From a virus, in the IMG/VR virus record IMGVR_UViG_3300048546_000154, positions 35,490-99,489 of that record: DNA of 64,000 nucleotides; one strand, given 5' to 3'. Made by a program: the position numbers and the translations under genes. Positions 1-64,000 of this stretch are shown here, piece after piece. Below the pieces are notes generated by a model, which had not been told where the DNA came from, made no database searches, and saw nothing but the letters and a program-made list of their open reading frames with translations. Positions within the stretch are counted from its first letter, which is position 1; each line of letters starts with the position of its first letter.

Positions 1-668
1 AAATAAGAAGATACGCTAATGAAGCAAACTTACAAAGAAGAGTACAAGCGTTTGTATCAGAAGTGAATATGCCTGCTAGAACAATGAAGACTAAATCAGT
101 AAAACACAATGGTCCACCAAGACACATTGTTTATGATTATGAAATGGCTGATGTATCAATGACATTTTACACAGACAAATATATGAGAGAAAGAATATTT
201 TTTGAATTGTGGCAAAAGACTGCCTTTTCAAATATAACTCACAACTATGCGTACTATGATGAGTATGTAGCACCAATTAATATATTACAATTAGGTTCTG
301 ACCCAGGAGCACAAGAACGAGACGGTGCAACATATGGTGTTAGATTGTGGGAAGCATATCCAGTTTCAGTAGGTGATGTATCGTATGCTGCCGGTTCAAA
401 TGAAGTACAGACATTTACGGTACAATTTAAATATAGATACTGGTTAAACTTTGCAATAGACCAACAAAACAAATTTCAGATTGGTCAATCGCAATTTAAT
501 AATCCTATCGTTAAAGAAGGCGATAGTGGATTTTTAAGTAAATTACCACCTGAATTGAGAAGAGCAGGTGAAGGTGTACTGAATAACTTGAAGAGGTCGT
601 TTCCAATCGGTAAGATTACTGGTGGAAGAGTTATGCCTCCGTTTAAATTCGGACCCCTAAATATATAA
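1..668 (+). CDS. Tail-tube-fold protein (T4 gp54/gp19-like), 5' partial
   Basis: The reading frame is open to the left window edge (codons in phase with position 3), so the true start lies outside; the GTG at 63 is an internal codon. The visible protein has a VNMPARTM segment, then a beta-rich body with YDYEMADVSMTFYTD and, near the end of the fold, EVQTFTVQFKYRYW, the pattern of T4 tail-tube-like proteins. About 50 C-terminal residues rich in Pro and Gly follow. T4 has three such proteins: the tube monomer gp19, the cap gp48 and the initiator gp54. gp48 is present at 5248 and a gp19 would be expected with the sheath gene after gp14, so gp54 (baseplate start of the tube) is my preferred identity; gp19 is the alternative. 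Confidence 0.7.
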   Translation, partial: IRRYANEANLQRRVQAFVSEVNMPARTMKTKSVKHNGPPRHIVYDYEMADVSMTFYTDKYMRERIFFELWQKTAFSNITHNYAYYDEYVAPINILQLGSDPGAQERDGATYGVRLWEAYPVSVGDVSYAAGSNEVQTFTVQFKYRYWLNFAIDQQNKFQIGQSQFNNPIVKEGDSGFLSKLPPELRRAGEGVLNNLKRSFPIGKITGGRVMPPFKFGPLNI

Positions 669-696
669 TAGTAAATAATAAGGAGATGATAACAAT

Positions 697-1431
697 ATGG
701 CTTTACCAAAAATTGAAGTCCCAACATATAAGTTAACTCTACCAAGTGAAGACACGGTAGTAGAGTTTAGACCATTTCTGGTCAAAGAAGAGAAGATATT
801 AATGCTAGCGATGGAAGAGAAGAATGACGCTCAAATGAAAGCCGCCGTTAGAGATTTAATTAACTCTTGTACTTTCGGAAAATTAGAAGTAACCAAACTA
901 CCACTATTTGACATAGAATATTTGTTTTTAAATATTCGTGCAAAGTCAGTAGGTGAGATTGCGTCTTTTAAAGTTTTCTGTCCAGAAGATAAGGTTACAC
1001 TTATACCTGTTGATGTAGACTTAACAAAGGTTGAGGTACAGGTTGATGACGAACACACAAATAAGATAGTATTAGACGAAGAAAGAAATCTTGGTATTAG
1101 TATGAACTATCCTAACATTGACACTATTCCATTGGGCGTAGATGAAGATATGAATACAGAAGCAATTTTTAAAACAATTGTTGAATGTATTGACTACATC
1201 TATGAGGGGGAACAAGTGCATAAAGCGAAAGATAGTACAAAGGCTGAACTAATTGATTTTTTCAATAATTTAAATACCAATCAATTTAAACTAATCAGAA
1301 AATTCTTTGACACAATGCCGAAGTTAAGGCACGAAGTCAAGGTTATAAATCCTAAAACAAAGAAAGAGAGTGTGGTTACACTCCAAGGACTATCTGATTT
1401 TTTCGTATCTGCCTCTCCCACAACAACCTAG
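697..1431 (+). CDS. gp26: gp26-like baseplate hub/tail assembly chaperone
   Basis: This 244-residue protein resembles the T4 gp26/T4_baseplate family (N-terminal PTYKLTLPSEDTVVEFRPF, then VKEEKILMLAMEE), annotated as hub subunit or hub assembly protein. The start follows AAGGAGAT. The gene stands two to three thousand bases before the tape measure gene, the place where many tailed phages keep the tail assembly chaperone pair (gpG/gpGT of lambda). The last codons contain a T TTT TTC slip site that leads into a longer reading frame (next entry), so the 244-residue form is probably the shorter of two products. It would act in the host cytoplasm, helping assembly of the hub and tape measure. Confidence 0.8.
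   Translation: MALPKIEVPTYKLTLPSEDTVVEFRPFLVKEEKILMLAMEEKNDAQMKAAVRDLINSCTFGKLEVTKLPLFDIEYLFLNIRAKSVGEIASFKVFCPEDKVTLIPVDVDLTKVEVQVDDEHTNKIVLDEERNLGISMNYPNIDTIPLGVDEDMNTEAIFKTIVECIDYIYEGEQVHKAKDSTKAELIDFFNNLNTNQFKLIRKFFDTMPKLRHEVKVINPKTKKESVVTLQGLSDFFVSASPTTT
1398..1404 (+). promoter_or_regulatory. Candidate -1 ribosomal frameshift site (T TTT TTC)
   Basis: The heptamer T TTT TTC lies exactly in the X XXY YYZ register of the gp26-like frame (GAT TTT TTC GTA), eight codons before its stop. An internal Shine-Dalgarno-like AAGGAC at 1385-1390 sits about 8-9 bases upstream, the kind of stimulator used by bacterial -1 sites. The -1 frame is open from here to 1607. Confidence 0.75.
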
Positions 1432-1607
1432 AGGCGTACTTTGAGACTAACTTTGCATTAATGCAACATCATAAGTATAGTCTAACAGAATTGGATTCTC
1501 TATTTCCTTGGGAAAAAGAGGTTTATGTTTCTTTACTGGTTAAACACATTAAAGAAGAAAAAGAAAAAGCAAGAAGAGATAATATGGGCAAACCTGGTAC
1601 TAAATAA
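1404..1607 (+). CDS. C-terminal frameshift extension of gp26-like protein
   Basis: After a -1 shift at the slip site, 67 further codons follow before TAA at 1605, giving a fusion of about 303 residues. The extension reads LEAYFETNFALMQHHKYSL, then TELDSLFPWEKEVYVSLLVK and a Lys/Glu-rich end, a well-formed protein sequence that begins before any ATG in its frame. An internal ATG at 1461 could give a 48-residue product, but it has no clear ribosome binding site and would lose the conserved-looking first third. I infer a gpG/gpGT-type pair: short chaperone plus minor frameshifted form that binds the tape measure protein. Confidence 0.75.
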   Translation, partial: RICLSHNNLEAYFETNFALMQHHKYSLTELDSLFPWEKEVYVSLLVKHIKEEKEKARRDNMGKPGTK

Positions 1608-1635
1608 TAGCAGGTGAGTTATAACAAAAGGATTT

Positions 1636-2097
1636 ATGAGCAAAGATGAATTAAGAGTATCAGATAATACTGCTATCAGTATGCCTATGAGGAACTTGTT
1701 AGCTATAATAGCAGCAGTTTCAGTTGGTGTTTGGGCATACTTTGGAGTATTAGAAAGATTAAATCGTATAGAAACTAACGAAGAGTTATTAAGAAAAGAC
1801 CTTGAAGGAAGTACATTACGAATAGAGACAGAATTAAATAAGAATAGTGAGTTTAGAATTAAGTGGCCAAGAGGTGAATTAGGTTCACCACCTGCTGATT
1901 CCGAACAATATATGCTTATTGAACACATTGCTGGACAATTAGATGAACTAGATGAGAGAATGAATAAAATGTTGAACAATGGTGTTAATATAACAAGACT
2001 ACAAGAGGATGTAAAAATCCTTAGAGAAGATGTAGAAAAATTAAAAGATAGTAATAGAAGTATTATCTATCAAAATGGAAACGGTAAGAAGGAATAA
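1636..2097 (+). CDS. Membrane-anchored coiled-coil protein
   Basis: Unrecognised 153-residue protein. A short polar N-terminus is followed by one hydrophobic segment (about residues 18-38, LLAIIAAVSVGVWAYFGVL) and then mostly charged helix with heptad-like stretches (RLNRIETNEELLRKDLE; LQEDVKILREDVEKLKD). It is probably inserted in the inner membrane with the coiled coil on one side. Start chosen at ATG 1636 after AAAAGGA. It is translationally coupled to the next gene (TAATG). With the three following genes it forms a membrane/secreted block placed between the chaperone and tape measure genes; lysis or membrane-contact roles are possible, but nothing proves them. Confidence 0.7.
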   Translation: MSKDELRVSDNTAISMPMRNLLAIIAAVSVGVWAYFGVLERLNRIETNEELLRKDLEGSTLRIETELNKNSEFRIKWPRGELGSPPADSEQYMLIEHIAGQLDELDERMNKMLNNGVNITRLQEDVKILREDVEKLKDSNRSIIYQNGNGKKE

Positions 2098-2402
2098 TGA
2101 AAAACATTTTAGCAATAATATTTGTTGTCTTACTTGTACCTAGTGTGTATGCAGCCAAGTTATATACTGGCGGTGAGAAATACGAACAAGATAAAGTTGT
2201 TGCGTTAACACTTACTCTAAACGGTAAGTTAATAGAATGGGTTTACAAAGAAAATATAGGTCAATGCTTAAAATCTAAAAGAGTAGCGGCTAGAGAAGTA
2301 GGTGGCGAAAGAGTTATATTTGAATGTAGACTAGTAAAAGCATTATTACAAGAAGATAAACAAGCAAAATACGGAATAAGATTACTTAAAATTTTAGACT
2401 AA
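2097..2402 (+). CDS. Small secreted protein
   Basis: A 101-residue protein with a clear signal peptide (Lys then LAIIFVVLLVPSVYA, cleavage probably after SVYA), so it should be periplasmic. Two cysteines (in IGQCLKSKR and FECRLVK) could form a disulfide. The GQCLKSKR...FECRLV pattern is echoed by MDCLKNKR...MTCDKV in the next gene, so the two look like diverged tandem paralogues. Start overlaps the preceding stop (TAATG). No family recognised. Confidence 0.7.
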   Translation: MKNILAIIFVVLLVPSVYAAKLYTGGEKYEQDKVVALTLTLNGKLIEWVYKENIGQCLKSKRVAAREVGGERVIFECRLVKALLQEDKQAKYGIRLLKILD

Positions 2403-2409
2403 AGGATTT

Positions 2410-2865
2410 ATGAACAAACTATTAACAATAGCATTTTTATTTTTGATGATGTACGCCCCAGCATATGCTGATTGCACAGGTTGTGGTGATGACGGACACC
2501 AAGTTTGTCCTATTGAAAAGAAACATACACATATTACGGTGATGACAGAAGAACATAAAACTTCATCATCAACTCCTGAAGAAGGTGTCGTATTCGCAGT
2601 ATGTATTTTTGAAATAGATGAAGCTACAGGTGAAAGAAAACTAATTGACCACAGAGCAAGTGATAATTTAATGGACTGCTTGAAGAATAAAAGACAAGCA
2701 GAAAAAGATTATAGAGAGAAAAAAGACAAATCAGGTGGTGTATTTAATATGACTTGCGATAAAGTTAACGCAAAAGTAGAAGTACAAACAGACGGCTCTT
2801 GGAAGATATTAGAGATTACAGGCAGACACGAACAAGCATATATTAGAAAAAAAGTTTACGAATAA
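2410..2865 (+). CDS. Small secreted Cys-rich protein, paralogue of the preceding gene
   Basis: 151 residues with a signal peptide (LLTIAFLFLMMYAPAYA) and, in the mature part, a Cys/His-rich head (DCTGCGDDGHQVCP, then KKHTH) that could bind a metal or form disulfides. The second half carries the MDCLKNKRQAEKDY...MTCDKV pattern shared with the 101-residue neighbour. Start is ATG 2410 after AAAGGATTT, the same spacing as at 1636. Predicted location is the periplasm. No known family; an envelope-directed or lysis-timing role is only a guess. Confidence 0.7.
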   Translation: MNKLLTIAFLFLMMYAPAYADCTGCGDDGHQVCPIEKKHTHITVMTEEHKTSSSTPEEGVVFAVCIFEIDEATGERKLIDHRASDNLMDCLKNKRQAEKDYREKKDKSGGVFNMTCDKVNAKVEVQTDGSWKILEITGRHEQAYIRKKVYE

Positions 2866-2880
2866 TCGTAGGAGTTAAAA

Positions 2881-3204
2881 ATGGCTGAAGAGATAAAAAA
2901 AGAAGTTAAGGTTGCAGAACCTAAACAGAAAATACAAGTTGATTTAGAAGTAGATACTTCAATCAAAGACCTAGGTATTAATCCATATGCAAAGATAATT
3001 CATATGGCAAGAGCAGTTGACGCTTGGAGAATATTTCCAAGATTGTTTTTGACCGTTTATATTGTTTTATTATACAAATGTGTAATTTGGTATATGGACT
3101 TACAGGCACCTACTATGGAACAAAGTGGGTTAATCAGTATCGTTGTTGGTGCTGGTGCAGCTTGGTTTGGTCTATATACTGGTTCAAGTAAAAATAAGAA
3201 ATAG
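2881..3204 (+). CDS. Two-helix membrane protein, holin candidate
   Basis: 107 residues: a charged Lys/Glu-rich N-terminal third, then two hydrophobic segments (FLTVYIVLLYKCVIWYM and LISIVVGAGAAWFGLYTG) and a basic tail KNKK. The small size, two membrane spans and the basic C-terminus are compatible with a class II-like holin, and the segment WRIFPRLFLTVYIVLLYK ahead of a GAGAAWFGLY helix is distinctive. Ribosome binding site GGAGTT precedes the ATG. It sits immediately before the tape measure gene; no endolysin is seen in the window, so the holin call is inference. Confidence 0.6.
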   Translation: MAEEIKKEVKVAEPKQKIQVDLEVDTSIKDLGINPYAKIIHMARAVDAWRIFPRLFLTVYIVLLYKCVIWYMDLQAPTMEQSGLISIVVGAGAAWFGLYTGSSKNKK

Positions 3205-3214
3205 GAAATAAGAA

Positions 3215-4771
3215 ATGGCTGCCACTACACTTTCAAACGCTACACAAGACGAACTACTTTCCATATTCAAAGTAATATCAAAGAAGTCTATCCAATCAGT
3301 TGATGGACTAGTTAAGTCAACTCAGCCTAAATTAAACAAACTTGTTGCAGAAACTATTGACGCATTTAGAGATACACCTAGAAGTGTAAATGATGTGATG
3401 AATAAACTTGTTAATAGAATGGGTGAATTAAACTATTCTGTTGAAGACTTGACAAGAGGTATGGAAAAGGCAGACATATCAGAAGATATGAAATCTCTAC
3501 AAGACGCATTGCGTAATAGAGAACAGATGATTGTTGTTGCAGAAAAAGAAGCAAGTGAATTAAGAAAACAAGGTGTAGCAGTACAAGTAAAGATGACCGA
3601 AGATGGTGCAAAGGCAGTTGTACTATCAACAAAACAATTGCAGATGGAACAAGAAAAACTTGTACAATCTGAAAAGAGAATAGTATCAAACGAACAAGAA
3701 CTATTAAAGAAAACAAAGAATTTACACAAACTAGATGAAACTAGTAGACAAAAAGAAGAAACGCTTATCAAAGAGAAGTCAGTACTACTAACAAAAGAAC
3801 GAGAAGATTTAGACGCAAAAAGAGAAGCACTTGGTGGCGATACTTCTGATAACTTTGGTGGTCAAGGTGGTGATATGATAGACCCACGAGGTATGTTTGC
3901 TGGTATATCTGATACCTTTATGGGTATCAAAGATAGTATTACAGGACCATTTGTAGAACTTGGCGATATGGCAAAAAGAATGGGTACTTCATTTATGAAC
4001 TTCGGTAAAGCAATGAAGACACCAATCAAATCATTAAAACTATTTGGTGCAAGTCTTATGATTTCAGTTGTACCTATGTTGTTATGGGCACTTGGTATAT
4101 TAGCATTGATTGCTGTAATTGCAATTGCAATATTTAAATTTCACGCAATCAAAGACGCTATCATAGACGCATATAACTATCTAGGAGATGTCTTTAGAAA
4201 GTTTGGTGAATACTTAATGGAGAAATGGAATGCGTTTGTAGGTTATATAGGTGGACTAAAAGATTCATTAATGGAGAAGTGGGATAACTTTACACAAGGT
4301 ATATCTGATATGGTTGATTATGTAAGTACTCTAGGAAGTAGAATATGGGATAGTATTAAAAGTGCATTTGGTAGTATCGGTGATTATATATCAGACATAT
4401 TTAAAAGAATCTATAATGGTTTCGTAGATAAGTTTGGTAAGTATATAGGTATGGAAAAAGTTGCATTGTCAAGTGATAAGGCAACAATGACAGAACCTAA
4501 AAGTATAGAAGGTGAAGCACAAAAAGCAGAAATACCTGAAGAGAAAAAGAAATACTTTAGTGGCACAGATAAGGCAGACCAAACAGGTAATGCAAAAGCA
4601 CTAAAAGAAGCAGGTGATACAAATACAGCAAACTCATCTAACAATGTTGGTATAACACAAGACAACAAACAAATTATAACCACAAACAATGCAGAATCAC
4701 AATTTGTAGGTAGTGGTAATAGAAATCCAGACCCAGCGTCTAAATGGGAAAGACTAACAGCAACAACTTAA
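3215..4771 (+). CDS. Tail tape measure protein
   Basis: 518 residues. Residues about 90-205 form a long charged coiled coil; a Gly-rich linker follows, then a strongly hydrophobic stretch at about 278-306 and a helical region with repeated FGEYLMEKW/LKDSLMEKWDNF elements, ending in a polar, low-complexity tail. This architecture, and its place after the tail chaperone pair and before gp48, fit the tape measure protein (functional counterpart of T4 gp29, 590 residues), which sets tail length inside the tube and may enter the host membrane on injection. The 3' end overlaps the convergent gp4 gene by 4 bases. Confidence 0.75.
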   Translation: MAATTLSNATQDELLSIFKVISKKSIQSVDGLVKSTQPKLNKLVAETIDAFRDTPRSVNDVMNKLVNRMGELNYSVEDLTRGMEKADISEDMKSLQDALRNREQMIVVAEKEASELRKQGVAVQVKMTEDGAKAVVLSTKQLQMEQEKLVQSEKRIVSNEQELLKKTKNLHKLDETSRQKEETLIKEKSVLLTKEREDLDAKREALGGDTSDNFGGQGGDMIDPRGMFAGISDTFMGIKDSITGPFVELGDMAKRMGTSFMNFGKAMKTPIKSLKLFGASLMISVVPMLLWALGILALIAVIAIAIFKFHAIKDAIIDAYNYLGDVFRKFGEYLMEKWNAFVGYIGGLKDSLMEKWDNFTQGISDMVDYVSTLGSRIWDSIKSAFGSIGDYISDIFKRIYNGFVDKFGKYIGMEKVALSSDKATMTEPKSIEGEAQKAEIPEEKKKYFSGTDKADQTGNAKALKEAGDTNTANSSNNVGITQDNKQIITTNNAESQFVGSGNRNPDPASKWERLTATT

Positions 4772-5199
4772 AATTTACCTAAATCGTCTTCTGTAAATAT
4801 TTTAAACTCCCAACCTTGCATTTCGCAATAACGAACAGCGGCACCCCATTTAGCTCTATTTTTAATATATGCTAAACTCTCATTGATATATGCTCTAGTC
4901 TTACGAGCTCTAGGTTTAGGTTTCTTTGTGAAGGCCTTAGGTTTGATTTCAATTATATACTTACCTTTGTTGGTAACTATGAAGAAATCAGGAAAGTAAT
5001 TATGTAATTTCTTGGTCACAGGATTACGATAACGAATAGCAATCTCTTCACTACCCCAATGTGTGATACCTTCATTACGGTCGCAGTAAACCATAAATCT
5101 TCTCTCCCAATTAGAACGATAGACGACTTTATCAGGATTACCTAGATATTTGTCTTTGTTTTGAGGTTTGTATCTACCTTTATAACTTGCTGTTGCCAT
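4768..5199 (-). CDS. gp4: Head completion protein gp4 (TnsA-like nuclease fold)
   Basis: 143 residues matching the T4 gp4 head-completion family in length and motif order: N-terminal YKGRYKPQNKDKYLGNP, YRSNWERRFM, then FPDFFI and IIEIKPK, the D...E-x-K pattern of a PD-(D/E)XK/TnsA-type nuclease, and a WEFKIFTEDDLG end. In T4 this protein is needed to finish packaged heads before tail joining. It is the only structural gene on the minus strand here. Its own late promoter is the minus-strand TATAAATA at 5246-5239, and GGAAATAGTA precedes the ATG. Confidence 0.88.
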   Translation of the reverse strand: MATASYKGRYKPQNKDKYLGNPDKVVYRSNWERRFMVYCDRNEGITHWGSEEIAIRYRNPVTKKLHNYFPDFFIVTNKGKYIIEIKPKAFTKKPKPRARKTRAYINESLAYIKNRAKWGAAVRYCEMQGWEFKIFTEDDLGKF

Positions 5200-5211
5200 T
5201 ACTATTTCCTG

Positions 5212-5219
5212 TATAAATA
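5212..5219 (+). promoter_or_regulatory. T4-type late promoter for gp48
   Basis: TATAAATA followed by TTAGTA, the extended form also seen at 10584 and 14675. It lies 28 bases before the gp48 start, on the plus strand. Confidence 0.75.
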
Positions 5220-5238
5220 TTAGTATAATTCATAAGGA

Positions 5239-5246
5239 TATTTATA
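5239..5246 (-). promoter_or_regulatory. T4-type late promoter for gp4 (minus strand)
   Basis: TATTTATA on the plus strand reads TATAAATA on the minus strand, about 40 bases ahead of the gp4 ATG. It faces the gp48 promoter, and it overlaps the gp48 ribosome-binding region. Confidence 0.6.
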
Positions 5247-5247
5247 T

Positions 5248-6432
5248 ATGGGATATACAAACAAAATAAGCTCTGTTATCAAAGGTCGTATTAATTCAGG
5301 AACAAATGCTGTAAAAGGTTTTGTTGATGGTCTTGCAGGCGATATAACATCACAAATAGACAACTTCAGCAATCAGTTTACTGGTGCAGAAAATACAGAA
5401 GCGACAAAAGCAAAAGCACGACAGATTTTAAACCAATCACCACTAGAGATAGGTTCAGGTGACGCAATGCAAGGTAGAGTCCGTTCCAGAATTAGTTGGG
5501 GGCAGATATATTATCCAGAAGAAACAGGTATGTTAGATGAAGGTCATTATGTTATATTTGATATTATTGAAAACAGAAAAACATCTTATGGTAGTAATAT
5601 GAAGAGAATAATAGAAGTACCAGCAGATGATGACGCAGAAGCAAATCGTAATGCTTTTGCAACAGCAGATTCAGCACCTGCTCCAAAGACAACGACAACT
5701 AGAAAGGCAAGAGAAATGTCTTCTGGTATTGGTCAAGGTGGTTCACATACACATACAAGAATTAGTGATACGGTGTGTTTATATACACCTGCCGAAGCTG
5801 CAAAATTCTCATACAAAGCAAACTATGAAAACTTAGCAACTGGTCTTGCCGGTCTTATGGCGTCTAGTATGGAAGCAGGTAAAGATATGTCTTTCAAAGA
5901 AGCAATGATTGACGGTGGTGGTGCTATGATAGAAAGAGTATTAGGAGGTGCAGTAACCGAGATTGCAAGTGCATTGCCTGGTGTTGGTGATGTAAGAGGT
6001 GCAATAGACAAGTCAATGGGTAGAGCATTAAATCCATTTAACGAACAAGTGTTTAGAAGTGTACCATTTAGAGAGTTTAGTTTTCCATTTACATTTGCAC
6101 CAAAGAACCAAAAAGAAATGTTAAATGTAGAAAAGATTATCAAGTTATTTAAATTTCATATGTTACCTGAATTTAGTAATAAAACTAAATCAGCATTTTT
6201 ATCGCCATCTGAATTTCAAATAACTTATTACTATCGTGGTAAGTCAAACGATTATATACCACAGATTTCTCGTTGTGTAATGACAGGTATGGATGTAGAC
6301 TATGCAACAGAAGGAACATTCCATACATTTAGAGAAGATGATAGAGGAGCTGCACCTATTACAACAACAATGACTTGTACATTTGCAGAAACAGAAATTA
6401 TGACTAAAGAAACAATCGCTAAAGGATATTAA
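5248..6432 (+). CDS. gp48: Baseplate tail tube cap gp48
   Basis: 394 residues, close to T4 gp48 (364). The C-terminal part has the family pattern NPFNEQVFRSVPFREFSFPFTFAPK, then KEMLNVEKIIKLFKFHMLPE and a beta-rich end (SEFQITYYYRG). The middle holds a Gly/Ala-rich hydrophobic segment (about residues 195-260). In T4, gp48 caps the baseplate hub and, with gp54, starts polymerisation of the tail tube. Ribosome binding site AAGGATATTTAT; first gene of a late operon with gp53 and gp27. Confidence 0.85.
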   Translation: MGYTNKISSVIKGRINSGTNAVKGFVDGLAGDITSQIDNFSNQFTGAENTEATKAKARQILNQSPLEIGSGDAMQGRVRSRISWGQIYYPEETGMLDEGHYVIFDIIENRKTSYGSNMKRIIEVPADDDAEANRNAFATADSAPAPKTTTTRKAREMSSGIGQGGSHTHTRISDTVCLYTPAEAAKFSYKANYENLATGLAGLMASSMEAGKDMSFKEAMIDGGGAMIERVLGGAVTEIASALPGVGDVRGAIDKSMGRALNPFNEQVFRSVPFREFSFPFTFAPKNQKEMLNVEKIIKLFKFHMLPEFSNKTKSAFLSPSEFQITYYYRGKSNDYIPQISRCVMTGMDVDYATEGTFHTFREDDRGAAPITTTMTCTFAETEIMTKETIAKGY

Positions 6433-6435
6433 TAG

Positions 6436-6945
6436 ATGTATTTTTCAAGTTTTCCACTTATACTATATGATATGAAAGGTGACCAGAAATCAAAACTGGC
6501 AACTAACATAATCAAAAGAGTAAAGGTAAGAGAGAAAGTATTAGACGCAGCTATGCTGTATCAAAAATACTTTGTACAACCAGGTGAGAGACCAGAAGAT
6601 GTAGCATTTAACCACTTTGGTAAATCAGAATATCACTGGATTATATTGTTGACAAATGGTATATCAGACGCATACTATGGTTGGCCTATGAACTATAATG
6701 AATTTGAAACCTTTATCAAAGACAAGTATACAAATTCAGAAGCAATACATCATTACGAAAAGAAACAAACAAGTGGACCTACAGATGTCCATATAGAATG
6801 TATGAGTACAGATGTAGGTGCTGTATCTGTATCAAATAGAGAGTACGAACAAAGAATACAAAACGATATAAGCGAAATTAAGTTGTTAGACCAAGGATAT
6901 CTATCAACATTTTTAGATGAGTTTGATAAACTGATAGGTGAATAA
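6436..6945 (+). CDS. gp53: Baseplate wedge protein gp53
   Basis: 169 residues with the gp53 family sequence: FVQPGERPEDVAFNHFGKSEYHWIILL, i.e. the LysM-like 'low/no dwell' module followed by NGISDAYYGWPMNYNEFETFIKDKY. T4 gp53 (196 residues) clamps neighbouring wedges together around the hub; the protein here is slightly shorter. It starts three bases after the gp48 stop and overlaps the start of gp27 (TAATG), so it is co-translated with them. Confidence 0.88.
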   Translation: MYFSSFPLILYDMKGDQKSKLATNIIKRVKVREKVLDAAMLYQKYFVQPGERPEDVAFNHFGKSEYHWIILLTNGISDAYYGWPMNYNEFETFIKDKYTNSEAIHHYEKKQTSGPTDVHIECMSTDVGAVSVSNREYEQRIQNDISEIKLLDQGYLSTFLDEFDKLIGE

Positions 6946-8396
6946 TGTACAGCAAATTAAAAACCGATGACTTGAAAAAGGCCGGTGACTATACACTATC
7001 TGAAATAGTAGTGCATAGTAGAAAGTCTTTTGATGGTTCAAGTAAAGCAAAGAAGACGGACATCACAAGTCTTGTCGCAGAAATTAATATTTACGAAGAT
7101 ATAAACGAGAAGAACTTATCTGGTCAGTTAGTTATATCTGATAGTACAGGTCTTCCTAATCATATGCCATTAACTGGCAATGAACTCTTATCATTTAAAC
7201 TAGGTACACCAGGTTCAACTCGTTATTACGACTTTGAAAAACATCCTATGGTTATCTATAAGATAGGTAGTAAACAACCACATAATCCTAGGTCACAATT
7301 CTATGTACTATATTTCTGTAGTAAAGAACAAATTACAAATCAAACCTGTAAGGTAGAGAGACCATTTGCTGGTGCAATATCTGATATGATATCCTCTATT
7401 GCATTGTCTGAATTAGGAACAAGTAAAGACATTATAATAGAAGGAACAAAGAGTAGTCGTAAGTTAATTGTGCCAAGATTTAGACCATTTAAGGCAATAG
7501 AATTTTTATGTGCTCAAGCAGAATCTGCTACATTTAATAACACAGGATTTAAATGGTACGAGACAGCAGATGGATTTCATTGTCGTAGTTATGAAAATAT
7601 GATGGCAGTTGGAATAGATAGTACAAGACCAAACAATGGTTACTTTAAACCTACAATGGCAGGTACAACAAGAAACAAAGGTGACCGTGATGTTACCCAC
7701 GAAATGCAGACTATTTCTCATTATGAAGTCATAGAACAATTTAATCTTATGCAACTATTAGGTATGGGTGGTGTCGCAAGTAGAGTATTAAAGACAGACT
7801 TGTTTAATAAAACATTTTCAACTTCCGACTTTGATTACGAAGAAAATTATAGTAAATCTCACCATACTGAACACGATGGTAATGGCCAGAGACAAGGCGA
7901 TAAGAAGATATTACCTGATTATCCATTTAGAGATAACAAACCATTAACAGCATTTGCAGACGGAACATTTTTTAACTCTTCTGAAACAAGTATGCAGTAT
8001 GATGGATATGAATCCGTATCGCCAGAAAACGCAATGCAAAATAGAATAGCACAAGAAGTAGCATTAGAATCATTTAAGGTAAGAATAGAAGTACCTGGTT
8101 ACACAGGATTATCAGTAGGAGAAATGATAGGACTAGAGATACCTAGATATGAAAGTATAAGTGTTGGTGATAAAGACCAAGACCAAGCATTAAGTGGCAG
8201 ATACCTAGTAAGTAGTATTATTCATAAAGTAATGCCTGGTAGAAGTTACCACTCAATGACGGTTGAATGTATGAAAGATAGCGTGAAGACGCCATACTAT
8301 AATGAAACAATTAAAGTAGAAGAAGGTAAGACTGAAAAAGGCAAAGTATTTGAACAAGAGAAATTAGATGAAGGTATCTTTGGGATATTATCGTAG
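6945..8396 (+). CDS. gp27: Baseplate hub protein gp27
   Basis: 483 residues, longer than T4 gp27 (391). The N-terminal half has the gp27/gpD-type beta barrels (ITSLVAEINIYEDINEKNLSG, SDSTGLPNHMPLTGNE) and the C-terminal half ends with a fold containing YLVSSIIHKVMPGRSYHSMTVECMKDS, the usual end of hub proteins. gp27 forms the trimeric ring that joins the central spike gp5 to the tail tube; gp5 is indeed the next structural gene (8860). Extra length lies in the middle (about residues 290-350), which is polar and loop-like. Confidence 0.82.
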   Translation: MYSKLKTDDLKKAGDYTLSEIVVHSRKSFDGSSKAKKTDITSLVAEINIYEDINEKNLSGQLVISDSTGLPNHMPLTGNELLSFKLGTPGSTRYYDFEKHPMVIYKIGSKQPHNPRSQFYVLYFCSKEQITNQTCKVERPFAGAISDMISSIALSELGTSKDIIIEGTKSSRKLIVPRFRPFKAIEFLCAQAESATFNNTGFKWYETADGFHCRSYENMMAVGIDSTRPNNGYFKPTMAGTTRNKGDRDVTHEMQTISHYEVIEQFNLMQLLGMGGVASRVLKTDLFNKTFSTSDFDYEENYSKSHHTEHDGNGQRQGDKKILPDYPFRDNKPLTAFADGTFFNSSETSMQYDGYESVSPENAMQNRIAQEVALESFKVRIEVPGYTGLSVGEMIGLEIPRYESISVGDKDQDQALSGRYLVSSIIHKVMPGRSYHSMTVECMKDSVKTPYYNETIKVEEGKTEKGKVFEQEKLDEGIFGILS

Positions 8397-8573
8397 TTTA
8401 TTCATTTGACAACTACTAGAGAGAAACATAGAGAATCGCCCTCCGAAACGCCCCTCCAAGAGGTCTAAAGGGCATACATTAGGGGTTCTCAAAGCACTCT
8501 CCACTCTATACGCTGACAATCAGACCAGAACAAATGAGAACAGAATGAGAACAAAACACATAGAAAAAGAGAT
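8397..8573. other. Intergenic stretch with GAGAACA and TCGCCC elements
   Basis: No convincing gene. It contains CATAGAGAATCGCCC at 8427-8441, matched with one mismatch by the reverse complement of 10535-10549, and a near-direct repeat AATGAGAACA/GAATGAGAACAA at about 8533-8556; GAGAACA recurs near 10463-10482. A TTGACA at 8406-8411 has no good -10 at the right spacing. The base composition is richer in C than the flanking genes. Role unknown; a regulatory or leader function is possible. Confidence 0.4.
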
Positions 8574-8825
8574 ATGAAACAATTAAACAACCCTTTACGC
8601 AACACATTAGAAACCATACGCAACACCTACGAGGATGCTCTGTATAGAAGTCATTTACAAAGGTTTTTCAAAGGTACATACGCATTTGACGAACTCAATC
8701 ATAAAGTCGGCGTACTAGAGAGAATGACCATACGCATAGCAATATATACAAAACTAATCAAAGATATGCCACTAGCGTGTCATTTGCGTAGGTTTAGAAT
8801 AAATAGAAAGAATAATATAATCTAG
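8574..8825 (+). CDS. Small basic hypothetical protein
   Basis: 83 residues, unrecognised. Predicted all-helical and basic (PLRNTLETIRNTYEDALYRSH, C-terminal CHLRRFRINRKN). It uses CGC and ACC codons more than its neighbours, hinting at a different origin. The upstream AGAAAAAGAGAT is a weak ribosome binding site. It stands between hub (gp27) and spike (gp5) genes, but nothing links it to the baseplate. Confidence 0.5.
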   Translation: MKQLNNPLRNTLETIRNTYEDALYRSHLQRFFKGTYAFDELNHKVGVLERMTIRIAIYTKLIKDMPLACHLRRFRINRKNNII

Positions 8826-8859
8826 TGTTATCTAAAAGGTACAAGTATCGGAAGAAATT

Positions 8860-9918
8860 ATGAGCAAGTATATACATTTTACAGGAATAGTTGAAGACAG
8901 GCAAGACCCACACAAGGTTGGCCGTGTGCGAGTACGGTGTTTAGGTTACCATAGTGATAACATTTACACATTACCTACAGCAGACTTGCCGTGGGCACAA
9001 TGCGCTTTACCTACGACTGCCGGAGGCATATCAGGCCTGGGTCAGTCGCCAACCTTTTTGGTAAAAGGAACTTGGGTACACGGATTCTTTAGAGATGGAG
9101 AGCAGGCGCAACAACCAGTTGTTCTTGGCGTACTCCCAGGAAGGCCTACCGAGTATTCTTCAAGGTATTACTCAAAGGCAGGCTATGATGGCTCGGGTAT
9201 CTATCCTAAGTATATTAATGAAACAGATACAAATAGGCTAGCGTCTAGTATAACAGATAATCCGTCTCTTGTCAACTTAATTCGTACAGATACAGAAATA
9301 AAAGATGTGGCGACTGCTGACTTTAACAGCAGAACCAATGCGGACAATAGTGTAATGGCGGCGTCTGACGGAGATACTTGGTCACAACCGACTCTTGCAT
9401 ACGCTGCTCAGTATCCATATAATAAGGTAACTGAAACGGAAAGTGGACATATACAAGAGTTTGACGATACGCCGGCCGCTGAGCGAATACACTTTCGCCA
9501 TAAGGTAGGTACATCACTAGAGTGGACAGCAGACGGTAATCAGATTAATATAATAAAAGGCCACTCATATAGAATGGCCGTTGGTTCAGATAAGACTTAC
9601 ATAGAAGGCAATAGTGATATAACAATAGACGGACGCCATAAGATATACATTAACAAGTCTGCTACATTAAACAACCACTATGATATACAAGTAGGTGCTA
9701 ATGCAAGCCTTAATATACAAGTAGATACTGGCGATGTCAATGTAGTGACCAGAGTAGGTAAAGTCAATGTCAATGCAGGTGGTGATTACAACCTCAAAGT
9801 AGGTGGTAACTATACGCTAAGTGTAGATGGTTCGCATAGTGAAACAATCGCAGGTACTCGTACAGAAACGGTAACAGGCGATAACACAAAGACCGGCAAG
9901 ACAATCAATCTAAACTAA
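8860..9918 (+). CDS. gp5: Central spike protein gp5, lysozyme-less
   Basis: 352 residues. The N-terminal 115 or so form the gp5 OB-fold (FTGIVEDRQDPHKVGRVRVRCLGYH, LPWAQCALP, GTWVHGFFRDGE, QQPVVLGVLPG). After a loop region comes SGHIQEFDDTPAAERIHFRH and a long run of short beta repeats (VNVNAGGDYNLKVGGNYTL), the triple-stranded beta-helix of the needle. The lysozyme domain found between these parts in T4 gp5 (575 residues) is missing, so peptidoglycan cleavage is not provided by this protein. It should trimerise on gp27 and carry the PAAR tip (14385). Some codons are more GC-rich than in nearby genes. Confidence 0.87.
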   Translation: MSKYIHFTGIVEDRQDPHKVGRVRVRCLGYHSDNIYTLPTADLPWAQCALPTTAGGISGLGQSPTFLVKGTWVHGFFRDGEQAQQPVVLGVLPGRPTEYSSRYYSKAGYDGSGIYPKYINETDTNRLASSITDNPSLVNLIRTDTEIKDVATADFNSRTNADNSVMAASDGDTWSQPTLAYAAQYPYNKVTETESGHIQEFDDTPAAERIHFRHKVGTSLEWTADGNQINIIKGHSYRMAVGSDKTYIEGNSDITIDGRHKIYINKSATLNNHYDIQVGANASLNIQVDTGDVNVVTRVGKVNVNAGGDYNLKVGGNYTLSVDGSHSETIAGTRTETVTGDNTKTGKTINLN

Positions 9919-10020
9919 AAGGCCTACCGACTTCTCAAAAACCTGTAGCTAAAAGGGCCTATTATATCCAGGTCTTGGCTCTTAATCTATAAATGCAATA
10001 GACTATACTAAATATATTTT

Positions 10021-10200
10021 ATGATATTTAACCTATATAAGAAACGGCCGACTTCAGGAGGACGCTCATACAAAGAACTTATTAAGTCTGTATGGTGGTT
10101 GTTCTTTACATTTCAACTAGCAAAGGGTCTTCTGTGGATCCTAGTGATTTATCTAGGCTTTGACTTTGTGAATTTTTTTCGGAGTTTTTTTTCGGGATAG
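10021..10200 (+). CDS. Small membrane protein (59 aa)
   Basis: ATG 10021 to TAG 10198. Basic head (NLYKKRPTSGGRSYKELIK) then one long hydrophobic stretch (VWWLFFTFQLAKGLLWILVI) and an aromatic end. The sequence looks like a real one-span membrane protein, but no strong ribosome binding site precedes it, and its last 95 bases overlap the minus-strand gene at 10106-10297. Either the two overlap convergently or this one is not expressed. Confidence 0.45.
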   Translation: MIFNLYKKRPTSGGRSYKELIKSVWWLFFTFQLAKGLLWILVIYLGFDFVNFFRSFFSG

Positions 10201-10297
10201 AGTCGTCTATCTTATTCACTCTTATAGATAGGTTCATTATGTCGTTAGCGATTTCATCTAACTTCTGCATTACATCATCATTATTATAATACGCCAT
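10106..10297 (-). CDS. Small polar/coiled-coil hypothetical protein
   Basis: 63 residues: MAYYNNDDVMQKLDEIANDI leads into a short amphipathic helix (IMNLSIRVNKIDDSI) and a polar Ser/Lys/Gln-rich tail. Not recognised. Support for the gene comes from its upstream region: AAAGGAAATACAACACT before the ATG, similar to the leader of the 13739 gene, and a strong sigma70 promoter at 10362-10334 on the same strand. It is thus an early-type gene among late genes. Confidence 0.6.
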   Translation of the reverse strand: MAYYNNDDVMQKLDEIANDIMNLSIRVNKIDDSIPKKNSEKNSQSQSLDKSLGSTEDPLLVEM

Positions 10298-10333
10298 AGT
10301 GTTGTATTTCCTTTCATTGGTTATTATAAGTCT

Positions 10334-10362
10334 ATTGTACTACATTGTCGGATACTTGTCAA
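10334..10362 (-). promoter_or_regulatory. Sigma70-type promoter, minus strand
   Basis: On the minus strand: TTGACA (10362-10357), a 17-base spacer, TACAAT (10339-10334). It points to the small gene starting at 10297. Confidence 0.8.
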
Positions 10363-10583
10363 GCACTTTCTTTTTACGCTAGCGTTTGACAATCTTATAC
10401 ATAAGTGTGTGAAAACTCCAGAGAATGCTATAGAGTCAGCGTGGCGACACATTTAAAAACATAGAGAACATTTAGAGAACACTCATAGACTAATCTTACC
10501 AGGGAGAGGGCGACTCTTTGTATCGGAGTTATAGGGGCGAATCTCTATGTTATCTCTTTGTTTAGTTTTATGTAAGTCTCTTG
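10363..10583. other. Non-coding stretch without an assignable gene
   Basis: No open frame with protein-like sequence. It includes a plus-strand TTGACA at 10386-10391 lacking a matching -10, two TAGAGAACA elements near 10463-10482, and two boxes whose reverse complements are AGAGTCGCCC (10508-10517) and CATAGAGATTCGCCC (10535-10549), related to the box at 8427. It may be regulatory. Confidence 0.4.
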
Positions 10584-10591
10584 TATAAATA
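10584..10591 (+). promoter_or_regulatory. T4-type late promoter
   Basis: TATAAATA followed by TTAGTA. Transcription would start near 10598, so the structured leader at 10615-10650 would be in the 5' untranslated RNA of the 10674 gene. Confidence 0.75.
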
Positions 10592-10614
10592 TTAGTATTC
10601 GTTCAACCAACAAT

Positions 10615-10650
10615 GGTCGGAAGTAAGGCAATCGCCTGAAGGAACGCACC
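10615..10650 (+). ncRNA. Candidate structured leader RNA (PhotoRC-II-like)
   Basis: The transcript would read GGTCGGAAGTA, an AGGC-AATC-GCCT hairpin (10626-10637), then GAAGGAACGC and ACC, which can pair with the first GGT. The conserved-looking strands GTCGGAAGTA and CTGAAGGAACGC, placed on both sides of a short hairpin, resemble from memory the leader motif known before psbA in cyanophages (PhotoRC-II). I cannot search Rfam here. The motif lies between a late promoter and a very strong ribosome binding site (AAGGAGGG, 10662-10669), which suggests control of mRNA stability or translation. Confidence 0.5.
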
Positions 10651-10673
10651 TAACTTTAATCAAGGAGGGTGTT

Positions 10674-10868
10674 ATGAATAGACATACTTATTTACTCTCC
10701 ACTTATAGAAAGAAGAAAGACATAGAGCGAAAAGAAAAGGCTCTTGCGTCTTCTCGTATAGAAGTGGATATAAATGGTAAAGGTACTTCTGGTTACACTA
10801 TCAACAATGGTGTTAACAAAGGCAAAGTACTTGGACATAAAGTAATAAAATCTACCGATAATTGGTAA
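10674..10868 (+). CDS. Small basic hypothetical protein with structured leader
   Basis: 64 residues, unrecognised. Lys/Arg-rich first half (YRKKKDIERKEKALASSR), then a Gly/Asn-rich second half (GKGTSGYTINNGVNKGKVLG). Expression should be high late in infection: late promoter, candidate structured leader, and a perfect-looking AAGGAGGG ribosome binding site. Such a build-up is unusual for a 64-residue protein; its function cannot be read from the sequence. Confidence 0.7.
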   Translation: MNRHTYLLSTYRKKKDIERKEKALASSRIEVDINGKGTSGYTINNGVNKGKVLGHKVIKSTDNW

Positions 10869-10875
10869 TAGTTTG

Positions 10876-10893
10876 GGGGAGTTAAATCTCCCC
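10876..10893 (+). terminator. Hairpin between 10674 gene and IscA gene
   Basis: GGGGAG-TTAAAT-CTCCCC, a 6-bp GC-rich stem with a 6-base loop directly after the 10674 gene. There is no T-run after it on either strand, so it may be a weak terminator or an RNA-stabilising 3' hairpin and not a classic rho-independent terminator. Confidence 0.45.
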
Positions 10894-10904
10894 TAAATAA
10901 TAAT

Positions 10905-11231
10905 ATGAGTAATTTAATAAACTTAACAGATAACGCAATAACACATTTACAATCTTTAGCAAAAGAACATAGCAAAAAATATGTTCGTTTAGAAGTTAAA
11001 GGTGGTGGTTGTGCTGGTTTTAAGTACGACTGGAAGTTTGAAGATGAAGCAGACAACAATGATGAGGTTATCTTACACGATAACTTTACATTATTAGTTG
11101 ATAAGTCTAGCATATTAATGTTAGCAGGTATGACTATAGAATATCGTAAGGAGATATTTGGGTCATTTTTAGAATTAAAAAATCCCAACGCAACAAGTAG
11201 TTGTGGTTGTGGAGAAAGTTTTGGAGTATAA
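10905..11231 (+). CDS. A-type Fe-S cluster carrier (IscA/HesB family)
   Basis: 108 residues, full length for the family. The three cluster-binding cysteines are in place: Cys36 in GGGCAGFKY, and Cys100 and Cys102 in SSCGCGESF near the C-terminus. A-type carriers take Fe-S clusters from the scaffold and hand them to target enzymes, in the host cytoplasm. The phage also encodes an NFU scaffold at 12489 and four radical SAM proteins (30.6-40 kb), each likely to need [4Fe-4S] clusters, so a supply role for phage enzymes is plausible but inferred. No clear ribosome binding site; the GC-rich hairpin precedes it. Confidence 0.9.
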   Translation: MSNLINLTDNAITHLQSLAKEHSKKYVRLEVKGGGCAGFKYDWKFEDEADNNDEVILHDNFTLLVDKSSILMLAGMTIEYRKEIFGSFLELKNPNATSSCGCGESFGV

Positions 11232-11232
11232 A

Positions 11233-11475
11233 ATGAATTATGATAGAGTAGAACAAGAAACAGACCTCTATAATCGTGTTCCTGAAAGTAAAGATTATCA
11301 GTATCAAATGGAGTTGTTAAAGAAACAATTACAAATGATATTAGATGATGAAAGAGGAACAAGTGATTTAGATAAGAAGATTGCAATATTAGAAAAACAA
11401 AATAAATTATTACAATTAAAAAATGAGTTTCTTTTACACACATTAAAAGAACACAGCATATTGACACTAGATTAA
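11233..11475 (+). CDS. Small coiled-coil protein
   Basis: 80 residues when started at ATG 11233, directly after the IscA stop; a longer in-frame start at 11203 would overlap IscA. Helical throughout, with heptads in MELLKKQLQMILDDER and KKIAILEKQNKLLQLKNEFL, so it probably oligomerises. Unrecognised. Its final codons contain the -35 and spacer of the strong promoter at 11461-11489. Confidence 0.6.
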   Translation: MNYDRVEQETDLYNRVPESKDYQYQMELLKKQLQMILDDERGTSDLDKKIAILEKQNKLLQLKNEFLLHTLKEHSILTLD

Positions 11476-11489
11476 ACTTATTGTATAAT
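11461..11489 (+). promoter_or_regulatory. Perfect consensus sigma70 promoter
   Basis: TTGACA (11461-11466), 17-base spacer, TATAAT (11484-11489). It is inside the end of the coiled-coil gene and about 20 bases before the next ATG, which gives the oxygenase/NFU genes transcription independent of late promoters. Confidence 0.85.
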
Positions 11490-11509
11490 AAGTGTGTAAG
11501 GAAAACAGA

Positions 11510-12307
11510 ATGACAAAGTATAGAGATAAAACCGTATTACCACAAATGGTTCACTCGTCTATTAATGGCGAAGTATTATATCCATTTGGTCCACCAGTCT
11601 ATCGTTGTGAACTAGACGAAAAGATTGTTGATATGTTGATTGAAGAAGGTCAGCGTACAAGAGACGATAAAAAATTAGACCATAGACATCAACTTGCTGG
11701 CAATATGAAGCAAGGAACTAGCGTTCTTTATCCGTTTAATAACGGTAATAACAAAATTAGAAATCAAGCAGACCAAGCAATCGTACAAAAAGTATTTGAA
11801 TTTTTTGAAATACTACAATCTAACTATGGTGAAGGTTGGCCTAACATATCAAAAATGATGATGGGACAATCTGGTGGTATGGGTGCATTACGATTACAAC
11901 AACTATGGATTAACTTTCAACAAGCAGGTGATTTTAATCCTTTACACGACCACGGTGGTCTTTTTAGTTTTGTTGTGTTTGGTGATATAGATGATAAGAT
12001 ATTTACAGAAGGCGTACCTACAACTAACGCCAATTCAGCAGGTCAACTAGTATTTCATTATGGTGAAAAGATAACTCAATTACAAATGAATAGTTTTGCT
12101 GTTAAACCATATAAAGGTTTGATGTTTGTTTTCCCAGCTGCATTAGAACATCAAGTAGCACCTTATTGGAAACAATACGAAAGAATTAGTATAAGTGGTA
12201 ACTATGTACTAGAACATAATCAACCACAAGCAAATATCAATCCTGTTAAATTAGATTTACAAGATGATAAGATACCAGATATGATGATGAAAGACCCAAC
12301 TCAATGA
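11510..12307 (+). CDS. 2OG-Fe(II) oxygenase-like protein
   Basis: 265 residues from ATG 11510 (AAGGAAAACAGA upstream; a GTG at 11492 would lie at the promoter start site). The double-stranded beta-helix core is visible: INFQQAGDFNPLHDHGGLFSFVVFG gives candidate metal ligands His146/His148, a distal His214 in FPAALEHQVAPY, and Arg225 in YERISISGNY as the 2-oxoglutarate anchor, as in the phage 'putative 2OG-Fe(II) oxygenase' family. The substrate is unknown; proteins, nucleotides or lipids are all possible. Its end overlaps the next gene by 4 bases (ATGA), and it lies in one operon with NFU. Confidence 0.75.
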   Translation: MTKYRDKTVLPQMVHSSINGEVLYPFGPPVYRCELDEKIVDMLIEEGQRTRDDKKLDHRHQLAGNMKQGTSVLYPFNNGNNKIRNQADQAIVQKVFEFFEILQSNYGEGWPNISKMMMGQSGGMGALRLQQLWINFQQAGDFNPLHDHGGLFSFVVFGDIDDKIFTEGVPTTNANSAGQLVFHYGEKITQLQMNSFAVKPYKGLMFVFPAALEHQVAPYWKQYERISISGNYVLEHNQPQANINPVKLDLQDDKIPDMMMKDPTQ

Positions 12308-12492
12308 TAAAAGAATATCTAAAAATTATAGGTCTTGGTTTACTTGCAATAATATTTCATTGGAAGACTATTGCATTTTATCTATTTACAGCAGGTGCTG
12401 TTGTCTTAATGTTTTTTGACCAAGGTATAGGACCAGCACTTATGGTTATACCAATAATGTATTTTTTAAGATTTATAGGAAAATTTTTATGA
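12304..12492 (+). CDS. Small two-helix membrane protein
   Basis: 62 residues, nearly all hydrophobic: IIGLGLLAIIFHWKTIAFYL, then FTAGAVVLMFF and ALMVIPIMYFLRFIG. Inner-membrane location expected. Overlaps both neighbours by 4 bases (ATGA at each end), so it is translationally coupled to the oxygenase before it and NFU after it. No family recognised. Confidence 0.65.
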   Translation: MIKEYLKIIGLGLLAIIFHWKTIAFYLFTAGAVVLMFFDQGIGPALMVIPIMYFLRFIGKFL

Positions 12493-12785
12493 CAACTACA
12501 ACTGAAACACACGAAGAAACAATTAGAAAAATTAAATTTCATTTAGATGATAAAGTAGCACCTAGTGTTGCAGCTCACAATGGTAAGATTGAGTTTATTT
12601 CGTTTGATGAAGATGGCACATTAAAGTTATTAATGGCAGGAAGTTGTGCTGGGTGTGCAATGTCTCAACTTACTTTAAAACAAGGAGTTGAAAGTATGAT
12701 GAAACATTATTGTCCAGAAGTTAAAACTATAATATCAGAAGATGATACTACAGCTGCCGAACAAGGTTACACACCATTTGCATAA
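12489..12785 (+). CDS. NFU-domain Fe-S scaffold protein
   Basis: 98 residues, a single NifU C-terminal (NFU) domain. KVAPSVAAHNGKIEFISFDEDGTLKLLM is followed by GSCAGCAMSQLTLKQGVE, whose Cys53-x-x-Cys56 pair binds a bridging cluster in the family, and by a KTIISEDD end. NFU proteins assemble or transfer [4Fe-4S] clusters. Host NfuA joins an A-type-like domain with an NFU domain; here the two parts are separate genes 1.6 kb apart. Likely expressed from the sigma70 promoter at 11461. Confidence 0.88.
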   Translation: MTTTTETHEETIRKIKFHLDDKVAPSVAAHNGKIEFISFDEDGTLKLLMAGSCAGCAMSQLTLKQGVESMMKHYCPEVKTIISEDDTTAAEQGYTPFA

Positions 12786-12901
12786 TTAGAAAATACCTGG
12801 TATACAGGTCAAGTCTTCTGACACAGCACAGCCAAATAAGGCAACTGCTGTGTACACGATAAGAAAAGTAAACATCCTATCTCTTTCAATTAAGGTTAAT
12901 A
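12786..12901. other. Convergent intergenic region with two hairpins
   Basis: This gap separates the plus-strand NFU gene from the minus-strand early cassette. ACCTG-gtata-CAGGT (12795-12809) and ACACAGCA...TGCTGTGT (12821-12828 with 12846-12853, 8-bp stem, 17-base loop) can fold on either strand. Neither is followed by a T-run; together they may end or protect the two converging transcripts. Confidence 0.4.
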
Positions 12902-13180
12902 TTAAGAAGCAAGTTTCATTAGAGAATAAGGCACGGTCCATTTACCACGACCTTCTTCCATAACAACTGCTTTCTTCGGATTGCATTTAACAATCACACC
13001 AAAGTGCTTTGCACCTCGTGGACGACCAAACACAACTTTTGTACCTATACTAAATTGGTCTAAAGATACCTGATTTGCTTTTGCAATCGCAGCCTCCAAG
13101 ATGTATAGATGTTCTTTATGAGAAGGTTCTCGTATCCATTCAAGTACCTTATTCATATCGTTAAATTTCAATGCTGTCAT
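12902..13180 (-). CDS. Small conserved-looking early protein
   Basis: 92 residues. Helical first part (MNKVLEWIREPSHKEHLYIL, LEAAIAKANQV), then a compact beta part resembling an SH3/KOW-like barrel: IGTKVVFGRPRGAKHFGVIV, then KAVVMEEGRGKWTVPYSLM. Such barrels often bind nucleic acid, so a regulatory role is possible, but I do not recognise the family. Start preceded by AATAGGAGACTATATT. Last gene of the minus-strand cassette transcribed from 13806 or 13622. Confidence 0.65.
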   Translation of the reverse strand: MTALKFNDMNKVLEWIREPSHKEHLYILEAAIAKANQVSLDQFSIGTKVVFGRPRGAKHFGVIVKCNPKKAVVMEEGRGKWTVPYSLMKLAS

Positions 13181-13198
13181 AATATAGTCTCCTATTGG

Positions 13199-13561
13199 TT
13201 ATTTTAAATATAAAGGTCCTGTCCATCTAATTGGAAAGTTTCCAGAAAGAACATTACCTCTAGGTTGATTTAAAGCAGGTGCATTGTAACCAGCAGGTTT
13301 CAATACATCACCTTTTTTAAAATGTTTAAAATCTGTTTTACAGATAAAAGCAAAGACAGAATTATCTCGTACAATCTTAATGTACTTTTGTCCTTCTTTA
13401 ACTTTAATTTTAGAATCCCACTCTTCAAGTTGTTGTTGAGAATAAGAAGAGATACTTTCTTTACCAGTAGATGACCAACTAAAGTAGTCTTCTTTGGCAG
13501 CAGCCATCATATTTGTAATACCGTCTTGTAGTGTTTCGGCAGTTTTAGTAATCATAGTCAT
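13199..13561 (-). CDS. Hypothetical early protein
   Basis: 120 residues, unrecognised. Helical N-terminus (TAETLQDGITNMMAAAKEDY), a Ser/Gln-rich stretch (SISSYSQQQLEEWDSKIKV), then a beta-like domain (GQKYIKIVRDNSVFAFICK, FKKGDVLKPAGYNAPALN, NFPIRWTGPLYLK). AAGGACAATAAT precedes the ATG. A perfect consensus promoter lies 33-61 bases upstream inside the neighbouring gene, so it can be transcribed apart from the first cassette gene. Confidence 0.65.
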   Translation of the reverse strand: MTMITKTAETLQDGITNMMAAAKEDYFSWSSTGKESISSYSQQQLEEWDSKIKVKEGQKYIKIVRDNSVFAFICKTDFKHFKKGDVLKPAGYNAPALNQPRGNVLSGNFPIRWTGPLYLK

Positions 13562-13562
13562 A

Positions 13563-13739
13563 TTATTGTCCTTCTTTTTGTGTTAATAGAGTTATTATAC
13601 CAGATATTATCATTGTTGTCAAGCAAATAAAAAACATTTTCCAGTTTTCTTGTCCTAGACAATGTCCTCCACAATCTTCAATTGAACCAACTGCCATTAC
13701 AGCAGAAAGTATCGTTATCATTGCAAAAAAAGTACTCAT
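13563..13739 (-). CDS. Small two-helix membrane protein, first gene of early cassette
   Basis: 58 residues from ATG 13739 (GAGGAAAAAACACT upstream). A longer frame reaches back to 13793, but that ATG would lie upstream of the transcription start set by the promoter at 13806-13778. Two hydrophobic segments, STFFAMITILSAVMAVGSI and KMFFICLTTMIISGIITLL, flank a short loop with two cysteines (DCGGHCLGQ). Unrecognised; inner membrane expected. Confidence 0.6.
   Translation of the reverse strand: MSTFFAMITILSAVMAVGSIEDCGGHCLGQENWKMFFICLTTMIISGIITLLTQKEGQ
13594..13622 (-). promoter_or_regulatory. Perfect consensus sigma70 promoter, minus strand
   Basis: Minus strand: TTGACA (13622-13617), 17-base spacer, TATAAT (13599-13594), located inside the 58-residue membrane protein gene and aimed at the gene starting at 13561. 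Confidence 0.85.
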
Positions 13740-13777
13740 AGTGTTTTTTCCTCTCGTTTTTGTTAACTTATACATAC

Positions 13778-13806
13778 ATAATACATCAATCATTAATCAA
13801 TGTCAA
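13778..13806 (-). promoter_or_regulatory. Sigma70-type promoter of the minus-strand cassette
   Basis: Minus strand: TTGACA (13806-13801), 17-base spacer, TATTAT (13783-13778). It is about 40 bases upstream of the ATG at 13739. Confidence 0.82.
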
Positions 13807-13813
13807 GCAAAAA

Positions 13814-14014
13814 ATGAGCAAAATTGCAAAAAAACCACATTTTTCTTACTTTTTTTTAATTTGTTCGCTTTTTGTTCTTACAAATTGCTCAATTCAATTA
13901 GAAAAATGTAAATTTCAACCCGATTACGAAAAAATTGGCGAATCAATTGAAAACGGAGTGCGAAATAACGAAAATATTGAAGTAAGAGCGGGCAATATTG
14001 AGTGTCCTTTTTAA
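13814..14014 (+). CDS. Small lipoprotein
   Basis: 66 residues from ATG 13814. Basic N-terminus, hydrophobic segment (YFFLICSLFVLTNC) ending in a lipobox-like LTNC, then a short polar mature part with two more cysteines (EKCKFQP, IECPF). Probably a lipid-anchored envelope protein; small phage lipoproteins include outer-membrane spanins, but no inner-membrane partner is evident beside it. There is no good ribosome binding site and the start overlaps the opposing promoter, so expression is uncertain. It has more runs of A and T than its neighbours. Confidence 0.5.
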   Translation: MSKIAKKPHFSYFFLICSLFVLTNCSIQLEKCKFQPDYEKIGESIENGVRNNENIEVRAGNIECPF

Positions 14015-14047
14015 AAACCAACTAAATATAGTTAACAAAAGGATTTT

Positions 14048-14197
14048 ATGGCATTACAGAAGCAGGGTGCGAGTGGTTACAATAAACCTAAGGGAAAAAA
14101 GTCTTCCCAAGGGGTTAGAAAAAAGATGATTAAGAAATCATCAATGAATAAAAGTAGAAAAAGAAGTTGGAAAGCATATAAAGGTCAAGGAAAATAG
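14048..14197 (+). CDS. Very small basic protein (49 aa)
   Basis: ATG 14048 (AAAAGGATTTT upstream, the same spacing as at 1636 and 2410) to TAG 14195. About 40% of residues are Lys or Arg (GYNKPKGKKSSQGVRKKMIK, SRKRSWKAYKGQGK), so it should bind nucleic acid or acidic protein surfaces. It overlaps the GTG start of the next gene by one base and leads a run that includes the PAAR tip. Function unknown. Confidence 0.65.
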   Translation: MALQKQGASGYNKPKGKKSSQGVRKKMIKKSSMNKSRKRSWKAYKGQGK

Positions 14198-14406
14198 TGG
14201 AAGGTAAATTTGTTGTAAAAATTAACAATAAACTTCACATCTATACTCAATATGATGAAATTCCTAATGAGATAGGTGCGGTTATATCTTTTGAGCCTAA
14301 TTATCCTAGTCCACCACATACAGAAGAACAACATAATTACATAGAAACCTTTAACGACAAATTAAAACTATTAATGGAGAGAGAATGCCTGCGGTTACGA
14401 GGATAG
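14197..14406 (+). CDS. Small hypothetical protein before PAAR
   Basis: 69 residues starting at GTG 14197, which overlaps the preceding stop. EGKFVVKINNKLHIYTQYDE and IPNEIGAVISFEPNYP suggest a small beta domain, followed by a helix. Its last 22 bases overlap the PAAR gene, pointing to coupled translation with a baseplate component. No family recognised. Confidence 0.6.
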   Translation: MEGKFVVKINNKLHIYTQYDEIPNEIGAVISFEPNYPSPPHTEEQHNYIETFNDKLKLLMERECLRLRG

Positions 14407-14672
14407 GAGACGCTGATGTTGCTCATTGTTCAGGAATGACAAGAGCAGTTGGTAGTCCAAATGTTAATGCAAACGGGATACCAGTAAGTAGACAAGGAGA
14501 TGTTAATACAACTCACTTACTACCAGGTGTACCTTGCCCAGCACACGCTGCCCCTATTGCAACTGGTTCAAGTACGGTCTTTATAAATGGTAAAGGTTGT
14601 GGTCGTGTCGGTGACGGTATTTCAGGTTGTACGAGTGTAGCAGCAGGAAGTCCAAATGTCTTTGCCGGTTAG
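14385..14672 (+). CDS. PAAR-domain spike tip (gp5.4-like)
   Basis: 95 residues, a complete PAAR domain. It has the repeated pattern GDADVAHCSG...GSPNVNANGIPVSRQGD...H...PCPAHAAPIATGSSTVFINGKG and ends GSPNVFAG. PAAR proteins form a sharp cone held by a metal ion bound by His/Cys residues (here among His14, Cys15, His44, Cys51, His54) and cap the central spike; T4 gp5.4 is the counterpart. It should sit on the beta-helix of the gp5 at 8860. Confidence 0.9.
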   Translation: MPAVTRIGDADVAHCSGMTRAVGSPNVNANGIPVSRQGDVNTTHLLPGVPCPAHAAPIATGSSTVFINGKGCGRVGDGISGCTSVAAGSPNVFAG

Positions 14673-14674
14673 TG

Positions 14675-14682
14675 TATAAATA
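14675..14682 (+). promoter_or_regulatory. T4-type late promoter for gp25-gp6-gp7
   Basis: TATAAATA plus TTAGTA, 20 bases before the gp25 start and just after the PAAR stop. Confidence 0.78.
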
Positions 14683-14701
14683 TTAGTACAAAGGAAAGAC
14701 T

Positions 14702-15127
14702 ATGGCATTCTACGATTCAAAAGCAAGTACAAGTAAGAAAAGAGTAAACAGGATTTATTCTGATTTAGACCTTGATTTCACAAGAAATCCGGTTACAGGA
14801 GATGTGGTTAAACTTGTTGATGTAGACGCTGTTAAAAGAAGTGTAAAGAATTTAATACAGACAAATCATTATGAGAGACCTTTTCATCCTGAAATAGGTA
14901 GTGATGTAAGAGCATTGTTGTTTGAAAATATGACACCTTTGACTGCTCTTAATTTAGAAAGAAAAGTTGCTGAGGTTCTAGTTAATTTTGAACCAAGAGC
15001 AAGTATAGAAAGTATCGTTGCGGCTCCAGATATTGACGCAAATAGATACCATTTACAAATCAGTTTTTATGTTGTTGGTATTCAATCACCAATTATTGTA
15101 GAAACATTTTTACAGAGGTTAAGATAA
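14702..15127 (+). CDS. gp25: Baseplate wedge protein gp25
   Basis: 141 residues, usual size for gp25/IraD-type wedge proteins. YSDLDLDFTRNPVTGDVVKL is followed by VKNLIQTNHYERPFHPEIGSDVR, the family's most typical segment, and FENMTPLTALNLERKVAEVL. gp25 with gp6 and gp53 holds the inner baseplate ring to the sheath. First gene after a late promoter, with AAAGGAAAG before the ATG; it overlaps the next gene (TAATG). Confidence 0.92.
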   Translation: MAFYDSKASTSKKRVNRIYSDLDLDFTRNPVTGDVVKLVDVDAVKRSVKNLIQTNHYERPFHPEIGSDVRALLFENMTPLTALNLERKVAEVLVNFEPRASIESIVAAPDIDANRYHLQISFYVVGIQSPIIVETFLQRLR

Positions 15128-15363
15128 TGGCTTGGGTAACGGTACCAGGAAGTAATTCAATATGGCAATATGAAAATACTGCTACGGCTGCAAACACATA
15201 TCCTAATTCAGCAGACGGTGCTAATTCAGTAATCGCAAATGGAATTAGAACATATACTAAACCAGGTACGAGTGATACCGTACAAGTTTATATCAGATGT
15301 AGAAAAGCAGGCGAAACAATAGAGCGTGGTGAGTTATCAAAAACTTACTATGACGCACAATAG
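15127..15363 (+). CDS. Small structural-type hypothetical protein
   Basis: 78 residues, Thr/Ala/Asn-rich, no charged helices, with a beta-like second half (IRTYTKPGTSDTVQVYIRCR). It lies between gp25 and gp6, coupled to gp25 by TAATG, so a virion or baseplate accessory role is likely. I do not recognise a T4 counterpart. Confidence 0.6.
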   Translation: MAWVTVPGSNSIWQYENTATAANTYPNSADGANSVIANGIRTYTKPGTSDTVQVYIRCRKAGETIERGELSKTYYDAQ

Positions 15364-15373
15364 GAAATAAAAA

Positions 15374-17230
15374 ATGGCAAGTACCAAACTAGATATTACG
15401 GAACTGGATTTTGACCAGATAAAAACAAATTTAAAAGTATTCTTACAATCACAACCTGAATTTTCAGACTACAACTTTGAAGGTAGTGGTTTTGCTGTAT
15501 TATTAGATTTACTTGCTTACAATACACACTATCTAGGTTTCAATGCTAATATGTTAGCAAACGAAATGTATTTGGATTCTGCTGATGTTAGAGCAAACAT
15601 TGTTTCATTAGCAAAGATGTTAGGTTACACACCTTCTAGTGCAAAAGCACCAACTGCTTCAATTGACATTGTAGTTAATGACGCAAAAGGTACAACACTA
15701 ACTATGAACAAAGGTTCTGTATTTACTTCTTCTGTAGACGGAACAACTTATAACTTTATTACTAATACAGATACAACAACTTCACCTGTTGATGGTATTT
15801 ACAAATTTTCTAGTGTACCAATTTCAGAAGGTACACCTGTAACCTTTAGATATACGGTTGACACACTAGACCCAGACCAAAAATATTTAATACCTAGTAT
15901 TGACGCTGATACTACTACATTACAAATCAAAGTACAAAAAAGTTTAACAGATACAACTTCTGAAACATACACAAGCGTTTCTGGATTATTAAATTTAAAT
16001 AACGAAAGTCAAATATACTTCTTATCAGAAACAGATACAGGTAAGTTTGAAGTTAAATTTGGTGACGGTATTATTGGTAAGAAATTAGAACACGGTAATA
16101 TTATTATTATGGATTATATTGTAACCAATAAATTAGAAGCAAATGGTGCAAACTTATTTAATCCTGCAGGTAACATTGGTGGTTTCTCTAACATAACGGT
16201 TACGACCGTATCAGAAGCACAAGGTGGTTCACTACCTGAAACAAAAGAGAGTATTCGTTTCAATGCACCTTTACAATATACAGCACAAGACAGAGCGGTT
16301 ACTACTTCTGATTACGAAACAAAAGTAATGTCAATTTATCCTAATACACAATCAGTTAGTGCTTGGGGTGGTGAAGATGATGAGACACCTGTTTATGGTA
16401 TTGTAAAAATTGCAATCAAACCTATGAGCGGTTCTTCATTAACAACACAAACTAAAGCAGATATTGTAAAACAATTAAAAGAATATAATGTAGCTTCAGT
16501 TTCACCTGTTATTGTGGATCCTGAAATTACAAGTATAGTTATAAATTCAACTGCAAAGTATGATGAAAGAGCAACAACAAAAGACGCCAATACAATTAAA
16601 GCAGATATTATTAATACATTAGGTACTTACAATGTATCTACACTACAAAAATTTGATAGTATGTTTAGACATTCTAAAGTCGTTAAATTAATTGACGATA
16701 CAGACAATAGTATACTATCTAACATAACAACATTAAAAATAAGAAAATCATTCATACCTACTTTAAATTCATCTTTGAAGTATAGTGTATTCTTTAGAAA
16801 CGCTGTTTACAATCCACATACTGGTCATAACTCAACTGCTGGTGGTGTGGTTACATCATCTGGTTTTAAAGTACAAGGTTCTATCACTAACGAACAATTT
16901 TTAGATGATGACGGTAATGGTAACATAAGAAGATATTATCTATCAGGTGCAACTAGAGTTTATACTAACTCAACGCAAGGTACGATTAATTACACGAATG
17001 GTGAAATTACAATTAATTCACTACAGATTACAGAAATTTCAAATATAAGAGGGAGTGCTTCAACGGTAATAGAACTGACCGTGCAACCTGCTTCAAATGA
17101 CATTGTTCCTGTTAGAGACCAAATTTTAGAGTTAGATATTCCTAATTCAACAATTTTGGTTGAGAAGGATTCCTTTGTTGGCGGAAGCTCGGATGCCGGT
17201 GTTGGTTATACTACTACTTCAGCATATTAA
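15374..17230 (+). CDS. gp6: Baseplate wedge protein gp6
   Basis: 618 residues (T4 gp6: 660). The start LDITELDFDQIKTNLKVFLQ, then GSGFAVLLDLLAYNTHYLGF with NEMYLDSADVRANIVSLAKM, is the conserved N-terminal segment of gp6/J-like wedge proteins. Later, QYTAQDRAVTTSDYETKVMS and YGIVKIAIKP are typical of the baseplate J core. gp6 dimers form the iris ring that opens on contraction. Fits directly between gp25 and gp7, as in T4-like gene order. Confidence 0.88.
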   Translation: MASTKLDITELDFDQIKTNLKVFLQSQPEFSDYNFEGSGFAVLLDLLAYNTHYLGFNANMLANEMYLDSADVRANIVSLAKMLGYTPSSAKAPTASIDIVVNDAKGTTLTMNKGSVFTSSVDGTTYNFITNTDTTTSPVDGIYKFSSVPISEGTPVTFRYTVDTLDPDQKYLIPSIDADTTTLQIKVQKSLTDTTSETYTSVSGLLNLNNESQIYFLSETDTGKFEVKFGDGIIGKKLEHGNIIIMDYIVTNKLEANGANLFNPAGNIGGFSNITVTTVSEAQGGSLPETKESIRFNAPLQYTAQDRAVTTSDYETKVMSIYPNTQSVSAWGGEDDETPVYGIVKIAIKPMSGSSLTTQTKADIVKQLKEYNVASVSPVIVDPEITSIVINSTAKYDERATTKDANTIKADIINTLGTYNVSTLQKFDSMFRHSKVVKLIDDTDNSILSNITTLKIRKSFIPTLNSSLKYSVFFRNAVYNPHTGHNSTAGGVVTSSGFKVQGSITNEQFLDDDGNGNIRRYYLSGATRVYTNSTQGTINYTNGEITINSLQITEISNIRGSASTVIELTVQPASNDIVPVRDQILELDIPNSTILVEKDSFVGGSSDAGVGYTTTSAY

Positions 17231-17234
17231 TTAA

Positions 17235-19799
17235 ATGAAGTTTAATAAAAAAATTACAAACCTTTTACAAGGTCAAGTACCTGATTTTGTAATTGAAGAG
17301 CATCCTAAATTTTTAGAGTTTGTAAAAACTTATTTTCAATTAATGGAAGCCGCTGAGCTTTCTATTTCATCTTCTCAATCAACAGATGGTATATTACTTG
17401 AAACAGAAACAGGTCAATCTAATACTTTATTATTAGACGCAAGTAGACTTGGTTCAGAAGCAACTCAAATAGACGCAGGTTCTAAAATCTTACAAGAACA
17501 ATCATCATTTGGTAAATTCACAACTGGTGAAACTATTAAAGGTGAAACTTCTAATGCGACAGCAGTAATACTTACAGAAGATTTAATAAACGGAAGATTA
17601 TTCATTACAGCAGAAGATAAATTTATAGAAGGTGAAACGGTCACTGGAGTTTCTTCTGGTGCGTCTGGTGTATCAGGAAAGTATAGACCTAATCCAGTAA
17701 AAACAATACAAGACTTATTATCGTTTAGAGATCCTGATAAAGTTATCTCACACTTCTTATCACAATTTAGAAATGAAGTATTATCTACTATACCAGAAAA
17801 TTTAACAGATGGTCTAAACAAAAGAGAATTAATTAAAAGAGTAAAATCTTTATATCGTACTAAAGGTACTGCAAAAGGACACGAATTATTTTTTAGATTA
17901 CTATTTGGTATTGCTTCTGAAACATTTTATCCTAAAGAACAAATGCTTAGAGTATCAGATGGTGAGTTTACATCAAACACAATATTAAGATGTATTAACT
18001 CAATCGGTGATACAGGTAAATTACTTGGTAGACAAATTACAGGTATAACTTCTGGTGCAACTGCAATTGTAGAAAACATATCTCGTTTCCAAATATCAAG
18101 TGAAGTCGTATCAGAATTTTTATTAAACCAAGAAAGTATTACAGGCACATTCCAAGTTGGTGAAACTATTAGAGGTACTGCAAGTGATACAGATGACTTA
18201 TATATTAAATCAGATGTTACCGGTATACCTGGTAAATTTACAATTACTAATGATGGTTCACTTTTCACAAATAACGAACAAGTTGATTTAGTAGGTGGCG
18301 GTGGTGGTGCAAACTGCCAAGTTGGTGAAATAGGTGCAGGTGGTATTTCAGAATTTTATATTAATGCAAACGGTTCACAATATCAAATTGGAGACCAACT
18401 TGTTTTCAATAACGCAAACACAAACGGTGCTGGTGCTGTAGCAGAAGTTGCTGTAGTTAACGGTGCGATAGCAGGTGAGAGTGGTAGTGGTTATGACCAT
18501 ATCGTATTTGAAGACGCAACAAGTAAGAATGACATCAACCCTGGTGATAAAATAGTTTTAGAAAGTGGTCTTGGTGATATTACAGATATTAGATTAATTA
18601 AAAGTGGTTCAGGTTATACAAGTTTACCTACGGTTACGGTTACAAGTGATAATGGTTTATCTGCTGAGATATACGCATATGGAACTGAAATTGGAAAACT
18701 TTTAGGTATTACTACAATTGAATCTGGTCTTAAACACGATTTAAGTCCATCTCCACCAACGGTTAAATTACCACAAGCAATTCTTATATTAGGTCATACA
18801 GGTAATTATGTTGCAGGAGAAACGATTACTGGTGGCACATCAAGTAATACTGGTGTAGTTTTATCTTGGGATAGTAGTAGAGGTCTATTAAGATTAAAAG
18901 ATATTACAGGTGCATTTGTTGGACACGAAGTAATGACAGGTAGTATTTCAGGTGTTACCGGTCTAATGGCAAAAACAGATTTAGCAACTGCAACGGTTGA
19001 AGTTGTAGGTACTTCTACAAGTGAAGGTAAATATATTTCAGAAGATGGTCACTTATCAGAAACAACAATGAAAGTACAAGATAGTTTATACTATCAGGAC
19101 TTCTCGTATGTAATTAAAGTAGGTCGTACAATTGACTTATGGAGAGACGCATTTAAAAAGACAATGCACCCTGCTGGTTTCTACTTTACTGCACAAGTAA
19201 ACATTGAAAGTAGACTTAATGCAAAAAATAGAATGCCTGTTGTTGGACGGGTTACTGGTATTGTGGCAAGTCCATTTATTTCTGTATTGAATACATTGTT
19301 TGGTACAATCTTTGGAAGAAGATTAGGTACCGTAGATGATGGTACTACATTAAGAGCAAGTGGTTCTAACGCATTACAACTAGGTATCGCAGCTGATGTT
19401 GTACAAAGTGCAAAATCGCCTTTTGCAACAGATACAAGAGATTTAACTTTACATAGAACAAAGATTGCTTTCTCGTTTCAGTTTAAACCGTTTTATAACT
19501 TTAGAACGGTCAATACAAACTTTGGGTCTGTATATGCAGGACCACGATTAAGAAGTTTCAATAAATACTTTCAACAATCTATGGCTGCTTCTTCAATGAA
19601 TTGGGCTAGAGTAGCAGAATTAAAGGCAATGGGTACAAATACTGCAGCTGATGGTACAGACTTGCAATATGGAGATATAACTACTATTGCAAAGACTTAT
19701 ATTACATACCCTGCAACAATACTTGTTCCTCAAGGTAGATTTAGTAATACACAGAAAAAATTTAGTAGTGGAACGGCGAAGTTTAGCTCAACTGCATAA
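17235..19799 (+). CDS. gp7: Baseplate wedge protein gp7-like
   Basis: 854 residues. Helical regions match the C-terminal part of T4 gp7: HPKFLEFVKTYFQLMEAAE near the start, LINKREL-like LNKRELIKRVKSLYRTKGTA and HELFFRLLFG around residues 190-225, and QDFSYVIKVGRTIDLWRDAF...HPAGFYF near 620-650. Between these are repeated beta beads of the type GETITGGTSSNTGVV (at least five), which the T4 protein lacks. gp7 is the long central strand of each baseplate wedge. Position after gp6 agrees. Confidence 0.75.
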   Translation: MKFNKKITNLLQGQVPDFVIEEHPKFLEFVKTYFQLMEAAELSISSSQSTDGILLETETGQSNTLLLDASRLGSEATQIDAGSKILQEQSSFGKFTTGETIKGETSNATAVILTEDLINGRLFITAEDKFIEGETVTGVSSGASGVSGKYRPNPVKTIQDLLSFRDPDKVISHFLSQFRNEVLSTIPENLTDGLNKRELIKRVKSLYRTKGTAKGHELFFRLLFGIASETFYPKEQMLRVSDGEFTSNTILRCINSIGDTGKLLGRQITGITSGATAIVENISRFQISSEVVSEFLLNQESITGTFQVGETIRGTASDTDDLYIKSDVTGIPGKFTITNDGSLFTNNEQVDLVGGGGGANCQVGEIGAGGISEFYINANGSQYQIGDQLVFNNANTNGAGAVAEVAVVNGAIAGESGSGYDHIVFEDATSKNDINPGDKIVLESGLGDITDIRLIKSGSGYTSLPTVTVTSDNGLSAEIYAYGTEIGKLLGITTIESGLKHDLSPSPPTVKLPQAILILGHTGNYVAGETITGGTSSNTGVVLSWDSSRGLLRLKDITGAFVGHEVMTGSISGVTGLMAKTDLATATVEVVGTSTSEGKYISEDGHLSETTMKVQDSLYYQDFSYVIKVGRTIDLWRDAFKKTMHPAGFYFTAQVNIESRLNAKNRMPVVGRVTGIVASPFISVLNTLFGTIFGRRLGTVDDGTTLRASGSNALQLGIAADVVQSAKSPFATDTRDLTLHRTKIAFSFQFKPFYNFRTVNTNFGSVYAGPRLRSFNKYFQQSMAASSMNWARVAELKAMGTNTAADGTDLQYGDITTIAKTYITYPATILVPQGRFSNTQKKFSSGTAKFSSTA

Positions 19800-19805
19800 A
19801 ACGGT

Positions 19806-19813
19806 TATAAATA
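19806..19813 (+). promoter_or_regulatory. T4-type late promoter
   Basis: TATAAATA followed by TTAGGA, 21 bases before the start at 19835. Confidence 0.75.
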
Positions 19814-19834
19814 TTAGGATAGGAAGATAAAAAT

Positions 19835-21454
19835 ATGGCAAAACAAAGTATAGGATTAGGAACTACAGCGAATGATGGTACAGGTGATAACCTGCGTGTT
19901 GGTGGTGATAAAGTTAACGATAACTTTGATGAAATCTACACAGCATTAGGTGATGGTTCTGCATTACAGATAACAACCGCTGGTGCTTCATCTAACCAAG
20001 TACTTCAATGGTCTACAACAAATAGTAGATTTGAACCAACTGCTTCAGCAGCTGCTGGTGATATATCTGTAGATACAACTCCACAACTTGGTGGGAATTT
20101 AGATGTAAATGGACACGATATTGTTTCTACATCAAGTGGCGATATTAATATCATACCTCAAGGTACAGGTAGACTTAAATTTGGTTCATTAAGATTTCCA
20201 AGTAGTGCTGGTACATCAACATATGTACTTGCAACAGACGGTGCTGCCGATATGTACTGGAAACAAGTAGGTTCTGTAATTAATCTATCTGCTGACGCAG
20301 GAGCAAATGACGCTTACACGGTAGGTGATGTTCTTAACTTTGCAGGTGGTACAGGATTAACTTCAACGGTTTTAGACGACACAATTAGATTTGATATTGA
20401 CTCAAATGTCGTAACCTTAGCAGATACACAAACTTTATCAAACAAAACTTTAGACAATGTTGCTCTTACTGGAACAACTTCTGGTAATGTTCAATTAAGA
20501 TGTCAAACAATAGGTTCTTATATTGCACAAGGTGGTAATGCTCTTGCAGGATTTGAAAGTGCAACAACTTATGCTGGTGCATTTGCTGTTGATACAACAT
20601 CTTATAAATCTTACTATGCAGCTAACGGAACTTGGAACGAAATTTTATCATCAACTTCATCTATAGATGTTTTAAATGATGTTGATACAACTACACAAGC
20701 GCCTACGAGTGGACAAGCACTAATATGGAATGCAGGTTCTTCAAATTGGAGACCACAATCAATTTCAACTAGTGTTGTAACCGATACAGCACCAAGTCTT
20801 GGTGGTAACCTTGATACTTCAGGATTTACAATTCAAGGAACTGGTAAAATATCATTAAGTGGTTCTGGTTCAATTGTAAAATCAGATTTTACTAATACGG
20901 CAAGTTTTCCAAATGGGTCTGCAAGTGCAGGTGCTTTTGCTGTTGCAACAAGTACAATAAAAGCATACTATGCTACTGCTTCAGGTTGGATTAACTTATT
21001 ATCAGAAAATGATTCAATTGATTTACTTTCAGATGTAGACACATCAACTACTGCTCCTGCATATGGACAAGTATTAGTATATACAAATGTAGCAGGTACT
21101 GGTCAATGGAAACCTAATGATTATACTCCTGCAACAAGAGTATCAGCACAATTTACGGTAACTTCAAGTGGTTCAAGTGATTATGTATTTAATGGTGATG
21201 GTTTTCCATCAGCACAAAATGATCCAGTTTTATATTTAAAGAAAGCACATACTTATCAATTTGTGATAAATGCGTCTTCTCACCCATTTGAAATTAGAAC
21301 TGCGTCAGGTGGTTCTGCATACGGTTTTGGGGTAACGAATAACGCAACTGGAAGTGGAACGGTTACATTTACGGTGCCAATGAACGCACCTTCAACTTTA
21401 TATTATCAATGTACTTCACATAGTGGTATGGGCGGAGTAATTAATATAGCATAA
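19835..21454 (+). CDS. Virion protein with C-terminal cupredoxin-like domain
   Basis: 539 residues. The N-terminus (GLGTTANDGTGDNLRVGGDK, VNDNFDEIYTALG) is a common marine phage fibre/baseplate opening, followed by fibre-like repeats (TAPSLGGNLDTSGFTI; two SIDLLSDVDTSTTAP-type segments). The last 100 residues look like a cupredoxin: His483 in SSHPFEIRT and YQCTSHSGMGG giving Cys526, His529 and Met532, the ligand set of a type 1 copper site. Whether copper binds is unknown; the fold may serve only as an adhesin domain. A similar domain is inside the 52024 protein. Confidence 0.65.
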   Translation: MAKQSIGLGTTANDGTGDNLRVGGDKVNDNFDEIYTALGDGSALQITTAGASSNQVLQWSTTNSRFEPTASAAAGDISVDTTPQLGGNLDVNGHDIVSTSSGDINIIPQGTGRLKFGSLRFPSSAGTSTYVLATDGAADMYWKQVGSVINLSADAGANDAYTVGDVLNFAGGTGLTSTVLDDTIRFDIDSNVVTLADTQTLSNKTLDNVALTGTTSGNVQLRCQTIGSYIAQGGNALAGFESATTYAGAFAVDTTSYKSYYAANGTWNEILSSTSSIDVLNDVDTTTQAPTSGQALIWNAGSSNWRPQSISTSVVTDTAPSLGGNLDTSGFTIQGTGKISLSGSGSIVKSDFTNTASFPNGSASAGAFAVATSTIKAYYATASGWINLLSENDSIDLLSDVDTSTTAPAYGQVLVYTNVAGTGQWKPNDYTPATRVSAQFTVTSSGSSDYVFNGDGFPSAQNDPVLYLKKAHTYQFVINASSHPFEIRTASGGSAYGFGVTNNATGSGTVTFTVPMNAPSTLYYQCTSHSGMGGVINIA

Positions 21455-21464
21455 CAAGAAGATG

Positions 21465-21472
21465 TATAAATA
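21465..21472 (+). promoter_or_regulatory. T4-type late promoter for gp8 and following genes
   Basis: TATAAATA, 26 bases before the gp8 start. No further exact plus-strand box is seen until 41031. Confidence 0.72.
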
Positions 21473-21497
21473 TATCAAAGAACATAGGAATTAAACA

Positions 21498-22958
21498 ATG
21501 CCAGCAATTATAACAAGCAAATTTAGAAGAAATAATGCTCAACAATTTGAGGAATCATTTGGTGAAGCAACTCCTAATATCTATTATCTAGGTATTGGAA
21601 AACCTACTGCATATGGTACTAAAACTAGACCAGATGGTAGAACAGAAAACATTGGAACAGATAGTGCTCCAGTAACCCCAGCAGATTCAGTACAAGACGA
21701 ATATGATGTATTTGATGACTTACTTGCTGCTAAGAGGGTAACAAGCTCAGATGTATCTTTTGCGTGTCCAAGAATTAACTGGACAACAGGTACAACTTAC
21801 GATATTTACAGACACGATTATGGTAACAGAATTACAGGAACTACTAATGTTCAAGCTGCTCATAGTGGTGCAACGAATTTATATGACGCAAACTTCTATG
21901 TTCTTAATTCCAACTTTGAAGTTTACAAATGTTTAGATAACGATAACAATACACCATCAACGATAGAACCGACTGGCGCTTCTATTCTTATTTTAGAAAC
22001 TTCTGATGGTTACAAGTGGAAATATATGTACACTATGTCTGCTGCTCAACAAGCAAACTTTTTATCAACAGACTTTATGGGTATCTCAACAAATAGTACA
22101 ACAACGAATAATGCTAAAGATGGTGCAATAGATATTATCAAAATTAAAACTGCTGGTACTGGTGGTACTGCAGGAACATTTACTAATATTCCTATAAGAG
22201 GAGATGGTACAAACGGAACTTGTACGGTTACGATTTCAAGTGGTTCGGTTACTTCTGTTCTTCCAACAGGAACACCGTTAGGATATACTTTTGCAAATGT
22301 AAGAGTAGCAGATATTAATGCCGCTTCTGGTGGTGCATTAACTGGTGCTGAACTAGATTGTATTATCGGTCCAAAAGGTGGTCACGGATTTGACCCACAC
22401 GAAGAACTAGGTGGTTTCTTTGTAATTCTTAATACTTCATTTGAAGGTGCTGAAACAGCAAACTCTGGTGACTTTACAACTGCAAACGATTTTAGAAGAG
22501 TTGCATTAATTAGAGACCCAAAATCTGCTGGTGCAGCTGTAAGTACACCAACATTAAGAGCAACAAAAGCAGTTAGATTAAATTCTGGTGCTGGTACATT
22601 TCAATCAGATGAAATAATTACACAAACGAATACAGGTGCTGTAGGTAAAGTAGTACAATTTGATACTGCAAACAATTTATTATTCTACACACAAACAAGA
22701 TATAATGATGAAGGTGTTGACGCAACAGGAAATGGAACTGCATTTAGTGGAGTAAATGTCATAACAGGTTCTACTTCAAGTGCAACAGGAACACCAACTG
22801 GTAATACTGAAACGGTTAATAATGTTTCTTTAGTTTCTGGTTATGCAACTTCTGAACTTGACCAGGACTCTGGCGATGTAATGTACATTGAGAATAGAGC
22901 ACCAGTTAACAGAAGTGTTGACCAAACGGAGAATGTTAAGTTAATCATAGAATTTTAA
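21498..22958 (+). CDS. gp8: Baseplate wedge protein gp8
   Basis: 486 residues; T4 gp8 has 334. The N-terminus AIITSKFRRNNAQQFEESFG, YLGIGKPTAYG, PADSVQDEYDVFDDLLAAKR, then LNSNFEVYKCLDNDNNTPST and SDGYKWKYMYTMS follow the T4 gp8 pattern, and the end GDVMYIENRAPVNRSVDQTE matches the T4 end (MIYMENRPP...DQTE). An inserted middle region includes beta-bead repeats. gp8 dimers attach to the gp7/gp10 wedge parts. Confidence 0.85.
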   Translation: MPAIITSKFRRNNAQQFEESFGEATPNIYYLGIGKPTAYGTKTRPDGRTENIGTDSAPVTPADSVQDEYDVFDDLLAAKRVTSSDVSFACPRINWTTGTTYDIYRHDYGNRITGTTNVQAAHSGATNLYDANFYVLNSNFEVYKCLDNDNNTPSTIEPTGASILILETSDGYKWKYMYTMSAAQQANFLSTDFMGISTNSTTTNNAKDGAIDIIKIKTAGTGGTAGTFTNIPIRGDGTNGTCTVTISSGSVTSVLPTGTPLGYTFANVRVADINAASGGALTGAELDCIIGPKGGHGFDPHEELGGFFVILNTSFEGAETANSGDFTTANDFRRVALIRDPKSAGAAVSTPTLRATKAVRLNSGAGTFQSDEIITQTNTGAVGKVVQFDTANNLLFYTQTRYNDEGVDATGNGTAFSGVNVITGSTSSATGTPTGNTETVNNVSLVSGYATSELDQDSGDVMYIENRAPVNRSVDQTENVKLIIEF

Positions 22959-22970
22959 AGAGGAAAATAA

Positions 22971-25900
22971 ATGCCAAGTCCAACTGACTTTAACCTCTCG
23001 CCGTACTATGACGATTTCTCGGAAGATAAAAGCTTTCATAGAATATTGTTTAGACCAGCATTTGCTGTACAGGCTAGAGAACTAACACAATCGCAAACTA
23101 TATTACAAAACCAATTTGAAAAAATGGGTAACCATATCTTTGAGCAAGGTGCTCAAATGATTCCTGGTGAGATTACTTACGACTTGGAATACTATGCGAT
23201 TAAGTTAACATCATTTACAGGTACAACTACTCTAGCAGACTTTGTTGGATTAGAAGTAACCGGTCAAACATCTGGTGTTGTTGCAAAAGTAATTAATTCA
23301 GATGTTGCAACTTCTACTGACCCTGCAACTCTTTATGTAAAATATACTAAAACAGGAACTGGAAATCAAACACCAGACTTTGTTGCTGGTGAAACAATTT
23401 TAGGTGTACTTAATGGTAGTACAAATATTAGTGGAGTGGTTACAAGTGCTGAAACTGGTTCTGCCGCTTCAATTGCTCAAGGTACTTATTACATTAACGG
23501 TTATGCTGTTAATGTTGCAAAACAATCAATTGTATTAGACAAGTATACAAACACACCATCTTATAGAGTAGGTCTAACGGTTACTGAAAGTTTTGTAACC
23601 CCTAACCTAGATCCTGACCTTGTAGACAATGCAGCTGGTTCATCAAACGCAAATGCTCCAGGTGCTCACAGATTTAAAATAGATTTAACGCTATCTAAAC
23701 TTACAAACACTTCTGTTGAAGATTCAAGCTTCATAGAGTTATTAAGACTAGATAACGGTACTCTCCAAAATAGGGTTAGAACAACTGAATACTCTATTTT
23801 GGAAGACACATTAGCAAGAAGAACTGCTGACGAAAGTGGTGATTACACAATCAGACCATTTGATTTAGATATTAGAGAACATTTAGATAATACTGCTGGC
23901 AATAGAGGTATCTATACTGCTGCCGCTGGTGGTGACGCTAACAAACTTGCATTAGGTTTATCTCCTGGTAAAGCATATGTAAGAGGTTATGAAGTTGATA
24001 AAATTGGAACAACTTTTGTAGATGTTGATAAACCAAAAAGTACTGGAACTGAAAATGGTTTCAATACTATCTTTGATGTTGGTAACTTCATCAATGTATC
24101 AAACGCTTATAACTCTCCAGACATTAACTTTGTAACCGGTAAGACAGAAGCGTTTAAAGGATTACAATTAAAACTTGCTAGTGAAGCATATACTGCTGGT
24201 AATATATCAACAAATGTTGAAAACAAAGTAAAAGACATTGGTCGTGCAAAATCTAAAGGTTATGAATTTAACGCAACGACAGGTCCTGGTATTTCAACTG
24301 CGTCAAATATATCTCCTTCTTCAAGTAATATATTCAAACATTATTTGTTTGATGTAGAAATGTTTAGTCATATAAAAATTCCAACAAATGTAGTATTTAC
24401 AGATGGTGAAACAATCACTGGTACTACTTCAGGTGCTAACGGTATTAAAGAAAGTGTTTCAACAAATACAACAGCTGCAATCACTTCATCAACAGCTGCA
24501 AATCCAGTAGAGATTACATTATCTGCTGATGTAGAACTTTCTGATGGTGACGCAATTACGATAACAGGTGTCGCTACGCAAGTAGAATTAAATGACAATG
24601 TTTATTATGTAAGACAAAAAATTGGTGGTGTTGCAAAAAGAGAATTTGAATTGTATGACGCTGATGATGTTGCCGTTGATGGTACAGGACATTCTGGTGC
24701 AGGTGCCGGTGGTACTATCTCAACATCTTGTATAGTATTATCAAGTGTACAAGGTGAATTTATACCAGGTGAAACAATCACTGGTGGTACTTCATCTAAT
24801 ACTGCTGTAGTAAAAGCAAATGTATTTGGTAATCTAGGTTTCACACATTACGGTTCAAGTGATGTAAAAGAAATTACAATGGCAGGAAGTCCAGTATATA
24901 CTTCTCAAGCTGATTTATCTGGAACATACGGAGAAAATAAAACATTATCTGGTAATATTTCCATTAGTGCTTCATCTTCTGATGTAACCGGTTTCAATAC
25001 GCAATTTTTAACAGAATTAAAAATAGGAGATAGTGTTCAGTTTGCGACAACGGCTGGTACTATTTTAACTAGAACGGTAATTAATATTATCAATTCATCT
25101 TCAATTAGACTTGATAGTGCAATTTCTACAACTGCCGTTTCAAACTCATTGATTATAAGAAGAAGAGGAAAATTACAAGACGCAAGTAAAAACATTTCAT
25201 TGTTCTCTTTACCTTACTCAACAATTAAAACATTAAAAACAGCAGACAACTCTGGTATTTCTGATACATCATTTGTTGTAAGAAAAACATTTGTAGGTTC
25301 TTTATCTTCAACTGGTGACATTACAATTACTGCAAACACAGGTGAAACTTTTGTTGCCCAACAAGAATTAGATTATTCGGTAACTATTATGTCAGCAGGT
25401 GGTTCATCTTCTGCTGGTACAGCAGGTGACAGACTATCTACAACAGGTAATAACCACGAAGGTAATGCTTGTTTCACATTAGGTGGTTCTCCAGTAGGTC
25501 GTTCATTAACTTTAGATTTTGGTGCTAATCATTCTGACCACGAAGTAAAAATTATTGCGACTATATCTAAATCTGCACAAAACGAAAAATCAAAAAATTT
25601 AGTATCAAACGCAACAACAACTATTACAACTTCAGGAGCTGCAACTGCAAATCATATCTCATTAGGTGTTGCTGACGGATATCAATTAGTATCTGTTAAA
25701 ATGGCTGCTGACTTTAGTACAACACCAACTGCAAGTGATACAGATATTACAGATAGATTTACACTTGATAGTGGACAAAGAGATAACTTCTATGATATTG
25801 CAAGAATAGTTAGAAAAGAAAATAGTTTAGCTCCAACAGGACAATTATTAATTACATTTAATCATTTTACACACGGTTCTGGTGACTTCTTTAGTGTAGA

Positions 25901-28900
25901 TAGTTATTCAGGTATTATTGATTACGAAGATATACCTAGTTATACTTCTGATACTTCAGGAGAAACTTACCAATTAAGAGATACATTAGACTTTAGACCT
26001 AGAGTAGCTGACTCAAGTACAATTAACTCTGGTACACAAGATAGAACTTATCCTGCAACGGCTTCAATTGAAGTTGTTAAGTTTAAAACAAATGTAACCA
26101 CAGACCACGAATTTTACAAAGGAAGAGTTGATAAACTATTCTTAAATAAAGAAGGTACTTTTGAAGTACTTAAAGGTGCTGAAGATAGTATACCACAAGA
26201 ACCAGGTTCTATTGATAACGCAATGCACCTATACACTATTTCTTTACCACCTTATACATTGTCTCCAGATGATGTATCATATGAGACGGTAGAAAATAGA
26301 AGATATACAATGAGAGATATTGGTGCCATTGATAAGAAAATTGATAGAATTGAATATTACACTCAATTGTCTTTATTAGAAAGTGCGGCTCAATCTTTAC
26401 AGATACAAGACGCTGATGGTTTTGATAGATTTAAAAATGGATTTGTTGTAGATAACTTTAACGGTCACGGTATCGGTGAAGTAACCAACGGTTCATACAG
26501 ATGTTCTATTGATTATGCAAAAGGTGAATTAAGACCTTTGTTTAACCAAGACGCTGTAAAATTAGAAGAGATTGACGAAGATGGTACAACACTAGTTGCT
26601 ACTGATAGAGCAGCTGCAAACTACCAAAAAACTGGTGATGTATTAACTTTACCATATACAGAAGTAGATTTAATAAATCAACCTTTTGCTTCTAAAGCAA
26701 TTAATGTTAACCCATTTGCAATTTTCAGTTGGATGGGAACAATAGAATTAACACCATCAAGTGATGAATGGAGAGAAACACAAAGAACTCCTGATTTAGT
26801 AGTTAACTCAACTACAGGTGCGTGGGACCAATTACAAAGACAAAGTGGTATCACAAATCAAAATGAAATCTCACTTGGAACGGTATGGAATGAATGGCAA
26901 ACTAACTGGACTGGAAGAGCATTAACATCTTCGGTTACAGGTACTGGTGGAACATTTAGAAGTGGTCGTGCTGTTGTACAAAGAACAGAAATTACTTCTA
27001 TCAACCAAGTTAACCAAAGTAGGTCAGGTATTACAACAACTGCCGTACCTCAAACGATAAGAACATCTATGGGAGATAGAGTTGTTAGTGTTGCATTTGT
27101 ACCATTTATCAGAAGCCGTGATGTTGCATTTAAAGCTACAAGATTAAAACCAAATACAAGAGTATTTCCATTCTTTGATAATGTAAGTATTGCTTCTTAT
27201 TGTACACCAGATGGTGGTTCAGTTGGAGGTAACTTAATTACTGACGGTTCTGGTTCTGTTGAAGGAGTATTCACAATACCGGATCCTAAATTAAATACAA
27301 ATCCTAGATGGAGAACTGGAGAAAGAACATTTAGATTAACTTCTTCTTCAACTAACTCTACAGACGCAGCTGCTGTTGCTACTGCGGCTAATGCTGAATA
27401 TATTGCAAGAGGATTATTAAATACCGTTAGAGACACAATTGTTTCTACAAGAGAATTTAGAGGTGTACAACAAACGGTTACAGATACACAAACCGTTTTA
27501 CAAACAAGTACAAGACAAGGTACAAGAATTATTGGTTGGGTTGATCCGTTATCTCAAACATTTATGTCAGATGAACCTGGTGGAGTATTCATATCTTCTG
27601 TTGATTTATTCTTTTCAACAAAAGACGCAAACATTCCTGTAACCGTTCAAATTAGAAATACGGTTAATGGTTATCCTGGAAGTAAAGTACTACCATTTGG
27701 TGAAGTTTCAATTAACCCTAGTGCTGTAAATACAAGTGCTGATGGTTCAGTTAAAACAACATTTACATTCCCTGCGCCTATTTACATACAAGATAAAGTT
27801 GAATATGCAATGACGGTATTATCTAACTCAAATGATTACAATATGTATGTAGGTAGATTAGGAGAAACAAATATCGGTTCTAATAGAACAATATCTAAAC
27901 AACCATATGCTGGTGTTATGTTCAAATCTCAAAACGGTTCAACTTGGACTGCTGAACAAAACGAAGATATGAAATTCACAATGAAAAGATGTGAGTTTAG
28001 TAATGTTGTAGGTACGGTTCATTTAGGAAGTAAAGAACTACCGGCACAAAATATTAGACAAAACGGATTAAGAACAACAAACGCTTCAAGTGTAATTAGA
28101 GTTTTCTTTCCAAATCACAATTTACACGATACAAATTCTGTGGTTACTATCTCTGGTGTTCCTAATGGTACACACAATGGTATTGCACATACAGATATAA
28201 ACGGAACATATAATTCTATTTCTAATATAACATTAGATAGTTTTGATATTACATCAGCAGGAACTGCAAATACTGATGGTGATATTGGAGGTACAGGAGT
28301 ACTTGTTACCGGTAATAAACAATTTGATGTATTAAACCTAGGTGGTCTACAAACTATGACCGTTCCTGGTACAGGTATTGAACCATTTATTAGAACAACA
28401 TCTAGTAAATCACTTCACGGTTCTCAAACACCATATTCATTAGTTGCTGAAGGTAATAGACAATCGGTTACATTAGTAGACGATATTTACTTTACTGCGC
28501 CACAAGCAGTTATGTCTGGACCAAATGAAACAACTAGAATGGCAGGACAAAAATCTTTCTATACTATTATGAAATTAACAACGACAACTAGTAAATTGTC
28601 TCCAGTAATTGATTTAGATAGAAGTAGTGTTTTCTGTATTGCAAATAGATTAAACGATCCAACTAGTGGTAATACACCTAACTATGTTGCTGAAACTTCT
28701 GCAAATGGTTCATCAACTGCGTCTCAATATATTACAAAACCGGTTACACTTATTAATAACTCAACTGCATTAGATATTAGACTAACACAAGTTGTTAGAG
28801 ATTCTTCTAAAGTTGAAGTTTACTTTAGAACAACAAGTGCTGATGAAGTTAGAACTATTGGAGAGATTGACTGGACACCTTTCAATACTGGTGGGGTTGA

Positions 28901-29072
28901 AGACAATTCAGTTTCAAAATCTAAAGATGATTTTGATTTTAGAGAATATCAATATTCAAAAGAAAATTTAAACTCATTTACTGCGTTTCAAATTAAGATT
29001 GTATTAAAAGGAACTAATACTAGTTATCCACCAATCTTACGAGATATGAGAGGTATCGCATTAGCGATTTAA
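22971..29072 (+). CDS. Giant virion protein (2033 aa), DUF4815-like N-terminus
   Basis: The N-terminal region (FNLSPYYDDFSEDKSFHRIL, FRPAFAVQARELTQSQTILQ, GAQMIPGEI) is the DUF4815-type opening found in large marine myovirus structural proteins. The body consists of many small beta domains including GETITG-TSG beads (around residues 475 and 600), a region with YYTQLSLLESAAQSLQI helices (about 1125), and fibre-like segments ending DMRGIALAI. It directly follows gp8 and occupies the place of T4 gp9-gp10-gp11, so it may connect the baseplate rim to fibres. The precise T4 equivalent is unclear. Confidence 0.6.
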   Translation: MPSPTDFNLSPYYDDFSEDKSFHRILFRPAFAVQARELTQSQTILQNQFEKMGNHIFEQGAQMIPGEITYDLEYYAIKLTSFTGTTTLADFVGLEVTGQTSGVVAKVINSDVATSTDPATLYVKYTKTGTGNQTPDFVAGETILGVLNGSTNISGVVTSAETGSAASIAQGTYYINGYAVNVAKQSIVLDKYTNTPSYRVGLTVTESFVTPNLDPDLVDNAAGSSNANAPGAHRFKIDLTLSKLTNTSVEDSSFIELLRLDNGTLQNRVRTTEYSILEDTLARRTADESGDYTIRPFDLDIREHLDNTAGNRGIYTAAAGGDANKLALGLSPGKAYVRGYEVDKIGTTFVDVDKPKSTGTENGFNTIFDVGNFINVSNAYNSPDINFVTGKTEAFKGLQLKLASEAYTAGNISTNVENKVKDIGRAKSKGYEFNATTGPGISTASNISPSSSNIFKHYLFDVEMFSHIKIPTNVVFTDGETITGTTSGANGIKESVSTNTTAAITSSTAANPVEITLSADVELSDGDAITITGVATQVELNDNVYYVRQKIGGVAKREFELYDADDVAVDGTGHSGAGAGGTISTSCIVLSSVQGEFIPGETITGGTSSNTAVVKANVFGNLGFTHYGSSDVKEITMAGSPVYTSQADLSGTYGENKTLSGNISISASSSDVTGFNTQFLTELKIGDSVQFATTAGTILTRTVINIINSSSIRLDSAISTTAVSNSLIIRRRGKLQDASKNISLFSLPYSTIKTLKTADNSGISDTSFVVRKTFVGSLSSTGDITITANTGETFVAQQELDYSVTIMSAGGSSSAGTAGDRLSTTGNNHEGNACFTLGGSPVGRSLTLDFGANHSDHEVKIIATISKSAQNEKSKNLVSNATTTITTSGAATANHISLGVADGYQLVSVKMAADFSTTPTASDTDITDRFTLDSGQRDNFYDIARIVRKENSLAPTGQLLITFNHFTHGSGDFFSVDSYSGIIDYEDIPSYTSDTSGETYQLRDTLDFRPRVADSSTINSGTQDRTYPATASIEVVKFKTNVTTDHEFYKGRVDKLFLNKEGTFEVLKGAEDSIPQEPGSIDNAMHLYTISLPPYTLSPDDVSYETVENRRYTMRDIGAIDKKIDRIEYYTQLSLLESAAQSLQIQDADGFDRFKNGFVVDNFNGHGIGEVTNGSYRCSIDYAKGELRPLFNQDAVKLEEIDEDGTTLVATDRAAANYQKTGDVLTLPYTEVDLINQPFASKAINVNPFAIFSWMGTIELTPSSDEWRETQRTPDLVVNSTTGAWDQLQRQSGITNQNEISLGTVWNEWQTNWTGRALTSSVTGTGGTFRSGRAVVQRTEITSINQVNQSRSGITTTAVPQTIRTSMGDRVVSVAFVPFIRSRDVAFKATRLKPNTRVFPFFDNVSIASYCTPDGGSVGGNLITDGSGSVEGVFTIPDPKLNTNPRWRTGERTFRLTSSSTNSTDAAAVATAANAEYIARGLLNTVRDTIVSTREFRGVQQTVTDTQTVLQTSTRQGTRIIGWVDPLSQTFMSDEPGGVFISSVDLFFSTKDANIPVTVQIRNTVNGYPGSKVLPFGEVSINPSAVNTSADGSVKTTFTFPAPIYIQDKVEYAMTVLSNSNDYNMYVGRLGETNIGSNRTISKQPYAGVMFKSQNGSTWTAEQNEDMKFTMKRCEFSNVVGTVHLGSKELPAQNIRQNGLRTTNASSVIRVFFPNHNLHDTNSVVTISGVPNGTHNGIAHTDINGTYNSISNITLDSFDITSAGTANTDGDIGGTGVLVTGNKQFDVLNLGGLQTMTVPGTGIEPFIRTTSSKSLHGSQTPYSLVAEGNRQSVTLVDDIYFTAPQAVMSGPNETTRMAGQKSFYTIMKLTTTTSKLSPVIDLDRSSVFCIANRLNDPTSGNTPNYVAETSANGSSTASQYITKPVTLINNSTALDIRLTQVVRDSSKVEVYFRTTSADEVRTIGEIDWTPFNTGGVEDNSVSKSKDDFDFREYQYSKENLNSFTAFQIKIVLKGTNTSYPPILRDMRGIALAI

Positions 29073-29076
29073 TAAT

Positions 29077-29307
29077 ATGGCAAGATTCCTAAAAGTAGAA
29101 ACTGAACAATATTTAATAAGAGATACGGAATCTGGAGGTATCATTAATACAAACTCAAGCGAATATGAGTTGTATATGAAAAGAAGAGAAATGAGAAAGT
29201 CAAGTGTTGATAATATGAAGTCAATGTGTAGAGAGATAAATACTTTAAAGGCAGAACTTTTTGAAATAAAAAGTTTAATAAAAAATATGTGTAAGGATAA
29301 AAAATAA
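29077..29307 (+). CDS. Small coiled-coil protein
   Basis: 76 residues. Begins with a beta-like stretch (FLKVETEQYLIRDTESGGII) and ends in a charged helix (MKSMCREINTLKAELFEIKS). It starts after the giant protein stop (TAATATG) and overlaps the next start by one base. The N-terminal 'VETEQYLIRD' pattern is one I associate with small conserved T4-like phage proteins, but I cannot name a function. Confidence 0.6.
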   Translation: MARFLKVETEQYLIRDTESGGIINTNSSEYELYMKRREMRKSSVDNMKSMCREINTLKAELFEIKSLIKNMCKDKK

Positions 29308-30608
29308 TGGCTGTAAGACAGGTAAATAGTACAGATAGTTTAGATAAATTAAGAATAGAATTTAACGCATTAGCGTCCTCAGACTTTGGTGATATTGCCA
29401 CTCTGGATCCTACTTTATCTGCGACTTCTGTAATTGGTGCTGTTAACGAAATCAATAGTATTGCGATTGCAGCTGCTGGTTTTACATTAACAGACGGTAC
29501 AAATGTTCAGGCGATTGCCTCTGGTAATACATTAACCGTATCAAGTGGTACAGGTCTTACAACTACGGTATCATCACCAGATACATTAACAATCGGATTA
29601 AATACAAACTTAACTGGTCTATCAACAATTGATGTTGCAACAACAGCTGAGATTGCAAACATACAGATTGGTACTTCTTCAATTACTTCTGCAAGTGGTA
29701 CAATTGATTTTGGTAACGAACAATTAAATACAACAGGTGGTATATCTGCCGGTGGTACACTTGTTGGTGCAGGATTAACAATCAATGGTGCTTCAATGTT
29801 ATTTGAAGGACTAACAGCAGACTCATTTGAAACAACTTTAAGAGTAGATGAACCAACACAAGATAATGTAATCACATTACCTAACGCTAGTGGTACCGTT
29901 ATTACTACAGGTGATACAAATACGGTTACAAGTACTATGATAGCAGATAATGCTATTGGTACTTTACAAATTGCTGATAACACGGTTACACTTGCAAAAC
30001 TTTCAGGATTAGCTTCTGCAACATTAACGGTTGACACTTTAGTTGCAAATACTATTACAGGTACTGCTTCATTAGCAAATGCTGTAGATATAACTTCTGA
30101 ATCAACTCAAAACGCAACAAGATATTTAACTTTTGCTGATAGTACTTCAGGTTCAAACAATCTAAAAGCAGATTCAAGTTTATATTACAATCCATCAACA
30201 AATATTTTAACAACAACTGCTACGCAAGCGAGATACGCTGACTTGGCAGAAAAGTATAAATCTGATAAAGAATATCCAGTAGGTACCGTCTTATGTATAG
30301 GTGGTGTTGCTGAGGTAACTATATGTACTGAAAATCATTGTACAAAAGTTATTGGTGTTCAATCAGAAAAACCTGCCTTTATTATGAACGGCAGTTTAGA
30401 AGGTGTAACCGCTACGGTTGCAATGACAGGAAGAGTACCAGTAAGAGTATGTGGTCCTGTAAGAAAAGGCGATATGTTAGTATCTTGTAGTATTGCAGGA
30501 TGTGCTAGAGCTGAAGCAGAACCGAGAAACGGTGCATTAATTGGAAAAAGTTTAGTCAATGACGATACTATAGAAGAGAGAGTTATAGAAGCAATCGTTG
30601 GTAAATAA
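29307..30608 (+). CDS. Fibre-like protein with Cys-bearing C-terminal domain
   Basis: 433 residues. A fibre-like body (GAVNEINSIAIAAAGFTLTD; LTADSFETTLRVDEP, LPNASGTVITTGDT) is shared in part with the 43733 protein. The C-terminal domain starts at ARYADLAEKYKSDKEYPVGT, a conserved ending of many marine phage fibres, sometimes compared with self-cleaving or chaperone domains (peptidase G2-like). Unusually, six cysteines are present there (VLCIGG, TICTENHC, RVCG, SCSIAGC). It is immediately before the radical SAM/oxygenase block, so it might be a target of that block; this is inference. Confidence 0.65.
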   Translation: MAVRQVNSTDSLDKLRIEFNALASSDFGDIATLDPTLSATSVIGAVNEINSIAIAAAGFTLTDGTNVQAIASGNTLTVSSGTGLTTTVSSPDTLTIGLNTNLTGLSTIDVATTAEIANIQIGTSSITSASGTIDFGNEQLNTTGGISAGGTLVGAGLTINGASMLFEGLTADSFETTLRVDEPTQDNVITLPNASGTVITTGDTNTVTSTMIADNAIGTLQIADNTVTLAKLSGLASATLTVDTLVANTITGTASLANAVDITSESTQNATRYLTFADSTSGSNNLKADSSLYYNPSTNILTTTATQARYADLAEKYKSDKEYPVGTVLCIGGVAEVTICTENHCTKVIGVQSEKPAFIMNGSLEGVTATVAMTGRVPVRVCGPVRKGDMLVSCSIAGCARAEAEPRNGALIGKSLVNDDTIEERVIEAIVGK

Positions 30609-30619
30609 GGAGATATATT

Positions 30620-31099
30620 ATGGACGAACATACAACTTTATGGATTTCCAGATTAAAAGAAGAAATCCAATCACACACTAGATACGAAGCAAGACAACTA
30701 TTTTATATAGATGACGAAGGACTTGACCGTGAGGTTAAAGAACATATGTCTTATGGCGAATGGTTAAGAGAATACGATAGATTTAAAACTATTAAGGTGG
30801 AAGGCTTAGAAGATGTAGCCTGGTTAAAAGAAGTTTTAGACGAAGTAGTATTGAATATCACAGGAAAGAAAAGACAAGATATTCATTTATTTGTAAATCA
30901 GAAACCAGGTATTAGTTTTAAAGAACATAAAGATGATAAAGATGTTTACTTATATGTTGTCAAAGGCAAAAAGAAAGTATCTTTAGATGGTGTTATTAAA
31001 CCAGTATATGATGACGAAGGTATATTCATAGAAGAAGGTGTAAAACATTATGTTGAAAACGAAGCAGATACTTGGGGGTTAAGTATAGGGGTCGTATAA
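30620..31099 (+). CDS. Cupin/JmjC-like oxygenase candidate
   Basis: 159 residues. A helical first half leads to a compact double-stranded beta-helix: PGISFKEHKDDKDVYLYVVK with a His103-x-Asp105 pair, KKKVSLDGVIKPVYD, and GIFIEEGVKHYVENEADTWG with a second His143, i.e. the 2-His-1-Asp metal triad order of cupin and JmjC-type Fe(II) enzymes. No Arg/Lys co-substrate anchor is certain. Ribosome binding site AAGGAGATATAT. First gene of the radical SAM block; its stop overlaps the radical SAM start (TAATG), suggesting they act together. Confidence 0.55.
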   Translation: MDEHTTLWISRLKEEIQSHTRYEARQLFYIDDEGLDREVKEHMSYGEWLREYDRFKTIKVEGLEDVAWLKEVLDEVVLNITGKKRQDIHLFVNQKPGISFKEHKDDKDVYLYVVKGKKKVSLDGVIKPVYDDEGIFIEEGVKHYVENEADTWGLSIGVV

Positions 31100-32130
31100 T
31101 GAATTGGATGTTTTATCTTAAAACAACCGAGACCTGTAATCTAAATTGTAAACATTGCTTTACTTCAGGTACTAATGGTCCTAAAGTCTACTGGAATCCA
31201 GATAAGACTATCAAGTGGCTTAAAAATTTCAGAAAATATAATTTTCAAAAACACGATACAGCACATTTAGAACTACACGGTGGCGAACCGTTTTTAGTTC
31301 CTGTGTCTGAAATGCAATATGTCTATGACGCCACAAAGAATTTGTGGGAACATCAATCAATGGGCATAACTTCTAACTTAACATTTAAACTAAAACAAGA
31401 ACATATTGACTTTATCAAAGGTCCACTTAAAAATAGATGTGGAACTAGTTGGGATCCTAACATAAGATTTGCAAATGAGAAGCAAGCAAACTTATGGCGT
31501 AAGAATGTAGAGACTTTAATTAGTGAAGGTGTTGATATTAAACTATTCATATCAGTAACCAAAGACACAATTAGAATTGAACCTATTGAATTACTAAAAT
31601 GGGTTAGAGATTTGGGTGTAAAAGAAATGGCACTAGAAAGATTGACTGGAAATGGTAATGCAAACTTACATCCAGAGATATTTCCTAGTAATATAGAACA
31701 AGACAAGTGGTTTTTGAAAATGCACGAACAATCTATTGAATATAATACAAGAGATTGGTTTGATAATGAGTTTTTTGAGACAATTTATTCAAAATTTGAG
31801 ACTGGTTCAACAAAAGATGGTACATTTTGCCGAGATTGTGAACAAAAACTATTTACACTTAACGCAACTGGCACAATAGGTGGTTGTCCTAACGCAGCTC
31901 CAGAGTTTAATTTTGGAACTATAGATGACCCTCTAGTAGAACTTATAAATAGTCCTAAGAGATTAGAAAATGTTGCTTGTGAAGTAGCAAGAAATCCTAA
32001 ATGCTTTGAATGTGAAGTATTTAAGTATTGTGGTGGCGATTGTCACCAATTAGCGTGGCAAGATAATATATGTGGTGCTCCTAAATCTCTTATGAAGCAC
32101 TTAAAAAAACAAAGTGAGGCGAAATGGTAA
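31099..32130 (+). CDS. Radical SAM/SPASM protein 1
   Basis: 343 residues from ATG 31099. Radical SAM cluster motif Cys13-x3-Cys17-x2-Cys20 (TETCNLNCKHCF), then LELHGGEPFLVP with the GGEP SAM-binding motif. The C-terminal SPASM-type region has nine cysteines (244, 247, 263, 294, 302, 305, 311, 315, 325) including CPNAAPEF, CFECEVFKYCGGDC and a final Cys. Proteins of this architecture modify peptides or protein side chains (for example thioether or C-C crosslinks). It overlaps the start of the next gene, which ends in a Cys-His-x-Ser repeat, the best candidate substrate. Confidence 0.9.
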   Translation: MNWMFYLKTTETCNLNCKHCFTSGTNGPKVYWNPDKTIKWLKNFRKYNFQKHDTAHLELHGGEPFLVPVSEMQYVYDATKNLWEHQSMGITSNLTFKLKQEHIDFIKGPLKNRCGTSWDPNIRFANEKQANLWRKNVETLISEGVDIKLFISVTKDTIRIEPIELLKWVRDLGVKEMALERLTGNGNANLHPEIFPSNIEQDKWFLKMHEQSIEYNTRDWFDNEFFETIYSKFETGSTKDGTFCRDCEQKLFTLNATGTIGGCPNAAPEFNFGTIDDPLVELINSPKRLENVACEVARNPKCFECEVFKYCGGDCHQLAWQDNICGAPKSLMKHLKKQSEAKW

Positions 32131-32897
32131 CTTTAAACAACCCGATAACAAGTCAAAACATAGTTGATAGATTTGAGGAACTGGTAACTGATATAGCAGA
32201 CCACCATATTGTATGGGGTACTGATAATCTACCAGGACACTCTTCATTTTCTGCTTCTGATTTTGGTGGTGTTGTTGACGGATTTGAATTAACACTAACA
32301 GGTGTAACCGGAACTTATTCAGCAGGTGAAACGGTTAACGCTACTATAACTGCAACAACTGGTATCGTAGTTAGTTATTCAAGCAATGTATTAAAATTAA
32401 GAAACATTAATCCAGGTGCAGGTCAAACAGGATTTATACAAAACGATATTATATCAGGCACTTCTTCAGGTGCTGTAGGAACGGTTAACACTTTACAAGA
32501 AGTAAGTGCTGTATCTATTGGTATAACAGGTGGTAATATTGGTAATGCAGGTTCATTAATTTCTGCAAACAATATTTACGGTACACTAAAAGCAGAAATG
32601 AATAATTATACTAATATTAAAAATACATACGCTATAGTTAGTATGACAGGTGCAGGAACACAATATTCAGATACACAAATTGCACACTTAACAACTGCAC
32701 AAAGAACAACATTAAATCCATCACAACCTAGTAGTTTACAACCAGGTCAAGTTATTGAAGATACAAATTTAGAAGGATTTATGACAACACTTGCAAACGC
32801 ATATAATACTGAAAGAGGTAACACTTACACACTATCAAAAACTATATGTCATAGTAGTTGTCATAGTAGTTGCCACGGAAGTAGAGGAAGAAGATAA
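32124..32897 (+). CDS. Virion-like protein with C-terminal CHxS repeat tail (candidate radical SAM substrate)
   Basis: 257 residues. The N-terminal 55 are helical/polar (NNPITSQNIVDRFEELVTDI, DHHIVWGTDNLPG). The middle has the same beta beads as gp7-like and the giant protein (YSAGETVNATITATTGIVV; DIISGTSSGAVGTV). The last 16 residues are CHSSCHSSCHGSRGRR: three Cys-His-(Ser/Gly)-Ser units and a basic end, preceded by TYTLSKTI. His-x-Ser repeats in radical SAM clusters are known from the HxsA peptides, matured by two radical SAM enzymes. Here the repeat is the tip of a structural-type protein. The gene starts inside the radical SAM 1 stop region (7-base overlap) and is coupled to the next (TAATG). 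Confidence 0.8.
   Translation: MVTLNNPITSQNIVDRFEELVTDIADHHIVWGTDNLPGHSSFSASDFGGVVDGFELTLTGVTGTYSAGETVNATITATTGIVVSYSSNVLKLRNINPGAGQTGFIQNDIISGTSSGAVGTVNTLQEVSAVSIGITGGNIGNAGSLISANNIYGTLKAEMNNYTNIKNTYAIVSMTGAGTQYSDTQIAHLTTAQRTTLNPSQPSSLQPGQVIEDTNLEGFMTTLANAYNTERGNTYTLSKTICHSSCHSSCHGSRGRR
32847..32882 (+). repeat. Three 12-base units encoding C-H-x-S
   Basis: Two units are identical (TGTCATAGTAGT twice); the third (TGCCACGGAAGT) differs at five bases but keeps Cys-His-x-Ser, with Gly for the variable residue. This suggests a duplication and selection for the motif. Confidence 0.85.
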
Positions 32898-33562
32898 TGA
32901 TTAATAGTATTGTACCAATTGAATTGAAAGACTTAAAAAAATACTTTGAAGATAAGACAGAAAGTTATCTTATTGATTACGAAAACAGCACATTAAAAGG
33001 TGCTCAGTTTTTAACATATTTAAGTAATTTAGATATACCTTGTGATATTAAGAATATGGACGAAGAACTAATTAGTGAATATCTTAACACACAAATGTTA
33101 GTAAATATACCTAAATTAGAAAAAGAAGTAATCGCTGTATTATTTGAACACAAAGGGTTGACAAAGACAGATAAATATAAGAGTGTTATAGAAAAGAATA
33201 AAGAGATACTTGACAAATGGGAAAGTAAATTAGAAAGTTTACCATTATATAATATGTCAATTGTTGGTGAAGGTGCTTTTAATGAATTTGTTGAAAGTTA
33301 TCCTAAAGACGAGACAGAAGATGTTAGAGGTATTAACTTTGTTTCATTATTAAAACACAAAGAATTTTATAGTTATTATCAAATACCAAAAGAAAGTATT
33401 GTTAAGAACTATACAAAGTACTTTAAAGATTATATGTTTAAAGGTAAATCTTTATTTGAATATTGGGCAACAGAAAGTAATCCATTATTCTTATTAACTT
33501 GGGCAGTTGCCGAAGGTAAATTTGATACTAAAGAATATTTAAAAAGTAAAGAGAAAAAATAA
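32897..33562 (+). CDS. Hypothetical helical protein of the radical SAM block
   Basis: 221 residues, acidic/basic mixed and predicted mostly helical (IELKDLKKYFEDKTESYLID, KNMDEELISEYLNTQMLVNI, NKEILDKWESKLESL). No signal peptide or membrane span; soluble and cytoplasmic. No recognised family. It follows the CHxS protein with a TAATG overlap, a position where leader-binding or chaperone partners of peptide maturases are often found, but no such fold is evident. Confidence 0.65.
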   Translation: MINSIVPIELKDLKKYFEDKTESYLIDYENSTLKGAQFLTYLSNLDIPCDIKNMDEELISEYLNTQMLVNIPKLEKEVIAVLFEHKGLTKTDKYKSVIEKNKEILDKWESKLESLPLYNMSIVGEGAFNEFVESYPKDETEDVRGINFVSLLKHKEFYSYYQIPKESIVKNYTKYFKDYMFKGKSLFEYWATESNPLFLLTWAVAEGKFDTKEYLKSKEKK

Positions 33563-33563
33563 T

Positions 33564-34679
33564 ATGCTACACTTATTTAATAAAGTTTATTTAGCGTTTG
33601 ACGATTCAATAGATTGTCATACAAACAGATATGTAATATCAGCAGAAACTGGTAATGAAATGCACCAGGAACTACAAACTACATATAGAGGAACTTTAAT
33701 TAACTACTCTCACAATGTTAATGAAATGGCAGGTAAGTATGATGACTTAACTGGTTTCTTTGAAGATGTAAAATCTAAACAAGGTACTCTAGGTACTAAA
33801 GTTATTATTTACTGCGATAGTGAAGCATACTTAAACTTATCAGTAACCTGGTTAAAAACTATGTTACCATTTGCTGACCAAACAGCAGTACAGAAGTTTT
33901 TAGATATTCATTTACACCACGAAAAAATTATTGCAAATACACAATTGCAACCAACTCACACACTTGCATTAACAAAAATTAATGCTGGTCTAGGAGATGT
34001 TGCAGGATATTTTAATGTATTACCTACACTTGATTTAGATAGAATTAAAGCTCTTAATTTAAATTTCTCAATTGAATTATTATTAGGCGAATACTTTGCT
34101 GGTGCTGATACTCACCAAGCAAACTTATTGTCTACTTGGCATTTATTCTTAAAAAGATTTTATAAAGAAGTGTTAACAGATAGTAGAGAAGGTGCTGCTC
34201 TAAATCTTTTAAATACTAATCAACAAACTGCATTAGGTTATACTAGTGCTGATGTTGATTTGAATAATGACAATCCATTTTCAGGTATTACACCATTAGC
34301 ACCATTTGCTGACGAAGATGTATTTACACAAAAACCTACTGCAAATGTCGGCGCTGTAAATATTGCAAACATTGACGGTCTTTCAACAGACAAACAAACT
34401 GCATTGAAAACTTTAATTAAAGACCTATATGATTTCCAAAACTCTCCGGATCCTGATTACTTTATGAATCATTTAGATAAGGCTTGTGATTCAAGTTTAT
34501 CTTCAAACGATTTTGATACAATTATAACTGAAACGGTGAATAGTCCATCTAGTCTATCTTTTATTCCTAGATTTGATATTGGAAATATTAATTATACATT
34601 TTTACAATATCTATTCTCATTAAAGAAATCTAACGATACAGACACATTAGGAAAATACAGACTATTCGCTAACTCATAG
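33564..34679 (+). CDS. Hypothetical protein of the radical SAM block
   Basis: 371 residues, unrecognised. Begins HLFNKVYLAFDDSIDCHTNR with a beta-alpha pattern (TKVIIYCDSEAYLNLSVTWL), continues helical with a His-rich stretch (DIHLHHEKI) and an Asp/Asn/Pro-rich part (NNDNPFSGITPLAPFADEDV). Might bind metal through the HLHH region; function not assignable. It lies between the CHxS protein and radical SAM 2, within the same unbroken operon. Confidence 0.65.
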   Translation: MLHLFNKVYLAFDDSIDCHTNRYVISAETGNEMHQELQTTYRGTLINYSHNVNEMAGKYDDLTGFFEDVKSKQGTLGTKVIIYCDSEAYLNLSVTWLKTMLPFADQTAVQKFLDIHLHHEKIIANTQLQPTHTLALTKINAGLGDVAGYFNVLPTLDLDRIKALNLNFSIELLLGEYFAGADTHQANLLSTWHLFLKRFYKEVLTDSREGAALNLLNTNQQTALGYTSADVDLNNDNPFSGITPLAPFADEDVFTQKPTANVGAVNIANIDGLSTDKQTALKTLIKDLYDFQNSPDPDYFMNHLDKACDSSLSSNDFDTIITETVNSPSSLSFIPRFDIGNINYTFLQYLFSLKKSNDTDTLGKYRLFANS

Positions 34680-34687
34680 GAGTTAAA

Positions 34688-35740
34688 ATGCGAGAGTTTT
34701 TAATAGACCCCAAAAGAGACCCAGAGCAAGAGTACACTATTCATTTATTTGAATTTTGTAATTTGCGTTGTAATTTCTGTTGGCAGAACCACGACAATAA
34801 AATTGGTGTTGATAATGTGGTTGATAAACTTCCCTCTATAGAAAAATTTGTTTCAAAAGAAATGTATATGAAGGTCACCTTTAATATTATGGGTGGTGAA
34901 GTCTTTGCACCTGCAATCTATAACAGAAGTTTAAATGAAGGTTACAAACTCCTATCAAAAGGCATACAAAAGATATGTCAAAAGTACGATAAAGAATTTT
35001 CAATCAATTGGGTATCTAACTTGGTTACATCACCTGATGGTAATGAACTTATTATGGACTTACTCAAATGGTCCAGAGAAGAAGATATACCTTGTAGACT
35101 TACAACAAGTTATGACCCACGAGGTAGATTTAATAAAAAAGACTTTGAAATATTTAAATCTAATGTAGATTATTGGGGTGATGAAGTAACCTGTTTTTCT
35201 TGTTTACTTACAAGACCTAATATTAACTTTTATTTAAATGAAGGCGATGAATACTTTGACTATCTGTATGAACAAGGTAAGTATATTTACTTTGATTACT
35301 ATATGCCAGATGAACACGCAAAGTTTAATATGCCTAGTGATGAACTATTATTAAAGTTTTTTAAACATTGTGTTGACAAATATCCTAATGTTCATCCTGT
35401 TAGAGATTGGATATTTAACAAAAAGAATTATGCAAGTTGTAGAGTTTCAAAACTTGTATTAGCAGATGGTACATTATGTCAATGTGGTAACCTTGTACAA
35501 GAAGAACAAGATATAAGTCAATACAAGTCGCCCATTAAACCTAGAGACAATAGTATAATAGAAAACTCTTTCCTAGAGAAGTATAATTGTAGTAGTTGCG
35601 AATTTTTAGATAGATGTACACTTGGCTGTTTTATGAACCACGATTATAGATATAAGGAGGAGTTGGATGAATGTGTTTACAAACTTACGCACAGATATAT
35701 TGAAGATGTACGATTACAGCGAAACTATATCGCAAACTAA
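34688..35740 (+). CDS. Radical SAM/SPASM-like protein 2
   Basis: 350 residues. Cys24-x3-Cys28-x2-Cys31 in FEFCNLRCNFCWQ; NIMGGEVFAP around residues 67-74 is the GGE motif. C-terminal cysteines 251, 264, 266, 301, 304, 310, 314 and 329 (CQCGN; CSSCEFLDRCTLGC) fit one or two auxiliary clusters of SPASM type. GGAGTTAAA precedes the start. The end overlaps the next gene by 74 bases, which carries its own AAGGAGGAG site. Substrate unknown. Confidence 0.87.
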   Translation: MREFLIDPKRDPEQEYTIHLFEFCNLRCNFCWQNHDNKIGVDNVVDKLPSIEKFVSKEMYMKVTFNIMGGEVFAPAIYNRSLNEGYKLLSKGIQKICQKYDKEFSINWVSNLVTSPDGNELIMDLLKWSREEDIPCRLTTSYDPRGRFNKKDFEIFKSNVDYWGDEVTCFSCLLTRPNINFYLNEGDEYFDYLYEQGKYIYFDYYMPDEHAKFNMPSDELLLKFFKHCVDKYPNVHPVRDWIFNKKNYASCRVSKLVLADGTLCQCGNLVQEEQDISQYKSPIKPRDNSIIENSFLEKYNCSSCEFLDRCTLGCFMNHDYRYKEELDECVYKLTHRYIEDVRLQRNYIAN

Positions 35741-36299
35741 TTTACCTTATAATTTTCCTAAACATATAGAAGTACAACTAGATAACTTTCCAGTTGAGAA
35801 ACCGTATCTACCTAGAATTGATGGTAGACAAGCACATATGTTTTTGTGGCTGGGCAAGAAAGAAGAAGATGGTGAACTATATGAGATTGCACAAAAGACA
35901 ATAGGTGAAAGACAATGGGTTCAAAACAAGAGGCCTAACACTTATATTAAGGGTGTAGGAATGTTTCATATCTATGATGAGTACATTATAGTCGGTTCTT
36001 TAAAGTACGCAGGATATATGAAGAATAGACCTATGACAGAAAACAGAAAACTAATTAGACATATGTGGTGTGATACAATAAACATATTTAAAGGTAGAGA
36101 TATATTATGTCCGTCTGGTACTTACTTTGATTGGTTACACTTAACAATGAATCAGATGAGAGCACAAAAAGAACCATATCATAGAGAAATAATGTGGCAG
36201 TTTGGATTTGACAAAGTTATTGAAGGCAAACTAAAAGATTATTGGATTAGAAATAGAGAATGTAATACAGGATTTGATTGGATAGGAAAATGGACTTAA
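35667..36299 (+). CDS. Hypothetical protein between radical SAM genes
   Basis: 210 residues. ATG 35667 follows a strong AAGGAGGAG although this lies inside the radical SAM 2 gene. Mixed alpha/beta with many aromatic residues (GRQAHMFLWLGKKEEDGELY; HMWCDTINIFKGRDILCPSG; YFDWLHLTMNQMRAQKEPYH; EIMWQFGFDKVIEG). The look is that of a soluble enzyme, possibly acyl- or amino-transferase-like, but no motif is decisive. Its 3' end overlaps radical SAM 3 by 10 bases. Confidence 0.62.
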   Translation: MNVFTNLRTDILKMYDYSETISQTNLPYNFPKHIEVQLDNFPVEKPYLPRIDGRQAHMFLWLGKKEEDGELYEIAQKTIGERQWVQNKRPNTYIKGVGMFHIYDEYIIVGSLKYAGYMKNRPMTENRKLIRHMWCDTINIFKGRDILCPSGTYFDWLHLTMNQMRAQKEPYHREIMWQFGFDKVIEGKLKDYWIRNRECNTGFDWIGKWT

Positions 36300-37384
36300 T
36301 AATTAAACCTACTGAACTTTGTAATTTCAAATGTACATTTTGCTCTAGTACACAACTTACAGATGAGAAAAAGAACTGGTTAAAACACGACCAGATATTT
36401 CGTTTTTTAGAAAGATTCCCAGAAACAAAAACAATCATAGTAAACGGTGGTGATCCATTAATGATGGAACCTGATTACTATTGGAAGATTATTAATTGGT
36501 TAGATGAAAAAGAATATACTACTTCACTTGCATTAACAACAAACTTGTGGCCGTTCTATAAGAAACCTAGTAAGTGGGTTGACTTATTTAATAACGAAAG
36601 AGTTGGTATTACAACTTCTTTTCAATATGGTGGTGGTAGATTAAAAGGTGACTATTCAGAATTTACAGAAGAAGACTTTTGGAAGTGTTCAAACGCAATG
36701 TTAGAACATTGTGGTTATAGACCAGACTTTATATCTGTTATTACAAGAGAGAATGAACACAACGCAATAAAGAATGTTGAACTTGCAAAGAAGATGTCTG
36801 AACAGAAAATACCTGAAGGCACATTACATAACTTCTGGAGAGAAGAGAAGACAGGTGTAGAATGTAAGTTAAATTATGCAATGGCAAGTGGCGAACAAAA
36901 AGAGCCGTTTTTGTTATCAGATATATATGAGAAGTATGTAGAGATTTATAAGGCAGGTTTAGCGCCTTGGGAGTTTAATACTAGACAGATGATGTTAGCA
37001 ATTAATGATACTGCTACGAGTTGTCCGTTAAGTAGAAAATGTGATGAAGGTATAAGATGTTTACAACCAGATGGCGACTACTATAGTTGTGGTGCATTTG
37101 GTGATGATAAAGACAAAGAGATAGACTTTGAAGAAGAAATGAAAGGTAAGTTTTTTACACCTTTACAAGATGATTTAAATTTATCTACAATGAAGAAAAG
37201 TTGTTATAGTTGTCCTATGTTTAATATATGTAATGGTTGTAGAAAGACCGTTAAAGATTACAAAGAAGCAGGAGTTGTAGAAAAACATTGTGAGAAGATG
37301 AAAAGAATAGGACACGATATTTTAGTCGCAAATAATAAACCATATATACAAATGACACCTTACGAGAAAGAATATGCAAGTTAA
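36290..37384 (+). CDS. Radical SAM/SPASM protein 3
   Basis: 364 residues from ATG 36290 (GGATAGGAAA before it; a TTG at 36278 is the alternative). The cluster motif is very close to the N-terminus: Cys11-x3-Cys15-x2-Cys18 (TELCNFKCTFCSS), followed by IIVNGGDPLM. The C-terminal region has cysteines 245, 251, 257, 267, 305, 308, 314, 317 and 334 (SCPLSRKC; CYSCPMFNICNGC), a full SPASM-like set. An FQYGGGRLKGDY segment lies mid-protein. Overlaps the following oxygenase gene by 11 bases. Confidence 0.88.
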   Translation: MDLIIKPTELCNFKCTFCSSTQLTDEKKNWLKHDQIFRFLERFPETKTIIVNGGDPLMMEPDYYWKIINWLDEKEYTTSLALTTNLWPFYKKPSKWVDLFNNERVGITTSFQYGGGRLKGDYSEFTEEDFWKCSNAMLEHCGYRPDFISVITRENEHNAIKNVELAKKMSEQKIPEGTLHNFWREEKTGVECKLNYAMASGEQKEPFLLSDIYEKYVEIYKAGLAPWEFNTRQMMLAINDTATSCPLSRKCDEGIRCLQPDGDYYSCGAFGDDKDKEIDFEEEMKGKFFTPLQDDLNLSTMKKSCYSCPMFNICNGCRKTVKDYKEAGVVEKHCEKMKRIGHDILVANNKPYIQMTPYEKEYAS

Positions 37385-37826
37385 ACATAATGTAATGACA
37401 AGTTTAGAACTTAATCATATGATTGGTGAATTAGGTAATCTAGGAAAAGAATATCCTATCTATGATAAGAATGTTCACAAGAAATTACCAGATGATTGGA
37501 AGTGGGCAGATAGTATTTGTAAATTAAATGTACCTGGATTAAAACATTGTATTGTTAGATATGTTATTTCTGTAAATAGTAAAGATGAAAATAAAAATAT
37601 AATAGGTTTTCATACTGACAGCGATGTAGAAGGAGAAAAGACTATTATATTATATCTACAAGGTGATTTAAACAAAGGTGGTCAGATACAAGTTGAAGAC
37701 AAGACTTATGACTTTAGACAAAATGCAATGTTTGTTATGGACTCTCATTTAGTACATAGGGCAATGCCTTATTGGGGAGAAAAGACAAGACTTGCAATTA
37801 AATGGAGATGGACAAGTGAGGGGTGA
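37374..37826 (+). CDS. 2OG-Fe(II) oxygenase-like protein A
   Basis: 150 residues. IIGFHTDSDVEGEKTIILYL gives His80-x-Asp82; VMDSHLVHRAMPYWGEKTRL gives the distal His128 and Arg139, i.e. the complete H-x-D...H...R set of 2-oxoglutarate/Fe(II) oxygenases of prolyl-hydroxylase type, in a compact barrel. Likely a hydroxylase for protein or small-molecule substrate. It is coupled to radical SAM 3 and to a second oxygenase gene downstream. Confidence 0.75.
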   Translation: MQVKHNVMTSLELNHMIGELGNLGKEYPIYDKNVHKKLPDDWKWADSICKLNVPGLKHCIVRYVISVNSKDENKNIIGFHTDSDVEGEKTIILYLQGDLNKGGQIQVEDKTYDFRQNAMFVMDSHLVHRAMPYWGEKTRLAIKWRWTSEG

Positions 37827-38337
37827 ACACGATTTATCAAATCTGATAATAAATGGAGTATGGCCACATAAAGACCTTACACCATTTAAATTCTTTGAAG
37901 GTGTACAAATACCTTTTGTAGAATCAGATAAAGAGTATACGGTTGCTGTTCATACTGAAAAGGTTGCACACGCACTCGCCACAACCCACAAATATTTGGG
38001 TGATAAATATATTAGTAAGGTGTCTAGTAAATACAAATTACACGGACGACCACAAATTGTCAATGGTGTAGACTATGAAAGTACACTATGGCACAATGAT
38101 TTGAAAGAAGGAGCAAACATTGCTATATTAATGTACTTTACAAGTGCCTGTAATAAAGAACAAGGTGGTTCTTTATCAGTAAGAAACAAACAAACAAAAG
38201 AATTGTCTTGTTGGTTATATCCAGGTAAGAATGATTTAATATTTTTAAATCATAGTAAAGTATGGGAACATAGAGTTGGCAAATTTAAATTAATTAACAA
38301 TGAACGAATTGTAGGATGTTTTGATTATAATATATGA
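37816..38337 (+). CDS. 2OG-Fe(II) oxygenase-like protein B
   Basis: About 173 residues from GTG 37816 (GGAGA at 37804-37808); a TTG at 37792 is an alternative. Motif set: LWHNDLKEGANIAILMYF gives His93-x-Asp95 (numbered from the GTG), then VWEHRVGKF with His152, and ERIVGCFDY with Arg164. SGGSL-like GGSLSVRNK sits between, as usual in the family. Overlaps the preceding oxygenase by 11 bases and the next gene by 4 (ATGA). Substrate unknown; two adjacent oxygenases may act on different residues of one target. Confidence 0.72.
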   Translation: MRGEHDLSNLIINGVWPHKDLTPFKFFEGVQIPFVESDKEYTVAVHTEKVAHALATTHKYLGDKYISKVSSKYKLHGRPQIVNGVDYESTLWHNDLKEGANIAILMYFTSACNKEQGGSLSVRNKQTKELSCWLYPGKNDLIFLNHSKVWEHRVGKFKLINNERIVGCFDYNI

Positions 38338-38909
38338 AAAATAAAATATTTCCAAACGGCAGAATACACGCCTCGCAAGAACAAGATTTAGATTATTCAA
38401 ATGGGTATCTAGCTCTATCAGTAAGTCCATTTGATAAAGATTTTGACAATGAAGTTGAGAAAGGTGTACTACCTCATTGCCACGAATTTATTAGAAAAGG
38501 TTTTCTTCCAATATCAAGTTGTGAAGGACACTTCTCAAAGAAACACCATATGCCATTTTATATAATGTTGGCACTAGGTGGTAAAAACAAGTTAGATAGA
38601 ATAAACGATATAATTGCAAAGACAATGCACATACCAGGTATATCGTACAAGATAAAAGAACAACAAGCAAATGTTAAAGGTGAACTATTAGAAAGAGTAG
38701 ATTACACTTTAGAAAAAGAACAAGAGTATGCTGAACTCAATAGATTGTTTATGAGAAATCATATGGAGTATAACTATCTCTGGATAGGATTATTTCAAAG
38801 TGATAGAAACTGGAAACAAAATATTATTAGAAAACTAATGTTTAGTAGATGTAAAAAAATGTTATTAAAGTCCATTGAGGAATTGAACTATGACGAAGCC
38901 GAAGATTAA
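38334..38909 (+). CDS. Hypothetical protein with SSCEGH motif
   Basis: 191 residues, unrecognised. Key element: LPHCHEFIRKGFLPISSCEG, then HFSKKHHMPFYIM, rich in Cys and His, which could be a metal or nucleotide site. The rest is helical (EQEYAELNRLFMRNHMEYNY) with a basic C-terminus. Cytoplasmic. It sits between the oxygenase pair and radical SAM 4 and overlaps both (4 and 20 bases), so it is expected to belong to the same process. Confidence 0.62.
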   Translation: MKNKIFPNGRIHASQEQDLDYSNGYLALSVSPFDKDFDNEVEKGVLPHCHEFIRKGFLPISSCEGHFSKKHHMPFYIMLALGGKNKLDRINDIIAKTMHIPGISYKIKEQQANVKGELLERVDYTLEKEQEYAELNRLFMRNHMEYNYLWIGLFQSDRNWKQNIIRKLMFSRCKKMLLKSIEELNYDEAED

Positions 38910-39861
38910 TCTATCAATCAATCCATCTTATTTCTGTAATTTTAGATGTCATTGGTGTTATCTTACACCTGACCAATTAGGTGATAAAAAATGTATTGAC
39001 CACTTTAAGTTAAGTGAACTATTAAATGAAGTACAAACTCATAGAGATATAGAACACATTGATTTGTATGGTGGTGAGATAGGTGTATTAAAAGAAGATA
39101 ACCTAGAAAAGATTACTAATGCAATTAAGATATATTATAAAGACAAGATTAATATAAACACAAACTTATCTATGGTAAGAAGTGAGTTTATGAATCCTGA
39201 ATATTTTATAAGTGTTAGTTATGATATGGATACTAGAGAGAAACACGAACAAGTTTTTGAAAATATGAAAACTTTACCTGTTGAATTTTCTGTTTTAATG
39301 TTGGCAACTCCAGAAGTTATGAAAAAATCGCCACAAGATATTTTGACAAAGATGAACCATCTATCAATAGATAATAAAAACTTTAAAGGATTTGAAATTA
39401 AACCTTATAGTACAAATCAAGCAAATCAATTAGGTGCGACACACGCTGACTTTGAAGATTTTATATTAAGAGTGATATTAGAATATAAAAACACACAAAG
39501 TAAAGAAACATTTAAGAACAATCCATTTCCATTTATTAATGAATTGAACATAAAAGATTCTCTTAATAGTAATTATAACGCATATAGCGATGACCACTTG
39601 TACATTACACCTAATGGTAAATTTGCTGTACTAGACTTTGATAAAGATGATAATGAGTATTTTTTAGAACTTGATAGTTTTGCTGATTACGAAGTATGGT
39701 GTCAAAAAGAGAAAGAACAAAATATTTCTGATATATGTCGTAAGTGTGAATATCTAGGTAGATGTTTAACTGAACACTATAGATATGTTAAAACTTTAAA
39801 AGATGGTTGTAATGGGTATAGGTATCTGTTAGATACTTATAGTTTTAAATATGGCAAATAG
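38890..39861 (+). CDS. Radical SAM protein 4
   Basis: 323 residues. Cys16-x3-Cys20-x2-Cys23 in SYFCNFRCHWCYL, then IDLYGGEIGVL around residue 58-66. Only four C-terminal cysteines (283, 286, 292, 307: CRKCEYLGRC...GC), so at most one auxiliary cluster, unlike the other three enzymes. It is therefore a divergent member or has a different job. Overlaps its neighbours by 20 and 11 bases. Confidence 0.85.
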   Translation: MTKPKINLSINPSYFCNFRCHWCYLTPDQLGDKKCIDHFKLSELLNEVQTHRDIEHIDLYGGEIGVLKEDNLEKITNAIKIYYKDKININTNLSMVRSEFMNPEYFISVSYDMDTREKHEQVFENMKTLPVEFSVLMLATPEVMKKSPQDILTKMNHLSIDNKNFKGFEIKPYSTNQANQLGATHADFEDFILRVILEYKNTQSKETFKNNPFPFINELNIKDSLNSNYNAYSDDHLYITPNGKFAVLDFDKDDNEYFLELDSFADYEVWCQKEKEQNISDICRKCEYLGRCLTEHYRYVKTLKDGCNGYRYLLDTYSFKYGK

Positions 39862-40645
39862 AGCGTTTCTTATAGGTAATGGTCAAAGTAGAAAAGGTTT
39901 TAAATTTTCTACTATAAAAGGAAGAGGTGTTATAATAGGTTGTAATAATCTATACAAAGATTTTGCACCTGATATTTTAGTTGCGATGGACCATCCTGTT
40001 ATGCACAGCATTTATCAATCAGGTTATTCTTATACTGCAAAATGTTATTTTAGAGATTGGGCACCTATACCACACGCTCATTATGAGACTATGTTATCAG
40101 GTTTCTTTCCAGGGTATAGACATATAAGAGCAATTAGAAATTCAGGTTTACTTATAGAAAATCAAAGAGTAGGTTCTGATAGTTTTGTTTTACACGGATA
40201 TAATGATAAAGAAACAGGAAAGAATATGGTCAATGTTAGTTGGTTGACAGCTGATAAAGTAAAAAGTTTTACAGATTTAGTTGATGACGGTGATACATTA
40301 ACTTGGGCAACAGGTCCTGCAAGTGGTTATGTTGCTTGTAAAGAAATAGCAGAATTGAAAGAAGTGTATCTAATAGGACACGACATATATAGTATGTCAA
40401 GTAAATTTAATAACATATATGCTGGTCAACCTTTTTACAAATCTGATACACACCCTAGTCAATATTATTTACAAGATTGGATATTACAATGGCGTAAACT
40501 ATTCAAGTTAAATCATTGGGTAAAGTTTTATAAAGTAAATAGAAAGAATATGTTAAATGTTAATATTCCTGAATGGGAAGAATGTAAGAATGTGGAGTAT
40601 ATAAGTTATGAAAGAATGGAAACTCAAACAAGAAGTATATCATAG
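39851..40645 (+). CDS. Nucleotide-fold protein, DUF115/glycosyltransferase-like
   Basis: 264 residues. A Rossmann-like start (RAFLIGNGQSRKGFKFSTIK, then GVIIGCNNLYKDFAPDILVA and a following MDH) and a later TWATGPASGYVACK...VYLIGHDIY resemble DUF115/MptE-like and phage sialyl- or glycosyl-transferase-like proteins, which recognise a nucleotide or nucleotide sugar. If it is a glycosyltransferase, the fibres encoded around it would be natural acceptors. Family assignment is from memory of motif shape only. Confidence 0.5.
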   Translation: MANRAFLIGNGQSRKGFKFSTIKGRGVIIGCNNLYKDFAPDILVAMDHPVMHSIYQSGYSYTAKCYFRDWAPIPHAHYETMLSGFFPGYRHIRAIRNSGLLIENQRVGSDSFVLHGYNDKETGKNMVNVSWLTADKVKSFTDLVDDGDTLTWATGPASGYVACKEIAELKEVYLIGHDIYSMSSKFNNIYAGQPFYKSDTHPSQYYLQDWILQWRKLFKLNHWVKFYKVNRKNMLNVNIPEWEECKNVEYISYERMETQTRSIS

Positions 40646-41018
40646 ATTAAATCCTACTCACAAAGATACATTGAATGATAAGGAGATATATCTTATATGG
40701 GAAGATAGTGATATTATTCTTAATGCTAAAAGACATTGGGTAGAACAAGTAGAAAGATTTATCTACCCAGCAAAAAGTTATTGTGTAGCGATATGTTATG
40801 CAAAGTGGATAGAGAGAGATTATGGTGATAAGTTTTACGATTTGTTAAACGACAAGGACTTGTTATTTGGCAATGACCCATACTTTGAAGTATATAAAGA
40901 GAAGAAACACATTTATGACCCAATCATAAAGGCGTTTCCTAAAGATGAACAATTGGGAATGATACCTGATATTAGAGACTATTATGAAAAAGAAATTAGA
41001 TATGATGGTAAAATCTGA
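40608..41018 (+). CDS. Hypothetical protein, last gene of the block
   Basis: 136 residues, mixed charge, predicted helical, with aromatic clusters (YLIWEDSDIILNAKRHWVEQ; PAKSYCVAICYAKWIERDYG; DLLFGNDPYFEVYKEKKHIY). No membrane span or signal. Not recognised. Starts 38 bases inside the preceding gene, so it is coupled to it, and ends just before the late promoter at 41031. Confidence 0.6.
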   Translation: MKEWKLKQEVYHRLNPTHKDTLNDKEIYLIWEDSDIILNAKRHWVEQVERFIYPAKSYCVAICYAKWIERDYGDKFYDLLNDKDLLFGNDPYFEVYKEKKHIYDPIIKAFPKDEQLGMIPDIRDYYEKEIRYDGKI

Positions 41019-41030
41019 TATAAGAACGCT

Positions 41031-41038
41031 TATAAATA
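41031..41038 (+). promoter_or_regulatory. T4-type late promoter
   Basis: TATAAATA 20 bases before the start at 41058, marking the end of the radical SAM block and the start of the fibre region. AAGGAGATAATT follows as ribosome binding site. Confidence 0.72.
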
Positions 41039-41057
41039 ATAATACAAGGAGATAATT

Positions 41058-41294
41058 ATGGCAATTAAGATAAATGGTAAAGAGTATGATGAAGAGAAGT
41101 TTGACGATAGAACTAAAAATTATGTTATCGCTAGACAAGAATTAGTACAAAATAAGGCGAGAGTTGAGATTGAACTTGAAAAAATTGATGTGTTAGTTAG
41201 ATACTACAATGCTAAGATTTGTGAATTTCTAGGTATTGATCCAACTGCTCCAAAACAAGAAGAAACTCAAACAGAAGAACCGAAAAAAGATTAA
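41058..41294 (+). CDS. Small coiled-coil protein
   Basis: 78 residues: short beta hairpin (IKINGKEYDEEKFDD), one long helix with heptads (ARQELVQNKARVEIELEKID), and an acidic/Gln-rich tail. Similar small proteins accompany fibre genes in marine myoviruses, perhaps as assembly factors; I cannot name the family with certainty. Confidence 0.65.
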   Translation: MAIKINGKEYDEEKFDDRTKNYVIARQELVQNKARVEIELEKIDVLVRYYNAKICEFLGIDPTAPKQEETQTEEPKKD

Positions 41295-41298
41295 GTAA

Positions 41299-41640
41299 AT
41301 GGCTGCTATAGCAAATTTAAGAATAGACCAAGGAACAACATTTTCTTCAAATATAACACTTGCAGGAAATGATGGTGCCGCTTGGGACTTAACTGGACAT
41401 ACCGTTGCCGCAAAAATGGCAAAGGGGTATGAGAGTACAAAGACACGGATAGCGATGACTACTGCCGTAGCAAACCCTGCTACAGGCATTATAACACTAT
41501 CTTTGACTTCTGCTCAATCTGGTGCCTTGGATGCGCCTGCGAGATATGTTTATGATGTAGAGGTTACGAGAACTAGTGATAGTGTAGTAACCAGGGTTAT
41601 TGAAGGTATAATAACCGTGCGTCCTAATGTGACCATTTAA
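41299..41640 (+). CDS. Small beta-domain virion protein
   Basis: 113 residues. LRIDQGTTFSSNITLAGNDG, WDLTGHTVAAKM, and ARYVYDVEVTRTSDSVVTRV match the shape of a BppU-N/Ig-like domain that decorates baseplate or head proteins. Nothing but this single domain is present. Four bases after the previous gene. A T-run follows its stop without a stem. Confidence 0.6.
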   Translation: MAAIANLRIDQGTTFSSNITLAGNDGAAWDLTGHTVAAKMAKGYESTKTRIAMTTAVANPATGIITLSLTSAQSGALDAPARYVYDVEVTRTSDSVVTRVIEGIITVRPNVTI

Positions 41641-41677
41641 TTTTTTTTAAACTATTAGTTTTTGAATACCCTTCGGT

Positions 41678-41685
41678 TATAAATA
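41678..41685 (+). promoter_or_regulatory. T4-type late promoter
   Basis: TATAAATA followed by TTAACA, 24 bases before the GTG start at 41709. Confidence 0.72.
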
Positions 41686-41708
41686 TTAACAATTAAGGGA
41701 GACTAAAA

Positions 41709-41966
41709 GTGTCGCAAATTAAAGCAAGAATAGATTCAACGATAAGTAGACCACAACAAGTGTCGGTTACTATGCCTGCAGGTGCAGCTTCTCAAACTGC
41801 TGTTACCAATTCTACTTTGAAATTTAGATTAATGGGAGATGTAGACGCTTCTACCTTAGCAGATGGTAGTATGATTCAGTATTCTGCAACAAGTGATAAA
41901 TTTGTTGTAAGAGACGAGATTTCAACTACTACTGGTTCAATAACATTGAACGGTGGTTCATTTTAA
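41709..41966 (+). CDS. Small structural protein
   Basis: 85 residues with a GTG start after AAGGGAGACTAAAA. Ser/Thr/Ala-rich beta protein (ISRPQQVSVTMPAGAASQTA; DASTLADGSMIQYSATSDKF) whose VDASTLADGSMIQYS piece is typical of phage fibre connector segments. Probably a short fibre-associated virion protein. Confidence 0.6.
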   Translation: MSQIKARIDSTISRPQQVSVTMPAGAASQTAVTNSTLKFRLMGDVDASTLADGSMIQYSATSDKFVVRDEISTTTGSITLNGGSF

Positions 41967-41996
41967 GTTTAAGGTAACAAAAGAGAGAGTTAAGAT

Positions 41997-43733
41997 ATGT
42001 CAACAATAATTAGAATAAAAAGAAGTGCTAATGCTTTAGCTCCAGGAACACTAAAACTTGGTGAATTAGCATTTACATACGGCACAGGTACTGCTGGTAA
42101 TGCCGGTGATAGATTATTCGTAGGTGCAGGTGGTGTAGACGGTTCAGGAAACGCAAACGATATTGATGTAATTGGTGGTAAGTATTTCACTAGTTTATTT
42201 CCAACAACGAACGGTGTCATTACTGCTGAAAAATTAATAACAACAGATTCAAACAAAAGAATTGACGAGATTATAGTTGGTAACGAAACAACTAACTCTG
42301 GTCGTATAACTTTTAATGAAGCTACAAACAACGGTTCAAACAATGTTGTTTTAAAAGCTCCATTATCATTAACAAATTCATCAACACTATTACTACCTGA
42401 CGGTGCAGGTTCTCAAGGACAATTTCTAAAAGTAATTTCTGCTTCTGGTACTGAAGCTCAATTAGGATTTGACGCTGTAGATACTACACTTACAATTGAA
42501 GATAGTGCTGGTGCAACAACAGATTACTCAACTAACTCTACTCTATTACTAACAGGTGATACAACAATTGATACAGCAGTTTCCGGCAATACGGTAACTA
42601 TTAAAGTACAAGACGGTGGAGTTGGCACAACACAACTTGCTGACGGTGGCGTATCAAATGTTAAACTTGCAAATGACGGTGTAACCTTAGGTACTACTGC
42701 ATTAACTCTCGGTGCTACTACAACTGACATTGCTGGATTAACAAATGTAGTCGTTGACCATTTAACAATAGATGGACAAGACATTGCTACATCGGCTGCA
42801 AATAGAAATATTACTTTAACACCACACGGAACTGGAACGGTTACCGTACCTAGTGGATATAAAGATAGAGCAGGTTTCGCTGCTGACTCACTTGCAACAA
42901 AAGAATATGTTGATAGTGCTTCAAGTGGTTTAGATGTAAAAGATAGTTGTAGAGTTGCTACTACAGCAAACTTATCTGCAACATATGACCAATCAAATGG
43001 TAGATTAGACAATAATGGAACTCAAGCTGCACTAACTATTGACGGTGTTGCATTATCACAAAACGATAGAGTTATGGTTAAAGACCAAAGTGAAGCTAGA
43101 CAAAACGGTATCTACCTAGTAGAAATCGTTGGTACTAACTCTACTAACTGGAGATTAACAAGAACACAAGACGCAAATGTTGGTACTGACTTAACTGGTG
43201 GTACATTTACTTTCGTAGAAGAAGGTACTGCTAATAGTGATAACGGTTATGTATTCACTCATAACGGTACACCAACTTTAACTGATAGTACACTTGCAAA
43301 TAATACTGAATTACCTGTATCACAATTTTCTGGTGCTGGTCAAGTAGTTGCCGGTGCAGCTATGGTAAAAGCAGGAAACACTTTAGATGTTAATGTAGAC
43401 AATACTTCAATCGCTGTAATATCAGACGCTTTATCTATTAAAGCAGGTGGGGTTACAAATGCTATGTTAGCAGGAAGTATTGCAAACTCCAAACTTGCTG
43501 ATCCAAATATCTCACTTGCTGGTGAGACTGGAACTGGTACGGTTGGATTAGGAAATACATTAACTATTTCTGCTGGAGAAGGAATTGATACTTCTGCTTC
43601 TGGTTCTGCAATTACAATTGCTGGCGAAGACGCAAGTACAAGTAATAAAGGAGTTGCGTCATTTAATAGTACAAACTTCACGGTAACAAGTGGTGATGTT
43701 GCATTGAATACTATTGACGGTGGTCTGTTCTAA
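41997..43733 (+). CDS. Tail fibre protein with Mtd-like N-terminus
   Basis: 578 residues. [20 protein letters not shown], then FTYGTG and [10 protein letters not shown] resemble the N-terminal fold of the major tropism determinant (Mtd) and related fibres. The body carries repeats like [20 protein letters not shown] and a lectin-like [20 protein letters not shown] segment. No diversity-generating element is nearby. Overlaps the next gene by one base (TAATG). Confidence 0.7.
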
Positions 43734-44113
43734 TGACCGCAATACTTAAACCAAAAAGAAGTTTTACAGCTTCTGCTGTTCCTCAATTATCTGATTTAGA
43801 AATTGGTGAATTAGCAATGAACATTGCTGACGGTAAGTTTTACACGAAGCAAAATGCGAACACTATTAAAGAAGTTGGTGGTGCCTCTGCTATTGATATT
43901 CAATCAGTATTACAAGCAGGTGCTGTATCAACAACAGACTTAACTTTTAATAACGCAAACATTATTTTTGAAGGTGCCACAGCTGACGCCTTTGAAACAA
44001 CATTAACGGTAGAAAATCCGACTGCTGATAGAACGATTAAACTACCAAATTCTAGTGGAACATTAGCATTGACCGGAGATATTCTTGCCTTTGCTGTTGT
44101 ATTTGGAGGATAA
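43733..44113 (+). CDS. Short fibre protein
   Basis: 126 residues. An N-terminus of the same type as the preceding fibre (PKRSFTASAVPQLSDLEIGE, then LAMNIADGKFYTKQ), followed by IFEGATADAFETTLTVENPT and LPNSSGTLALTGDI, a segment shared with the 29307 protein. It looks like two modules taken from larger fibres and may be a short connector fibre. Confidence 0.65.
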   Translation: MTAILKPKRSFTASAVPQLSDLEIGELAMNIADGKFYTKQNANTIKEVGGASAIDIQSVLQAGAVSTTDLTFNNANIIFEGATADAFETTLTVENPTADRTIKLPNSSGTLALTGDILAFAVVFGG

Positions 44114-44116
44114 TAA

Positions 44117-44446
44117 ATGGCTAGTGCTTTTAAAAACGCAGGAATGACAAACTCGCAAGTTGATGATTCAACTGCAAATGTTTATACAGCACCATCAAAT
44201 GGTACTGCTGTATTACACGCTGTTTACATTTCAAATACTTCAACTGATACACAAGCAGAAGTTGATGTAAAAATAACAATAGACGGTGGAACGACTTTTA
44301 AGGCGTTGATGTCTAATATCATCATACCACAAAATAACACATTTATATTAGATAAACCTGTAAACCTTGAAGCAAATGACATTATAAGAGTTATTGCGTC
44401 TCACGGAAATACAGATACGGTAATGTCGGTATTAGAAAATACTTAA
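44117..44446 (+). CDS. Small beta-sandwich virion protein
   Basis: 109 residues: VYTAPSNGTAVLHAVYISNT, VDVKITIDGGTTFKALMSNI, FILDKPVNLEANDIIRVIAS. This reads as one beta-sandwich domain, common among phage neck, tail or fibre accessory proteins. Starts three bases after the short fibre gene. Confidence 0.6.
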   Translation: MASAFKNAGMTNSQVDDSTANVYTAPSNGTAVLHAVYISNTSTDTQAEVDVKITIDGGTTFKALMSNIIIPQNNTFILDKPVNLEANDIIRVIASHGNTDTVMSVLENT

Positions 44447-44469
44447 TAGTTTTTAGACGCTGGTTATTG

Positions 44470-44477
44470 TATAAATA
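44470..44477 (+). promoter_or_regulatory. T4-type late promoter
   Basis: TATAAATA followed by TAAAGA, 26 bases before the start at 44503. Confidence 0.72.
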
Positions 44478-44502
44478 TAAAGAAACGAAGAGGAATAATT
44501 AA

Positions 44503-45000
44503 ATGGCATTAGCATTACCAACAGGAGCTTCACAAGCAGTAGCAGTAGACGCCGCTGGTTTTCAAATCTCTAACGAATATGCAATGCACGCCCTTAACCG
44601 TGATGTTAATGGTCTCTTAATCTATACTAAAGTAAAATTAGATAGTAATGAGACAATTGAAGTTAACTCTGGTGAAGGATTTGGGTTTAATGGTTTTGAA
44701 GGACTTGCACTAGGTAAAGCAAGTGATGGTACAACGGTTCAGAATACACTACAAAGTGATTATGATGAAACAACGGACTCCCATTATCAAACAAACGCAA
44801 AGTTTAGAAAGTATCAACAAACAAGATTTGATCCGTTGAAACTTTTTTATTTTATAAATGATGACGGTAATCTGGTTGCAAGGTATCAACAAGATTATAC
44901 ATACGCCGCTAGTGAGACAGCAACTTCTACAACAGGAGCTAACTGGACACCTAGTGGAGGAACTTATTATACCCAAAACAACATTAACAGGTATTTGTAA
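44503..45000 (+). CDS. Virion protein of the fibre region
   Basis: 165 residues. Opens with LPTGASQAVAVDAAGFQISN, a segment I associate with marine phage structural proteins, then a beta part (LLIYTKVKLDSNETIEVNSG) and a Tyr/Gln/Asn-rich end. Likely a virion component linked with the large fibres that follow. No specific family. Confidence 0.6.
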   Translation: MALALPTGASQAVAVDAAGFQISNEYAMHALNRDVNGLLIYTKVKLDSNETIEVNSGEGFGFNGFEGLALGKASDGTTVQNTLQSDYDETTDSHYQTNAKFRKYQQTRFDPLKLFYFINDDGNLVARYQQDYTYAASETATSTTGANWTPSGGTYYTQNNINRYL

Positions 45001-45023
45001 AAATTAAATAGAGAGAGATAAAA

Positions 45024-48000
45024 ATGGCAGATTTTATTCTAGGTAGACTTAAATTTCACTTTAAAGGAGATTGGGTTACAGGAACAGCATACATCAAAGA
45101 TGATGTTGTAAGATACGGAGGAAACAGCTTCGTGGCGATGGCTAACCATACAGGTTCAGCTGCGTTTGAAACAGATTTAACAGCAACCAAATGGAAAAAG
45201 ATGGTTGCAGGACAAGAGTGGAAAGGTGCTTGGGCAGGAACAACTGCTTATAAAGTAGATGATGTAGTACAATGGGGAGGTTCTACTTTCGTATGTAATA
45301 CAGCGCACACTTCACAATCAGATTTATATGATGACACTTCAAAGTGGACATCATTTGTTCCAGGATTTAAATGGACAGGAACTTATACTGCTTCAACAGC
45401 ATATAAAGTTAACGATTTAGCAAAGTACGGTGCGAATGTTTACATTTGTACGGTTGAACATACTGCCGCTTCAACTATTGATACTACTAAATTTACTTTA
45501 TTCGTTTCTGGACTAGAATTTGAAGATTCATACAATTCTGCAACTGCATATCAAGCAGGTGACATTGTAACCTACGGCGGTTACAACTATGTTGCCGAAC
45601 AACAATCAACAGGTCAAACACCATATAACAACGCTTCATATTGGACGGTTTTAACAACTGGTTTCAAAATGCAAGGTACATATGCTGGTGGTACTGCATA
45701 CAAAACTGGTGATGTAGTAAGATATGGTGGTCATACTTATGTTGCAAAACAAGACGCAACTGGAGTTGTACCAACAACTACTGCGACTTGGGATTTATTA
45801 AACGAAGGATTTAACTGGAGAGACAATTGGGCAGACGCAACTGCTTATGCTCCTGGTGATTCAGTTGGTTACGGTTCATCATCTTATAGATGTAAACTTG
45901 CTCACACATCTTCTGCTGTTGTAGGAGACGCTAAGAGACCTGATTATGATACAGGCGGAGTTTACTGGGACCTAGTTGCTGAAGGAGATTCAAACTTTGT
46001 TACCACTACAAGAGGTGACTTATTAACAAGAAACGCTACACAAAATATTAGATTGCCAATTGGTACATCTGGTTCAGTTGTTCAATCAGACGGAACAGAT
46101 GTTAGTTGGACAATACCTGGGGTTACAGCAAATGTTTACTTTGTTGCTAAACACGGTGCTGACAACGACCCAGCTTCTGATACAGGTAGAGGAACTTCAT
46201 TAGACAAACCTTGGTTAACTTTGCAATATGCAATGACTTGGATTAACGCTAATGTAACCGCTGCTACATTTAAAACGGTTTATGTTAAAACTGGAGAATA
46301 CGAAGAATCATTACCTATCATCTTATCTGCTAATACACAATTAGTTGGAGACGGTGTTAGAAGTACAAGAATTAAACCTGCTTCTGGTAACTCAACGGTT
46401 GCTGGATTAACAAACACTCCAAACAATCGTGCTGATATGTTTAGAGTACATAACGGTACAACGGTTGCAGGATTTACATTTACTGGAATGGTTGGAACTA
46501 TGGGAACTGCTGACTCTTACGGAGTTGCAAGACCTAATACTTCTGACGGTGCAACACGAAGTGGTGTTGTATTTGCATTAGACCCAGGAACTGGAGTTGG
46601 CGATACAACTACACACATTACATCTAAATCACCATTTATTCAGAATTGTACTCACTTTGGATTTGGTTCTGTTGGTATTAAGATTGACGGTTCATTACAC
46701 AACTCTGGAAACAGAAGTATACTTGCAAACGACTTTACACAGGTAACTTCTGACGGTATTGGAGTTTGGGCATTGAATAATGCTAAATCAGAATTAGTAT
46801 CTGTATTTACATATTACGCACATCACGGTTACTTATGTGATAGTGGTGCTGTTATGAGAAGTTTGAACTCAAACAACTCTTACGGTGAATACGGTTCAAC
46901 TGCAACTGGTATTGACGCTGGTGAAACACCATATACTGGTAATGTTGATTTAAGAAACAACGAAGCTCAAGTAGGAAGAGTATTAGTATCTGGTTCTGGA
47001 ATCGGAAGATTAGAATTACAATACGCTGGAAATGCTTACACTTCTTCAAGTGTTGCAATTGCAGGATCCGGTGCTTCTGGTGCTGTATCAACAACTCACG
47101 CTGATGGTGCTGTAAACTTTGTTAAAGTTAACACTACAGGATCAACACACTTTACTACAACAGGTTTTGCACAAACAGGAACTTCAAGTACAATTAAACT
47201 TGCTGCTTCTGATTCACAACCTGATGACTTCTACAATGGTATGAGAATTACGGTATATACAGGAACTGGTTATGGTAACACAGGTGTTATCGCTGACTAT
47301 GTTGCTTCTACAAAAACTGCAACGGTACAAAAAGAAAATGGTGTCGCAGGATTTGATGTATTCGTAAACTCTGGATTATCAGCTGCAACAACTTTTGATA
47401 CAACTTCAGGATATGAAATTGAACCAAGAGTTGCTTTAAGTGGTGGTGGTTCTCCTAGTAGAAACGCACTCGCAAGAGCAGTTGTAGAAAATCAACAAAT
47501 TTCAAAAATTCTTATATTAGACGGTGGTGCCGGTTATTCTTCTGCACCAACGGTAACAATCACAGACCCTAACGCAAGTACGGTTGGAACTGCAACATCA
47601 CATATTGGTGACGGTGTAATTTCACAAACTACGGTAACAACAAGTGGTTCTGGATATAAAACAGAAACAACAACTGCAACTATTACAGGTGACGGTTATG
47701 CTGAAATCTCTAGTGAAGGTACTGCCTTTGTTAGATTAACAGGATTATCTAAATCACCAACTGGTGGTGACATTGTTGAATTTGCTGGAATATCCAATCA
47801 AGCATATTATGTTGTTAGTGTAACCGGTTATAATGCTGGCGCTGGACTTGTTAGAGTAAATCCTAAATTTACAACTTCTAACACTCCAACACACTCCGAG
47901 ACTGCAACATTAAGAAGTAATTACTCAAACATTAGATTGACTGGACACGACTTCTTGGATGTAGGTACTGGTGATATTACTACAACAAATTATCCTAACA

Positions 48001-48740
48001 CACCAACACAATTACCTGACGCAAATGATGAAATATTTGAAGCAGATAGAGGAAGAGTATTCTACTCATCTACTGACCAAGACGGTAACTTTAGAGTTGG
48101 TAACTTGTTTAGAATTGAACAGGCAACTGGTAAAGCGACATTGAACGCTGAAGCATTTGACCTTTCTGGATTACAAGAATTGAGTCTAGGCTCAAACGCA
48201 CAAGGTAACTTCGGTGCTACAATTAATGAATTTAGTACTGACGGAACATTAGCAGATAATTCTGATACTGCTCTCGTTACCGAAAGAGCGATTAAGACTT
48301 ATGTAGATGGTCAACTTGGTGGAGGACAGAATGATTTATCAGTTAACTCATTAACTGCTGGTTCAATTACTGCTTCTGGAACAAGTATCTCTACAACAGG
48401 TACGAGTGGAACAGATGTTAACTTATCTATTGGAACACAAAACAATGGTATAATTACTCTTTCTGCACAAGCACAAACTGCTATTGCTCCAACGGCTGCA
48501 AATGATTTAGTTAATAAGTCATATGTTGACGCACAAGGAACTCCAACATTACAAACACTTTCAATTGATGATGAAGACTTATCATTAAAGAGAAGAGTAA
48601 TAACAAATGCAAATGAGTTAATACAAAAAGAAAGTGCTTACTTTGATGGTACGGACGCAACTGAAGGATTTGAATTTATCAACGGAACTATGCAAATAAA
48701 CATTGATAAATCTGGAGACTTGGTAATAGAAACAACATAA
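45024..48740 (+). CDS. Large tail fibre with carbohydrate-binding-like repeats and beta-helix
   Basis: 1238 residues. The first 320 contain six to seven repeats of the chitin-binding (CBM5/12-like) type: W..g..Y..gDvV.ygG..Y.c, e.g. GAWAGTTAYKVDDVVQWGGS. Then VYFVAKHGADNDPASDTGRG with LQYAMTWINANV starts a right-handed beta-helix of the pectate-lyase type, followed by Gly-rich bead segments and a fibre-like end. Probable receptor binding or host-glycan contact. The N-terminal module (LGRLKFHFKGDWVTGTAYIK, DDVVRYGG) is shared with the next three large genes. Confidence 0.8.
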   Translation: MADFILGRLKFHFKGDWVTGTAYIKDDVVRYGGNSFVAMANHTGSAAFETDLTATKWKKMVAGQEWKGAWAGTTAYKVDDVVQWGGSTFVCNTAHTSQSDLYDDTSKWTSFVPGFKWTGTYTASTAYKVNDLAKYGANVYICTVEHTAASTIDTTKFTLFVSGLEFEDSYNSATAYQAGDIVTYGGYNYVAEQQSTGQTPYNNASYWTVLTTGFKMQGTYAGGTAYKTGDVVRYGGHTYVAKQDATGVVPTTTATWDLLNEGFNWRDNWADATAYAPGDSVGYGSSSYRCKLAHTSSAVVGDAKRPDYDTGGVYWDLVAEGDSNFVTTTRGDLLTRNATQNIRLPIGTSGSVVQSDGTDVSWTIPGVTANVYFVAKHGADNDPASDTGRGTSLDKPWLTLQYAMTWINANVTAATFKTVYVKTGEYEESLPIILSANTQLVGDGVRSTRIKPASGNSTVAGLTNTPNNRADMFRVHNGTTVAGFTFTGMVGTMGTADSYGVARPNTSDGATRSGVVFALDPGTGVGDTTTHITSKSPFIQNCTHFGFGSVGIKIDGSLHNSGNRSILANDFTQVTSDGIGVWALNNAKSELVSVFTYYAHHGYLCDSGAVMRSLNSNNSYGEYGSTATGIDAGETPYTGNVDLRNNEAQVGRVLVSGSGIGRLELQYAGNAYTSSSVAIAGSGASGAVSTTHADGAVNFVKVNTTGSTHFTTTGFAQTGTSSTIKLAASDSQPDDFYNGMRITVYTGTGYGNTGVIADYVASTKTATVQKENGVAGFDVFVNSGLSAATTFDTTSGYEIEPRVALSGGGSPSRNALARAVVENQQISKILILDGGAGYSSAPTVTITDPNASTVGTATSHIGDGVISQTTVTTSGSGYKTETTTATITGDGYAEISSEGTAFVRLTGLSKSPTGGDIVEFAGISNQAYYVVSVTGYNAGAGLVRVNPKFTTSNTPTHSETATLRSNYSNIRLTGHDFLDVGTGDITTTNYPNTPTQLPDANDEIFEADRGRVFYSSTDQDGNFRVGNLFRIEQATGKATLNAEAFDLSGLQELSLGSNAQGNFGATINEFSTDGTLADNSDTALVTERAIKTYVDGQLGGGQNDLSVNSLTAGSITASGTSISTTGTSGTDVNLSIGTQNNGIITLSAQAQTAIAPTAANDLVNKSYVDAQGTPTLQTLSIDDEDLSLKRRVITNANELIQKESAYFDGTDATEGFEFINGTMQINIDKSGDLVIETT

Positions 48741-48767
48741 ATAATAGTTAAATAGGAAGATATAAAA

Positions 48768-51700
48768 ATGGCAACAACAAAAACTAGAATTGGTAATCTG
48801 TTCTTCAATTACCAGGGTGATTATTCAAGTACGAAAACATACTTTAAAGATGATGTTGTATTACACAACAATTCTGATTATATTTGTGTTAAAAATTCGT
48901 CTACTACAGGAGTAGCACCTGATACTGGAACAGAAGCTCAACAAAAAAGATATGCAAGGGTAACTATTGCTACATCAGCAAGTACTGGTGGTAATGCTTA
49001 CAAATGGGACGGTGAAGCAACTTGGCCTCAATCAGAAGTACAATACAAAATTGGTGATACATTAGTATTATACCAAGACGGTAATGACTTTGATGATAAT
49101 AAGATTGCATTTTCTGACTCTGCTACTTCAAAAGAAACAAATTTATTCCACACAGATGTAACCTATATGTTAGACGGTAAGTCTGTTGGTGGTGGAACTG
49201 GAAGCGGTGAATACTTTAACTCTGGTACATTTAACAATGCTACTAAAAGAGAAATTAGAATAGAGATTACTGCTGAAACTCCAAAAGAAATTTATATCTT
49301 CAACTTTGATAATCCTTCTGCTACTTGGGGACCTAAAATGGTCGTTGCCGAAAACCAAGTATGGAAAGAAATCAGACAATCATTTAAATGGAGAGGTGAC
49401 CATAGTGAAGCTTCTGTTGTTTACAATCCAAATGATATAATCAGAATAAATGTTCCTGTAGATAATGACTTTTCTACAAACAATCAATATTCTGGAGACC
49501 AAATTCAAAAAATTAGATGTACTTATGTTTGTTTAAGAGAACACACATCTGGTGTCGCAGGTACTTTACCTTGGGACCAAGATACTGATACAGACGCAAA
49601 CAAGTATTGGGAAAGAATTTCAGAAGAACATCAATTTGATGACGAAACAATTACAGATAGTGGTGCTGTTGCAACATTAGATACTTCATCTACTTCTGCT
49701 TCACCTGCTAGACAAGCAGGATATTATCCTTTTGTAAATACTAATAATGCTACTGCCGCTGCTGAAAATAGTGGTGCAGGAAGAACTGGTGGATATAACT
49801 CTCCTCAAGTACATATTACTTGTGAAGGTTACCAATCAGTTAAATCAGTTGGAAACTTTTCAACTGCACATTACAAAAGAAAACCTGGTATATACAGAAA
49901 CTTAACACAATCTTCATCTTCTGGTGCTGGTTCAAACTGCACATTTGATATTGAAGTAGATAATAACGGTGCTGTTATTTCAGTTAAAGTTACCAAAAAA
50001 TCACTTGGTGGTCAAATGGGTGGCTTAGGATATGCTGTTAACGAAACAATTACAATGGGTGACTCACTTCTAGGAGCTGGCGGTGCACCTGACTTTACTT
50101 TTGATATATTATCAATTGGTACTTGGGGTGCTCTTCAAATAGAAATCGCTAGAGACCAAAAAAGAGGAATGCAAAACGCACAATGGGAAAATGATGACGA
50201 AGCTGAAATGATGGGTGGTGAAAACAACCTTGTAGGTGATACATTAGGTGTTGACGCACAAGTATTATATTCTGGTGCTGCTATTGCGTTTGATGTTGCA
50301 AGTACACAGAAAAAAGCAAGAGGTTATCAAAACTTCTTTAGTGGAAACAGATTAGAAGCAATGGCATTATGTAATGAAAACGGACCTATTGGTGATGACC
50401 ATCCGTTATACAGATTGCCTGGACAATTCCAACAAGCGAATTGTGTTAACTGGCCTTGTTTCATTAACGGTAGAGGTTCAATTACAAGTTGGGGTTCAAA
50501 CTCTAACGGTCAAAACGGATTAGAACAAGGTTCTATTATGACTGGTGTTGGTATGGTATTTCCATTCCTAGACTGGTACAGAAGTACAGACAATGGTGGT
50601 AGTGGTATTCATACTACTCCTGATGGAGAACCACCAAAAGCAATTCAACTATTATCTGGATATGAAGTTGGTATGGCACTATTTAATAATGGTGAAATAT
50701 ACCATTGGGGTTACGGAGGTCACGGACAAAATGGTGACGCTGCTACTTCAAACAGAGGATACACGGTAAGATGTGGTGGAACATACCAAGAAGTTTATCT
50801 TGCTGCTAATACTTCAACTCACACATTGAAAGATACAAGAATTAAAAGAATTTACATTACTAATTGGGGCGGAGACAATAACACAAATACACATAGTTGT
50901 TATGCGTTAGATACTGACGGCGAACTATGGGCTTGGGGTTACAATGGATACGGTCAATTAGGACAAAACAATACTTCTGATTTAAATAGACCTACAAAAA
51001 TTAATAAGACTACTTACTTCAATGGTAATAAGATTGACGCTTTCTGGACTGCTGGTGCAGGATACGCTTTCTGTTTTGCTTTAGATGTAACCGGTAAATT
51101 ATATACTTGGGGTTACAACGGTTACGGTGTTTTAGGACACGGTAACACAACTAACTTATCAGTACCAACTGAAATTCCAACTATCGTTTGGGATAACGGT
51201 GCAAGTAATCCTGGTAAGATTAAAAAATTATTAGTAGACTCGCAACAATCATATCAAAGATGTGCCATTCTTACTGAAAAAGGTAAGATATATTGGTGTG
51301 GAAGAAATGAATACGGTTGGGCGATGATGGGTAATACTACAGATGTAAGCACATTTACAATTATGTCTAATGGTCCAGGTAGTGGAACATATTCTGATTG
51401 TCAAAATATGTGGTTTACAGGAAACGGCAGATACGCAAGTTTCTGGACTAAAGATAGTAAAGACGAAATTAAGTGTTGTGGTTACAATGGTAACTATGAA
51501 CTTGGTATTGGAAACTCAACAAATCAAACTGCTGCTGTTTCACCAAAATGGCAGATAAATGGAACTACAACTTCTGACTTACACAACATTAAAGACATTG
51601 GTTGTAATAGTGAATATGGTAACCAATGGATGTGTAATGTATGGGTATTAACATATGACGGATTTATGTTTAATACTGGAAGAAATAATTATGGAATAGG

Positions 51701-51986
51701 TGCTCAAGGTTGGTCGTCTTCTTATAATGACAGACAATCAACTAATGGTATTGAAGAAACAGATGATTACTATTTCCAAATGCAAAGAATGCCTAATTAC
51801 GCTCACGGAAGAGTTGAAGATGTAAGAGGACGAGGTTACTACTCTACAGACGGTAACAGATACCACTTTAGAGAAATTAGAACTTTTGATAACAGATACC
51901 TAATTTGGGGTTACGGTGGAGACCATATGCAAGGTCAAAACGACGGAGACTATTGCTCTATGCCACAACCCGCTGTTTTAGGATAG
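48768..51986 (+). CDS. Adhesin-like fibre with RCC1 beta-propeller
   Basis: 1072 residues. N-terminal fibre module (IGNLFFNYQGDYSSTKTYFK, DDVVLHNN) like its neighbours, a middle of mixed beta domains, and from about residue 565 to the end seven to eight RCC1-type repeats such as AWGYNGYGQLGQNNTSDLNR and TWGYNGYGVLGHGNTTNLSV. This number fits one complete propeller. RCC1 propellers are best known from eukaryotic regulators and from bacterial surface proteins; here they probably bind host surface. The end IWGYGGDHMQGQ may close the ring. Confidence 0.82.
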   Translation: MATTKTRIGNLFFNYQGDYSSTKTYFKDDVVLHNNSDYICVKNSSTTGVAPDTGTEAQQKRYARVTIATSASTGGNAYKWDGEATWPQSEVQYKIGDTLVLYQDGNDFDDNKIAFSDSATSKETNLFHTDVTYMLDGKSVGGGTGSGEYFNSGTFNNATKREIRIEITAETPKEIYIFNFDNPSATWGPKMVVAENQVWKEIRQSFKWRGDHSEASVVYNPNDIIRINVPVDNDFSTNNQYSGDQIQKIRCTYVCLREHTSGVAGTLPWDQDTDTDANKYWERISEEHQFDDETITDSGAVATLDTSSTSASPARQAGYYPFVNTNNATAAAENSGAGRTGGYNSPQVHITCEGYQSVKSVGNFSTAHYKRKPGIYRNLTQSSSSGAGSNCTFDIEVDNNGAVISVKVTKKSLGGQMGGLGYAVNETITMGDSLLGAGGAPDFTFDILSIGTWGALQIEIARDQKRGMQNAQWENDDEAEMMGGENNLVGDTLGVDAQVLYSGAAIAFDVASTQKKARGYQNFFSGNRLEAMALCNENGPIGDDHPLYRLPGQFQQANCVNWPCFINGRGSITSWGSNSNGQNGLEQGSIMTGVGMVFPFLDWYRSTDNGGSGIHTTPDGEPPKAIQLLSGYEVGMALFNNGEIYHWGYGGHGQNGDAATSNRGYTVRCGGTYQEVYLAANTSTHTLKDTRIKRIYITNWGGDNNTNTHSCYALDTDGELWAWGYNGYGQLGQNNTSDLNRPTKINKTTYFNGNKIDAFWTAGAGYAFCFALDVTGKLYTWGYNGYGVLGHGNTTNLSVPTEIPTIVWDNGASNPGKIKKLLVDSQQSYQRCAILTEKGKIYWCGRNEYGWAMMGNTTDVSTFTIMSNGPGSGTYSDCQNMWFTGNGRYASFWTKDSKDEIKCCGYNGNYELGIGNSTNQTAAVSPKWQINGTTTSDLHNIKDIGCNSEYGNQWMCNVWVLTYDGFMFNTGRNNYGIGAQGWSSSYNDRQSTNGIEETDDYYFQMQRMPNYAHGRVEDVRGRGYYSTDGNRYHFREIRTFDNRYLIWGYGGDHMQGQNDGDYCSMPQPAVLG

Positions 51987-51994
51987 TATAAATA
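51987..51994 (+). promoter_or_regulatory. T4-type late promoter
   Basis: TATAAATA directly after the stop codon of the preceding fibre and 30 bases before the next start; followed by TAAAGA as at 44470. Confidence 0.72.
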
Positions 51995-52023
51995 TAAAGA
52001 ACAATTAAGATAGGAAAATAAAA

Positions 52024-55000
52024 ATGGCAAAAATTAATCTCGGAAGAATTAAATTACAATTCCAAGGAGAATTCAATAAGGACCAACAATACAGACGAGA
52101 CGATATTGTTTATCATAATAACGCAATGTGGATTATGAAACAAGAATACTTTGCTGATGGTTCTTCTGCGTATGCTCCTGGTACAAAAATATTTGGATAT
52201 AATCCAAAAGACTATACTGGTGACTTCTGGTCAAATGACCCGAACTTCAATGGTGTAGATAGCACTTTTAATCATACACAATATTGGACTGAAAATGAAA
52301 GAAGAGGCGAAACAAGTAGAACTGACCAAGACGGTAATCCTATCACAAAAAACTCTACTTACGGCTCTAACGAAGACGGTGCAAATGAAATTAGACACGA
52401 TTATATTGATTCATCATTAGGAACGGTTGTTCGCCATCAACAAAACTTAATGGGTGAGTATGACGCAATGTTTGCTCAATGCGAAGATGACTATGACCAA
52501 TTAGACACATATAATCATTACGAACAAAATTACTTTAAATACCATTATATGCCTGTACACAATACTTTTAGTGTAGAGGTTAATGTATCAGGTGGTGTTC
52601 CAGATTTCAAAATTGATAACCGAGTAGGTAACGATACTAAAGGTAGACAATTTGAAGGTTATAGAAACTGGGAAAACTTTAAAGAAGGACACACATACAG
52701 ATTTTCACAAGACAAACCTAATAACAAATATTATCCATTAGGTTTCTCTTATACTTCTGACGGTATACACAATGCCGGCGATACTGGTAAGTCATTAGGA
52801 CAAGATCCTGATGGACCTTACTATGTTAAAGGTACTGCTTCAAATGGTGATAGTGGATTCTTTTCACCTATGTACAAAACTGAAGCGGCTGCAATTGCTG
52901 AAGATACAAGAAGAGGTGGTGCTGGTGTTGCTCATAAACTTTCTTTTGACCAAGGTGATGTACCTGGTTGGGAAACAGAAGCAAGTCCATCATTACAAGG
53001 ACATTTACATTCAGACGGAACTCAATTAAAAGATACCGTTGTATCTGTATTGACAGACGCTAGTAATAACACATACTTACAAGTATCAAATGCTTGGGCA
53101 GGACAAACATCAGGTGGTGTTTCTGCACACGCAAGAAAAACAATTTATATTAACACAGGTGACTCAACTGAATATCATTCAATCACTGGAAGCACACACT
53201 CATATGTGTATGTTCAAGGTGCATTAAAAGTTGGTTCTAATGTTTCTGCTGTAATCACTCAACAAAGAGACGATACAACAACTACAAACGATAGTGCCGG
53301 AAGAAAGATATTATTAGTAAATGGTAAACCTGTTTATCAATTAGTTGGCGAAGCTTCAACTGCAACGGTTGGTGGTATCGCAGGTGCTTATCAAGCAATT
53401 ACAAATGCTGGTGCTGGAACAACTACTGCTCTAGGTGCAAGTCCTACTTCAAACGAAAATTTAGTAGACTTGTATATGCCGAAACTTACAGACCCAACAG
53501 CAAATGTTGAAAGAACAATGCAAGTTTCAGTTGCTAATCCTGGTTCAGGAAACAAATACTACATTGATGGTGTTTTACCAACTGCAACTTCAATTATGTT
53601 AGAAGAAGGAAAAACTTATAAGTTTGACCAATCTGATAGTACAAATGCTGGACATTTATTAAAACTATCTACAACTTCTGACGGAACACACGGTGGTGGT
53701 GCTGAACTTACTGCTGGTGTTAAATATGTAGGTACTCCTGGAAACAGAGGTGCATACACAGAAATTAAATTAAGAAACGGAACAGCAAAACTTTACTTAT
53801 ATTGTAATGCTCATTCTGGTATGGGTCAAGCTGCTGAAACTTTTGATGTTTCAACAAATCTTGGAAAAACATACGCTCCTGGAAATATTAAAAAGTGGCA
53901 AGGTTACAACAAAAACGGTGTTGTTAAATATTACTTAAACAACATACAAGTTGACGAAAACACTTACATTGAAACATTTTTCAATGATAATAATACAAAA
54001 GATAGAAACTATCCTAGAACTATGCCTAATGGTAAAGTTAAAGGTGGAAACAAATATACTTTTGAACATATGGCAGGAAGATATGTTGAGATAACTATTC
54101 CTTATCAAGCAACACAATCAGACGCTGAAAGTACAAAGATATATCCATTCTGTTTAGAACCTACAACGACTGCTAGACAAACTTCTGGAATGTATAACAC
54201 ATTCGGTTGGGACATTGAAAAGTCTTGGAGAGGTTACAGACATTGGGACAAAGTACAATCTTCTATGAGATTTAGAGGAGAGTTTAGTCCTAATACACAA
54301 TATAACTATAATGATATTGTTTCATACAAACCATTTAAAAGACTTTCTACTGGTGAGAAATTTTACAAACACGGTACTGGTTTATACAGATGTTTAAGAG
54401 ACAATAGAGGAAGACCACCTCAACACGGATTCCAAGAACCTACAAGGTCGCCATTGATGACTAAATCAACGGTTACTTCTGGAAGATTAACTGGAAGAAG
54501 TGAACACGAACAAAACAATGAGACAGGTAAGAATTATCCTGCACATATTCAATCGTACCACAACTGCTGGGAATCTTGGGCTGGAATGAACAACCAAGAA
54601 CAAGGTGCTGGTGTTTGGTTCCCGAACAAAGGACCTATTGCGTGGCCATATAAACACGGTCATTCTAGTGGTGCTAACATTTACAGATGTCATATGTACA
54701 TTGATAAAAATGGTTCTGTATGGACAATCGGACACGGTACTTCATCAAGCAATATGGAACAAGACCGTTCTTCTTCATACTTTAGAGAAGTAACCTTTAG
54801 ATGGAGAGATTTCTACAATTCTGAAAACAGAAACGAAGGCGGTTACAACGAAAGAAGAAGTAGTAAGTGGACTCGTTATGACAGAATGAGAACACCTAGA
54901 GCTATTCAAATTGAAATGTCTTACGACGGAACAATGATTTTGTTTGACAATGGACAAGTATTCCACGGTGGTTACGGTTCACACGGTCAACAAGGTACTG

Positions 55001-56127
55001 GTTATGATGGTGCTCCTGGTTCTGCAATGTCACCTGACGGATTAGAAGATGTACACTTTATCAAAATCGCAATGAAATTAATGAACGAAGATTCAACTCA
55101 TACTCCTTGCGGATTAACAGATGATGGAGATGTATATACTTGGGGTTACAATGGTTACGGTGAAATCGGAGACGGTAGAACACAAAACGCATACGGTCCT
55201 AAGAGAATACCAAGAGAATTCTTTAATGACGAAAAAATTATTGATATTTTAGCAACTGGTGGAGATAGTACTTCATTCTATGCTAGAACATCACAAGACA
55301 ACATTTACGGTTGGGGAAGAAACAACATCGGCCAATTAGGAGATACAACAACAACTGACAAATACAGACCAGTATTAATGACTGGATTTGTTGCTGCTGA
55401 CAATGGTGGTATCGCTGTATGGCAAGGTGACGCTCACTCATCTAATTCTGCTTTCTACATATTAGACGGAAACGGATTTATATGGGCAACAGGTTACAAC
55501 GGTTATGGTAACTTTGTTGATAACTCAACATCTAATAGAACACAATTAACTCAATCAACTGCTTCTCCTAATGGAGATATAGCAGACTTCTGGACAATGT
55601 ACTGGAATGGATATCATACAACATTTATGAGATTGAAAAATGGTGAAACTTGGACTGCTGGACATAGTGGTGGATACTACAACTCTGGTGATGGTGGAAC
55701 TGGAACAAACCAGGCACCTGTACAAGTAGATAAGATAACTAACCTAAAAGAAGTTTGTATATGTAATACATATTCAGACCAAGGTAGAAGTTATTGGTTA
55801 ACAGATAATGGTGAATTCTTTAGTCAAGGCCGTGATGTATACGGTTCTATGCCAAATAGTGTTGCTGGAGATAACTGGAACGGTGAAGATGGAACATACA
55901 AACCTTTCCACGCTTTTGTACCTGCAGGAACTAGAATTAGAACTATGTGTATTCAAGGTATTGACCAATCAACTAGCTATTACGGATTACAACCAATGGT
56001 TGGAACAGAAGATGGACAAGTCTTGCTTTGGGGTTACTCAAACAACAATAACCTAGGACACCACGCTAGTGCAACTTACTCATCAACGGGTCGTTCACAA
56101 ATGTGGAATGCTGGTATTGGTAGATAA
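52024..56127 (+). CDS. Largest RCC1-propeller fibre with cupredoxin-like insert
   Basis: 1367 residues. N-terminal fibre module (LGRIKLQFQGEFNKDQQYRR, DDIVYHNN); a second related copy in midsection (RFRGEFSPNTQYNYNDIVSY). A cupredoxin-like domain around residues 530-605 carries His544, Cys594, His597 and Met600 (LYLYCNAHSGMG), a type 1 copper ligand pattern. The C-terminal 400 residues are an RCC1 propeller with about eight blades (TWGYNGYGEIGDGRTQNAYG; GWGRNNIGQLGDTTTTDKYR; LWGYSNNNNLG). Likely a receptor-binding fibre. Confidence 0.8.
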   Translation: MAKINLGRIKLQFQGEFNKDQQYRRDDIVYHNNAMWIMKQEYFADGSSAYAPGTKIFGYNPKDYTGDFWSNDPNFNGVDSTFNHTQYWTENERRGETSRTDQDGNPITKNSTYGSNEDGANEIRHDYIDSSLGTVVRHQQNLMGEYDAMFAQCEDDYDQLDTYNHYEQNYFKYHYMPVHNTFSVEVNVSGGVPDFKIDNRVGNDTKGRQFEGYRNWENFKEGHTYRFSQDKPNNKYYPLGFSYTSDGIHNAGDTGKSLGQDPDGPYYVKGTASNGDSGFFSPMYKTEAAAIAEDTRRGGAGVAHKLSFDQGDVPGWETEASPSLQGHLHSDGTQLKDTVVSVLTDASNNTYLQVSNAWAGQTSGGVSAHARKTIYINTGDSTEYHSITGSTHSYVYVQGALKVGSNVSAVITQQRDDTTTTNDSAGRKILLVNGKPVYQLVGEASTATVGGIAGAYQAITNAGAGTTTALGASPTSNENLVDLYMPKLTDPTANVERTMQVSVANPGSGNKYYIDGVLPTATSIMLEEGKTYKFDQSDSTNAGHLLKLSTTSDGTHGGGAELTAGVKYVGTPGNRGAYTEIKLRNGTAKLYLYCNAHSGMGQAAETFDVSTNLGKTYAPGNIKKWQGYNKNGVVKYYLNNIQVDENTYIETFFNDNNTKDRNYPRTMPNGKVKGGNKYTFEHMAGRYVEITIPYQATQSDAESTKIYPFCLEPTTTARQTSGMYNTFGWDIEKSWRGYRHWDKVQSSMRFRGEFSPNTQYNYNDIVSYKPFKRLSTGEKFYKHGTGLYRCLRDNRGRPPQHGFQEPTRSPLMTKSTVTSGRLTGRSEHEQNNETGKNYPAHIQSYHNCWESWAGMNNQEQGAGVWFPNKGPIAWPYKHGHSSGANIYRCHMYIDKNGSVWTIGHGTSSSNMEQDRSSSYFREVTFRWRDFYNSENRNEGGYNERRSSKWTRYDRMRTPRAIQIEMSYDGTMILFDNGQVFHGGYGSHGQQGTGYDGAPGSAMSPDGLEDVHFIKIAMKLMNEDSTHTPCGLTDDGDVYTWGYNGYGEIGDGRTQNAYGPKRIPREFFNDEKIIDILATGGDSTSFYARTSQDNIYGWGRNNIGQLGDTTTTDKYRPVLMTGFVAADNGGIAVWQGDAHSSNSAFYILDGNGFIWATGYNGYGNFVDNSTSNRTQLTQSTASPNGDIADFWTMYWNGYHTTFMRLKNGETWTAGHSGGYYNSGDGGTGTNQAPVQVDKITNLKEVCICNTYSDQGRSYWLTDNGEFFSQGRDVYGSMPNSVAGDNWNGEDGTYKPFHAFVPAGTRIRTMCIQGIDQSTSYYGLQPMVGTEDGQVLLWGYSNNNNLGHHASATYSSTGRSQMWNAGIGR

Positions 56128-56135
56128 TATAAATA
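56128..56135 (+). promoter_or_regulatory. T4-type late promoter
   Basis: TATAAATA immediately after the fibre stop codon; next start is at 56173, preceded by ACGGAGAAAA. Confidence 0.7.
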
Positions 56136-56172
56136 GAAGTATAACAAATAAAGAAAACGGAGAAAAAACAAA

Positions 56173-56562
56173 ATGGCAAAAGTAATTTATTCAATGACTG
56201 CTGGAATCGGTCAAGGTGACGACTATACTGCTCCTACAGGAGATACGCCAATCAGTTTAGGAGAATTAAGTGGAAAAACTTATTTCTCAATTGATGATGG
56301 TAATACTACTATCAAAACTGATGGTGATAATGATTCTGTATACGGTGTAGCTATTGTAACCGACGCTGACGAAAAAGCAAGTCTACAAGCTGCTTCAAAC
56401 TATGTTGCACAAGGCTTGGGAAATTTAGATAACGAATTTATGAATGGTAAATCAATGATTGACTTATTAGCTGATGTGGCTGATGATACTGCAGGAACTA
56501 AAACTGCAATCGCAACTCACAAAGCTGCTAAAGCTTCATTCCTATCAAACTTAGGATTCTAA
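56173..56562 (+). CDS. Small virion-type protein between fibres
   Basis: 129 residues, acidic, Ala/Asp/Thr-rich. Beta-like first half (VIYSMTAGIGQGDDYTAPTG, KTYFSIDDGNTTIKT), helical second half (KASLQAASNYVAQGLGNLDN, KTAIATHKAAKASFLSNLGF). Could be a fibre connector or chaperone placed between two large fibre genes; unrecognised. Confidence 0.6.
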   Translation: MAKVIYSMTAGIGQGDDYTAPTGDTPISLGELSGKTYFSIDDGNTTIKTDGDNDSVYGVAIVTDADEKASLQAASNYVAQGLGNLDNEFMNGKSMIDLLADVADDTAGTKTAIATHKAAKASFLSNLGF

Positions 56563-56593
56563 AGACAATTAATTAAAAAGAAGGTAATAGCAA

Positions 56594-58789
56594 ATGGCAC
56601 TAGATATACAAAACTTTAAAGTATCCTGGAAAGGAAACTGGAAAGATAAAGAGAAGTATTATAAGAATGATATAGTTTACTGGAGAGGTAAGTCATACAG
56701 ATGTACAGAAGAGACACCTGATAACTTTACTATTTCAAGTGAATCTATGGTCAATACGAACTCTTATGGCCAATATCAGCCTACGGTTGTTAGACGGTCA
56801 TATAGACCCGACAACAATAGATACTGGACGCTATTGCTTGCAGGTAACGACAACATTGAAACTTGGCAGTATTGGAGACAATATGAAAGAGGTGAAATGT
56901 GTAAAGTTGCCGATAAGATTTATCTTTGTTTGAAAAAAACAAGATATTGTAATACTTGGGTAGAAGAACACGATGGTAGACCATCAAAATATTGGGCACT
57001 TGTTTACATTAACGAAAACAAGTGGAGTACAAGAAACGAAGTTATTTCATTTAACAACCGAGCTCCGTTAGGTTGGAAATATAATATGGGTGTTGACACA
57101 CAAGATAGTGCTGACCAAACATATAGAACTTGTACACTATGCTCAGATGGTTCTGATATGTGGGTAGGTTCTTCTGAAGGAACTGGTTCATCTGGATTAG
57201 GTGACGGTGTTGCTGGAAATGACGAACCTGGAAAACACTTTTCTACAGGATTTACATTTACTGATTGGATGGCTTCTACAGACAACCAATCTTGGAATAT
57301 TAATGCTACAGGTAGAATGACTACACCTGATGGAAAAGCACCAAGAGTAATACAAGTTAGAAAAAATCAAAATAGAACTTTCTGGTTAATGAACAATGGT
57401 GAAGTTTACGCCGCTGGTGAAAATGGAAACTACGGTTTAGGAAATTCAGAAACTACAGATAGAAATTATAGTGTAAGGGTTACTGCTAATGATACACAAG
57501 ATTGGCAAGGAAACACTATAGGCAAAACATTCAATCAAACTAAAATGGTTAAAGTCGGTATGTCCGACGCCGGACACGACGCTGGAACATCATCTTGTTT
57601 CGCATTAGGTGATGACGGTTCAGTATGGGTTTGGGGTTACAATAACAACGGTCAATTAGGACTAGGTAATCCAGGAATAAACAATTCAGCAGACGCTTCT
57701 GGTGGACCAACAAGTACTGCTTTCTATAGTGCCAATGTTACCAGACCAGTTAGATTACCTCAATCATACTTTGATGGAAGACAAATCATTGATATGTGGA
57801 CTTCAGGTTCAGAAGAGGCGTGGTTTCACGCATTAGACGAACACGGTCAACTATGGGCTTGGGGACATAACCAACACGGTGAATTAGGAGTAGGAAACAG
57901 AAATGGCTCTTATTACTACACACACCCAACAAGAGTTGGTGTCAACTGGAACAGATACGGTGGAATTAAAATGTACAAGACAACTCACTCAAACGGTGGA
58001 CACTCTTGTACTCACATATTAGACGGCGAAGGCTATATGTGGTTTACAGGTTACACAACTTCAGGTGCTTGGCCAATCGGCTCACCTGGTTACACAGATA
58101 CGCACCATATTGGTTCGTTCAGAAGAGAAGGTCACTTCTTAAATGGAGACATTGACTTCTTCTGGTGTGGTGGAGATGAAAACAAATGGTTATATATCAG
58201 ACAGAAAACTACTGGTATGCTATGGGTACACGATGGTAACTATGGTACATACGGTGGTCGTGGTCAATCAGTTGAGTCCAATGGATATTGGTATCAATCA
58301 GGTGGTCACCCAGGAAGTTTCATACATATGAAAGGTCCTAAATGGGCAGTTAATGTATGTGATGTAGGTATGAGTAGAGCTGATGGTTCTTATATGTACT
58401 CTTTCCCAATGATACTTGATGACGAAGGATTGATTTGGGGTGGTGCTCCATATTCAAACAACGAGCAAGGTATGGGTGGTGACACTAACTTTGATGACCA
58501 AGATAATAACGGTGGTAGAAACGATACCGGTCAAGGTATGGAAGACAATGAAATGTTTAGAACAAGAAAGAAAATTGTATTTCAACCAGGTGGTGGACAT
58601 AGATGGACTGATTTATTCTATTCAGGAACTGGTTCTTCAAATATACCGAGAGCTCTTAACCAAAGAGGTCAAGTATACTGGACTGGTTATGATGGTGGTG
58701 CTTCGGTAACTATGAACTATGACTACTATTCAGAAGGTGCAAACTCAAACCAAGTTTCTTACTTCTTCCATTTGGGTCCTAGAGACTAA
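56594..58789 (+). CDS. RCC1-propeller fibre (shortest)
   Basis: 731 residues. N-terminal module (FKVSWKGNWKDKEKYYKNDI, VYWRGKSYRC), directly followed by the propeller without the long middle of its paralogues. Repeats include YAAGENGNYGLGNSETTDRN, WVWGYNNNGQLGLGNPG and WAWGHNQHGELGVGNRNG, plus weaker ones to the end. It gives the minimal layout: attachment module plus propeller. AAGGTAATAGCAA precedes the start. Confidence 0.8.
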   Translation: MALDIQNFKVSWKGNWKDKEKYYKNDIVYWRGKSYRCTEETPDNFTISSESMVNTNSYGQYQPTVVRRSYRPDNNRYWTLLLAGNDNIETWQYWRQYERGEMCKVADKIYLCLKKTRYCNTWVEEHDGRPSKYWALVYINENKWSTRNEVISFNNRAPLGWKYNMGVDTQDSADQTYRTCTLCSDGSDMWVGSSEGTGSSGLGDGVAGNDEPGKHFSTGFTFTDWMASTDNQSWNINATGRMTTPDGKAPRVIQVRKNQNRTFWLMNNGEVYAAGENGNYGLGNSETTDRNYSVRVTANDTQDWQGNTIGKTFNQTKMVKVGMSDAGHDAGTSSCFALGDDGSVWVWGYNNNGQLGLGNPGINNSADASGGPTSTAFYSANVTRPVRLPQSYFDGRQIIDMWTSGSEEAWFHALDEHGQLWAWGHNQHGELGVGNRNGSYYYTHPTRVGVNWNRYGGIKMYKTTHSNGGHSCTHILDGEGYMWFTGYTTSGAWPIGSPGYTDTHHIGSFRREGHFLNGDIDFFWCGGDENKWLYIRQKTTGMLWVHDGNYGTYGGRGQSVESNGYWYQSGGHPGSFIHMKGPKWAVNVCDVGMSRADGSYMYSFPMILDDEGLIWGGAPYSNNEQGMGGDTNFDDQDNNGGRNDTGQGMEDNEMFRTRKKIVFQPGGGHRWTDLFYSGTGSSNIPRALNQRGQVYWTGYDGGASVTMNYDYYSEGANSNQVSYFFHLGPRD

Positions 58790-58797
58790 TATAAATA
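58790..58797 (+). promoter_or_regulatory. T4-type late promoter for the tetrapyrrole cassette
   Basis: TATAAATA overlapping the end of the fibre stop codon, about 50 bases before the first cassette gene. It implies that the heme/bilin genes are transcribed late, together with structural genes. Confidence 0.7.
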
Positions 58798-58807
58798 ATT
58801 ATACAAT

Positions 58808-58823
58808 AAGACTTAACGGTCTT
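58808..58823 (+). terminator. Weak hairpin before the tetrapyrrole cassette
   Basis: AAGAC-TTAACG-GTCTT followed by TTAC. The stem is short and the T-run is brief; it may partly separate the fibre transcript from the cassette or act in the leader of the cassette mRNA. Confidence 0.35.
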
Positions 58824-58847
58824 TTACATTAAACAATTGAGGTGAAA

Positions 58848-59663
58848 ATGAAAGCAATAGAAGAATTTGTAGAACAGGCTCGCAAGAAGTTTGAATCACA
58901 ACCGTTCATTAACGACTATCTAAACAAGAAACTTAAACACAAAGAAGCTGTTGGTACTTACTTGTACAATCAATGGGTCTATGTATGTCAAATAGAAGGA
59001 CATTGCAAAGACGCAGGTGTACTTGATGGTATTGAAGAGATTTGTATTAAAGAAAACCTAAAAGAAGCGTGGAAAGCAGAATGGCCTTATGACGCTAATG
59101 ATATAACAAAACCTTGGGTAGAACCATCTGTAATGTACGCAACGCAAAGTTGGTGTACTTCTGTTATAGATGTTAAAGCAGATAAAGATTTATTACTCGC
59201 ACACCTATATGCCTCTCATAGTGAGATAATGACCAATCAAGGTACTTCAATTCTTAAAGATAGACTTACAGAAAAATTTACAGAAGCATACAATCGTAGA
59301 CCAGACGAAATGCTTAACATTATAAAACTAAATTGGGATTTTAAAATTGGTATGTCTGGTGATTTAGAAGCACACAACGAACATTTAGAAGAAGTCTTAC
59401 CTAGAATTTCTTTATTCAAAGTTGCTGCTAAAGAAATTGGTGAAGACAAATCAGGTTTAAATGATATGTCTGGTGGTAGTAGAGACGAAGCAGAAGACCA
59501 AAAAGTAAGAGCAGAATTAATGGCAAATCAAATCTTTATAGGTGAAATGGATATGGATGATGTGCCAGAAGATTATCAAAGTTTTGTAAAAGAAGACTTA
59601 CATCAACTTGAACAAAAGAAAAAAGAGACTGAAAAAACATTTGAAGAAGCTCCTAAAAGATGA
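58848..59663 (+). CDS. Degenerate heme oxygenase-like paralogue
   Basis: 271 residues from ATG 58848 (TTGAGGTGAAA before it; GTG 58842 is in frame). Aligns by eye with the true heme oxygenase next door: AVGTYLYNQWVYVCQIEGHC against AVYLYNQHQAYNILEAVAMA, KPWVEPSVMY against KPWLCESTKKY, LLAHLYASHSEIMTNQGTSI against IAAHIYVRHMGDLSGGQMIK. The proximal heme His is absent (EFVEQARKKF replaces WEHHKEAERQ) and the LSGGQ signature is lost, so heme cleavage is unlikely in the usual way. A long charged tail follows the fold. It overlaps the heme oxygenase gene by 4 bases; it may be a partner, a regulator, or a heme-oxygenase-fold enzyme with a new substrate. Confidence 0.65.
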   Translation: MKAIEEFVEQARKKFESQPFINDYLNKKLKHKEAVGTYLYNQWVYVCQIEGHCKDAGVLDGIEEICIKENLKEAWKAEWPYDANDITKPWVEPSVMYATQSWCTSVIDVKADKDLLLAHLYASHSEIMTNQGTSILKDRLTEKFTEAYNRRPDEMLNIIKLNWDFKIGMSGDLEAHNEHLEEVLPRISLFKVAAKEIGEDKSGLNDMSGGSRDEAEDQKVRAELMANQIFIGEMDMDDVPEDYQSFVKEDLHQLEQKKKETEKTFEEAPKR

Positions 59664-60319
59664 AAACATTAAAAGAGTTAACTTGGGAACATCATAAAGA
59701 AGCAGAAAGACAACACTTTGTAAAAGTATTAATGTCTGGAAAGATATTAGAAGAAGTTTACGCTGTTTATCTTTACAATCAACATCAAGCATATAACATA
59801 TTAGAAGCAGTCGCAATGGCAGATGGTTTCTTTGATGATATGCCACAATTAAGAAGAGCACCTGAAATCTTAAAAGATTTTAATGAACTATGGACTTGGA
59901 AACATAAACCTTGGTTATGTGAAAGTACAAAAAAATATGTTGAATATGTAAATAAAAATTTAATGGATAATCCTGAAAAAATAGCTGCACATATCTATGT
60001 AAGACATATGGGTGATTTATCAGGTGGTCAAATGATTAAAAGAAAGACACCAAGTCGTAATTATTATTACGATTTTAATTTTAAAAAAGTTGATGATGGT
60101 ATACAAAAATATAAAAGTGTACAAGAAATAAAAGACGCATTAAGATTAAAGATAGATAGCTTTCAAAAATATTCAGACGCAAGTACACTTACAGAAAATG
60201 TAAACAATGTTGTATATGAAGCAAGAGTTTGTTTTAGTTTTGCAACGGAACTATTTAAAGAAATGATGACATTTATTAATAACAATGAAAAGAGGTTTGG
60301 TGATGGAACGAAGAAGTAG
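59660..60319 (+). CDS. ho1: Heme oxygenase
   Basis: 219 residues, usual size. LTWEHHKEAERQHF holds the proximal heme ligand (His11 or His12), and HIYVRHMGDLSGGQMIKRKT at about 111-130 is the distal-helix signature of the family. The enzyme opens heme to biliverdin IXalpha, iron and CO, using a reductant such as ferredoxin. Coupled to the degenerate paralogue upstream (4-base overlap) and the bilin reductase downstream (17-base overlap), so biliverdin would pass to that reductase. Cytoplasmic. Confidence 0.92.
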   Translation: MKTLKELTWEHHKEAERQHFVKVLMSGKILEEVYAVYLYNQHQAYNILEAVAMADGFFDDMPQLRRAPEILKDFNELWTWKHKPWLCESTKKYVEYVNKNLMDNPEKIAAHIYVRHMGDLSGGQMIKRKTPSRNYYYDFNFKKVDDGIQKYKSVQEIKDALRLKIDSFQKYSDASTLTENVNNVVYEARVCFSFATELFKEMMTFINNNEKRFGDGTKK

Positions 60320-61004
60320 AATATGGGAAATGCTTGAGCAACACACTCATAGTATTATTGCAAATTTTGAAAGAGAAGGTGAAGAGATATTTGAACCTGC
60401 AATGAAGAAGTTTAATAGACCTGAAGAAGGTTGGGTTAATAGAGTATGGAAAACACCTGAAGCAAGAAGATGTCATTTAGATGTAGTTGACGCTAGAGAC
60501 GAAAAAGGTTTGTTTATGTTTCATTGTTGCGTGTTTCCTAATCTAACAAGTGAAGCACCTATATTTGGATTAGATGTAATCGCAGGTGCAAAAAAGGTTA
60601 CAGGTTTCTTCCACGACTTTTCTCCTCTTGCAAAAAGAGACCATTCAATGGTAGATTGGTTTGTAAAAGAAGCAAGTCTTTATACACCATCAAAACCTAG
60701 ACCATTACCTGATTGGGCGATGAAAATTTTTAGTCCAGGTATGATTGCAGCCGGCAATATTAATACTGAAAAAGAATTAACACAAGCATTAAGTATGGCA
60801 CAATCAAACTTACAAGTATACTTTACATTATTAAGAAGAAACAAAGAAGTAGGAGACTTACAGGAAATCAAAGACGCACAAAACAGATACGCAAAACATC
60901 AAAGAGAAAATCCACATACACCAAGAGTTATGTTAAGTTTAGGTTTACCTGAAGATGATGTAAAAGAATTTTGTACAGACGCTTTATTTCCTTATGTGGA
61001 ATAA
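60303..61004 (+). CDS. pcyX: Ferredoxin-dependent bilin reductase, PcyX-like
   Basis: 233 residues from ATG 60303 (GAGG at 60290; an upstream ATG at 60285 is in frame). The core MFHCCVFPNLTSEAPIFGLD, then VIAGAKKVTGFFHDFSP, is diagnostic of ferredoxin-dependent bilin reductases. His74 and Asp91 are 17 residues apart, the same spacing as the catalytic His88/Asp105 pair of PcyA. Phages with a heme oxygenase next to such a gene are known to carry PcyX, a PcyA-like enzyme reported to make phycoerythrobilin; the subtype here is inferred from context. Overlaps hemA by one base. No bilin lyase or apoprotein gene is in the window. Confidence 0.85.
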   Translation: MERRSRIWEMLEQHTHSIIANFEREGEEIFEPAMKKFNRPEEGWVNRVWKTPEARRCHLDVVDARDEKGLFMFHCCVFPNLTSEAPIFGLDVIAGAKKVTGFFHDFSPLAKRDHSMVDWFVKEASLYTPSKPRPLPDWAMKIFSPGMIAAGNINTEKELTQALSMAQSNLQVYFTLLRRNKEVGDLQEIKDAQNRYAKHQRENPHTPRVMLSLGLPEDDVKEFCTDALFPYVE

Positions 61005-62197
61005 TGGAACATTTAGACAAGTTTAAACAAGTAATAACAGAATTAAAAGATGACGGTAGATACCGTGTATTCAATGATATCCTACGAACCAGAGGTAGTT
61101 ATCCTAACGCAATCTGGTATTCAAAATACTCAATCAAAAAAATAGTTAACTGGTGTTCAAATGATTATCTAGGTATGGGACAACATTCCTATGTGCTAGA
61201 TAGTATGAAAACAGCACTGGAGACGAGCGGAGCGGGCGCTGGAGGGACGAGAAACATCTCCGGCACAACTCACTATCACATTGCTTTAGAACACGAATTA
61301 ACTCAATTACACGGCAAAGAAAGTGCGTTATTATTCACTTCAGCATACAATGCTAATCAAACAACTTTAGAAACAATGGGCAAGATTATGCCTGATTTGT
61401 TGTTTATATCAGACGCACAAAATCACTCTTCAATCATACAAGGTTTAAGGCATAGTAAATGTAGAAAAGAAATATTTAAACATAATGATGTACAAGATTT
61501 AGAAAGTATATTAATGTCTAACCCAGGACCTAAATGTGTTGTATTTGAAAGTGTATATTCTATGGACGGTGATATTGCACCTGTAAAAGAAATTGTTGAA
61601 GTATGTAAAAAGTATAATGCAATAACTTATATTGATGAAGTACACGGAGTTGGTTTATACGGACCTAACGGTGCTGGTATTTGTGAACGAGATAAAGTTG
61701 ATGTTGATATTATCAATGGAACATTAGCTAAGGCCTATGGTGTACAGGGAGGTTACATTTGTGGAAAGAGAGAGTTTATAGACGCAATTAGAAGTATGGC
61801 AAGTGCGTTTATATTTACAACTAGTTTATCGCCTGTACTATGTGCTGGTGCATTAACGAGTATTAAGTATGTTAAAGACCATCCTGAATTAAGAGAAAAA
61901 CTACAAGAACGAGCACAAAAAACAAAAGAAGAATTAACAAGACAAGGTATAGAAGTATTACAAAACGATAGTCATATTGTACCGGTAATTATAGGTGACG
62001 CTAAAAAATGTAAAGCAGTTTCAGATGAATTACTTTATAAAGATGGTATCTATGTACAACCTATTAACTATCCTACGGTTGCTGTTGGTACTGAAAGATT
62101 AAGATTTACGCCTACACCATTTCATACAGATACAATGATATTTGATATGGTAGTTAAAGTAAAATCTGCAATGAGAAGATGTGGTAAAAAGAAATGA
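61004..62197 (+). CDS. hemA: 5-aminolevulinate synthase (Shemin pathway)
   Basis: 397 residues from ATG 61004, overlapping the bilin reductase stop (TAATG). Family motifs in order: NWCSNDYLGMGQHSYVLDSM, the glycine-rich SGAGAGGTRNISGT, a DAQNHSSIIQG segment, YIDEVHGVGLYGPNGAGICE with Asp211 and His214, and NGTLAKAYGVQGGYI with the PLP lysine at Lys243. It condenses glycine and succinyl-CoA to ALA, the first committed step of tetrapyrrole synthesis in alphaproteobacteria. A patch near 61217-61262 is much more GC-rich than the rest of the gene. With heme oxygenase and PcyX it forms a tetrapyrrole cassette. Confidence 0.93.
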   Translation: MEHLDKFKQVITELKDDGRYRVFNDILRTRGSYPNAIWYSKYSIKKIVNWCSNDYLGMGQHSYVLDSMKTALETSGAGAGGTRNISGTTHYHIALEHELTQLHGKESALLFTSAYNANQTTLETMGKIMPDLLFISDAQNHSSIIQGLRHSKCRKEIFKHNDVQDLESILMSNPGPKCVVFESVYSMDGDIAPVKEIVEVCKKYNAITYIDEVHGVGLYGPNGAGICERDKVDVDIINGTLAKAYGVQGGYICGKREFIDAIRSMASAFIFTTSLSPVLCAGALTSIKYVKDHPELREKLQERAQKTKEELTRQGIEVLQNDSHIVPVIIGDAKKCKAVSDELLYKDGIYVQPINYPTVAVGTERLRFTPTPFHTDTMIFDMVVKVKSAMRRCGKKK

Positions 62198-62394
62198 ACA
62201 TAAAAGAAGAGATAGATTGGTTGATAGTTGATGGTGCAAATGGTCTACAAATCTTGTGGTTTATGTTGAAACACGAACCATTTTTACAAAGTCTTATCGG
62301 ATTTGGTCTATTGTTAGTGATAATGTGTTGGTATTTAGATAAAAAAGACGATAAAGGGGAGAATGATTATAGCGACCCTCACGGAAAATTATAA
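62194..62394 (+). CDS. Small membrane protein
   Basis: 66 residues with one hydrophobic segment (LQSLIGFGLLLVIMCWYL) and a polar, acidic tail (DKKDDKGENDYSDPHGKL). It overlaps hemA by 4 bases (ATGA), so it is the last gene of the tetrapyrrole cassette by arrangement, although a link with heme metabolism is not evident. Its end contains the late promoter for the neck genes. Confidence 0.6.
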   Translation: MNIKEEIDWLIVDGANGLQILWFMLKHEPFLQSLIGFGLLLVIMCWYLDKKDDKGENDYSDPHGKL

Positions 62395-62397
62395 ATA
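62390..62397 (+). promoter_or_regulatory. T4-type late promoter for neck genes
   Basis: TATAAATA overlapping the stop of the small membrane protein gene, 26 bases before gp13. Confidence 0.74.
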
Positions 62398-62422
62398 TTG
62401 CTAAAGATAAAGGAATAAAACT

Positions 62423-63229
62423 ATGGCAATACCTAACACTAGACAGACACTTATCTCATATGCAAAGAGAGCATTGGGACATCCTGTTATTGAAATTAAT
62501 GTTGATGACGACCAAGTAGACGATAGAGTTGATGAAGCAATACAATATTATCAACAATATCACTATGACGGTATCAAAAGAGTATATTTAAAATATCAAT
62601 ACACACAGGCAGATTATAATAGAATTAATACAGATACTTCTGAAGGTGCTACAAAAAATTCTGTAACCACAACTTGGAAAACAGGAAACGGTTATATCGT
62701 TGTTCCTGATTCAATTGTATCGGTTACTAACATATTTCCTTTTTCTAATAAAGGTAGTCTGAACTTATTTGATGTTAGGTATCAATTAAGATTAAATGAC
62801 CTTTACGATTTCTCATCTACAAGTGTTATCAACTATGATATTGTAATGAGACAATTAGATTTCCTAGACCATATATTAGTTGGTGAAAAACCATTAAGGT
62901 TTAATCAACACGACAATAAATTACACATTGATATGGATTGGGGAAGCGACTTAGCAGTTGGTGAGTATCTAGTTATTGACGCATACAGAAAACTAGACCC
63001 AGACACTTATACAGATGTATATGATGACATTTGGTTAAAGAGATACACAACTGCATTAGTTAAAAAACAATGGGGTGCCAACCTCTCTAAATTTAATGGA
63101 GTAGCAATGATTGGTGGGGTTACATTAAACGGACAACAAATCTATTCTGAAGCACTACAAGATGTAGAAAAATTAGAAGCAGAAATTAGAAGCTCGTTTG
63201 AATTAAACCCAGCAATGTTAATAGGATAA
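62423..63229 (+). CDS. gp13: Neck protein gp13
   Basis: 268 residues (T4 gp13: 309). TLISYAKRALGHPVIEINVD with QVDDRVDEAIQYYQQYHYDG is the conserved N-terminal part, and YDDIWLKRYTTALVKKQWGA followed by KFNGVAMIGGVTLNGQQIYS and LQDVEKLEAEIRSS is the conserved C-terminal part of T4-like gp13. The protein seals the filled head above the portal together with gp14 and gives the tail-joining surface. Confidence 0.9.
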   Translation: MAIPNTRQTLISYAKRALGHPVIEINVDDDQVDDRVDEAIQYYQQYHYDGIKRVYLKYQYTQADYNRINTDTSEGATKNSVTTTWKTGNGYIVVPDSIVSVTNIFPFSNKGSLNLFDVRYQLRLNDLYDFSSTSVINYDIVMRQLDFLDHILVGEKPLRFNQHDNKLHIDMDWGSDLAVGEYLVIDAYRKLDPDTYTDVYDDIWLKRYTTALVKKQWGANLSKFNGVAMIGGVTLNGQQIYSEALQDVEKLEAEIRSSFELNPAMLIG

Positions 63230-63236
63230 AAATAAA

Positions 63237-64000
63237 ATGGCCGTTAATCATTACTTTCAAGGCGGCGATGGCATAGGTAGTCAAAATGAGAAAAGATTAA
63301 TAGAAGATTTAATCGTTGAAAATTTAAAAATCTATGGTCACGCTGTTTACTATTTACCAAGAACTCTTGTCAATAGAGATTTAATTCTAGGCGAAGACTC
63401 TGCGTCTAGGTTTGACGAGTCGTATCTAGTTGAAATGTATTTTGAAACGGTAGAAGGATTCCAAGGTGAACAAGAAATAATTAGTAAGTTTGGTTTAGAA
63501 GTAAGAGACGATACAACTTTTGTAATTGCAAAGAGAAGATTCCAAGAACAAGTTGATGATACTGCAAACTTGGTAGTAGACGGTAGACCTAACGAAGGTG
63601 ATGTAATTTACTATCCTTTAATGAACAAGTTTTTTGAAGTTTCATTTGTTGAAGACCAAGAGCCTTTCTTTCAATTAGGTTCTTTACCTGTTTACAAATT
63701 AAGATGTAAAACTTTTGAATATTCAAGTGAAGAGTTTAATACAGGAATTGGTGATATAGATTCAGCAGATGATAGACTATCATTAGATACAAGTTTACAA
63801 TATCAATTTAGACTTGAAGATGGTACACTAAATCAGTCTTCTTATTCTGGTTTCTTACAATTAGAACAAGGTGACGCAAATGGTAATCCTCAATATGTAA
63901 TACAAGAAGAATTTGATGATATTACTACAGACGGAGACGCCGCTACAAGTATACAAACAAAATCTGTTTACGCTGATAATTTAGATTTAGATTCGGCTGC
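63237..64000 (+). CDS. gp14: Neck protein gp14, 3' partial
   Basis: ATG 63237; the frame is open to the window end (254 codons seen), so the gene is cut. Conserved opening VNHYFQGGDGIGSQNEKRLI, YGHAVYYLPRTLVNRDLILG and EDSASRFDESYLVEMYFETV, then RRFQEQV and DGRPNEGDVIYYPLMNKFFE, matches T4-like gp14. It partners gp13 at the head-tail junction. Seven bases separate the genes. Confidence 0.92.
   Translation, partial: MAVNHYFQGGDGIGSQNEKRLIEDLIVENLKIYGHAVYYLPRTLVNRDLILGEDSASRFDESYLVEMYFETVEGFQGEQEIISKFGLEVRDDTTFVIAKRRFQEQVDDTANLVVDGRPNEGDVIYYPLMNKFFEVSFVEDQEPFFQLGSLPVYKLRCKTFEYSSEEFNTGIGDIDSADDRLSLDTSLQYQFRLEDGTLNQSSYSGFLQLEQGDANGNPQYVIQEEFDDITTDGDAATSIQTKSVYADNLDLDSA

Follow-up and report, generated by a model that had tools for sequence, protein, structure and literature searches.

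The stretch analysed (the window: 64,000 nt of viral record IMGVR_UViG_3300048546_000154, positions 35,490–99,489; the coordinates below are those of the window, and all features lie on the plus strand) carries a gp26-like gene at 697–1431 whose 0-frame product has 244 aa. The gene was matched by PF12322 (T4_baseplate; E = 2.3e-64; 217.5 bits in the profile search, gathering cut-off 24.5 bits) and by phrog_150 (3e-70), and its product was assigned as the putative short form (TAC-N, gpG-like) of a tail-assembly chaperone pair. Its 3' end reads CAA GGA CTA TCT GAT TTT TTC GTA TCT GCC TCT CCC ACA ACA ACC TAG; the slippery heptamer T_TTT_TTC (1398–1404) lies there in the X_XXY_YYZ phase suited to a −1 shift, eight codons ahead of TAG (1429–1431), as the sequence-only reading had stated. 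Two candidate stimulators flank the heptamer: the Shine-Dalgarno-like AAGGA (1385–1389), 8 nt upstream, and a hairpin, GCCTCT (1411–1416)/AGAGGC (1430–1435), that occupies 1411–1435 and begins 6 nt after the heptamer.

In the −1 frame no stop occurs from 1398 until TAA (1605–1607). The extension (1404–1607; 67 codons and TAA; TAC-C, gpT-like; the 'gp51' of cyanophages) was assigned from its match to phrog_634 and its alignment with the C-terminus of T4 gp51; the long form would have 236 + 67 = 303 aa, with the peptide ...LSDFFRICLSHNNLEAYFETNF... across the frameshift junction. That the extension starts ahead of any start codon in its frame, as had been noted from the letters, was borne out; the first such codon is ATG at 1461 (extension codon 20). 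The arrangement is unique in the window: among 64 non-nested ORFs of at least 100 aa, one combined an in-phase X_XXY_YYZ heptamer at most 15 codons from its stop with a −1 extension of more than 60 nt past that stop.

Downstream, four small genes (at 1636, 2097, 2410 and 2881) are followed by a tape measure candidate at 3215–4771 (518 aa; phrog_1272, tape measure, 7.7e-7; position), the presumed client of the pair; the sequence-only reading had given the same order. The last of the four (2881–3204; phrog_10198, 1.6e-19; synteny) encodes a small putative membrane protein, and its homologue is the single gene, against four in the window, that separates the chaperone pair from the tape measure gene in the nearest relatives (L005–L008). 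In most relatives a large gene follows the pair, either immediately or with one to a few small genes in between; tape-measure profiles were matched in the window and in Vibrio K566, and several other large genes gave no named match. The three small genes of 1636–2865 (153, 101 and 151 aa; two with signal-peptide-like starts, phrog_24646 in common) are present in L004 and L009 and absent from this place in L005–L008; a homologue of the first (1636) was found upstream of gp26 in L010 and L011. Delftia phage PhiW-14 (L088, 3759–3965) is an exception: a terminator and a helicase gene come after its chaperone pair, and no tape measure gene adjoins it.

Conservation and codon choice at the slip site

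In the alignment of homologues, which the sequence-only reading had proposed as a check, slip site and −1 extension were kept together in every relative checked. The heptamer, T_TTT_TT(C/T/A), was found in phase, 0–8 codons ahead of the stop and followed by a homologous −1 extension, at 184/184 readable loci (89, with 8 further annotated phages and 87 further contigs; the loci are non-independent and include near-duplicates). Within a set of 84 loci (83 fetched and the window), T_TTT_TTC or T_TTT_TTT stood in phase wherever the 3' end was readable, and the extension followed directly after the heptamer in the −1 frame (tblastn) in nearly all; the sequences of L013 and L061 break off too soon for tblastn to match the extension. 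The heptamer spans phages from Kyanoviridae to those of Vibrio, Aeromonas, Stenotrophomonas, Delftia, Rhizobium and Ochrobactrum; a scan with the Vibrio K566 protein as query returned no loci.

The 8-codon 0-frame tail after the slip site (1405–1431 in the window) is kept in L001, L004–L012 and other near relatives; its stop codon shares bases with the 3' arm of the hairpin, and other clades stop 0–2 codons past the slip site.

Conservation of this kind would also be expected if the heptamer were a by-product of a conserved Asp-Phe-Phe written in A+T-rich codons, with no shift; Phe-Phe is indeed conserved, and most T4-like gp26 proteins have it too. Codon choice was set against each gene's own codon usage as the null: over 35 clusters (<75% identity) the first Phe codon was always TTT (p 10^-5.6) and the codon before Phe-Phe always ended in T (p 10^-8.0), total p 10^-13.6, phages with 54–56% G+C included; these probabilities are a guide, not exact, because the clusters share ancestry. 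Among T4-like phages whose gp51 is a gene of its own, 10/10 gp26 genes with a readable 3' end lacked the heptamer; seven of these ten keep Phe-Phe and encode it as TTC TTT after GAG or GAA. In Pseudoalteromonas phage XG4 (L124) the second Phe is replaced by Leu, yet T_TTT_TTA remains slippery. Against these three observations, the chance that the heptamer is a mere by-product is next to negligible.

Transcriptional slippage on the run of six T, in place of ribosomal frameshifting, could in principle produce the long form; the site is a homopolymer run, and T7 stands in place of T6 in some relatives. Polymerase slippage usually needs runs longer than 6–7 T, so that the run is short for it; the exact codon phase and the third-base C are retained, and the distance from heptamer to hairpin is one usual for ribosomal frameshifting, all of which makes slippage by the polymerase very unlikely.

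Candidate stimulators

The sequence-only reading had named AAGGAC as a stimulator. The element is in place, and across the family the Shine-Dalgarno-like pairing upstream of the heptamer exceeds that of synonymous shuffles (Stouffer z −6.5), strongly so in P-SSM2-like phages (GGAGGG); in the window alone the excess is weak (z −0.86).

The downstream element was evaluated by folding the 41 nt after the heptamer against shuffles preserving the −1 frame peptide. The window hairpin gave −9.3 kcal/mol vs a synonymous-shuffle mean of −3.1 (z −3.1, p 0.010); over 42 representatives the excess reached Stouffer z −13.9, 57% of them being individually below 0.05. The marine-clade hairpin, about 6 nt past the heptamer, is stronger than the encoded peptide requires. 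The stem of the P-SSM2-type clade has mostly 10–12 bp, and one of its pairs appears as T-A, A-T, G-C and C-G. No hairpin excess was found in the Straboviridae, Delftia and Stenotrophomonas members (shuffle test).

A single hairpin common to the whole family was considered and rejected: the pelagiphage and P-SSM2 clades differ in register (pair sums 38 and 42), and Straboviridae have none.

The extension: domain or separate gene

The extension of the window matches phrog_634, 'baseplate hub assembly catalyst' (gp51 family), at 1.2e-26, and the same profile was matched by 17/17 diverse extensions; Pfam gave no model for it. In many GenBank records this −1 ORF is annotated as a separate small gene ('gp51') with its own ATG, and re-initiation would be possible in L086, L087, L088, L124 and L125, where an ATG overlaps or adjoins the 0-frame stop. 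Across the family, however, the first ATG stands at ten different codon offsets (1, 2, 3, 6, 12, 16, 18, 19, 31 and 32) in a domain of 57–67 codons, and the anti-Shine-Dalgarno pairing energy upstream of it has a median of +0.1 kcal/mol vs −5.8 at gp26 starts. Homology of the extension begins from its first codons, upstream of the usual ATG, and residues there are conserved; substitutions ahead of the ATG fall mainly on the third base of −1 codons (54% vs 25% and 21%), the bias being weaker than further downstream. A separate gene would, in addition, leave the invariant heptamer unexplained.

An independent small gene was rejected on its start position, the missing Shine-Dalgarno and the residues conserved upstream of the ATG, and we regard it as highly improbable. 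The sequence-only reading had named a plain stop with a small gene bearing its own start and ribosome binding site as the finding that would speak against a frameshift; scattered ATGs and the median pairing energy were found instead.

By its sequence, then, the one gene of this marine T4-like virus very probably gives rise to two tail-assembly chaperones, short and long, by −1 ribosomal frameshifting. Most ribosomes would stop at 1429 and release the 244-aa short form; a minority would slip by −1 on U_UUU_UUC through tandem re-pairing of tRNA-Phe and read on to 1607, and the resulting 303-aa long form would bear the 67-aa C-terminal domain. On the model of lambda gpG/gpGT, the N-terminal part common to both forms may bind the tape measure protein, the rarer C-terminal domain may recruit tail-tube subunits, and both forms would leave before the virion is completed. 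The sequences themselves show a conserved slip site and extension, selection acting on codons and hairpin, and paralogy with T4 gp26/gp51; that the shift takes place, how efficient it is and that the products act as chaperones are points that we infer.

Fold prediction was carried out for both forms, the long one being represented by a native fused T4-like gp51 (L101). The gp51 model has a mean pLDDT of 89.5, and its helices at residues 208–245 are the counterpart of the extension; the predicted short form of the window has pLDDT 84.6 and a low-confidence C-terminal tail from residue 238. Foldseek of the predicted folds against solved structures gave no significant relative; as to an N-domain fold of the HK97 gp13 kind, HK97 chaperone 2ob9 was returned at E 3.6, which is not significant (TM by target 0.38; rmsd of 3.0 across 55 columns). 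A sequence search of solved structures with the chaperone domain or the extension gave nothing useful.

The chaperone pair in T4 and other phages

Both T4 gp26 and T4 gp51 belong to PF12322 and are direct, if weak, homologues of each other; gp51 is matched by phrog_150 over almost all of its length and by phrog_634 in its C-terminal part, and its C-terminal 48 residues align with the −1 extension. From the shared families, the direct homology and the aligned C-terminus of gp51 it follows that T4 has a gene for each form: gp26 is the short one, and gp51 is the long one, in which the extension is joined in frame to a gp26-like domain. T4 thus shares with the window PF12322 and the C-terminal extension borne by gp51; unlike the window, it has two divergently transcribed genes, no frameshift and no heptamer. 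Both T4 proteins are listed as hub assembly chaperones, gp51 being required yet absent from the final particle (PMC3004832). The gp51 of cyanophages was described by Sullivan et al. (2010) as having about 20% of the T4 length, with the first 200 residues missing, and frameshifting was unmentioned (PMC3037559); the protein appears truncated because it would be the frameshift-encoded C-terminal part. In one locus (L100, 2001–2752) an apparent indel at about codon 118 splits a T4-like gp51; it could be a sequencing error or a real disruption.

In Ackermannviridae (L089, 2989–3965; L102–L119) a gp51-like −1 extension lies behind GAR_ATT_TTC_ATY_TAA, and no X_XXY_YYZ heptamer was found at the ends of their gp26-like genes. 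The chances seem about even that one required pair is served by three decoding strategies: a Kyanoviridae-type frameshift driven by two selected RNA elements (the Shine-Dalgarno-like motif ahead of the slip site and, about 6 nt behind it, a hairpin specific to the clade), two genes in T4, and a −1 extension without canonical heptamer in Ackermannviridae.

The abstract of Vladimirov, Gautam and Davidson reportedly describes conservation of the frameshift across several groups of T4-like phages and the use of genes 26 and 51 by T4. Their paper (Virology 2022, 566:9–15), as far as it is quoted elsewhere, describes T4-like phages in which a short gene is accompanied by a longer, fused one (cited in PMC10885494) and T4-like TAC-N genes that contain poly-T slip signals (cited in PMC12846349). 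The T4-like TAC-N/TAC-NC as represented in these quotations are like those of the window in having short and long forms, a common N-terminal domain and poly-T slip sites. The sequence-only reading had offered the gp26-like family as a new member of the frameshifted chaperones; the membership is supported by the conserved site and extension, and the newness fails, because Vladimirov et al. (2022), to judge by the quoted parts, had made the same identification. An earlier review (2016) held G-T frameshifting to be conserved among long-tailed phages 'except T4' (PMC5009743).

Lambda gpG/gpGT resembles the window pair in its −1 frameshift near the 3' end and in the extra C-terminal domain on the long form, which in lambda takes part in building the tail around the tape measure protein (PMC5009743). 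No sequence homology between the two was found in the searches made, and the window differs in its slip site, T_TTT_TTC, and in the hairpin that many members have close downstream. The tail assembly chaperone of Vandenendeviridae/Andersonviridae likewise has a −1 shift, with a conserved motif, GTTTTT, and a largely unannotated extension (PMC12846349); these phages form another lineage, and the heptamer of the window family is T_TTT_TTY.

Since the principle is already published, the gain lies in evidence and detail; the 3' hairpin, the upstream Shine-Dalgarno-like element and the wide range of phages in which the site is conserved possibly add to the published work. The reading would correct the 'gp51' annotation in hundreds of marine phage genomes, the small ORF being a C-terminal domain and not a gene, and it would make the T4 supergroup a natural comparison of frameshifting with separate genes for the same chaperone pair.
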